DNA of 41,205 nt, taken from contig CAMDJH010000018.1 of the NCBI GenBank assembly GCA_945900455.1, forward strand, positions 1 to 41,205. Direction: 5' to 3'. Numbering within the stretch: position 1 is the stretch's first letter; each line of letters opens with the position of its first letter. The notes below the pieces were generated by a model. The model worked only from the letters and a program-made list of their open reading frames with translations. It was not told where the DNA came from and did not search any database. This document shows positions 1 to 41,205 of the stretch, piece after piece. The position numbers and the translations under genes were made by a program. The DNA is from Akkermansia muciniphila. Its GTDB lineage: Bacteria; Verrucomicrobiota; Verrucomicrobiia; Limisphaerales; UBA9464.

Positions 1-551
1 TATAAGAGCCACGAGCCCATACTGGGCCGACCCGCGATGAGGGAGCCGGTGTTCATGAACGTATGGGCCGGATCATGATTGATCTGCTCGGTGTGCAGGG
101 ACCGGACGATGCAAAGATCATCCGCCACCGCCCCAATGTGGGGAAACAACTCACTCATTTGCTGGCCCGATTGCCCATAGCGTTTGAATCCCCATTGGGG
201 CCCGAAACACTTGAGCTCCTGCCCTTGCAATTGTGCAATCTGCTGCCCACGCGTAAAGCTCTCCGGCATGGGCTTCCCATGCATTTCCGCCAGCTTGGGC
301 TTGTGATCAAACGTCTCAAGGTGCGAGGGCCCGCCCGCTTGATAGAGATGAATCACCCGCTTGCACCGCGCGGGCAGATGAAGCCTGGGAATCACTCCCG
401 CCCAGCGCTCCTCGGCTCGCGCCCGGACCAGGGACGGGTCGAGCAGACACCCCAACGCAAGACTGCCAATTCCCGTGGAGGCTCGCCCGAGGAAGGCCCG
501 GCGAGTCAGCGCCGCCGGAGGCATCATCATTTTGGAAGAAGCTGAGTTCAT
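1..551 (-). CDS. DUF1501 domain-containing protein (Tat-type signal), N-terminal part; gene runs off the window start
   Basis: Open minus-strand frame from ATG at 551: MNSASSKMMMPPAALTRRAFLGRASTGIGSLALGCLLDP... with twin-Arg-like TRRAFLGR, then IHLYQAGGPSHLETFDHKPKL typical of DUF1501. Confidence 0.85.
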   Translation of the reverse strand, partial: MNSASSKMMMPPAALTRRAFLGRASTGIGSLALGCLLDPSLVRARAEERWAGVIPRLHLPARCKRVIHLYQAGGPSHLETFDHKPKLAEMHGKPMPESFTRGQQIAQLQGQELKCFGPQWGFKRYGQSGQQMSELFPHIGAVADDLCIVRSLHTEQINHDPAHTFMNTGSLIAGRPSMGSWLL

Positions 552-615
552 GGCAACCGGATCGATTCTGCAGATTGGACTTCGGAGCTCGAATTGAGCG
601 CCAAGGTGCTCCCGA

Positions 616-1791
616 CTACGAGCGGAAAAGTAGAACGGCCCTCAATCGATCCAGGTGCGCTTCAATCCGGAATCGCTCTTCAAAATTCCTCCGAAAGACG
701 GCTGGATCCGCCTTCCGGACAACCTCCATCAGCGCCTCGGCGACCTGTTCCGGCGACCGCGGCTCGATCAGACCCGGCTGTCCGGCGGGAACCATTTCCG
801 GAATTGCCCGCCAACGGGTGGTCACGACGGGAAGCCCCCACGCCATCGCCTCGAGGATGTTCAATGGCTGACCCTCGTTCGCGTAATACGTGGGGAATAA
901 AAAAACGTCCGCCTGCCGGAACGCAGTCATTTTTGCTGCCGAATCCAAGAATCCGGTCAACCGGATGGTTTTTCCCCCCTCCTCAACCCTGCACATCCGA
1001 TCGAAATCCAGCTTCTCGACCTCATCAACAAACGTGCCCGCAACCATCAGCATGAACCGAAATCGGTCTCCCGCTGCGGCGAGTTGGCGGTTGGCCAACA
1101 GGATCCCTTCGACCGCAGTGTGAACCCCTTTATCCCGGGTGCACAACGCGAGGAATAATACCCGTACCGTCACCGGCTCGATCCGTTTTTCTGTTTCAGA
1201 GCGGATCTGCTCCCAGCGTGCAGCGCGGTCTGAAGCCAGTCCCCGAGCGTAATCGGGGCACGGGTCAGGAATGCCATTCGGGACCACATCGATTCGTTTT
1301 GGGGACAATCGCGCGGCGTCCGCTTCGTTAAATTGCGACAGCACCAGCGACTGCTCGACGCCGCCAAGCAGCCGGTGACTTATCCAACGCTCCCAAGGGC
1401 GAGCCTTTTCATCCAACCACTCGCCGAGTCCCACCGCATGCCAGTGAAAGATCACTCGGTGAAAAAAAGGACGCATCATCGCCATCACGATCCAATCGCG
1501 ATAAAGAGATCCACGCTTCGGCGGCGACGGAACGTAGTAGAAATTCCGGATCCCGTGACGGAAGCGAAAAGCCAGGGCGCCGAAGCAACAACGCAGTAAC
1601 GTGAGTACTTTCCCAAACCGAAGAGAACCGACATCGCCAAGATCTTCCGACAACCGCACGTTGACGTGGTAACAGATGATATCAGGGTCGGTGCCGCCGG
1701 AGGGCTGACTGAATCCCTCCAGCAGATGCTGCACCATCTGACTCTGACCGTGGTGCGGCGGAGGTGTATGAGCGAAAACCAGGAGTTTCAC
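616..1791 (-). CDS. Glycosyltransferase family 4 (group 1)
   Basis: ORF 391 aa; C-terminal motif ADVFLFPTYYANEGQPLNILEAMAWGLPVVTTRWRAIPEMV typical of GT4. Confidence 0.9.
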   Translation of the reverse strand: MKLLVFAHTPPPHHGQSQMVQHLLEGFSQPSGGTDPDIICYHVNVRLSEDLGDVGSLRFGKVLTLLRCCFGALAFRFRHGIRNFYYVPSPPKRGSLYRDWIVMAMMRPFFHRVIFHWHAVGLGEWLDEKARPWERWISHRLLGGVEQSLVLSQFNEADAARLSPKRIDVVPNGIPDPCPDYARGLASDRAARWEQIRSETEKRIEPVTVRVLFLALCTRDKGVHTAVEGILLANRQLAAAGDRFRFMLMVAGTFVDEVEKLDFDRMCRVEEGGKTIRLTGFLDSAAKMTAFRQADVFLFPTYYANEGQPLNILEAMAWGLPVVTTRWRAIPEMVPAGQPGLIEPRSPEQVAEALMEVVRKADPAVFRRNFEERFRIEAHLDRLRAVLLFRS

Positions 1792-1798
1792 TCGGATT

Positions 1799-2776
1799 TC
1801 ACGAACCCGGTTTCTGGTAGAACGCGTAGAGTCCGAGTCCGCGGCGAGGCCCCCATTTTTTCATCAGCGATGCGCGGTACAGAAGGCAGATGGTTTCCGG
1901 CCACCAGCGGCCGGGAACCGACGGGCGGCGCCCCAGGGCCTCTTCGATTCGCCCCTGAAGGTCCATAAAAAACCGGATGTGCCACCCGTGCCGGATGTCC
2001 GCGCCGGACTCCACCAACCTAAGGCCGGCCTGCTCGCCCAAGCGGGCCAGATCCGCAACTCGCCAACGGGTCAAATGATGCGGCGGCCATTGGTGCGGTT
2101 CGAGTTCACACAAGGCGTGAACTCCATCGTTGTTCGGCACAGAGACACCGAGCCAGCCACCTGGTTGGAGCAAGCTGGCGGCATCCTTCACGAACACCGT
2201 CGGATCGGGGACATGTTCCACCACCTCGAACGCCGTGACGAAACGGAATCGATCGGAGGGATTCTTTGACGCAAAATCCGCCATCGACTTGAGCTGAACA
2301 TCGTGACCATGGGCGCGACAATCCGCCACTGCCGTCGCATTGAGATCGAGCCCGCCCGTCTTCAGTCCCGCAGCCCGCGCCTGGTCGAGGAAAAAACCCG
2401 CGCCGCAGCCGAGGTCGAAGACTTGGGGAAGATGCTGTCGCCGGGCAAATTCGATCGCTCGATCAAAAGCCGGACACGTCTTTGGATAGTATTCCGAAAA
2501 CTGACGCTGTAATTCCCCGTAAAACGCCGAATCCCCCGCAGGTGCCGGATCAAAAAACTGAAACCCACAGGCGCAGCACGCAAGATGCCGGATCACGCCG
2601 TAATCGGCAAAGCAGGCCCGGCCGGCGGGAGACAATTTCACCCCCATCACCGCCCAACTCGTCGCGATCTCCTCCGGCTTCAACGCATCGCGGACAGAAT
2701 GCCGAGTGCCCGAGCACAGGAGACACCGAATCCCGGTTATTTCCTTCTCGGGCAGAAAGTCAATGGAAGCAGGCAT
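1799..2776 (-). CDS. Class I SAM-dependent methyltransferase
   Basis: ORF 325 aa; VFDLGCGAGFFLDQARAAG SAM motif, FVTAFEVVEHVPDP, LLQPGGWLGVSVPN; N-terminal Cys motifs (CLLC, CCACGFQFFDP). Confidence 0.88.
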   Translation of the reverse strand: MPASIDFLPEKEITGIRCLLCSGTRHSVRDALKPEEIATSWAVMGVKLSPAGRACFADYGVIRHLACCACGFQFFDPAPAGDSAFYGELQRQFSEYYPKTCPAFDRAIEFARRQHLPQVFDLGCGAGFFLDQARAAGLKTGGLDLNATAVADCRAHGHDVQLKSMADFASKNPSDRFRFVTAFEVVEHVPDPTVFVKDAASLLQPGGWLGVSVPNNDGVHALCELEPHQWPPHHLTRWRVADLARLGEQAGLRLVESGADIRHGWHIRFFMDLQGRIEEALGRRPSVPGRWWPETICLLYRASLMKKWGPRRGLGLYAFYQKPGS

Positions 2777-2798
2777 GGGGTCGGAACATACGAATCCG

Positions 2799-3398
2799 CT
2801 ACTTCTTAAGCCAGCCTAGAGGGATCGTTTGAGACAACGAGCTGAAGAAGGACTTCTTCTTCACTTCGACAATGCCGGGCATCGCTTCGCAGGCACCATC
2901 GCATTCCGGACAGAATAGCAGCGCGCTCTTCGACCCTCCCGAAATCCGCACGCCGCGGAGCGATGATTTATGGAATGGAAGCGTGCACTGAGTGCACCGG
3001 TGCGTCGCCACCAACGCTGTATTGCGAGTGCAGGCAAGAAGGCCGTCCTCCCGGACCACCACCTGGGGTGCCGCCTCGGTAGGATTTACCGGCTGTGGGA
3101 CATGGATTTCTATCCGCTCCAGTTCCAGATGAAACGGGACGGTGCCCAACTGCAAAATCTGACCGGGATTCAGAATTTGTTCAGTCACCGGTCGATCATC
3201 GATCAGCGTCCCATTTGTCGATTGCAGGTCTCGCACCAGCACCCCGGTTTCGCTCACTGCAATCTCGCAATGAAAACTGGAAACGGACGCGTCCGGGATC
3301 CGGAAATCATTGGTGGGATTGCGACCGAGAGTGTTCAGGCCGGTCCGCAGATCCAGATTCAGCGGCAGAGTAATTCCCCGGAGGATGTAGCGAACCAT
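2799..3398 (-). CDS. FHA domain protein with C-terminal Cys/His-rich (zinc-ribbon-like) segment
   Basis: LNTLGRNPTNDFRIPDASVSSFHCEIAVSETGVLVRDLQSTNGTLID is a canonical FHA domain; followed by C..C and C..C pairs (HRCTQC, FCPEC). Confidence 0.85.
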   Translation of the reverse strand: MVRYILRGITLPLNLDLRTGLNTLGRNPTNDFRIPDASVSSFHCEIAVSETGVLVRDLQSTNGTLIDDRPVTEQILNPGQILQLGTVPFHLELERIEIHVPQPVNPTEAAPQVVVREDGLLACTRNTALVATHRCTQCTLPFHKSSLRGVRISGGSKSALLFCPECDGACEAMPGIVEVKKKSFFSSLSQTIPLGWLKK

Positions 3399-3500
3399 GG
3401 CCGTATTGTTTTCGACAACCTGGGCATCGGGTCGTCCGGTAGGGATCCTTGGAAGAATTCAGCCGCGGAATCAATCCCGAATCGGCCGTACCTTCTTCCC

Positions 3501-5657
3501 TCAACCGGGCAATGGAAACCGAGCGGTCAGCGCATGGACCCGTTGCCTCACCTCATGGGCCGTTGTTGAGTTGGCGATGTCGAGGAGTACTTCACTGATC
3601 ATATCCGCAATGGCCGCCATTTCGGGTTCCTTCATGCCCCGCGTGGTCACCGCCGGCGTGCCGAGTCGAACCCCACTTCCTTCGAATGGGGACCGGGTTT
3701 CGAATGGGATCGTGTTCTTGTTGGTCGTGATCCCCGCTTCGTCGAGCATCAGTTGGCACTGCTTGCCGGTCAGCCCGCGGGCACCGACGTCCACCAACAT
3801 GAGGTGGTTGTCTGTGCCGCCACTGACCAATCGGAATGCGTTTCGCTTCATCCCATCGGCAAGCGCGGCCGCATTCCTAATAATCTGCCGCTGATAGTCG
3901 GTGAAACTGGGCTGCAAGGCCTCCAAGAAACAAACCGCCTTGGCCGCGATAACGTGCATCAGCGGACCGCCCTGAATTCCAGGGAACGCCTGCGAATCGA
4001 TCGTTTTCGCATACTTCTCCCGGCACAGGATCAAGCCGCCGCGCGGACCGCGCAGGGTCTTATGGGTGGTGGTCGTTACAAAATCGGCGTGAGCTACCGG
4101 GCTTGGGTGGAGTCCCGTCGCCACCAGGCCGGCGATGTGAGCAATGTCTGCGAGCATCAACGCGTCCACTTCACGGGCAATCTCCCCCATCCGCTTAAAA
4201 TCAATGATCCGGGAATACGCGCTCGCCCCAACCGTGATCATTTTGGGCCGGTGCTCCCGAGCCAACCGAGCAAGCTGATCATAGTCGATCCGTTCATCCT
4301 CGCGGCGAACCCCGTAATGGATGATCTCGAAGAATTTCCCTGAGAAATTGGCCTTGTTACCGTGAGTGAGATGGCCGCCATGGGACAGATCCATGGTGAG
4401 CATCTTGTCTCCAGGCTTTAGCATGGAAAAATAGACCGCCATGTTGGCGCCGGAGCCGGAATGGGGTTGGACGTTAGCGTGCTCCGCGCCGAACAACTGT
4501 TTCGCACGGTCGATTGCCAACTGCTCGGCAACATCGACAAATTCGCAGCCCCCGTACCAGCGTTTCTTCGGATACCCTTCGGCGTACTTGTTGGTGAGCA
4601 CACTTCCCTGAGTCTCCATCACGGCGGGGCTGGTGAAGTTCTCCGACGCAATGAGTTCAATGTTTTCCTGCTGCCGGCGGCGTTCGTGTTTAATGACTTC
4701 GGCAATCTGAGGATCAACGGATTCGAGTGTGTGGGCCATAGTAGAATCAACTTCCAACTTGTTTACGCGGCGCTCGTGACGGCCGCCTTCAAAATCAGCA
4801 TTCAAAAAGGCCAGGAGAATCTTCCCAGCCTGATCCGGAGTCGATGTTTTCGCCCCAAGACATAAAATGTTCGCGTCGTTGTGACGGCGCGCCAACGCCG
4901 CCATTTCTTCATTGAAGACGAGAGCCGCCCGGATCCCGATAATCTTGTTCGATGCGATGCTCATGCCGATCCCCGTCGCACAGCAAAGCAAGCCGAAATC
5001 CGCTTCTCCCGCCGCAATGAGCTGGGCGACAGAATGGGCGTAGTCCGGATAGTCGCAGGATTCCTTCGAATGAGTCCCCAAATCGAGCACTTCAATCCGG
5101 CGCTCCATCAGGCGGATTTTCAGAACCTCCTTGAGCTCGTACCCGGCATGATCCGCCCCCAAGGCAAACACCATCCCCTTCGCCGTGGTACCACCCGGTT
5201 GTTGTTGATCGATGAATTTCAACGCAGAAGTGATCCCTTGTGCAATCTGGTCGCGACATACCACGTACCCCTCAAGCGGTCCGCCGATCGGATCCGCAAT
5301 ATCCGTGTCGTACCCATCCAGGGTATCGTCGAATTCACGGAGAACGAACGTCTTCTCCGCCGCTTCTGGATACAAAAGACAGACGCCGTCGACGTGCCCG
5401 TGAGTCAGCCCCAATATGTAGTCCGCCTCGCGAACCAGCCGACCCGTGAGCATTTGTGCCCGGTGAGACGAGATATCCAGTCCCCGCTGCCGCATGGCCG
5501 TCACCGCATGGGCGCTCGGGTTCTGACCGTTAATCGCACCCACTCCGGCAGACATCACGCGCCAGCCGGGTTTGTCGGCCAGCGCATGCCGCGCCAGCGC
5601 TTCCGCCATGGGCGATCGGCAAGTGTTGCCGGTGCAAACAAAAAGGATGGTTTTCAT
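3501..5657 (-). CDS. glyA: Single-frame fusion: low-molecular-weight (YwlE-like) phosphatase + ribose-5-phosphate isomerase B + serine hydroxymethyltransferase
   Basis: Continuous [27 protein letters not shown] (LMW-PTP/YwlE), [14 protein letters not shown]...[14 protein letters not shown] (RpiB, from about 5174), [35 protein letters not shown]...[14 protein letters not shown] (GlyA, from ATG at 4739). Confidence 0.9.
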
Positions 5658-5765
5658 GCCGCGGTATTCGCGTTCGGTGAAAGTGAGGGGCACTCGACGG
5701 ACCGTCAACGATTTGCTGAAGTGCGGGTCTTCCCAAGCGCTCCGAAGTCCTGTACCGTTCCGACC

Positions 5766-6341
5766 ATGAATTCAGGTGGATTTATCCGAATCTTTCTCCG
5801 GCCCGTCGCCCGGAGTGTCGCAATTGTCTCCGCTGGCGCCTGCCTCGGCTTGTTTTCGAGAGTGCCAGCCCGTGCTGCCGAATCCTCCGTGAATGCCAAG
5901 ATAGCCCCCAGCAAGGACGCATCCGGCGCAGAGTTCACGGTCGTCGGGTTCGACAAGTTATCCGCATTCAAGTACGAGGTTCCGGACGAAACCAAACCAA
6001 ATCCCGATACCGATAAGGGAGACAGCCAGATTCCGCAGTCGGTCAAGGACTTCAATGGCAAGCGGATCGCACTCAAGGGGTTCATGCTTCCACTCAAAGT
6101 GGAGGGAGGTTTGGTGACGGAACTCCTGATCATGCGGGACCAATCCATGTGCTGCTTTGGAGCCGTTCCAAAGATCAATGAATGGGTGAGTGTCAAAATG
6201 ACGGGGAAGGGCGTAAAACCGGTCATGGATCAGGCCATTACGCTGGTTGGAAAACTGAAAGTCGGAGGAATTAAAGAAAATGGATACCTAGTCGGAATTT
6301 ATGCCATGGACGGTGAGCGCTTGGAAACCCCCGGTAGCTAA
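5766..6341 (+). CDS. DUF3299 domain-containing exported protein
   Basis: 191 aa with N-terminal signal peptide; [45 protein letters not shown] typical of DUF3299; start chosen within the longer ORF 4881-6341. Confidence 0.8.
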
Positions 6342-6462
6342 CGCAACTTCCCGATCCCGGGCTCAACCCGTGGATTAAGTGTCAGGGCGCGGCTTCCCAC
6401 CACGCCTCCCCCTGAACGTCGGCTCCTGTGCGCGGGTTCCTTCCGACCGTGCGAACCCACCC

Positions 6463-7575
6463 ATGATCCAGTTCCGCAATCTCGCCCTCCGGTCAAATCT
6501 CTTCCTGTCCCCGCTGGCCGGCTACACGAACCTGCCGTTTCGGTTGGTCGTCCGGGAGATCGGCGGGCTCGATCTCGCCACCACAGACCTCGTTAACGCT
6601 CGATCACTCCTCGAAAAAAATCCCAAAGCACTCAAACTGATCGAATCCAACGCCCAGGACCAGCCCCTCGCCGTGCAATTGTTCGGATCGGTCCCGGAAG
6701 AAATGCGGGCCGCCTCCCAATACCTGGAGTCAATTGGCGTTGCGTCCATCGACATCAATATGGGCTGCCCCGTTCGCAAAGTCTGCCGAGTCGGCGGTGG
6801 CTCGGCCATGATGACCGAACTTGATCGCACGGCCGCACTCGTCCGCGGAATGGTGGCGGCAGTCCGGATCCCCGTGACCGCAAAAATGCGGCTCGGTTGG
6901 GATGACGACAATCTGACGGCACCGGATCTTGCCCGGGCACTGGAGGACGCCGGCGTTGCGGCTGTTTTCGTTCACGGCCGAACGCGCGAGCAGGGATTCA
7001 CTGGAACCGTAAATTTAAACGGAATCCGAAGAGTGGTTGAGGCCGTAAGTCGAATTCCGGTCATTGGAAATGGCGATGTTACGACGCCGGAAGCCGCGCG
7101 ACACATGCTGATCGAAACCGGTTGTGCGGGCGTAAGCATTGGCAGGGGTGCCTTCTACGATCCCTGGATTTTTCGCCGGACAAACGAATACCTCGCAACA
7201 GGAACGATGCCCGCGGAGCCGACCCTCACCGACCGCCTCCGGATTATGAGCCGCCATCTGGATCGAATGACGGAGGTTTTCGGAGAGGCACACGGTTGCA
7301 TCCTGTTTCGCAAGATCGCACCCTGGTATGCCCGTCGATTCGGCCCCTCGGCCGGATTCAATCAGCGGGTAGTTCGCCTGACATCCCGCGCCGAATACGA
7401 CGACATCGTGACAGACTATCTCCAATGGCGGGCCCAATTCTGCGACGCTGCAGGGCGACTCCTGCCGCGTTTTGAACCTCCACCAATGGTCGCCTCCTTC
7501 CTGCGTGACCGGGAACCCCCATCGGGTCTCCGGGAATCCATCCCGGTACCGAAAGGGCCGGTGGATGTTTGGTGA
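6463..7575 (+). CDS. dus: tRNA-dihydrouridine synthase
   Basis: LSPLAGYTNLPFRLVVREIGG, DINMGCPVRKVCRVGGGSAMM, VTAKMRLGWDD, VFVHGRTREQGFTG, PVIGNGDV: all conserved Dus motifs. Confidence 0.93.
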   Translation: MIQFRNLALRSNLFLSPLAGYTNLPFRLVVREIGGLDLATTDLVNARSLLEKNPKALKLIESNAQDQPLAVQLFGSVPEEMRAASQYLESIGVASIDINMGCPVRKVCRVGGGSAMMTELDRTAALVRGMVAAVRIPVTAKMRLGWDDDNLTAPDLARALEDAGVAAVFVHGRTREQGFTGTVNLNGIRRVVEAVSRIPVIGNGDVTTPEAARHMLIETGCAGVSIGRGAFYDPWIFRRTNEYLATGTMPAEPTLTDRLRIMSRHLDRMTEVFGEAHGCILFRKIAPWYARRFGPSAGFNQRVVRLTSRAEYDDIVTDYLQWRAQFCDAAGRLLPRFEPPPMVASFLRDREPPSGLRESIPVPKGPVDVW

Positions 7576-7674
7576 CCCTAAAGCAATTAGGGGGAAAAGA
7601 CACTCACGAGCCCGCTGCAGCCCCTTCGAAGTCAGCGGAACACGGGGTGCAAAAGCCCGGTGGTCCAAAATACG

Positions 7675-8166
7675 CTACTCGGCCGGCTTTGAAACTCCCG
7701 AGAATGCGATCACCAGGAATGCAACAATGGCCAAACCCAGCAAGACCGCCACGGCGATAAAAATCTTGTTCGCGTTGTTGCTCTTCTTGGTAAACGCCTT
7801 GTTCTTGTCCAGAACAGGTCCTGCCGGGCTGCCTTCGCCAATCTTCACGCCAGCGGGCCGGGCCTGATCCATCTGCTTCTTACCCGACTCGATTCTTAGC
7901 TCAACAACACCGAGCCGCAGCGTTTGCCCCGGCTTCACTGTCCCTTCCTTGATCTGATCCCCATTGATGAAGGTCCCGTTCGTCGAGTTCAGATCTTTGA
8001 CAAAAATTTCGTCACCGATGGACGTCAACTCGCAGTGGTGACTTGAGATGCTCGGATCGGGAAGAACCACCTGGTTATCCTCCACGCGGCCGACACTCGT
8101 CTTCTCCGCGCTGACTTCAATTGTCCGTCCGGAAAGAGGGGAAGTGGTTACGACCAGTTTTGGCAT
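7675..8166 (-). CDS. FHA domain protein with C-terminal transmembrane helix
   Basis: SVGRVEDNQVVLPDPSISSHHCELTSIGDEIFVKDLNSTNGTFING; C-terminal IFIAVAVLLGLAIVAFLVIAF. Confidence 0.85.
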   Translation of the reverse strand: MPKLVVTTSPLSGRTIEVSAEKTSVGRVEDNQVVLPDPSISSHHCELTSIGDEIFVKDLNSTNGTFINGDQIKEGTVKPGQTLRLGVVELRIESGKKQMDQARPAGVKIGEGSPAGPVLDKNKAFTKKSNNANKIFIAVAVLLGLAIVAFLVIAFSGVSKPAE

Positions 8167-8329
8167 AGTCAAATGGTGCCCGCCTGTTTAGCCGGTTTGG
8201 ATAGGGTGAGTCAAACTTCGAATGGTGGAATTGTCGAGCAGCGGCCGCGACAGCCATTCCGCACTACCCGCATTGACTGAATCGGACGATCCATCGAAGT
8301 TTGCTCCCCGAGATCATCCGTCGTCCGTT

Positions 8330-9490
8330 TTACCCACGGCCGACGATCATCTGGCGAAACTCATCAAACAAGAAAGTCGAATCGTGAGGCCCAGGCGACG
8401 CTTCCGGATGGTATTGAACACAAAAGATGGGCTTTTTCTTGTGCCGCAATCCCTCGACGGTCCGGTCGTTTAAGTTGATCCGATTCACGCTGACGTCCGA
8501 CGGGAGTGAGTCGGCATCGACCGCAAAACCATGGTTTTGAGAGGTAATCTCGACCCGCCCAGTCTCAAAGTCCTTTACGGGCTGGTTCGCTCCCCGGTGT
8601 CCAAACTTTAGCTTAAACGTGGTTCCTCCAAACGCCTGGCCGAGGACTTGATGCCCCAGACAAATCCCGAAAATGGGAATGCCGCTTTGAACCAACTCCT
8701 GAACGGTCCGCACCGCATAGTGAAGGGCGGAAGGGTCGCCCGGGCCGTTGGAAAGAAAAATTCCCGCCGGTTTATAATTGAGTGCTTCCGCCGCGGAAGT
8801 GGCAGCCGGGACCACCTGAGTTCGAAATCCGCGCTGCCGCAAACAGCGGAGGATGTTGTACTTCATCCCGAAGTCGAAGGCGACAATCGGAATATCAGCG
8901 ACAGGCAACGGCTTCCGGTAGTCTCTCGGGTTTTGCGCAGAGAACCCCTTGTTGAGATCGAACGCGGCACTCTGCTCATCGTTGGGATCCCAGACAAACG
9001 GTTCCGGATGGGTTACCTCGTTCGCGTAGTCCACCCCCACAAGGCCCGGCCATTCCCTCGCCCGAAACACCGCCTCCGCATCGGACATCTCTTCGGTGGA
9101 TAGGACCCCCTTCAAAGCCCCTCGCACTCGCAGCTTCTTTGTGAGAGCCCGCGTATCCACTCCCTGAATACCGGGAATTCCATTGTCGCTGAGGTACGCC
9201 TCCAGGGACTGGTCTGATCGCCAGTTGCTGACCATCGGTGACAATTCACGAATGACGAATCCAGAAACATGTGGCCGCCAGGACTCCACGTCCACCCGGT
9301 TGACGCCATAGTTGCCGATCAGGGGATACGTCATCGTGACAATCTGCCCCTTGTAGGATGGGTCCGTGAGAATCTCCTGATAGCCCGTCATCGACGTGTT
9401 AAAACACACCTCTCCCACCGTCGTGGCCTTTGCACCAAAAGCCTGACCGTGAAACACAGAACCATCTTCTAAGGCGAGAATTGCATTCAT
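8330..9490 (-). CDS. carA: Carbamoyl-phosphate synthase small subunit
   Basis: LEDGSVFHGQAFGA...GEVCFNTSMTGYQEILTDPSY; GATase class I triad context GIFLSNGPGDPSA, IFGICLGHQVLG, YHPEASPGPHD. Confidence 0.97.
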   Translation of the reverse strand: MNAILALEDGSVFHGQAFGAKATTVGEVCFNTSMTGYQEILTDPSYKGQIVTMTYPLIGNYGVNRVDVESWRPHVSGFVIRELSPMVSNWRSDQSLEAYLSDNGIPGIQGVDTRALTKKLRVRGALKGVLSTEEMSDAEAVFRAREWPGLVGVDYANEVTHPEPFVWDPNDEQSAAFDLNKGFSAQNPRDYRKPLPVADIPIVAFDFGMKYNILRCLRQRGFRTQVVPAATSAAEALNYKPAGIFLSNGPGDPSALHYAVRTVQELVQSGIPIFGICLGHQVLGQAFGGTTFKLKFGHRGANQPVKDFETGRVEITSQNHGFAVDADSLPSDVSVNRINLNDRTVEGLRHKKKPIFCVQYHPEASPGPHDSTFLFDEFRQMIVGRG

Positions 9491-9652
9491 TGCGGACTAC
9501 TGCAAAGCGTCCCCGGATCCGAGGACCGTAAAGAAGAGCCGAGGGTAGGCTTAGCAATTCCACGGTCAACGCCGATGTTGAGCTCTCGCTCAGAGCGGAT
9601 TGACCCGCAGTTTTTGCGTGCGCGAAGGTTTCGGCCATCGTACGTTCGCCGG

Positions 9653-11029
9653 ATGTTCGTTTGGCTTCTTGCTGCCCTAATTGTGGGCGTCTTCGCCGTC
9701 CTTGGTTTTGGTACGGGAGCGATCCGTGCCGGAATCTCAATGGTAGGTGCCTTTATTGCACTCGCTTTGGCCGGACCACTCGGAAAACTGGCCGCGCCTC
9801 TCTTTTCTAAGATGGGTACTGAACACCCGCTTTGGCTCCTGGTGCTCCCGCCGCTGGTTGTGTTCGGGTTAGTCTGGCTCATTTTCTTCGGCCTCGGATT
9901 TGCCGCCCATCACCCCGTGGAATTGCACTTCAAGTACAAAGAGGACGACCAGACTCGCAAGGGGTTCGAATCCATGAACAAGGCACTCGGACTCTTTCTC
10001 GGCTTGATGACGGGTACGGTCCTCTTCCTTTCGGTCGGCCGCCTGATCTATTCAGGGGGATATCTGACCACACAAACTTCATCCGAAAATGAACCGGGTA
10101 TTCTGGGATATGTTAACAAGATCCGCCAGGATATGAGCGGTAGCGGTTGGGACAGAACATTTGCCGCCCTCGATCGTACATCGCCAAGTTTCCTTAAAAT
10201 CTCCGATATCCTCGGCCTTCTCTATCACAATCCCCTCGTTCACGGGCGCGCGTCCGGCTATCCCCCGTTCCTCCGGCTGGGCGAACGGCAGGAGTTTAAG
10301 GATATCGGTGCGGATCTGGACCTGCTTAAGGAACTGACTCAGGGCGGGAGCTTCATGGCGATTTCCGGCAACCCGAAAGTTCAGGCCCTGCTCAAGAACG
10401 AAGAACTCACGAAGGAACTCCTCGTTACCGATCTTGATGACTTCCGAAAATACATCGAAACCGGTAAATCTCCAAAATTCGATGACGAACGCATTCTGGG
10501 CCGATGGCGCCTCGATCCCGTGGCGACATTGAACGCGGCAAAGCGCAGCCGACAAACAATGACCGCCACCGAAATACTCATGCTGCGGAATCTCCTGACG
10601 AACGCGCTTGCCTCCACTACGTTGACGGCATACATCGATGGCAAGCTGGTGGTAGCCGCTCCGGCACTTACCGCTCCAGTCACGCCCGCGGCCGATGCAG
10701 CTGCGGAGACAACCGGCGGACCTGCGGCCGGTGGCATCGACCCCACACTCGCCCAGCGTTACGGGCTTCGTCCCGGAGCCCGCGGCCCCGGCCTCGGAGC
10801 TCAGCCCAAGCCTCCCGTTGAAAAACCCGCACTCGTCGCCGTCAACCCGTTCGCAAAACTCCAACTGTCTTACGAGGGAACATGGAAGCGGAATGCCGAA
10901 GTCTATGAACTGACTTCGACAACCGGCGGGAAAGAGCAGACCGTGAATGCGACGATTAATGACGTCGGTCGCCTCGTCGTGCCAGTCGATGCAGTGAAAA
11001 TCTCGCTGGTTTTTGTGCGAGCCCTTTGA
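9653..11029 (+). CDS. CvpA family membrane protein with long C-terminal extension
   Basis: Several N-terminal TM helices FVWLLAALIVGVFAVLGFGTGAIRAGISMVGAFIALALAGPLG (CvpA-like), then a soluble and Ala/Pro-rich region. Confidence 0.65.
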   Translation: MFVWLLAALIVGVFAVLGFGTGAIRAGISMVGAFIALALAGPLGKLAAPLFSKMGTEHPLWLLVLPPLVVFGLVWLIFFGLGFAAHHPVELHFKYKEDDQTRKGFESMNKALGLFLGLMTGTVLFLSVGRLIYSGGYLTTQTSSENEPGILGYVNKIRQDMSGSGWDRTFAALDRTSPSFLKISDILGLLYHNPLVHGRASGYPPFLRLGERQEFKDIGADLDLLKELTQGGSFMAISGNPKVQALLKNEELTKELLVTDLDDFRKYIETGKSPKFDDERILGRWRLDPVATLNAAKRSRQTMTATEILMLRNLLTNALASTTLTAYIDGKLVVAAPALTAPVTPAADAAAETTGGPAAGGIDPTLAQRYGLRPGARGPGLGAQPKPPVEKPALVAVNPFAKLQLSYEGTWKRNAEVYELTSTTGGKEQTVNATINDVGRLVVPVDAVKISLVFVRAL

Positions 11030-11070
11030 AGCTCCGAGCACTGAGCCTCGCCTCTTAGAATGACCCGCAC

Positions 11071-11661
11071 TCAGCGGGGAACGATCATACGGTAGGTCGG
11101 GATGGAAACCGGCTCGGCATTCAAAGCACGATTCCCTCCTAGTTTGAACAGAGCCCGGGCCTCCTCCCGATCTCTTTCCGCATTGACAGCGTCCCCTGAA
11201 ATCGACTCGACGGCAGCCGGCGCACTCGCGGTGGAACTAATACCAGACGAGCTCACCGAAGGGCTCATCGAAGGCGAAAAGGCAATATTCGGAGGAAGAT
11301 CACCCGGTACCGTGCCGATACCTGCCACCAAGGGAGTCCTCGAAGGGATCTGCCCCACTCCGGCAATCACGGGTGGCTCAACGTCACCCGACAGGACAAG
11401 ATACAGGCTTACTCCCACGAATGTGAGCCCGCAGAGGGTGAGCAGATTGGCACCCGCCAGAATTCGAGCGGTACTCAACCCAAGCGATCGACGCCACCAC
11501 GGCATTTCCTCCCGTGCCAACTCCTCAGCTTCGATCCGACAAATCACTCTGGACGCGAAGTTATTGAAAAAACCAGGCGGTGGAACCTCTCGCCGCTTAA
11601 GGACCAACAACCGCCGCAACCCGTCAAAACCACCTGCTAATTCGTTGTTTTCAGAAGGCAT
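11071..11661 (-). CDS. Small single-TM protein downstream of an ECF sigma factor (possible anti-sigma-like)
   Basis: MPSENNELAGGFDGLRRLLVLKRREVPPPGFFNNFASRVICRIEAEE..., one TM helix (LAGANLLTLCGLTFVGVSLYLVL); sits directly after the sigma gene. Confidence 0.6.
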   Translation of the reverse strand: MPSENNELAGGFDGLRRLLVLKRREVPPPGFFNNFASRVICRIEAEELAREEMPWWRRSLGLSTARILAGANLLTLCGLTFVGVSLYLVLSGDVEPPVIAGVGQIPSRTPLVAGIGTVPGDLPPNIAFSPSMSPSVSSSGISSTASAPAAVESISGDAVNAERDREEARALFKLGGNRALNAEPVSIPTYRMIVPR

Positions 11662-11723
11662 AATACTTTGTGAATCCATCCCATACCAGCACACCGCACC
11701 GCACCGCAGCAGGCACCCCCACC

Positions 11724-12392
11724 TCATCGGACCCAGTCCGCCAGCCACGCCTGCAACTGCTGCCGGGCATAGTGCAACCGTGACCGAACAGTCCCCGGAT
11801 TGCAGTTCATCACCGCCGCGATTTCGTCGTGCGGCATCCCTTGAATGTCATGCAGTGTGACCACCATCCGATGCTCCTCAGACAATTTCTGGATGGCCTC
11901 GTTCAAACGGGTCTGAAGCTCCAAGAGACTCACTTCCCGTCGCGGAGTGTTCTGCGACACCAGCGCGATCAAATCAGGATCGTTCTCCCCTCCAAAATCG
12001 AGGTCGTTGAGGCTAAAGTGAGGGGTGCGATTGCGTCGCTGCTTGAGGAAATTAATCGTTCGATTGACCGCAATCCGGTAAACCCACGTATAAAAACTTG
12101 AGTCGCCCTTGAACGACTTCAGAGCCTGCCAGGCTTTGACAAACGACTCCTGCGCCAAGTCGCTGGCATCCTCATGATGACCCGTCATGTGGTAAACCGT
12201 CGCATAGATCCGCTCCTGGTACTTACGAACCAAATCGTCGTATGCCGAGAGCTCTCCAGCCTGCGCTTTACGAACCAGTTCACGGTCAACCTCACCATCA
12301 TCGCTGGCAACGCTAACACCGCCAGCAACGGGCTCGATTCGAACCGGAAGAACGCTGGCGGCGGTTATGTCCATGGACAGGGCTGCAACCAT
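11724..12392 (-). CDS. RNA polymerase sigma factor, ECF family (SigW/RpoE type)
   Basis: YDDLVRKYQERIYATVYHMTGHHEDASDLAQESFVKAWQALKSFKGDSSFYTWVYRIAVNRTINFLKQRR (sigma region 2) and HDIQGMPHDEIAAVMNCNPGTVRSRLHYARQQL (region 4). Confidence 0.95.
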   Translation of the reverse strand: MVAALSMDITAASVLPVRIEPVAGGVSVASDDGEVDRELVRKAQAGELSAYDDLVRKYQERIYATVYHMTGHHEDASDLAQESFVKAWQALKSFKGDSSFYTWVYRIAVNRTINFLKQRRNRTPHFSLNDLDFGGENDPDLIALVSQNTPRREVSLLELQTRLNEAIQKLSEEHRMVVTLHDIQGMPHDEIAAVMNCNPGTVRSRLHYARQQLQAWLADWVR

Positions 12393-12398
12393 GACCAG

Positions 12399-13442
12399 TT
12401 AGACACCTAAACTGGAAATTCGTTGCGACAAAAACTCCGAAAAATGCTTCAACGCCGACCGACTGGGGGTCGGCCGCAACCCCTCGACGGCCGCTACCGC
12501 CTCGCAGAGAAATCCTCGAATCACCTCAGCCGAACCCACTAACACCCCCGCTCGTTCCAATCGCTCTCGAACCCCGGCAAGCAGCTCTGGGTGCCAATCC
12601 TCCAGCCACCCCATCAACTCCGCCCGTTCCTCCAAACCGGCGTTCTCCAGGTAAATCAATACCGGCAACGTCGGCTTCCCATTCGCTAGATCCGTACCCA
12701 GTGATTTTCCCGCCTCCCCTTCCGCACCGAACACATCAAGACAGTCGTCGTAGATCTGATAGGCCGTCCCCAAAGCCAATCCATACCGGCGTAGCGCCTG
12801 CTGCTCCTCAATCGTCCCCCCCCCCAGCTTCGCCCCCAGTTCACACGCAAGGGCGAACAGCTCGGCCGTCTTCATCGCAAGCACTTTGAAATACTCGGCG
12901 CGAGTTAAGTTCCAACGACGCCGTCGGTGTGTCTGAAGAATCTCGCCCCCACAGACAATGCCGGTGGCATCCGCCACCGCGCGGCAGACTTCCGTCGTTG
13001 AAAAACCTGCCGCGAGCTTGAGCGCATGGGCGAAAAGACAGTCGCCCAGCAGTACCGACACCTCATTGCCCCACCGCGCCGCAAGAGTCGACCGACGACG
13101 ACGCAACGATGCGCCGTCCATGACGTCGTCATGAACCAGGGTTGCGAGGTGGATCATCTCAATGATGACCGCCACGGTGACAAGCTCCTCGGTCACCGCC
13201 CCAACCGCCCCGCTTGCGAGGGCAATCAACGCCGGCCTCAACTGCTTGCCTCGATTGTCGAGGGCGTAGCGGGCGTACTCCACAATCTCGGGCTCAAATG
13301 CCTCGACCTGCGCCACAAGCTGATAGGATACGCGGTCGAGGAAGGGCCGGACGGGATCGACGATTTGCCCCCAGACAGCTGCTTCGTGCACACGGTCACC
13401 CGCGCGCAAAAGGGTTGAAATTGGGACAACTACAGCCGGCAT
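12399..13442 (-). CDS. Polyprenyl (octaprenyl/heptaprenyl-type) diphosphate synthase
   Basis: GKQLRPALIALASGAVG, first Asp-rich motif LVHDDVMDGASLRRRRSTLAARWGNEVSVLLGDCLFAHAL, second motif YQIYDDCLDVFG. Confidence 0.95.
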   Translation of the reverse strand: MPAVVVPISTLLRAGDRVHEAAVWGQIVDPVRPFLDRVSYQLVAQVEAFEPEIVEYARYALDNRGKQLRPALIALASGAVGAVTEELVTVAVIIEMIHLATLVHDDVMDGASLRRRRSTLAARWGNEVSVLLGDCLFAHALKLAAGFSTTEVCRAVADATGIVCGGEILQTHRRRRWNLTRAEYFKVLAMKTAELFALACELGAKLGGGTIEEQQALRRYGLALGTAYQIYDDCLDVFGAEGEAGKSLGTDLANGKPTLPVLIYLENAGLEERAELMGWLEDWHPELLAGVRERLERAGVLVGSAEVIRGFLCEAVAAVEGLRPTPSRSALKHFSEFLSQRISSLGV

Positions 13443-13674
13443 CGTGACGGAAAGTAGATTTCGATAGGGGCAGGGTCAACCTTCCGGGTGCCCTCCGGAT
13501 CGAGTTGTTGGTGCTCCCAGCCCTCCAACGACTTGATTTTAGGATTTATTAACATTTTTTAAAGCCATCGCGCTGTCCGGCAACCGAAGCGGCCGTTGAC
13601 TTTCTCTTTGACCGGGTGGCCGGCAGTTCACTACGGTGGGGCGTCGTTTCATTGACAACATTCAACAAACTAGC

Positions 13675-14121
13675 ATGAGCAATACTTACGTTCCTCTCAT
13701 CAGCTCCGGTACCGCCGGCCCGCTGGGTGTACTTCACCTGCCACGCATGTGGCTAAAGGTTTCCCTCGAAGCACGCGGTAAAATTGCCGCCGGGTACCCC
13801 GGCATCGGCAAGGGCTACGACTCCATGGTGTGCGCCGCCCTCAATATCAATCCCGACGCCGCGAAGAAATTCGTCGCCGACAGCAAACCAACGTATCCCC
13901 AATTCGAGGCGTGGATTCGCAAGCAGCCCGGTGTGAAACTCGACAAGGCCACCATTCACAAGCTGAACGTTTCAATCGCCGGATACATCCACGACGACGA
14001 CACCCGCAAAGGCATCCTCAGCGCGAACGGATTGCCCGAAGATGGTTCGGTTCTGCCGGACGCTATCAATCTGAACAACCTGGACGACTGGTACGAATTC
14101 CACCAGGCCGTCCTGAAATAA
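13675..14121 (+). CDS. DUF5069 domain-containing protein
   Basis: 148 aa; LPRMWLKVSLEARGKIAAGYPGIGKGYDSMVCAALNINPDAAKKFV typical of DUF5069. Confidence 0.75.
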   Translation: MSNTYVPLISSGTAGPLGVLHLPRMWLKVSLEARGKIAAGYPGIGKGYDSMVCAALNINPDAAKKFVADSKPTYPQFEAWIRKQPGVKLDKATIHKLNVSIAGYIHDDDTRKGILSANGLPEDGSVLPDAINLNNLDDWYEFHQAVLK

Positions 14122-14141
14122 CGTCCCCCAAGACTTCGACC

Positions 14142-14181
14142 GCACCGGCCCGGACTTCCTTCCGGGACGGTGCTTTTTTTT
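14142..14181 (+). terminator. Rho-independent terminator after the DUF5069 gene
   Basis: gcaccggcccggacttccttccgggacggtgcttttttttt: GC-rich stem GCACCG..CCGGA/TCCGG..CGGTGC followed by a T run. Confidence 0.88.
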
Positions 14182-14298
14182 GCACTAGAACAAACGCGAA
14201 CCGCGAGTAGGTCTTCCTGTGCAACAACCGAAAGCGTGCCGGTATACCGGCGCCGCTCCAGGCAAACCGCGTCAATTGTCGACAACCGTGGACGGTCA

Positions 14299-15228
14299 TT
14301 ATATTTTCCGCGGACGCCACCCTGCCATCCAGCGCTCTGAGGCATTTTTCAAAACCTCCGGCTCCCAGAACAACACATAGGTGGCGATGCACGTAAGGAA
14401 ACCGGTGATCCCGAGCGTCACCGCGATTCCGATATGAAAAAGTGCCCCCACGACACACGCGGCGAGGCGATATCTCCGGGTCCAGAGAAAAAATGGAAGG
14501 AATATTTCCATGATTATTACCATCCAGGAAGCGATCGTATAGACGCCAGTCGGGAGGGACAAATCACCAATCCAATACCCCACGGGAGTTGCCCAACGTC
14601 CGATCAGAGTCCATGGCAGCACCAAGCCGGCCCGCCAATCAGGCATCATCAACTTGAATAATCCCGTGCCAGAATATAGAAATGAAATGTGGATGGCTAT
14701 GAGTCGCGCGGAAAATTGCGATACCTTATGCCGGGTCGCGGCAGGGGGCCGCAGGCTGGAGGTGATTGACCAAACCCGATCCAAGTCAGAAAAGCACAGG
14801 AGAAATAGAAAGAAAACGTTCAGATTGTCGAACGCGGCGCCACCGGTGCGCAATTGGAGCAGCCAGTGATAGACATAGCCAGCCCAGATGAGCGGAGTGA
14901 TCACCCGTGTGAAGAGACCGAGAATAAACGGAATGTGGATCGCGAGAAAGACGGAATAGATTACTCTCGCGAGTCCTGGGCCTGGGGCCATATCCGGGAG
15001 TACCGTTGTATTATAAACCCCGATGGATGAGAACAGGGTGTCCGCGACTGGCCAGTAGCGTCCCCAGTACCAAAGCAAATAGAATCCAAAACAAATTCGG
15101 TATCCGGCCAGACTGTGTCCGGTCGCGAGCGGGAACCAGAACTGGTGCCAGCCTCGAAATGCCGCCCCCAGCCGTCCTGAAATCTGGCGGGGAACTCTGT
15201 CCGTTACTATCCGATGGGTGGAATTCAT
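14299..15228 (-). CDS. HTTM domain (gamma-carboxylase-like) membrane protein, module copy A
   Basis: WHQFWFPLATGHSLAGYRICFGFYLLWY...FSDLDRVWSIT...FLYSGTGLFKLMMPDWRAG...ALFHIGIAVTL; ATG overlaps the stop of the upstream gene (ATGA). Confidence 0.8.
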   Translation of the reverse strand: MNSTHRIVTDRVPRQISGRLGAAFRGWHQFWFPLATGHSLAGYRICFGFYLLWYWGRYWPVADTLFSSIGVYNTTVLPDMAPGPGLARVIYSVFLAIHIPFILGLFTRVITPLIWAGYVYHWLLQLRTGGAAFDNLNVFFLFLLCFSDLDRVWSITSSLRPPAATRHKVSQFSARLIAIHISFLYSGTGLFKLMMPDWRAGLVLPWTLIGRWATPVGYWIGDLSLPTGVYTIASWMVIIMEIFLPFFLWTRRYRLAACVVGALFHIGIAVTLGITGFLTCIATYVLFWEPEVLKNASERWMAGWRPRKI

Positions 15229-15755
15229 TGAACATCCGTCAGAATAAGATATTGAACAACGGCGTCCGGGGAATTTGTGCCGACATGGAATCCCTCCGAA
15301 TTTGCCGGCCACGTCATATGCCGATAGGCTATCTGAGTGACCGGGGCATCCGGGTGGAGAAGGTTATGCCGGCGCCGAACTTTGTTTCCCAGTACCTGAT
15401 GAACATCCGCTTGGTTCTGGCCCGAGGAGTTCACGCCCCAAACTTCCGCCTTCATCATATTGTACTGAATCCCCCTCCAGAAAGGGAAGAACTCGTCCTC
15501 CGGAAGCCGTCGCCATTCGGAAACATTGGTACCGCCCCCCGGCGGCCGCCCCCAGAGGGTCAATTCCATGTTGTTGGAGGAATAATTCGAAAACAGCCCA
15601 AAACAAACGAGACTCCCCATCTCCCGCGGCAACATCGGCGGGGCCCCCGTCAGCGTGCTCCAAAGCTGGGTGGGAATGAGCAACAAATCGGACCCAACAA
15701 CCAGCAGGACAAGCAGCGACTGAAAGGCCAGTAGCCCGCGAAGCTTGAATCTCAT
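15225..15755 (-). CDS. Uncharacterised small protein with one N-terminal hydrophobic segment, partner of HTTM copy A
   Basis: MRFKLRGLLAFQSLLVLLVVGSDLLL...SNNMELTLWGRPPGGG...WRRLPEDEFFP...VRRRHNLLHPDAPV; paralogous to the protein at 22256-22804. Confidence 0.75.
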   Translation of the reverse strand: MRFKLRGLLAFQSLLVLLVVGSDLLLIPTQLWSTLTGAPPMLPREMGSLVCFGLFSNYSSNNMELTLWGRPPGGGTNVSEWRRLPEDEFFPFWRGIQYNMMKAEVWGVNSSGQNQADVHQVLGNKVRRRHNLLHPDAPVTQIAYRHMTWPANSEGFHVGTNSPDAVVQYLILTDVQ

Positions 15756-15899
15756 TGCGGAAAAGTACTGGTAAAATCGGATGCGAGGCAACGCCGAGCA
15801 TCCTCGCAGGACCCCCGTTCTGCCCCATCGCCGGATGAGGGCTTGCCTCAACTGCCGGATCGAATAGCGTTTTGGCCGATGTATTCTTCGCGCCAGTTC

Positions 15900-16289
15900 A
15901 TGAAACGATTTCTCCTTCCCGGCGTGGTCTTGGGGACCACTCTCTCCCTCAACGCCATCGCCGCGCCTACAAAGAAAGGCAAAGGCAAATTACGCCATGT
16001 GGTGGCCTTCAAGTTCAAGGATTCCGCCACCAGAGACGAAATCCGTAAGCTCGAAGACGCGTTTCGCGGTCTCAAGCTAAAGATTCCGCAAGTTGCCAAA
16101 CTGGAGGCAGGCGAAAACAATAGCCCGGAAGGCTTGAACAAGGGTTGTACTCACGCGTGGATCCTGACGTTCAACAGCGAAAAGGACCGGGATGACTACC
16201 TCGTGCACCCGGACCACAAGGAATTCGGCAAACTGGCCCGCTCCGTGGTTGCCGATGTCTTTGTGGTGGATTTTTGGGCGAGAGAATAA
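15900..16289 (+). CDS. Exported Dabb (stress-responsive alpha/beta barrel) family protein
   Basis: Signal peptide MKRFLLPGVVLGTTLSLNAIAA; LRHVVAFKFKDSATRDEIRKLEDAFRGLK...THAWILTFNSEKDRDDYLVHPDHKEFGKLARSVVADVFVVDF. Confidence 0.88.
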   Translation: MKRFLLPGVVLGTTLSLNAIAAPTKKGKGKLRHVVAFKFKDSATRDEIRKLEDAFRGLKLKIPQVAKLEAGENNSPEGLNKGCTHAWILTFNSEKDRDDYLVHPDHKEFGKLARSVVADVFVVDFWARE

Positions 16290-16373
16290 GTGCACAAAGC
16301 GTTGCAGCGCGCCGGAGGGGCGCTCGGGAACCGGGCGTGAATGCTCGCTCGGTCCATTCCGTTTCTTCTTCCC

Positions 16374-16886
16374 TCAGCGCCGAGCGTGCCCAGCCAGGGT
16401 CCCGAGCGCCACGACGAGGCGGTCGAGGAGCGGTTGTTGCGTCAACTTCAGGCGCTCCTTGGCTCCATTAAGGGAAAAGAACCCCGCCCGGTCCACTTCG
16501 GGAAATTCCTGCCAATTTCCAGAGCCCGGCGGCCACTCCAACGAAAAATGATTGCTCTTGGGCGGACCCGTTTCACTCCAGCACCCTTCAAAGGCCCAAG
16601 CATGAACCGTCTTTCCACCTTTTTGCAGGATCGAGCCCAATTCAATAAATGGGCCGCTGGGTCGGATCCCAACCTCTTCCTCGAACTCCCGAACCGCCGC
16701 CGCAAATGTCTCCTCGCCCGGTTCAATCTCGCCCTTGGGTATCGTCCACACGTCATAGTCCCGGTGGGGAAACCAAGGCCCGCCAGGGTGCGCGATGAAA
16801 ACCTCCAGTTCCACCCGGGACACCCGGTACATCAGCAAACCCGCGCTAACACGGGGACGTTTTGGACGATGTAGGCCGACGGGCAT
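16374..16886 (-). CDS. NUDIX hydrolase
   Basis: WTIPKGEIEPGEETFAAAVREFEEEVGI matches the Nudix box GX5EX7REUXEEXGU. Confidence 0.92.
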   Translation of the reverse strand: MPVGLHRPKRPRVSAGLLMYRVSRVELEVFIAHPGGPWFPHRDYDVWTIPKGEIEPGEETFAAAVREFEEEVGIRPSGPFIELGSILQKGGKTVHAWAFEGCWSETGPPKSNHFSLEWPPGSGNWQEFPEVDRAGFFSLNGAKERLKLTQQPLLDRLVVALGTLAGHARR

Positions 16887-17146
16887 AAAGGCAACTTTAC
16901 GACTTGAATGAGACAGTCTCGCCTGCTAGCCAGGAAAAGCGCCCTGTGAACAGGGTCGATCTACCGCTGCTGGTTCTTTACCGAGACCAACTCCTCCGCT
17001 CTTTCTCTCAGTCTCGGCAATCTGTGTCAAACGGGGAGTTCGCTGCCATCCCAACCGACACGATCCTGTCTGTCGCAGGGGCATCTCAATTTCTAAAGCA
17101 TGTTTGTACGCCCGCAATCTAACCCGCTAGTGTTCTGCTCTTCGTC

Positions 17147-18115
17147 ATGATCGACTCACCGATGATCGAGGTCCACGACCTTACAAAGCGGTACCCAGGA
17201 CGCACGGCGGTGGATGGCATCACGTTCACTGTCGGGCGTGGTGAAGTGGTCGGCTTTCTGGGCCCCAATGGGGCCGGCAAGTCCACCACGATGCGAATTC
17301 TTGCCTGTTTTCTCCCCGCGACCGGCGGAACCGCCCGTGTGGCCGGATACGACGTGTACCGAGAACCCGATGAAGTTCGAAGGCGTATCGGGTACATGCC
17401 CGAGAGTAATCCCTTGCACCTGGACATGCGCGTCCGGGAGTATTTAAAATTCCGAGCCCGCTTGAAGGGGCTCGGATGGCAGCGGTCCCGAGATCGGGTC
17501 GACGTCGTTCTCCAGCAATGCGGATTAACGGACGTCCACCGACGCATCACCGGGCAGCTCTCGAAAGGGTACCGGCAGCGGGTGGGATTGGCCGATGCTC
17601 TCGTGCATGAGCCGGATCTGATCATGCTGGATGAACCCACCATCGGACTGGACCCACACCAGATCCGCGCCGTCCGCGCCCTGATCAAGGAACTCGGAAA
17701 AACCACAACCATCCTGCTCTCCACTCATATTCTTCCCGAAGTGGAGATGACCTGCAGCCGGGTGTTAATCCTGAACCAAGGCCGTATCCTTGCGGCAGAT
17801 ACTACGGAAAATCTGGAACGAAAACTGAGCCTCGACGGACAGGTCATCGCCGAGATCGCCGCGCCGCACGAGGCTCTGCGGGACTGCTGGCGGGATCTCC
17901 CCGAAATCGAACGATGGGACGTCACTCCCGCCGACGGCGATTGGTTTCGCGTCGCCCTGACTCCCCGGAATGGTGCCGATCTCCGGCCCCTCGTTTTCGC
18001 CATCGTCCGGGAAAACGAATGGGGCCTTCGCGAACTCACGCGGAGCCGGCATTCGTTAGAGGACATTTTTATCCACCTGACCCGCCAGCAAGGAAAGGAG
18101 CTGACCGCTCTATGA
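17147..18115 (+). CDS. ABC transporter ATP-binding protein (GldA-like)
   Basis: Walker A GPNGAGKSTT, signature LSKGYRQRVGLADAL, Walker B LIMLDEPTIGLDP. Confidence 0.95.
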   Translation: MIDSPMIEVHDLTKRYPGRTAVDGITFTVGRGEVVGFLGPNGAGKSTTMRILACFLPATGGTARVAGYDVYREPDEVRRRIGYMPESNPLHLDMRVREYLKFRARLKGLGWQRSRDRVDVVLQQCGLTDVHRRITGQLSKGYRQRVGLADALVHEPDLIMLDEPTIGLDPHQIRAVRALIKELGKTTTILLSTHILPEVEMTCSRVLILNQGRILAADTTENLERKLSLDGQVIAEIAAPHEALRDCWRDLPEIERWDVTPADGDWFRVALTPRNGADLRPLVFAIVRENEWGLRELTRSRHSLEDIFIHLTRQQGKELTAL

Positions 18116-18864
18116 ACGTGATCTTGGCACTCATTCGGCGGGAACTGGGCGGTTACTTCAAGTCACTCATCGGATACGTGGTCATCGCCGCTGTGCTTTT
18201 TTTGTTCGGATTCAGCTTTGTCGACATGCTCGACAAGCTGAACGGAATTCCGCAAGACGCACCCGTGACGGAGCAATTTTATGCCACGGTGTACTTTTGG
18301 GTGATTCTGCTGATCACCGCTCCGATGATCACCATGAGAGCGTTTGCGCTGGAAAAATCGACCGGAACCTATGAATCTTTAATGACTGCTCCCGTCGGCG
18401 ACTGGCAGGTGGTTCTGGCCAAATTCGGCGGCACGCTTGCCTTCTTCGCCCTGGTCTGGTTGCCGCTCCTTGGCTGCCTTTTCATCATTCGCCACTTCAC
18501 GGGCGATCCCGCGACACTCGACCCACGGGTCACCGCCGGAACCTTTTTCGGTATTCTGCTTATTGGGTCGCTCTACATGGCCATGGGTTGCTTCGCAAGT
18601 TCCCTGACCCGAAGCCAGATCATTGCCGCCATGTTCAGCTTCCTCCTTGGAGTCGGCCTCTTCGTTCTCAGCCTCCGATCCGTGGCACTCTCGTCCTCGG
18701 AAAGTGGATGGGGTGCCGTGCTGGATCATATATCCGTCATGAGGCATTTGTTCGATTTTTCCCGAGGAATCATCGACACCCGTCAGGTCGTGTTCTACCT
18801 CACGGCGACCGCTTTTTTTCTCTACTTGACTCAACGGGTGGTCGAAAGCCGCCGTTGGAAATAA
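18112..18864 (+). CDS. ABC transporter permease (GldF-like)
   Basis: MNVILALIRRELGGYFKSLIGYVVIAAVLFLFGFSF..., multiple TM helices; start overlaps the stop of the ATPase gene. Confidence 0.9.
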   Translation: MNVILALIRRELGGYFKSLIGYVVIAAVLFLFGFSFVDMLDKLNGIPQDAPVTEQFYATVYFWVILLITAPMITMRAFALEKSTGTYESLMTAPVGDWQVVLAKFGGTLAFFALVWLPLLGCLFIIRHFTGDPATLDPRVTAGTFFGILLIGSLYMAMGCFASSLTRSQIIAAMFSFLLGVGLFVLSLRSVALSSSESGWGAVLDHISVMRHLFDFSRGIIDTRQVVFYLTATAFFLYLTQRVVESRRWK

Positions 18865-18868
18865 TTCC

Positions 18869-20368
18869 GTGGACGATTTCTCCCCCCCCAGTTTTCCCTC
18901 CGGACGCCGCCTTGGTATCGCGGTCCACGTGGCCATCGCTGCCAGTCTGCTCCTGGCAATTCTGGTTATGCTCAATTACTTGTCGGCTCGTCACCCCGTG
19001 CGCAAAGATCTCACTTCCGGCGATCGATTTGTTCTCAGTCCGTTGACGATTCAGGTCCTCCAAAATCTGACCAATCAGGTCCGCATCACCGTACTTTATG
19101 ACTCGGAAGTTGGACTCTTCAGTCACGTCGATGCAATGCTCCAAGGCTACCGGGGCCTGTCTTCCAAAATCACCCTCGACGTCGTTGACTACAGTCTCGC
19201 ACCGGGACGGGCCATTCAGATTCGCGACCGATACAATCTGGGGCGAGACGACAAGGACCTAGTGATTTTCGAGGCGGGAAAAGAAACCCGCTTTGTCCGC
19301 AGCTCCGAACTCTCCGTCTACGACGCGGATGTCAATCGCATGTTACAAGGCGGTAGTCGGGAAGTCCGTCGTTCTGCATTCAAGGGCGAGGCTCTCTTTA
19401 CCGCCGCGATTCTAACCGTCAGCCAAGCCATCCGCCCGCGGGTCTGCTACCTGCAGGGGCACGGGGAACACGATCCACAAAGCAGTGATCAAAACGGTTA
19501 CCGCAAATTCATCGATCTCCTCGCTGAAAGGAACGTGACCGTGGACCCCCTCACTTTGGGTGCAACGCGGGAGTCGCTGCCTTCCGATTGTGAACTCCTT
19601 GTGATCGCCGGGGCAAACCGCCCCCTGGAGGCCAACACACTGCAAAAACTTGGAGCCTTCCTCGATCAAGGCGGCCGTTTGCTCGTGCTGATGAACGTCG
19701 AGAGCCTTGCCATCGCCACGGGATTGGAAGAATTTCTCATCCGTTGGGGTATCGCCGTCCGGCCCAGTGTCGTGGCGGATGGGCAACAGACCACCGGCGG
19801 CTCGGATGTTCTCGTTGGAGAGTTCGGAGCACATCCCGTCGTGAACCCTTTGGCCCACGGGCATCACAAGGTTCAACTCCTACTGCCTCGAACGGTGGGC
19901 AAGATCCCCGAAAAATTCATGCCCGCCGACCCGCCCAAGGTGGAGCAGCTCCTCTTCACCAGTGATGCCGGTCAAACCAAATCCAGGATTCGCGACGGCA
20001 GCGCGTACTTCGATTCCCGGATCGACATTCAGGGGCAGAAGATCCCAATGGCCGCCGCGGCTGAAAAAGGCGGCCTGGCCGGCGTGACCGCCAACCGCGG
20101 TGCGACCCGCATCGTGGTCGTCGGAGACTCATTCTGTTTCGGAAACCAATTGATCGAGAGCGCATCGAATCGGGACTTCGCCGGCTTGGCCGTGAACTGG
20201 CTTCTCGACCGCCAGCAATTCCTTGCCATTGGACCAAAACCTATCCACGAATACACCCTTCGATTGACCCCAATTCAGCTCACCATCCTGCGCTGGCTTT
20301 TTCTCATGGTTCTTCCCGGATCCGTACTCCTCCTGGGTTTTGTCGTGTGGCTCCGGCGACGCGCATGA
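18869..20368 (+). CDS. Gldg family (ABC-type uncharacterised transport system) protein
   Basis: N-terminal TM, LNYLSARHPVRKDLTSGDRFVLSPLTIQVLQNLTNQVRITVLYD, C-terminal TM; operon position after GldA/GldF-like genes. Confidence 0.88.
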   Translation: MDDFSPPSFPSGRRLGIAVHVAIAASLLLAILVMLNYLSARHPVRKDLTSGDRFVLSPLTIQVLQNLTNQVRITVLYDSEVGLFSHVDAMLQGYRGLSSKITLDVVDYSLAPGRAIQIRDRYNLGRDDKDLVIFEAGKETRFVRSSELSVYDADVNRMLQGGSREVRRSAFKGEALFTAAILTVSQAIRPRVCYLQGHGEHDPQSSDQNGYRKFIDLLAERNVTVDPLTLGATRESLPSDCELLVIAGANRPLEANTLQKLGAFLDQGGRLLVLMNVESLAIATGLEEFLIRWGIAVRPSVVADGQQTTGGSDVLVGEFGAHPVVNPLAHGHHKVQLLLPRTVGKIPEKFMPADPPKVEQLLFTSDAGQTKSRIRDGSAYFDSRIDIQGQKIPMAAAAEKGGLAGVTANRGATRIVVVGDSFCFGNQLIESASNRDFAGLAVNWLLDRQQFLAIGPKPIHEYTLRLTPIQLTILRWLFLMVLPGSVLLLGFVVWLRRRA

Positions 20369-20393
20369 GCCCGGATGACCGTCGTCCTCCCGT

Positions 20394-22187
20394 ATGAATT
20401 CTCGCCACACCTGGATTCTCCTGCTCGTTGCCATCGCCCTGGCCGGCTATGTGCGATTCGTCGAGCATCGCGGCCCGATCCGGATCCGCGCGACGGATGG
20501 CGGCCACGCGGCATTCCGTCCGCTCGACCTTGCCAGCGTGCGTTCACTGGAATTGCAACGCAGCAATCAGGTCATGAGAGTCGAACGGGACGGCAAGGGT
20601 TGGTGGCTCAAATACCCCGTCTCCCAGCCCGCCCAGAACGTAGGCATCGACCGAATTATCGACGTCCTCAAAAAGCTGGAACCGATCGCATTTATCAGTT
20701 CCGCAGAGTTTGCGGCCCAACCGGGCGGTCTCGCCGCCTTCGGCCTGCAACCTCCCCAGGCCCTATTGACGATCGAATCCGTAACGGATCGCACTCTTCT
20801 GAATCTCGGAAGCCGGTCGCCCGTGGGAAATCGTTTCTATTTCCAACGGGTCGGATCCGATGGCTTGTTCGTCGCCGATACCGCACTACTGGATGCCCTG
20901 CCCGCCAACGCGAATGAATGGCGGGATCGCTCTCTTCTCAGCCTTCGGGATTCCCAAGTGAACCGCATCGAAATTCGCGGTCAAACCGATCTAAAGGCCG
21001 AACGGGATCCGCTCACCGGAGTCTGGCGACTGACCCGTCCGCTGGCTGCCCGAGCCGATGGCGCCCGCCTGGAACTGCTGCTCAATGAATTGAAAAATGC
21101 CAGAATTACCGAGTTTGTAACCGATGCACCCACGGTTGACGCCGCTACGTTCGGTCTGCAGCCGCCCGCCATCGAATTTGCCGCGGGCGAGGGGAGTGAG
21201 GATCTGGTGCGGCTTCAAATTGGACGTTCACCCACGAATCAGCCGTCCTGGCGGTACGTCCGGAATCTGCTCCGAACGAATGTATATTTGGTTCCAGCCA
21301 ATTCACTCACAGCCTTGGAGGCACCACTGTCAGCGTTCCGCGATCGACAGCTGACGCCTTCACTCGACGACGCCGCCTACATTCATTTCCGGTTTGGCAG
21401 CAACGAGACGGCTCTCGAACTCGAGGGGACCAATTGGTGGATTCAGGTGCCTAGGAGATTTCCGGCCGATCCCCGTGGAATTGACCACCTGCTTACAGAA
21501 TTGGCATCCATCGAAATCATCGAATTTCCCGCAGACGTCGTGACGGATCTCGCAAGATTCGGTTTAGCGGAACCGACCCGCGAATTCAGCCTGGGAAAAC
21601 GGGTCACCAACCGGGTCGCATCCGTCACCAACCAACCCATCGTCAAAATCCAGTTTGGCCATCCCCTTACGAATAACCCTGCCCTTCTGTACGTACGTCG
21701 TTCAGACGAGCCCGGAGTCTACGCGGTCCCAAAGATTGATTTTCGACTCCCCGAAACCGCAAACCAACTTCGTGACTGGCATTTTATCCCCACCAACGTC
21801 GTGGAAATTCACGTGCAGCGCGCCGGACGCACTCGGTTGTTTCAGAGATCGATTGAAGGCAGCTGGGAGACAGGCGAACCCAGCCTTCCGTCGGATTCTT
21901 TTGATGAGCTGCTCCATCGCCTCAGTGACTGGAATTCGGTCCGATTTGCCATTCGCGACGAGGCTGCATTTCTGAAGGCATACAAATTTTCCGATCGTAG
22001 CCATGAGATATCCCTCGTATTCCGCGAACGGTCCGGGCCCCTGCAACGATGGCGGCTGCGATTCGGCGCAGACCTCGGCACAGACGTTGTCGTGCTGGCG
22101 AACTTCGACGATGATCCGATCGCCATCCATTTAAAGCTGCCCCGGACCCTTTACGAGAATCTTTACCATCTCCTGCCCGTGCGCTGA
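20394..22187 (+). CDS. DUF4340 domain-containing protein
   Basis: 597 aa; repeated units such as WWLKYPVSQPAQNVGIDRIIDVLKKLEPIAFIS...AAFGLQPPQALLTIE; follows the Gldg gene as is common for DUF4340. Confidence 0.85.
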   Translation: MNSRHTWILLLVAIALAGYVRFVEHRGPIRIRATDGGHAAFRPLDLASVRSLELQRSNQVMRVERDGKGWWLKYPVSQPAQNVGIDRIIDVLKKLEPIAFISSAEFAAQPGGLAAFGLQPPQALLTIESVTDRTLLNLGSRSPVGNRFYFQRVGSDGLFVADTALLDALPANANEWRDRSLLSLRDSQVNRIEIRGQTDLKAERDPLTGVWRLTRPLAARADGARLELLLNELKNARITEFVTDAPTVDAATFGLQPPAIEFAAGEGSEDLVRLQIGRSPTNQPSWRYVRNLLRTNVYLVPANSLTALEAPLSAFRDRQLTPSLDDAAYIHFRFGSNETALELEGTNWWIQVPRRFPADPRGIDHLLTELASIEIIEFPADVVTDLARFGLAEPTREFSLGKRVTNRVASVTNQPIVKIQFGHPLTNNPALLYVRRSDEPGVYAVPKIDFRLPETANQLRDWHFIPTNVVEIHVQRAGRTRLFQRSIEGSWETGEPSLPSDSFDELLHRLSDWNSVRFAIRDEAAFLKAYKFSDRSHEISLVFRERSGPLQRWRLRFGADLGTDVVVLANFDDDPIAIHLKLPRTLYENLYHLLPVR

Positions 22188-22255
22188 CCGAATTCAACGC
22201 GGCCTCGAACTCGGCCTTTCCAGTGCAATAGAATTTTGCCACCCTTCGCCAGGTC

Positions 22256-22804
22256 ATGTCCGTTTTTCGCAAAAAACAACGCATGATGGTGCTCTCCGCC
22301 ATCGCGGGCGGCGTCATTTACGCAAACATTTCCGTTCTCCTGCGCAGCGTCGCCCCGGGGATGCCCGTCAAACTCCCTTTGCCTCCGGAGGTGATCAGTA
22401 CCTTTCAACTGTTCGGAATGTTTGCGACCTTTTCCGCAACGAACAGCCAGTTCACACTTTGGGGACTGCCGAAGGGCGCTGCCCTGAGCCCCACCAACTG
22501 GATTCCACTTCCGACCGATGAGCTCGTCCCGCACAAGAAAGGAGATCAATTCATGCGCTTGCGAGCCACCAAGCACGCGTCCAGTGTGAACCCGAAGATT
22601 CACATCGATGCGATGATGAACCTCGGAGAAAAAGTCTGGCGCCACCACAATCGCCACCACCCGGATCGACCTATTTCTCGCGTCGGCCTCCAGCTCGATT
22701 CCTGGCCATCAAGCCCGCATGGGTGGGATACCCTTCGCAACGACCCGACTGCCACAAAGACTCTTGAGTCGATCTTTTGGGAGGACCTCCTTCTCACCCG
22801 ATGA
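22256..22804 (+). CDS. Uncharacterised small protein, partner of HTTM copy B
   Basis: ATNSQFTLWGLPKGAA...NWIPLPTDELVPHKKGDQ...GEKVWRHHNRHHPDRPISRV; same motifs as the protein at 15225-15755. Confidence 0.75.
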   Translation: MSVFRKKQRMMVLSAIAGGVIYANISVLLRSVAPGMPVKLPLPPEVISTFQLFGMFATFSATNSQFTLWGLPKGAALSPTNWIPLPTDELVPHKKGDQFMRLRATKHASSVNPKIHIDAMMNLGEKVWRHHNRHHPDRPISRVGLQLDSWPSSPHGWDTLRNDPTATKTLESIFWEDLLLTR

Positions 22805-23772
22805 CTCCGACCAAAATGCCTTCTGGCAGCGACCCTGCCAAGACCGCCGCGACTGCTCACACTTTGGGCGGGGCGGGTTTTTTCCAGAAATGGACGACGC
22901 ATTGGAATGAGTTTTGGTTTGCCAGAGACTCCGGCTACGCCTTTGCCCTGTTCCGAATCCTTTTCGGCCTATACATACTGGCTTATTTCCTAATAAGCTT
23001 TGCAGGTTCGGTCACCTTGGAGTTTTCCAATCAGGGAATCTACAGCCCATTCCGCATTCCCGACATAGCACTTCCTCCCGTGGCGGCCGGGATCTTGTTC
23101 TGGTTTTTTATCATCCTCGTCACCTCGTTCACGGTCGGATTCATGACCCGGATCGTGACCCCGATGATTCTGACTCTTTTTCTCTACTACTACTTCCTGA
23201 GCACCGGTGTAAGAGATTGCGCCTACGACCGACTCACCATTCTCTTCCTCGGCACGTCGTGCCTCGCCGACCTGGACCGAGTGTGGTCCATAACCGCTTT
23301 GACTCGGCCTCCGGGGGCTCGCAATGTCCGAGTTTGGCGCTGGGGTGCACGATTGATCACCCTGCAAATTATGTTCCTCTACGGCGGGGCTGCCGTATTT
23401 AAGATGGTCGATCCGGCATGGCGCGAAGCGGGAATGATGAAGTACACATTTTGTAATATGTGGGCAACGCCACCCGCGTTCTGGTTTGCGCGTATCCCCC
23501 TCCCCCCGTGGGTCCATCTCGCCATGACAATTTCTGTCGTAATCTTCGAATTCTGGCTCCCATTTGCCTTTGCCATCCGCCGCTTCCGACTCTGGGCTGC
23601 CATCTCGGCCGCCCTGTTTCATCTTCAGATTGCCGTATTGCTAAACGTTCCGGAATTCCTGGTGTGCGTGACAACGTACCCCCTGTTCTTCACAGGCGAG
23701 GAGGTTCGCAGTGCCGTTGCTAAAATCCTTGGATGGGGAAGAAAATCTTCATCCCTGGAACCCTCCCGCTGA
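22801..23772 (+). CDS. HTTM domain (gamma-carboxylase-like) membrane protein, module copy B
   Basis: WNEFWFARDSGYAFALFRILFGLYIL...LADLDRVWSITALTRPPGAR...FLYGGAAVFKMVDPAW...ALFHLQIAVLL; ATGA overlap with the upstream gene. Confidence 0.8.
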   Translation: MTPTKMPSGSDPAKTAATAHTLGGAGFFQKWTTHWNEFWFARDSGYAFALFRILFGLYILAYFLISFAGSVTLEFSNQGIYSPFRIPDIALPPVAAGILFWFFIILVTSFTVGFMTRIVTPMILTLFLYYYFLSTGVRDCAYDRLTILFLGTSCLADLDRVWSITALTRPPGARNVRVWRWGARLITLQIMFLYGGAAVFKMVDPAWREAGMMKYTFCNMWATPPAFWFARIPLPPWVHLAMTISVVIFEFWLPFAFAIRRFRLWAAISAALFHLQIAVLLNVPEFLVCVTTYPLFFTGEEVRSAVAKILGWGRKSSSLEPSR

Positions 23773-23880
23773 CCGAAGACCCGATGCGGCCGCAATGGAC
23801 AGGGCTTCAATTCTTCGACGCAACAGATTGACACAGAGCCTAGTCTTGGATATCGATTCCCCTGGTTGTCTGGCGGGACC

Positions 23881-24504
23881 ATGATATCCGTTCTCAATCA
23901 ACAGGTGCTCGTTTTGAACCGCCTTTGGCAGGCGGTGAACGTCTGTTCTGTCCGTCGCGCGCTCTCCCTGCTCTTCGAAGGTCACGCCCAGGTTGTCTTT
24001 TCACCGGGGGACGGAGAGTTCAAGATTTTTGATTTTCACCAGTGGCGAGACTTTTCCACCCGGAATCCCGGTGATGAAGAAAAAATACGGACGGTTTCCC
24101 TCCGCCTCCGTATCCCTCGAGTGATCCTCTTGGCCGTGTTCGACCGCCTTCCAAAAAAGGAAGTCAAATTCACCCGGCACAACATTTTTGAGCGCGACCA
24201 AAACACCTGCCAATACTGCGGCCGGACGCTCGATCGGAAAGATCTAAATCTCGATCATGTTCAACCCCGGGACCGCGGCGGTCCGACCTCTTGGGAAAAC
24301 ATTGTTTGCTCGTGTATCCCGTGCAACACCCGAAAGGCAAATCGCACACCTGCGGAAGCAAGTCTGCGTCTCATCCGCAAACCGAAACGACCGAAGTGGC
24401 GGCCGTTCGTGCAGATCAACCTCGGCGTGCCCTTGCACGACAGTTGGCGGCATTTCATCGACCTCGCGTACTGGAACGTCGAGCTGGGTGAAGAAGTTGG
24501 ATAA
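23881..24504 (+). CDS. HNH endonuclease
   Basis: FERDQNTCQYCGRTLDRKDLNLDHVQPRDRGGPTSWENIVCSCIPCNTRKANRTP: HNH with two CxxC pairs. Confidence 0.93.
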   Translation: MISVLNQQVLVLNRLWQAVNVCSVRRALSLLFEGHAQVVFSPGDGEFKIFDFHQWRDFSTRNPGDEEKIRTVSLRLRIPRVILLAVFDRLPKKEVKFTRHNIFERDQNTCQYCGRTLDRKDLNLDHVQPRDRGGPTSWENIVCSCIPCNTRKANRTPAEASLRLIRKPKRPKWRPFVQINLGVPLHDSWRHFIDLAYWNVELGEEVG

Positions 24505-24555
24505 GCCCGGGTTGCCAACACCCCGTGCCCCTCGCTCTCCATGAACCGACCGTTG

Positions 24556-24612
24556 CTTCGCCCTCTCCGCCACTCCGAGTGGGGGAGAGGGTGCCCGAAG
24601 GGCGGGTGAGGT
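24556..24612. repeat. Hairpin-containing intergenic repeat-like sequence
   Basis: gccctctccgccactccgagtgggggagagggtgcccgaagggcgggtgaggtggt: CCCTCTCC/GGGAGAGGG stem plus gcccgaagggc hairpin. Confidence 0.5.
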
Positions 24613-24705
24613 GGTGCTTTTCGGTGCATTGTCAGGGAGGTACTTCGATTCCACAACCGTCAGGAGCCCTGAGTCTGCGGGCGCCGAGGACGCCTGCCCA
24701 AGCTG

Positions 24706-25725
24706 TCAGTGACGTCCTAGATCGAGGACGCGGAAGAAAGCATACGGAGCAGTCGTATCGACGTTTGAGTGCCGCTCCGAAGTACTGGTACCCAGGTTCA
24801 TCCAAGGAGCGAGCATCGACGCACGGGATTGAATCTGGAACGGACCGACTCCCCCAATCCAACTCAGGACCAATTTTCCATCGGGCTCGGGAACTGGCAC
24901 CAGCAGGCGAAAGACCGGTTCGGGCAATTTAATCTCGTAGCCAATGTCCTGCAGAATTGCAAAATCCAACTCCGAGAAGGTCCGGCGGACCCCGCTGTTT
25001 TGGAGCATCATTGCAGATTCTTGCCCATGGGAGACGGTCCCTTGCTTCACGTGAGTCAGGTCGGGTGCCAGCGGAACAGGCCCTCCGAAGAAAGCGCTCG
25101 CCGCAGCACCGGTAAACTCTCCGTTTCTCGTGGCTGCCTGAAATGCCGTCACGCTTGCGGAGATACCGAGCAAGTGTCCGATTTCGTGGACCGCGAGCGA
25201 ATAGAAGTCGTTCTGACCAACAAACGGTTCCAGAGTGGACGGGTCATCGTCAAAATAGAAGGGAGTCGCTGTGTCGAACGAAATAGACCCGCCAAGAGAA
25301 TCGAAATTAGTTGTACTGGTCCGGGCAAGAAACATGTTGAAAAATTCGGTGGTAACCGCAGACCACGAGTAGTTGAACTCCGAGTATCCTATGACATTTC
25401 CTGGAAGATCACGTGCCCCAACAAATATCCGGATGGTGCTCTTCGGAAGAATTAGATCCTTCAAGAAAACCATTTCCCCGGTGGAAGGATTCGGGAACGA
25501 CAGAGTCCACGTATCTCCGCCGGCGGGATTGATGGCCGCGAAGTCATCCAATATCCGAGACTCAAAAAGTTCCGCAGCGCGCTCCAAAGTCAGGCGCCGG
25601 TCGGAATGTGCCGCGGAGAAAAAGTTTGCGGTGTCGTACCGGTAGTCGAACTCGATATGGAGCGACCCAAGAGCCGATCCGTGAAGAAAAACAGCCCAGA
25701 ACATCCCTTGAAGAAAGCGAGCCAT
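24706..25725 (-). CDS. Exported matrixin-like zinc metalloprotease
   Basis: Signal peptide; YSLAVHEIGHLLGISASVTAF contains HExxHxxG; later SAMMLQNSGVRRTFSELDFAILQDIGYEI resembles a Met-turn and the metzincin C-terminal region. Confidence 0.75.
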   Translation of the reverse strand: MARFLQGMFWAVFLHGSALGSLHIEFDYRYDTANFFSAAHSDRRLTLERAAELFESRILDDFAAINPAGGDTWTLSFPNPSTGEMVFLKDLILPKSTIRIFVGARDLPGNVIGYSEFNYSWSAVTTEFFNMFLARTSTTNFDSLGGSISFDTATPFYFDDDPSTLEPFVGQNDFYSLAVHEIGHLLGISASVTAFQAATRNGEFTGAAASAFFGGPVPLAPDLTHVKQGTVSHGQESAMMLQNSGVRRTFSELDFAILQDIGYEIKLPEPVFRLLVPVPEPDGKLVLSWIGGVGPFQIQSRASMLAPWMNLGTSTSERHSNVDTTAPYAFFRVLDLGRH

Positions 25726-25860
25726 AACGTCAGGTAATAGGCTAACAACGGGCTTCAGTCTGGTGACAATGTGCCTGAAAAGGTTTCGCCATGGCCGATC
25801 TGCGAGAACCCTACTCTATTTCAATTCCAGCAGGTCGTCAATCAGGTCCCCTTCCCCCAA

Positions 25861-25962
25861 ATCCGCGGATAAGGAAGCTGCGAAGAAGAACCGCGGATGA
25901 ACTCGGATGGACGCGGATAGAAATGGCCTGGAATCTGCGTCGATCGGCGTTTATCCGCGGTT
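25861..25962. repeat. Imperfect palindromic 'ATCCGCGGAT' intergenic repeat
   Basis: Left arm 25889-25918 aaccgcggatgaactcggatggacgcggat pairs with right arm 25933-25962 (25 of 30 positions by hand alignment); extra palindrome atccgcggat at 25861. Confidence 0.75.
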
Positions 25963-26111
25963 CGCACTTCCCTTTCGTCGGTGGCGACGAATTCAATTCT
26001 CATAGCAAGCACTGTCTCCGGGGAAATAGGGCTGCGTGCCCGTGTTCAATACAGCAAAGATAACAACTGAACGCGGAAAAAAGGCACCGTCGAGAGCTTT
26101 TTCTCTCATTT

Positions 26112-26744
26112 TCAGATTCCTATCCCAGGATCAGGGCTTCCGGTCACCGATCTCTCCGGTTCGCACCGATCCGTACCCTGCAAAAACCGCACGACGGTGT
26201 CCCCATGCTTGAGTAATTTCCGCTCCTGCCATGGCGCCACCAGTTCCAAGGTATCCCGTTTCGTGTGGCCAAGAACAAACAATCCACCGGGAGCGAGCAG
26301 ACGGGGCAGCGCCGGATTGTCCAGCAGTCGCTGCGCGAACGAGGTCGACCGTTGATTCGTGTTTTTCGGACCGTAGGGAGGATCTGCCAGTACCAAGTCA
26401 AACAGGCGCCCCGCCGCCAACATTTGCTGAATTACCGTAAATACATCCTGAACCCGCAGTTCAACCGCATCCCGCGGCAAGCCCGAGGATTCAAGGTTGT
26501 CCCGGTAAAACCGGGCGTGGCGTGCGGACAACTCGACGGAAACCACACTCCGAGCCCCACGGCTCAACGCTTCAAGCCCTAGCGCCCCCGACCCCGCAAA
26601 CAAGTCGAAGATTCGGGCATCGACGACCCGATCTCCCAGGCTGTTAAAAAGCGCACGCTTGACTTTGTCGGGTGTCGGCCGAACACCAATTCCTTCCGGA
26701 ACTTTAAGAAACCGCCGAGCACTGGTCCCACCGCTAATCCGCAT
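26112..26744 (-). CDS. rsmD: 16S rRNA (guanine(966)-N(2))-methyltransferase
   Basis: MRISGGTSARRFLKVPEGIGVRPTPDKVKRALFNSLGDRVVDARIFDLFAGSGALGLEALSRGA; DLVLADPPYG catalytic motif. Confidence 0.95.
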   Translation of the reverse strand: MRISGGTSARRFLKVPEGIGVRPTPDKVKRALFNSLGDRVVDARIFDLFAGSGALGLEALSRGARSVVSVELSARHARFYRDNLESSGLPRDAVELRVQDVFTVIQQMLAAGRLFDLVLADPPYGPKNTNQRSTSFAQRLLDNPALPRLLAPGGLFVLGHTKRDTLELVAPWQERKLLKHGDTVVRFLQGTDRCEPERSVTGSPDPGIGI

Positions 26745-26997
26745 CCGTCGATGCTCCGGGGAATCCAGCCCGCCGCCAGACAAAAGTGTCCTGACACTTT
26801 CCCCGACCTACCGGCCGCTCGCTCCTTCCTTTCATTGAGTCGAGCGAGACGCAGAGACCCAAGATTCCTCGTGGCAATGCCTGCCTTCGTTTCCTTCTGT
26901 CGTCAAAACACGTCCCATGGGATTGCGACCGGGCATCGATCCGGCCGGATTCAACGATCGGGTCGACAAACTCGAAGCGGAAGCGGCAACCGTGCCT

Positions 26998-27104
26998 CCC
27001 GAAGTTGTTGGAAAAGGTAGCGGACGCCGCGCGGCGGCCCTGGGTCCGCCCGCTGTACGCGGGCGGGGTTGTCGCAGCGCGACAACCCTACCAACAACTT
27101 CGGG
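26998..27104. repeat. Inverted-repeat element with nested hairpins (cloverleaf-like)
   Basis: Perfect terminal IR CCCGAAGTTGTTGG (26998-27011) / CCAACAACTTCGGG (27091-27104) enclosing gccgcgcggc, ccgcccgc-tgtac-gcgggcgg and ggttgtcg-cagcg-cgacaacc. Confidence 0.75.
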
Positions 27105-27178
27105 ATGCAACGAAGCGGTCATCGGGATTCAAAGACGAATTGCAACTGGGACGTGTTTCACGATACTGGCCCCTCATT

Positions 27179-27430
27179 ATGAGTGAATTGGAGCGTGCAC
27201 AGGTGGAAGCAAAGGTGCGAACCGTCATCGGTCAGACCTTCGGACTTTCGCCGGCCGAGGCGGCGGGTGAACTCCGCATGGGCAATCCCACGACCTGGGA
27301 TTCGATGGGCCACATGCAGTTGATCGTCGGCCTGGAGGAAGCCTGCAACTGGTCATGCCCGGGTCACCAGATCGCAGACCTCGTGGATGTCCCCACGATT
27401 GTTGACGCCATCTGCAACCCGTCCAACTGA
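27179..27430 (+). CDS. Acyl/aminoacyl carrier protein
   Basis: 83 aa; VEAKVRTVIGQTFGLSPAEA...TTWDSMGHMQLIVGLEEACN; DS(M)GH provides the phosphopantetheine serine. Confidence 0.85.
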   Translation: MSELERAQVEAKVRTVIGQTFGLSPAEAAGELRMGNPTTWDSMGHMQLIVGLEEACNWSCPGHQIADLVDVPTIVDAICNPSN

Positions 27431-27437
27431 TCACACC

Positions 27438-28637
27438 ATGGGTAATCCGGCTGAATTCCCGCACTCCGTGCCACTGGGGTTGATCATCCCCGCTGATTTG
27501 GTGGGCGACGTCGTCGGCAAGCTTCATTACGTCTCGGAACAACTCGCCGGATTCCGAATTTCGGATTCGAGGGACACGGTGCATTTCCGGCTAAAGCCCG
27601 GCCAGGAGTCTCAACGCGCGCTCGTAACCGATCGACTTCGCGAAGTCGCAACCAAGCTCTGCCGATCCTACCGGTCATGGGGTGACAAGGTGCTGGTCAG
27701 CCGCCCGCGGGAACACTTCGCGTACCACGAGGACCCACATCCGTCGCTCGAAAGGGAAGGGCAAATTTTTAGGTACGGCAATGGACGATACGGTTTGGGT
27801 CCCCACGTGGTCGCGCTGGTCGAAGCCTTCGACCGACGCTTCCTCAGGACCGTGGAATCATTCTCTCCGGAAGCGCATCAATTCCCCAGCATCATTGGTG
27901 GCGATGTCCTCAGCCGCTGCCGCTATATCAAATCGTTTCCGCACTCCCTTTCGCTTGTCCACCATCTGAGAGAAGACTTGGATGCGATCCAGGGATTCGC
28001 GGAACAGGCGGAGTGGGGGGGCGACCACCTGAACGTGAAGCCCAATAGCCTCGCCCAGCCCGAGACGTTGTTGTCCCCCACGGTGTGCTTTCACTGCTAT
28101 GCTTGGTTGGCCGACAGCAAGCAACCTCGTCCGAGAATCATTACCGCCCGCGGCAAGTGCTTCCGATTCGAATCAGGCAGCCTGCACGGCCTCGAACGGT
28201 TATGGGATTTTTCGATGCGGGAATTGATTTTTGTCGGACCGAAGGAGTTCGTGCTGGAGCAACGCCAGAAAGTGATCGATGCCTCCACCCAACTGCTCGA
28301 CCGCTGGAATCTGTCCTATGAAATCAAGACCGCCACGGACCCGTTTTTCATCGACGATTTTTCACAACAATCCTCCTTTCAGAGGGCTTTCGATCTTAAG
28401 TTTGAAGTGCGAGCAGCCCTTCCCTACAAGCCCGGCGGAAGCGTCGCCATCGGCTCCTTCAATATTCACCAGGACTTCTTTGGCCGAAGTTTTTCGATCG
28501 GAACAATCGATGGCCAACCCCTGCACACCGGTTGCGTTGGATTTGGCCTCGAACGTGTCGCGCTCGCCCTCATTGCCCAACACGGTCTGGATCCCGCCGG
28601 ATGGCCCCCGGGTGTCCGCGAGGACATCTCCCGATGA
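27438..28637 (+). CDS. Class II seryl-tRNA-synthetase-like amino acid:[carrier protein] ligase
   Basis: TVCFHCYAWLADS, IITARGKCFRFESGSLHGLERLWDFSMRELIFVG, TATDPFFIDDF, VAIGSFNIHQDFFGRSFSI, LHTGCVGFGLERVALALIAQHG: class II motifs 2 and 3 with Cys/Glu/Cys residues as in aa:CP ligases; no tRNA-binding arm. Confidence 0.85.
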   Translation: MGNPAEFPHSVPLGLIIPADLVGDVVGKLHYVSEQLAGFRISDSRDTVHFRLKPGQESQRALVTDRLREVATKLCRSYRSWGDKVLVSRPREHFAYHEDPHPSLEREGQIFRYGNGRYGLGPHVVALVEAFDRRFLRTVESFSPEAHQFPSIIGGDVLSRCRYIKSFPHSLSLVHHLREDLDAIQGFAEQAEWGGDHLNVKPNSLAQPETLLSPTVCFHCYAWLADSKQPRPRIITARGKCFRFESGSLHGLERLWDFSMRELIFVGPKEFVLEQRQKVIDASTQLLDRWNLSYEIKTATDPFFIDDFSQQSSFQRAFDLKFEVRAALPYKPGGSVAIGSFNIHQDFFGRSFSIGTIDGQPLHTGCVGFGLERVALALIAQHGLDPAGWPPGVREDISR

Positions 28638-28645
28638 ATTAGTGC

Positions 28646-29854
28646 ATGGAGCTACTCCCGGATACGCTCTGGCAAGCAGTCGGAGAGACACTTCGCCCCT
28701 GGTTGATAGGCCTCCATCTGTCGCTCGCCTGGACGCTGGTGATCGAGGTTTTCCCAGCAGTTCGCAGGCCGGCAGGCTTGCTGGGCCTTACCGTGGCGTC
28801 TCTTCCCATTTTTCTGTGGGTAGCCGGACCAACGTGGTTTGTCATCAACCTGCTCGCCTACGGAACCGCCTCATTCCTGGTTCATTCGGCCGGTACCGCG
28901 AGTCTCCGATGGAATCGCGCGTGCGTCCTCATGATTGGCACCGTCTTACTTTATACGCTAGCACACCGGATTTGGGAAGACGGCATACGCATACCGCTCG
29001 GTGGAAGGCGGTGGCACTGGAACAGTTTCGACATGTTCCTTCTCCTGCGCTGGGTGGTCCTGCTATGGGAATCAGGTTCCGGGAAGGTCCGTACGCTGGC
29101 ACCGGCGCGATTCCTAATCTGGACGGTGCTGCCCGTGACCTGTTTTGGGCCGTTTTTTCGCTACTCGCAGTTTCTTCTCCAGTGGGATCGATTGACCCGG
29201 CCAGGCGAAACCTGCGGCCCCAACGGAACCGCTTGGTGGCGGCAATTCCTGCCAGTGTGTTCGATGCTCGCCGGGCTTGTCTGCATCCACTACGCCGCCG
29301 GTCTGCTGCCACGCGGTTCTCATAACCGGGCGGCCTTCTTACTGAACACATTTCTATTCGGACCCTGGGGGTTCCTGCTTTCGGTCGGAGCCATCCTGCG
29401 AAGTCAGGAGATTCTCGGCCAACGGATGGGCCTGGTTTTGCCACCCAGTTTTGTCCGCCCCTTCGGCCGGACCAATCTCTCGGATTTTTGGGCGAACTGG
29501 AACATGTCGGTCACCGGCGTTTTTCGAGATCTGCTGTTCTACAATCGTTGGGGCCGAAAAAGCGCAAACCCTTACGTGAACAGCATCATATTGTTCACGC
29601 TTGTCGGGCTCTGGCACAATCCGAACGCGTATTGGATCCTCTGGGGATTTCTCCACGGATGCGCCTTCGCCGGGTTTCTCTGGTGGCGCAAATACCGCGA
29701 TCAAGTCTGCCCAATCGCCCTGCGTTCGCGAATCCCCAGGCGCGATCTGTGGTCGGCAACCCTGACCTACGCGGTCATCTGTTCGATGTGGGCTATCCCG
29801 TCCATATTCCTGAAATACCTCGTCCATGCCGGATCGACGGGGACCCCGCATTGA
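28646..29854 (+). CDS. MBOAT family membrane-bound O-acyltransferase
   Basis: Polytopic; FWANWNMSVTGVFRDLLFYNRWG...FTLVGLWHNPNAYWILWGFLHG, the conserved MBOAT core with both His. Confidence 0.88.
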   Translation: MELLPDTLWQAVGETLRPWLIGLHLSLAWTLVIEVFPAVRRPAGLLGLTVASLPIFLWVAGPTWFVINLLAYGTASFLVHSAGTASLRWNRACVLMIGTVLLYTLAHRIWEDGIRIPLGGRRWHWNSFDMFLLLRWVVLLWESGSGKVRTLAPARFLIWTVLPVTCFGPFFRYSQFLLQWDRLTRPGETCGPNGTAWWRQFLPVCSMLAGLVCIHYAAGLLPRGSHNRAAFLLNTFLFGPWGFLLSVGAILRSQEILGQRMGLVLPPSFVRPFGRTNLSDFWANWNMSVTGVFRDLLFYNRWGRKSANPYVNSIILFTLVGLWHNPNAYWILWGFLHGCAFAGFLWWRKYRDQVCPIALRSRIPRRDLWSATLTYAVICSMWAIPSIFLKYLVHAGSTGTPH

Positions 29855-29857
29855 CTG

Positions 29858-31813
29858 TTAGACTTGTCCGAGGCGCGCTGAAATCTGCTCCACGTCGTAG
29901 ACGCAACCTCCCCAAGTCCCGCCGCCGGCTTGCTGCAAGACAGCCCATAGGCGCGTGTCGTCGGGCAGTCCCGGGTGAGCCCGAAGTTCTGGATTGGCCG
30001 GACGCGCCGCAAGAATTCGCGCTCCCTCCTCCGAAGAAAACCGGCACTCTCCTTCGCCGATAAGGTCGACTGTCCCTTCAAGGCGATTTCGATCAATCAC
30101 AATTTGAATGCGATCTCCATCCCGGACCCGGCCAATCGGCCCACCCGCTAATGCCTCCGGGCCAACATGCCCAATGCAGGCCCCCGTTGAAACGCCGGAA
30201 AATCGTCCATCCGTGATCAGGGCCACGTGTTTGCCAAACGGCAGATGCTTGAGTGCGGACGTCACTTGGTAGGTCTCCTCCATCCCCGTCCCCATCGGTC
30301 CAAGGCCCATCAACACCATGATGTCTCCCGCGCGAACGTTGCCTGCCTTCAACGCCTCGATGGCCGTTCGTTCACTGTTGAACACCCGGGCCGGGCCTTC
30401 TCGCCGGAAAACACCATCCGCATCGACAACCGACGGATCAATCGCCGTGCTCTTGATGACCGCACCTTGTGGAGCGAGGTTACCCCGGGGAAAGGTCACG
30501 GTACTCGTCAAACCCCGCTCGCGTGCCGACGCCGGCGGCAATATGACGTCGTCCGGTTCAACCCCATCGTGTTCCCGCAATAAAGATCGGAATCGCCGGC
30601 GGCGCTCCGACTGAGACCAAAGATCGAGGACCGTGCCCAAGGTCTCGCCCGAGACCGTGCGCACCGTCAGGTCTAATAATCCCAAAGCCCGCAAATGCAG
30701 CATGACCTCCGGCACACCCCCGGCAAGGAACGCGCGCACCGTGGGATGATAGACCGGGCCATTCGGCAAGACACTGACCAGACGCGGCGTAGCCCGGTTC
30801 ACCGCGATCCAATCCTCCACCGTAGGGCGAGGAAGACCCGCCGCGTGGGCAATGGCCGGAATGTGCAGCAGAAGGTTTGTCGATCCTCCGAATGCGGCAT
30901 GCACTGTCATCGCATTCCGAATCGCCGCGGACGTGAGAATGTCGCGCATCCGATAACCAGCCGCCTCCATCGCCACGATCGCCGCGGCGGACTGCGTCGC
31001 CATCTCTAACCACACGGGCTGTCCGCTGGGAGCGAGGGCCGAATGCGGCAGACTAAGTCCCAGGGCTTCGGCAACGACTTGTGACGTTGCCGCTGTTCCC
31101 AAGAACTGGCATCCACCGCCCGGGCTTCCGCAAGCCCGACAGCCCAGGTCCGCTGCCTCGTCCAGAGTGACGAGCCCACGAGCATAACGAATCCCGAGCG
31201 TTTGTACTGTACCCGCATCTTCGCCGACCGTCGGAGGTAACGTCACTCCACCAAGCACCACGATTCCCGGTAAGTTCGGCAACCCAGCGAGCGCCATCAG
31301 CATTGCCGGAAGCCCCTTGTCACACGTCGCCACTCCAATCACTCCCGCCCGTGTCGGCAATGAACGCGCCAGGCGGCGGAATACGATCGCGGCATCGTTC
31401 CGGTAGGGCAGACTGTCGAACATCCCGGTGGTTCCCTGGGTCCGCCCGTCACACGGATCTGAAACAAATCCTGCAAACGGGATTCCTTTCAGCCGCCGGA
31501 TCTCGTTGGATGCTGCCTCCACCTGCAATCCAATCTCCCAATGCCCGGTGTGGTATCCCAAGGCGATGGGTTTTCCGTCCGGCGCTCGAACTCCACCCAA
31601 CGTGCTCAGAATCAAAAACTGCTTCCGACCCATCTCCTCCGGTGCCCACCCCATGCCCGCATTTTGTGTCCACCCAAACAGGTCTCCGCTCGGTTGCTCG
31701 CGCAACATCGCGTCCGTCAATGGCAACTTTCCCGCGGGACCCGGTCCGCGGGTCCTTAGTTCGTAGGAGGATTCTGCGGTTGCGAGCGGATGAAATGGCG
31801 CCGTGCTGGACAT
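29858..31813 (-). CDS. YjhG/YagF family D-xylonate dehydratase (IlvD/Edd superfamily)
   Basis: [117 protein letters not shown]; collinear with E. coli YjhG as remembered. Confidence 0.92.
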
Positions 31814-32046
31814 GGAGCAAGTAAAGACCAGAGCGGTCAAAAGCGGAATACTGGACCTCGAAAATTCGAATGCAGCCGATGCAATCGCTGCCATCGCCCT
31901 TGAATCGCACCGCCCGCACTCGCCGCGCAAAAGATTCCAATCGATTCCCGACAGCACGGTGAAGACGGCGAACAATCCCAATTCAATCGGAACAGTACTG
32001 CCTTGCTGAGATACCAAATCCCAGCGAACCTCGGCAGAAATATCCC

Positions 32047-32090
32047 GGCGCTGCGGCAGCAGCGCCCTACCGTCCGGGTAGGGCGGCGCC
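32047..32090. repeat. Double-hairpin palindromic element in a divergent intergenic region
   Basis: ggcgctgc-ggca-gcagcgcc (32047-32066) directly followed by ccctacc-gtccg-ggtaggg (32065-32083). Confidence 0.6.
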
Positions 32091-32289
32091 TCGGTGTGGC
32101 CCCGACTTCCTTTCTTTCGAATCGGCGAGGGAGTTGGTACGGATCGAAAGAATCGGAGCCATGCCTTCGAGTGGCGACTGGAGGGAATGATCTCTTAATC
32201 TCAAACCTATTCGAGGCGGAAGGATTGGCTCCGTCCGGACTCACCGAAGCAATCCCACGCAAGTTTACCTATCACGAGGACATTACCCA

Positions 32290-32799
32290 ATGAATCCGAA
32301 CCTAACTGCAGGACATGTTCCTCCGGCAGACACGATCCAATTGCGGATTGCCGACGCCGCGAGCCTCGCCTCGGTTCAACCACTGTGGAACGCTCTCTAC
32401 ATGCACCAGACCGCTCACGGAATGGTCGTGTCCATTCCCGCCAACGGTTTCGCTCTTTGGCACGATGGACTCCGGCCCCTGCTCGGGCGTTTTGTGACCG
32501 TCTGGATTGCCGAGGCCGAAGGCCGGCCAGTCGGGTTTCTTTGCGGCCGAGAGCGGGTGCTTCCGGGGTACTTTGGCGGGGGGAGCGTCGGCTTTATAAG
32601 TGACGTCTTTGTCAGCGAGGCACACCGTGGTTGCGGTATAGGCCGCCGATTGATGGCGGCCGCCAAGGACTCCTATCGGGCGAAGAATATCAAACGACTG
32701 GAACTTCAAGTAGTCGCCGGTAATCCGGACGCCCGCCGTCTCTATCTAGAACTTGGCTGGCGAGATGAGCTGATACAGATGGTGCAGCAAATTGAATAA
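32290..32799 (+). CDS. GNAT family N-acetyltransferase
   Basis: GFISDVFVSEAHRGCGIGRRLMAAAKDSYRAKNIKRLELQVVAGNPDARRLYLELGWR: acetyl-CoA loop RGxGIGxxL and GNAT motif B. Confidence 0.92.
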   Translation: MNPNLTAGHVPPADTIQLRIADAASLASVQPLWNALYMHQTAHGMVVSIPANGFALWHDGLRPLLGRFVTVWIAEAEGRPVGFLCGRERVLPGYFGGGSVGFISDVFVSEAHRGCGIGRRLMAAAKDSYRAKNIKRLELQVVAGNPDARRLYLELGWRDELIQMVQQIE

Positions 32800-33028
32800 A
32801 TGGATCACCCATCTCTAGCAGCACGAGTTGTCCGCCCGAAGTTACCGCGGACTGACGAAAGCTCGGTTCGAGTGCTTCGGCCACTGGCGTACTCGTTGAA
32901 CGTTCGACGCGGGGTCCACTTTCAATTGCCCCACCCGGTGCGGAACCCGTCAGCAAAATCCGAGTGCAATCCATTCCTTGTCCTCGGAAGCTTCCCTGGG
33001 CATTTTTCCTCCGCTGCTGCCACCGATC

Positions 33029-34561
33029 ATGAGCTCTCCCATCCTCGTCGCCCGTAACAAATCCACGGATCTTTTCCTGCTGCCGCAAATGGCCAACCGC
33101 CATGGCCTGATCGCCGGTGCCACCGGTACCGGCAAAACGGTCACTCTCCAGGTCCTGGCTGAAAGCTTTAGCTCCCGCGGCGTGCCCGTCTTCATGGCGG
33201 ACGTCAAAGGCGATCTCGCGGGCCTTTCGCAGCCCGGAGGCCAGTCCCCCAAGGTCCAGGAACGGGTCCAACTCCTTAAAATCTCCAACTTTTCCCCTCT
33301 CGCCTGCCCGGTCACCGTTTGGGACATCTTCGGGGAGGCCGGCCACCCCGTGCGGGCCACGGTTTCGGACATGGGCCCACTCCTGTTCGCCCGATTGCTC
33401 GGTTTGAACGAGATCCAAACGGGGGTGTTAAATCTGGTCTTCAAGATTGCCGACGACAACGGCCTGCTGCTCCTCGATCTGAAGGACCTGCGCGCCATGT
33501 TGAACTACGTCGGTGAAAACGCCGCCGCGTTCACGACCGACTACGGCAATGTTTCGGCCGCCAGCATTGGTGCGATTCAACGGGGATTGCTTACTCTGGA
33601 GACGCAGGGAGCCGATAAATTTTTCGGTGAACCCGCGCTGAATCTCGACGATTTCATGCAGACGACGGATGGCGGCCGCGGCGTCGTCAACATTCTAGCC
33701 GGCGAAAAGCTCATGCAGTCTCCCAAGCTGTACGCGACCTTTCTCCTATGGATGTTAAGTGAATTGTTCGAACGGATGCCGGAGGCCGGGGACTTGCCTC
33801 AGCCGAAACTCGTCTTCTTTTTCGATGAAGCCCATCTTCTCTTCAATGACATTCCGGCGGCCTTGCTCGAAAAAATTGAGCAGGTCGTGCGCCTCGTTCG
33901 ATCCAAAGGTGTGGGCGTGTATTTCGTCACCCAGAATCCGCGCGATATTCCCGATAATGTATTGGGGCAGCTCGGTAACCGAGTACAGCACGCGCTGCGG
34001 GCATTTACGCCCCAGGATCAAAAAGCAGTCCGCGCGGCGGCGGAAACCTTCCGCGCCAATCCGAAACTCGAGACCGAGTCGACCCTCACCGAACTCGGCG
34101 TCGGCGAAGCGTTGATATCGTTCCTCGACACCCAGGGCCAACCGACCGTCGTCGAGAGAGCTTTTATCATTCCGCCCGGATCCCAGATCGGCCCGATCTC
34201 ACTCGATCAGCGGAAGAAACTGATCGCCGATTCCATCGTCGCTGGGGTCTACGAAAAGGTGATCGACCGGGAATCCGCTTACGAAAAATTGACCGGTGCC
34301 CATACCAAGCCGGCGAACCCGGACGTTCCGACGCCAACGGCAAGCTCCGGCGGTTTTTTCTCACGCCTTTTTGGCGGCAGTAGCGATTCCGCGCCGGCGA
34401 TTCCGACCCTCCCATCGGTTGCCAGGAAAACCGGCCGTCAGCCGGAAGGGTTGGGTACCGCCATGGCCAAGTCCATGATGCGCACCATGGGAAGCTCGGT
34501 TGGACGCGAAATAGTCCGTGGAGTCCTCGGTGGTATTTTCGGAGGCGGCCGTCGCCGCTGA
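33029..34561 (+). CDS. DUF853 / HerA-like ATPase (YjgR type)
   Basis: [59 protein letters not shown] Walker B; C-terminal Gly-rich tail. Confidence 0.92.
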
Positions 34562-34564
34562 TTA

Positions 34565-36322
34565 TTGCACCCTGACACCGCATTCGTCCCCGTCTCCCTG
34601 CGTTTGCGAGCACCACCCGAATTCTACCGGTATCCAGGGGCAGCCGCCGTGGGACTGCTGCTCGCACTCTCCTACCCTAAACCCGGCTGGTCTGGATTTG
34701 CCTGGATCGCTCCCGGCTTGCTCCTAGCCGTCACAGCAGGCCTGCCCCGTGCCGGAACACTTCGGACCGCTTACATTACCGGACTGACTCACTATCTCGT
34801 CTCTCTCGGTTGGCTGCTCCATATCCCCTTCCCTGCAGGCGCCGTCGCTGGATGGTTGGCGCTCTCCGCCTATTGCGCCTTATACCCGGCAGCTTGGACG
34901 TTGCTTGTGTGGCACGGCATGCCCGCCGCGTTCCCAGCCGATCCCTCCCTCGACGAATCGTCGAAATCGATTCCGGATTCACTCGGTTCCAAGAACCCTT
35001 TCCTTCACCGGTTTCAGGCGATGCCCTGGATTTCAAGGACGATCGCACTTCTATCCGTCGCGGCCGCATGGGTTCTGGGTGAAATGATCCTCGGCCGATT
35101 TCTATCCGGCTTCCCCTGGAATTTCCTGGGTGTCTCGCAATACCGCAACGCGCCGCTGATCCAGATCAGTCTGTTTACCGGCATCTACGGACTCTCCTTT
35201 CTGGTGTGCTGGGTGTCCGTTTCCGGCGCCCTGGTAGCCCATCGACTCTACCAAGCCGTGCGCGGTCGGCGCCTGCTCCCGGAAATTCTCCACGGACAAC
35301 CCTCCAATCTTCCGTTGGAATGGGCTGCGGACCTGCGATTGCCTTTGTTCGTACTGCTCGCCGTGACCGGTTGGGGCCTGCACTGCATTACCGTTCCATC
35401 TTCCCCAGATACCCGACTCATCACCCTGGCACTGATTCAACCGAGCATTCCGCAAACGCTCCTCTGGGATGGCGGTAGCAGCACCAATCGATTCGAACAG
35501 ATCTACGCGCTCTCGGAAAAAGCTCTCATTGGCAAACCCACGGTGCTGATCTGGCCGGAAGGCTCCCTGCCGTCCATCGGGCGAGATCAATTCGATCGGA
35601 TGCTGGCTCTAACCGCGGCGGCGGGCTGTTACTGGATAGTTGGTTCCGACGATGTTGAGATTCTCCCCGACGCGACGAATGCCTACAACAGCGCGTTTCT
35701 CATTGATCCAAACGGCCGCTTTGCTAGGCCCTACCGCAAACGACACTTGGTAATTTTCGGGGAGACGATTCCGTTGGAACACTGGGTGCCGTTCATGAAA
35801 TGGCTGACGCCAGCAAACGGAAGCCTCACGGCTGGGAAAGAGCCTGTCCCGTTTCAACTCGGCAGCAACGGACCCGTGGCGTCAACTCTCATTTGCTTTG
35901 AAGATAATTTCCCTCACTACACCCGGGAATACGCAACAGCCGATGTCGACTTCCTCCTCGAACTGACCAATGACGGTTGGTTCGGTGAAAGTTCCGCTCA
36001 ATGGCAACACGCCGCCAACACGACATTTCGAGCGGTGGAGAATGGGATGCCGCTGGTGCGCGTCGCAAACAATGGACTCACTGGCTGGATCGACGGACAC
36101 GGACGGTCCCGTGACATCCTCGGACGCGAATCCGGCAATGTCTACGGCCCTGGATTCCTGACGATCACACTCCCATTGCCGGCCCGAACACAGCCCAGAG
36201 CCACGACATTCTATACCCAATACGGAGACGTCTTCGGATGGATCTGTGCCGGCTGGTGGTGTGCACTCGGCATCCGCATCGCTTTGCGACGGTCGAACAG
36301 AACCCACGGGGTCAGTCAATAG
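34565..36322 (+). CDS. lnt: Apolipoprotein N-acyltransferase
   Basis: N-terminal TM region; nitrilase domain with LIWPEGSLPS, YRKRHLVIFGETIPLE, STLICFEDNFPHYTREY, LLELTNDGWFGESSAQWQH; TTG start as in the ORF track. Confidence 0.95.
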   Translation: MHPDTAFVPVSLRLRAPPEFYRYPGAAAVGLLLALSYPKPGWSGFAWIAPGLLLAVTAGLPRAGTLRTAYITGLTHYLVSLGWLLHIPFPAGAVAGWLALSAYCALYPAAWTLLVWHGMPAAFPADPSLDESSKSIPDSLGSKNPFLHRFQAMPWISRTIALLSVAAAWVLGEMILGRFLSGFPWNFLGVSQYRNAPLIQISLFTGIYGLSFLVCWVSVSGALVAHRLYQAVRGRRLLPEILHGQPSNLPLEWAADLRLPLFVLLAVTGWGLHCITVPSSPDTRLITLALIQPSIPQTLLWDGGSSTNRFEQIYALSEKALIGKPTVLIWPEGSLPSIGRDQFDRMLALTAAAGCYWIVGSDDVEILPDATNAYNSAFLIDPNGRFARPYRKRHLVIFGETIPLEHWVPFMKWLTPANGSLTAGKEPVPFQLGSNGPVASTLICFEDNFPHYTREYATADVDFLLELTNDGWFGESSAQWQHAANTTFRAVENGMPLVRVANNGLTGWIDGHGRSRDILGRESGNVYGPGFLTITLPLPARTQPRATTFYTQYGDVFGWICAGWWCALGIRIALRRSNRTHGVSQ

Positions 36323-36401
36323 TAATGTGCTTTTTCACTTCTCCAGATCGATCGGACAACTCCTGGGTGAACTCCGCCGGAGTGCACCACATGCCGTGGC
36401 A

Positions 36402-36892
36402 TCAGCGGGCTGTGAATCGAGTCAATATCACGGCATGTTGCTCCAGCAATGGGCGGAGGAGCCGATAACTCTCCTCGGCAGACGACTTAATATCGATCAG
36501 TAGTAGGACCTCAGGGCCGCCCGGAAACACCCGACCCCGTTCCCTTCGACTCGTTGGTGGAGAGGCTGTAGGTAGAGTCCTTCCAGGGTACGGTCAGGCT
36601 GGGCGCGATCGCGGTCGCGGGCCAAGAGCAGCTTTCCGTCGACCGGGTAAATGTCGGCCTCGACCGAACAAAATCCCTGCTCCCGTACATCCAGGAGCGG
36701 TCGTGGATGTTGATAATCGTTGTGAGAAAACGCGCACGGCAGGGGCGCTGCCGATACGGGACTGGCACTGTGCAGAGCAAGCGTCTGGCAAATCAACGTG
36801 GCGAAGGAAGCAATCGACCTGGCAGAGAGGAGGCTGTCCCAAGCGGCGGGCAAGCGCGGGAGGAGGACGGAGGGGGAGGAAGCAGCGTTCAT
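36402..36892 (-). pseudogene. Truncated, frameshifted PI-PLC/GDPD-like phosphodiesterase (AIM6-like)
   Basis: Frame 1: PLPCAFSHNDYQHPRPLLDVREQGFCSVEADIYPVDGKLLLARDRDRAQPDRTLEGLYLQPL...; the motif continues in a shifted frame as VFPGGPEVLLLIDIKSSAEESYRLLRPLLEQHAVILTRFTAR-stop. Confidence 0.8.
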
Positions 36893-37098
36893 TGGGGCAG
36901 GATAGAGGACGCATCGATCGTTAGGGCAAGTCGACACTTTGACGCGCTTGGCGAATTGCCGTGGCGAATCCACTTGCCGCAAACGGGATCCCGAGGCGAA
37001 CTATCCGCAGGTTGGCGCATGGCAATGCGGTGAATGCGACCGTTGACTGTTCACTCGGCGTTCACTCGGCGTGCGACCTTTCCATCCTCCCGAAACGG

Positions 37099-37174
<76 letters not shown>

Positions 37175-37233
37175 ACCTCATTTGCAACTAGTTACGCAAA
37201 GACATCCGAAAACTGAGACCTCTCACTAAGGCA

Positions 37234-37440
37234 ATGGCTGGGCTGTTTGCCCATGTCAGGGCTGTTCTGTATCGCCGGGGAGCTACTGAGGCACAGCACA
37301 TTCGCTACCTCGATCCGGCGAGCGGGACCGAGCATAGGTTCCTCACCAACGAAATGACTCGACCGCCTGGACTCATGGCCTTTCTCCATAAACTGCGCAG
37401 GAATATCGAAAAGGTTTCTGATAGCGACCCGCATTTTTCG
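37234..37440 (+). mobile_element. IS4-family-type transposase C-terminal remnant
   Basis: VLYRRGATEAQHIRYLDPASGTEHRFLTNEMTRPPGLMAFLHKLRRNIEKVSD resembles the IS4 transposase segment 'FLTN.....P..L...Y..RW.IEKVFDE'; catalytic N-terminal part absent. Confidence 0.65.
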
Positions 37441-37447
37441 CCTGCTT

Positions 37448-38770
37448 TCACTTGGGCGGCGCACCGGATTTTCCCGTGAGCGGATCGAGCAAATTGCGGA
37501 GATCGGAATCGGGAGCGGCGTCGCGGATTCGGTGATCCGGCCCTACCGGCTTGTCATTCAATCGCCATTGGATCAGGCCCACGTCTCGCGGTGACGGCAT
37601 GCCCGCCGTATTCGGTTGAGAACGATAGCCGGTCCCAAAGGCTGTAAGCAAACTCCCGTCCGGCAATAAAACGGTCGAGGTCGCCTGGCTACTCGCCCAC
37701 CAAGCTTGCGGTCCCGGGCGGTTTTCGTTGGAACCTTTGCGATTGCCGACCCAGTTATGCAAAAGATAGCGGTGATCGAGATCCCAAGTCTCGCCGTGAT
37801 CGCGGCTGACGACGGCTTCAATCCCAAATTGAGGGAATCCCTCTTGAGAGTCGATGTATCCCTTTCGGACCACGTAAGTCATCACAATCTCACCGATGGG
37901 CAACCGCACCAGCGACGGATGGTGCCGCCCCCAAGTGTAAAGCTGGGTCACCGGGGACCAGTTGTGACCGTCGTCGGAGGAGATGGAAATTCCCAATCCT
38001 TCATAATGATCCAAGGTCTCGCCTTTCTTGCTCGTGGGAATATCGGTTCGACACGCTGCTACCAGGTGGCCGTTGGCTGCGCGCACCATCGCCACCTCGC
38101 TGACCTTCTCCCACTGAGGCACTCGCGTGGCCTTATTCCAAGTCTTCCCACCATCGAGGCTGGCTCGCAGGAATGCTTCTTGCCCGCCGTCCGTGGATCC
38201 CCGGTAGCCCGTTTCTATGACTCGAACGAGCTTGCCGGTTTTCTCATCGCGATCGACGAGGTACGGATCCCATTGATTCCACGCGCCGCCGTAAGGATTG
38301 GGGGGGATCGGCTCGGAACGCCATGATTGACCATAGTCTTGGCTGCTGCACCGTAATTTTCCTTCGACGCCGCAAACGATCTGACCGCCCCCGAGGTAGG
38401 TGAGCGCCACACCCACCAGATGTCGGGCATGGGGCGGTTCGGTCGGAACGACTGGATGGGGATTATCCCAGGTCGCACCCCGATCTTGGCTCATCAACAC
38501 CATCGGCCGATGGGGATAATCACAGCTCACCAGCATCAAGAGTCGGTCCTCCTCCGGCATGTAAATGAGGTACGGTACCGCGACGACACGATTCCAACTT
38601 TCGGTGACAATCTGAAGTCTAGCGGGCAGTCGTACACTGCCAGCCGGATCTCCCAGTCGCAGAACATCGTGAGCTCTCCATGTATCCGATCGGGTCGACA
38701 CTATCGTGCCCAAGGTTATCGGCAATATGACGGGGAGGAACCGAAACCAAGTCTTGATCAAAGTTTTCAT
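37448..38770 (-). CDS. Exported sialidase/BNR-repeat family glycoside hydrolase
   Basis: Signal peptide; Asp-box motifs SQDRGATW, SQDYGQSW, SLDGGKTW, SSDDGHNW, SRDHGETW. Confidence 0.88.
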   Translation of the reverse strand: MKTLIKTWFRFLPVILPITLGTIVSTRSDTWRAHDVLRLGDPAGSVRLPARLQIVTESWNRVVAVPYLIYMPEEDRLLMLVSCDYPHRPMVLMSQDRGATWDNPHPVVPTEPPHARHLVGVALTYLGGGQIVCGVEGKLRCSSQDYGQSWRSEPIPPNPYGGAWNQWDPYLVDRDEKTGKLVRVIETGYRGSTDGGQEAFLRASLDGGKTWNKATRVPQWEKVSEVAMVRAANGHLVAACRTDIPTSKKGETLDHYEGLGISISSDDGHNWSPVTQLYTWGRHHPSLVRLPIGEIVMTYVVRKGYIDSQEGFPQFGIEAVVSRDHGETWDLDHRYLLHNWVGNRKGSNENRPGPQAWWASSQATSTVLLPDGSLLTAFGTGYRSQPNTAGMPSPRDVGLIQWRLNDKPVGPDHRIRDAAPDSDLRNLLDPLTGKSGAPPK

Positions 38771-38827
38771 AATTTTATTGAACCGTCTGTGCACAGCCCG
38801 GCGCTAAATCACGCCAACGCATTCGCA

Positions 38828-39784
38828 CTAAAACAGGGTTGTGACCCCTTCTTCCAAAACGCGCAGCCGCCGGGTCAACCGCGCCGCCTCGACGGCATTT
38901 CGGAGCCGTCTCTCCGGTTCATCCAGGTCTTCGAAGGAGAGCTTGAAAGTGCCATAATGCATTGGTACCAGCCAACTGGCTCCCAGCTGGCCAAAAGCCT
39001 GCACCGCTTCTTCCGGTCCCATGTGCACCTGTCGGAAGGATTCCGGGTGGTAGGCGCCAATCGGCAAGAGAGCAAGCTCCGGACGCATCCTCTCGCCGAT
39101 CTCGGGGAATCCGTCAAAATAAGCCGTATCCCCGGCGTGATAAACTCGACGGCCCCGGTACTCGATGACGAATCCACCCCAACCCCGCTGATGGTCACGT
39201 AGTGTGCGGGCACCCCAGTGGCGGGCCGGCACCAGCGTTACTCGCCATTCGCCACTCCCAAAACTCTCCCACCACTTTAATTCGACAATCCGAGTAAATC
39301 CGAGAGTCCGGGCCAGGCTGCCACAGCCCCACGGCATCACCCCGATTTTCGGGGATGAAAGTTTCCGGAGAGTGGGTTTGTGGAAATGGTCAAAATGCGC
39401 ATGCGTCAGCAGGACCAAATCAATCGGTGGCAGATCTCGGAACCGCAATCCCGGGCGTTTCAACCGCTTTAGTAAAAAGAGCCAGTTCGCAAAATTGGGA
39501 TCGATCAGCATGTTCAATCCGTCGAACTGCACCAAAAAAGAAGCATGCCCAATCCAGGTGAGGGCCAACTGATTCCCTTCCAGTCGCGGAAATGCCGCCA
39601 TTTTGACGGACCCTGTGCGCCGCGTCCGCAGCGCCTTCCATACCATTTCCTGAAAAAAAGTCCTCGGGTTAAAGTGATTGCTGGGCGTCAGTTCCTTAAA
39701 CGACCGGGGGATCCTCCGCTTCCGGGGCTGACCGGCTGGTGCAGGAGAAGATTCCGGGTTCATGTTGTGCGTATCGCGTACCAC
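38828..39784 (-). CDS. MBL-fold metallo-hydrolase (NAPE-PLD/lactonase-like)
   Basis: LTWIGHASFLVQFDGLNMLIDPNF, VLLTHAHFDHFHKPTL (HxHxDH-like), YHAGDTAYFDGF, PMHYGTFKLSFE. Confidence 0.9.
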   Translation of the reverse strand: MVRDTHNMNPESSPAPAGQPRKRRIPRSFKELTPSNHFNPRTFFQEMVWKALRTRRTGSVKMAAFPRLEGNQLALTWIGHASFLVQFDGLNMLIDPNFANWLFLLKRLKRPGLRFRDLPPIDLVLLTHAHFDHFHKPTLRKLSSPKIGVMPWGCGSLARTLGFTRIVELKWWESFGSGEWRVTLVPARHWGARTLRDHQRGWGGFVIEYRGRRVYHAGDTAYFDGFPEIGERMRPELALLPIGAYHPESFRQVHMGPEEAVQAFGQLGASWLVPMHYGTFKLSFEDLDEPERRLRNAVEAARLTRRLRVLEEGVTTLF

Positions 39785-39942
39785 GAGTTCGCAGCCGAGG
39801 GAACTGAGAATGCGACCGAACGCGGAGCGAGGAAAGGCAACAAGGATCCATCAAATTCCGTGGGAACCCCTCGTGGCGCATCCTCGAGTCTTTGAATACC
39901 CCCAACCCCGGGCGCGTCGGACTCGAGAAGGAACACGTTACG

Positions 39943-40371
39943 ATGAATTCAAACCTGAGTCTCCTCGCCGCCGCGTCGCTTTCTGCCGCCGCCCTGACAC
40001 CCGCCGCCCGGGCCGGCGGCTGCGAATGGTCCACCGCCGCCAAGGTGTTTACGGGCCTCTTTGCGGCCCAGGTGGTCGCGGACATTGTCTGCCCGAGGGT
40101 CTATGCCTACCCAGCCGCGCCGGCGGTTGTCTCTGTCGCTCCGCCGGTAGTTTACGCCCCAGGGCCCGCCACCGTTGTGTATGCGCCGCCCGCCCCCACG
40201 GTAGTTGGTTACGGGTCCGGCCCGGTATTTGTCGCAGCTCCGGCTCCAGTTTACTATGCGGCCCCGCCGGTCGTATTTGTAGGGGGTCCCCGGTTCTACG
40301 CACCAGCAGCCCATTTTCACGGGGGCTACGGCCACGTTGCACACCGTCATGGACACGGACGCCCTCGGTGA
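39943..40371 (+). CDS. Small exported Ala/Pro/Val/Tyr-rich low-complexity protein
   Basis: Signal peptide MNSNLSLLAAASLSAAALTPAARA; then repeats of (A)PPVVYAPGPATVVYAPPAPTVV and a His/Gly-rich tail HFHGGYGHVAHRHGHGRPR. Confidence 0.7.
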   Translation: MNSNLSLLAAASLSAAALTPAARAGGCEWSTAAKVFTGLFAAQVVADIVCPRVYAYPAAPAVVSVAPPVVYAPGPATVVYAPPAPTVVGYGSGPVFVAAPAPVYYAAPPVVFVGGPRFYAPAAHFHGGYGHVAHRHGHGRPR

Positions 40372-40432
40372 AGATTCAGTCCCCAGCATTCCCGCCCGCC
40401 AGGTGTTCACAACATCGGTGGGTTTTCGGTTT

Positions 40433-41205
40433 TGAGCTCGATCCAATATCCGGGCATACTCCCGGCCTTGAGTAACTCCCAAGACCACCGCGAATCGTCG
40501 ACCCGAGCCGCCCGGGTAGCCGTGGATGGCCTCTTCTTTCGACTCGGACCGGAGAAATTCCACCCGAAAGGGATCACCTACGGCCCGCTCGCAGCGGATG
40601 CCACCGGGGTGGGATTCGGCCTTCACGACCAGACCGCCAACGATCTCGCCCTCATCCGAGACCTGGGCGCGAACCTGCTCCGAGTCTACGAAATTCCACC
40701 GCGTTGGTTTCTCGATCTCGCGCATGCGGCGGGGTTAAGAGTGATGGTCGACGCGCCGTGGAATAAATACCGGTGTTTCCTCGACAGCCAGGCCACCCGG
40801 GACAACGCGATCGAAGTCGTCCGTCGCACTGCCGAAGCCCTGGCCGGACATCCAGCGGCATTCGCCATTTCCGTGGTCAACGAAATCCCGCCGGAGATCG
40901 TGCGTTGGTCCGGACCCGCTGCGGTCGAAACGTTTCTCGACGAATTGGTGGCCGTTGCCAAAGCGGTGGATCCGGCTCTCCTCTGTACCTTCGGCAATTT
41001 TCCACCGACGGAGTTTCTGCAGCCTCGGTCCGTCGACTTCGTTTGTTTCAACGTTTACCTGCATCACCAGATTCCATTTGAAAAGTATCTGACCCGCCTG
41101 CAGATCCAGGCGGATTCGAAGCCCCTGATTCTCGGGGAGTGCGGAGTGGATTCGATCCGGGAGGGGGTCGATACCCAGGCAGCCATTTTGTCGTGGACCG
41201 TCGAA
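40433..41205 (+). CDS. GH2 TIM-barrel-like (beta-glucuronidase-like) protein, N-terminal part; runs off the window end
   Basis: Open frame: VDGLFFRLGPEKFHPKGITYGPL...DLALIRDLGANLLRVYEIPPRWFLDLAHAAGLRVMVDAPWNKY...AFAISVVNEIP (NE acid/base) ...PLILGECGVDS; start codon uncertain. Confidence 0.75.

Follow-up and report, generated by a model that had tools for sequence, protein, structure and literature searches.

An operon of three genes in Akkermansia muciniphila probably encodes a Dlt-like system for aminoacyl transfer that uses an aaRS-type ligase in place of DltA, and in which carrier loading and N-acylation of an amino acid would be followed by MBOAT transfer to an envelope acceptor. The operon lies in a window of 41,205 nucleotides, which is the whole stretch of DNA analysed (contig CAMDJH010000018.1, forward strand). 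The features of the window that bear on this reading are as follows.

26995..27112, no strand assigned: high-copy palindromic repeat immediately upstream of the carrier gene, with 19-nt inverted arms and 71 genomic matches
27179..27430, plus strand: carrier protein, 83 aa, with a predicted phosphopantetheine site at Ser42 in TWDSMGHM (NCBIfam ACP, E 9e-4; WDS-GH kept in six loci)
27438..28637, plus strand: aaRS-type (atypical SerRS-like, class II) amino acid:carrier-protein ligase, 399 aa, called from NF005479, the Bll0957 structure, Zn ligands, and motifs 2 and 3
28646..29854, plus strand: MBOAT acyltransferase of DltB length, 402 aa, called from TIGR04091 (E 1.6e-13), the DltB structure (E 1e-5), and residue comparison
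29858..32017, minus strand: YjhG/YagF-family D-xylonate dehydratase gene between the MBOAT and GNAT genes (TIGR03432, 1133 bits)
32139..32246, plus strand: formyltransferase gene remnant, from the 3' end (76% identity to L021 15593-15703, E 1.6e-15; tblastn E 5.6e-9)
32290..32799, plus strand: GNAT N-acyltransferase (PF00583, E 7.6e-19), of a family that adjoins the ligase in other loci

The carrier, ligase, and MBOAT genes are tightly packed on the plus strand, exactly as the original prediction placed them, with gaps of 7 bp between carrier and ligase and 8 bp between ligase and MBOAT. Because their dN/dS values against the sister species are 0.22, 0.08, and 0.21, respectively, all three genes are maintained, and decay or relic status is ruled out. 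The D-xylonate dehydratase gene is not thought to be part of the system, nor is the palindromic repeat. The latter is about 118 bp long and falls outside the blocks that can be aligned with the sister species; about 40 of its matching stretches in the genome are long copies.

The ligase matches the amino acid--[ACP] ligase model NF005479 with 176.7 bits (E 5.6e-52) against a curated cut-off of 357, which places it by sequence as a relative of that family and not as the same equivalog. It also matches the solved carrier ligase Bll0957 (PDB 4h2w) with E 1.8e-33, as well as NCBIfam models of archaeal-type SerRS. The Zn ligands C217, E262, and C366, the motif 2 residues R243 and E245, and the motif 3 residues G370, E372, and R373 are all present and are invariant in seven aligned homologues. 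Archaeal-type SerRS and Bll0957 are the best solved matches of its predicted structure (pLDDT 73.8, pTM 0.69), and the archaeal-type SerRS match of this model spans about 400 columns. A SerRS-like catalytic domain without a tRNA-binding arm had been predicted; the catalytic domain stands, and the notion of a bare domain does not. The N-terminus carries about 90 residues beyond Bll0957 with a predicted beta-alpha-beta-beta-alpha-beta order and no Pfam match, an extension common to other long ligases. In the ligase tree, which resolves supported groups and leaves open the order between the first two of them, support is found for the operon's verrucomicrobial group, for the group of L023, L024, and L088, and for one clade comprising the ligases of L098, L099, L100, and L127. 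The precedent for the family is the loading of Gly or Ala onto a carrier protein (PMC5370406). A cognate carrier gene adjoins the ligase gene both in the operon and in its MBOAT-linked relatives.

That carrier is too divergent to match Pfam, and its NCBIfam ACP matches are weak. PF00550 does match its homologues, three of which exceed the curated cut-off (L023 with 24.1 bits, L024 with 21.7 bits, and L025 with 33.1 bits). The DS(M)GH phosphopantetheine site read in the original prediction forms part of a W-D-S-(M/I)-G-H motif that is conserved across the carriers of six aligned loci. The operon thereby includes a DltC-like carrier.

The product of the third gene is an MBOAT, as previously assigned, on the strength of its matches to the DltB model TIGR04091 (50.7 bits; cut-off 375) and to the solved DltB 6bug, despite having no match to Pfam MBOAT; a search of its own genome with PF03062 likewise missed it. 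It is homologous to DltB and of DltB length without being a DltB equivalog. TIGR04091 scores are 133-186 bits for the MBOATs of L098, L127, L130, and L100 and 51-58 bits for the operon MBOAT and that of L023, the two members of its clade scanned with this model. When compared with the active-site residues of DltB (PMC11035591), the operon MBOAT keeps the invariant His as His324 and has Asn286 at the position of DltB His289. Asn occupies this position in all six members of the operon's clade and in none of the ten other MBOATs compared. The genome itself encodes six MBOATs, and only that of the operon has this Asn and lacks the FXYXXF motif; its C-terminus reads YLVHAGSTGTPH, and the other five end in F(I/L)YFQF. 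An Asn-His pair is found in eukaryotic lipid and protein MBOATs as well. The predicted structure of the operon MBOAT is of low confidence (pLDDT 53.5) and too weak for placement of the active site; a fold search with this model ranks DltB and other MBOATs first, with E 1.7e-3 or worse.

The ligase and the MBOAT travel together. Among 58 near relatives, the ligase is found in three genomes (G000, G002, and G005), and full-length MBOATs of the operon's subfamily (664-729 bits) occur in exactly these three, with the next best match among the 58 genomes at 84 bits; two of the three are species of one genus and are not independent. The same gene set is present in three Acidobacteria genomes (L023, L024, and L088) in the order MBOAT-carrier-ligase-GNAT, and in L022 in the order carrier-ligase-GNAT-MBOAT. 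Profile searches for the ligase covered 257 genomes of one Acidobacteria order (24 with a match), 396 genomes of the phylum of G446 (11 matches), and 392 genomes of Planctomycetota, the phylum of G448 (6 matches). The matches were then examined by reading their neighborhoods; the survey included some incomplete MAGs and covered the larger groups by sampling. In eleven surveyed ligase loci from three phyla, an MBOAT gene lies beside the ligase gene or within about 1.5 kb of it, where the chance expectation is about 1% per locus given six MBOATs in 6.4 Mb.

Other ligase loci have different surroundings. In L025 (Phycisphaerae), carrier, ligase, and GNAT genes are followed directly by a gene for an AAC(3)-family acetyltransferase (8460-9365), with no MBOAT nearby. 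The long ligase of L094 has a PKS-like gene in place of a nearby MBOAT; inspection by eye of 8254-16727 places it beside a PKS-like ORF of 2433 aa and an acyl-CoA-dehydrogenase-like gene.

The GNAT gene is likely the fourth member of the system, split off in this genome by the inverted dehydratase gene. GNATs of its family are encoded directly beside the ligase in L022, L023, L024, L025, L088, and L125 and beside the carrier in L127, and a different type of GNAT recurs by the ligase in L098-L100. The sister species (G002) lacks the GNAT. At its place is an intact formyltransferase gene with PF00551 and PF02911 (L021 14851-15762), of which the window keeps the remnant in addition to the GNAT gene. 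A homologue of this formyltransferase is encoded next to the ligase of L090, and the closest solved relatives of the L021 enzyme are ArnA-type sugar N-formyltransferases. Because a formyltransferase occupies the place of the GNAT in the sister species, the carrier-bound amino acid is probably N-acylated. Given that GNAT or formyltransferase genes recur, the aminoacyl group that is transferred may be N-acylated instead of free.

Distant relatives of the operon carry Dlt-type parts. Five further acidobacterial and planctomycete ligase loci (L098, L127, L130, L099, and L100) pair with MBOATs of the DltB/AlgI type. In L098, the order is MBOAT, a microprotein of 51 aa that ends in FVYVHF and whose ATG overlaps the MBOAT stop, an SGNH protein (PF16822, AlgX), carrier, ligase, and the other type of GNAT. 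L127 encodes a GNAT of the operon's family and a carrier divergently from its ligase, followed by an SGNH-type protein, a microprotein of 57 aa ending in FIYEGF, and the MBOAT. In L130, a carrier, a short ligase, and an AurF-type oxygenase face an SGNH-type protein, a microprotein ending in FRYEGF, the MBOAT, and a second carrier; at 6261-7193 of this locus, the gene for this AurF-type N-oxygenase and a sulfotransferase-like gene lie beside the carrier and short ligase. In L099 and L100, the MBOAT itself has FVYFAF as its C-terminus, and its gene is accompanied by an SGNH-type gene and by carrier-ligase-GNAT genes. Only the SGNH protein of L098 scores above a Pfam cut-off; the other SGNH calls are weaker and rest on GxS and DxxH motifs read by eye, and additionally on mutual similarity for L099 and L100. 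In DltX and PatA, FXYXXF serves as the acyl-shuttle motif, and its Tyr bears the acyl group (PMC12148441).

Neither an FXYXXF peptide near the operon nor an SGNH gene adjacent to it was found in the window, L021-L024, or L088, and the earlier observation that no DltD-like gene adjoins the operon extends in this way to its clade. A DltX-like gene elsewhere in the genome was also considered and rejected. FXYXXF followed by a stop occurs seven times in the genome; five of these matches lie at the AlgI-type MBOATs, and no DltX-like ORF accompanies the remaining two. Only the positions of the matches are informative, because the reversed pattern matched more often (10 and 11).

In the mechanism these parts suggest, the ligase would adenylate a small amino acid (by analogy, glycine or alanine) and load it onto the phosphopantetheine arm of the carrier. 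The GNAT, or the formyltransferase in the sister species, would probably N-acylate its amino group. The DltB-like MBOAT would then accept the acyl group from the carrier, pass it across the membrane, and esterify a hydroxyl of an envelope acceptor. Because the operon's clade lacks SGNH proteins, the shuttle motif, and the second active-site His, its MBOAT may transfer the group directly or to another acceptor. A more specific form of this mechanism is tentative and falls somewhat short of an even chance: the ligase, carrier, and GNAT or formyltransferase would build an N-acetyl- or N-formyl-aminoacyl thioester, and a carrier-fed MBOAT branch marked by the Asn-His pair would transfer it directly to an envelope lipid or glycan, with no tyrosine shuttle or SGNH protein.

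The same parts admit other assignments. The view that an orphan carrier/ligase pair lies next to an MBOAT gene by chance draws on the presence of six MBOATs in the genome, but the exact co-occurrence of the two in near relatives and eleven MBOAT-linked ligase loci against about 1% expected at each make it so improbable that it is rejected. It is also very unlikely that the ligase is a SerRS paralogue that aminoacylates tRNA, with the MBOAT or GNAT using the aminoacyl-tRNA. The long match of its model to archaeal-type SerRS and its extra N-terminal domain would fit such an enzyme; however, its best sequence relatives are carrier ligases, and the MBOAT-linked loci have an adjacent carrier gene.

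A role in small-molecule or lipid synthesis is somewhat easier to entertain, although still unlikely. Here, the carrier, ligase, and GNAT would make an aminoacyl block, N-acylated or not, for a small molecule or lipid, which the MBOAT would esterify, and no envelope polymer would be modified. The absence from the operon's clade of SGNH and shuttle components, which typify polymer acylation, is consistent with this, as are the Asn-His pair shared with eukaryotic lipid and protein MBOATs and the PKS-like, AAC(3)-like, and AurF-type N-oxygenase genes beside ligase relatives in L094, L025, and L130, respectively. However, no biosynthetic gene cluster surrounds the operon among the genes examined, and MBOAT-linked relatives carry Dlt-type export parts. 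Another possibility, rather improbable though less so than a small-molecule role, is that the GNAT and formyltransferase act on amino sugars of envelope glycans and that the aminoacyl group passed by the MBOAT is free, as in Dlt. Only the N-acylation step is at issue here, and the other steps of the favored mechanism could stand alongside it. The ArnA-type relatives of the L021 formyltransferase point toward it, as does the L090 homologue, which by eye sits in a seemingly polysaccharide-type cluster. Yet the GNAT lies directly by the ligase in several phyla, and another type of GNAT does so in L098-L100, which fits action on the ligase product better.

A Dlt-like transfer of the carrier-bound aminoacyl group to the envelope remains the preferred reading, and it differs in part from what was first proposed. 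Weighing against it, the operon's clade has neither SGNH nor shuttle genes beside the operon, its MBOAT has Asn for the second active-site His, the long ligases of L025 and L094 are not near an MBOAT, the sister species lacks the GNAT, and confidence in the MBOAT model is low. The original prediction of a Dlt-like system with a different activating enzyme is upheld by the class II ligase, by its linkage to the MBOAT, which is conserved across phyla, and by the DltX-like and SGNH proteins of relatives. This support does not extend to polymer transfer by a Dlt relay in the operon's own clade, and the prediction missed the GNAT/formyltransferase component. The analogy with Dlt is stronger than could then be known, because in distant relatives the ligase and carrier genes are accompanied by genes for a DltX-like microprotein and an SGNH protein.

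To our knowledge, no role in the cell has been assigned to the aaRS-derived carrier ligases, although their structures have been solved and their chemistry is known. A search of open-licence papers found none that connects carrier ligases with MBOATs. The survey ties one lineage of these ligases to MBOAT-based envelope acylation in three phyla, where some gene sets include both a DltX-like shuttle peptide and an SGNH partner, and it thereby makes the cellular role of the ligase directly testable. If the reading is correct, Dlt-type aminoacylation occurs in phyla of the Gram-negative type and uses an activator taken over from translation. The recurring N-acyltransferase points to chemistry that is not known from Dlt.

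Compared with Bll0957 and the NF005479 carrier ligases, the operon's enzyme shares the fold, Zn ligands, motifs, and adjacent carrier gene, whereas it has about 90 more N-terminal residues, scores well under the family cut-off, and is linked to an MBOAT and a GNAT. Dlt and the operon would have in common an amino acid that is adenylated, loaded onto a small carrier, and passed to a DltB-like MBOAT, and distant relatives share in addition the DltX-like FXYXXF microprotein (L098, L127, and L130) and the SGNH protein (L098-L100, L127, and L130). Unlike Dlt, the operon has a class II aaRS-type activator in place of ANL-type DltA, and no ANL-type gene is among the annotated neighbors in the window. 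It also adds a GNAT or formyltransferase, has no DltX or DltD equivalent beside it in its clade, carries Asn at the His289 position, and belongs to a Gram-negative-type phylum. With DltA, DltX, and DltD absent from the operon and its MBOAT far under the DltB cut-off, the system appears to work like Dlt without membership in it.

The MBOAT-SGNH systems AlgI/AlgJ and PatA/PatB likewise use an MBOAT to pass an acyl group across the membrane, and L099 and L100 resemble them in having a C-terminal FXYXXF and an SGNH-type gene. MBOAT-SGNH pathways other than Dlt lack a carrier and evidently use acyl-CoA (PMC12148441); the operon MBOAT would instead be carrier-fed, which would mean that carrier-fed MBOATs are not confined to Dlt. 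The operon's clade further differs from these systems in having no C-terminal extension, motif, or SGNH partner.

In the AlmE-AlmF-AlmG system of Vibrio cholerae, glycine is loaded onto a carrier and attached to lipid A, with an ANL-type activator and a transferase that is not an MBOAT. The operon would share with Alm the delivery of a carrier-loaded amino acid to a Gram-negative envelope and differs from it in its aaRS-type activator and MBOAT. Direct transfer of an N-acyl aminoacyl group by the Asn-His branch, if true, would add a third route to envelope aminoacylation, next to Dlt and Alm.
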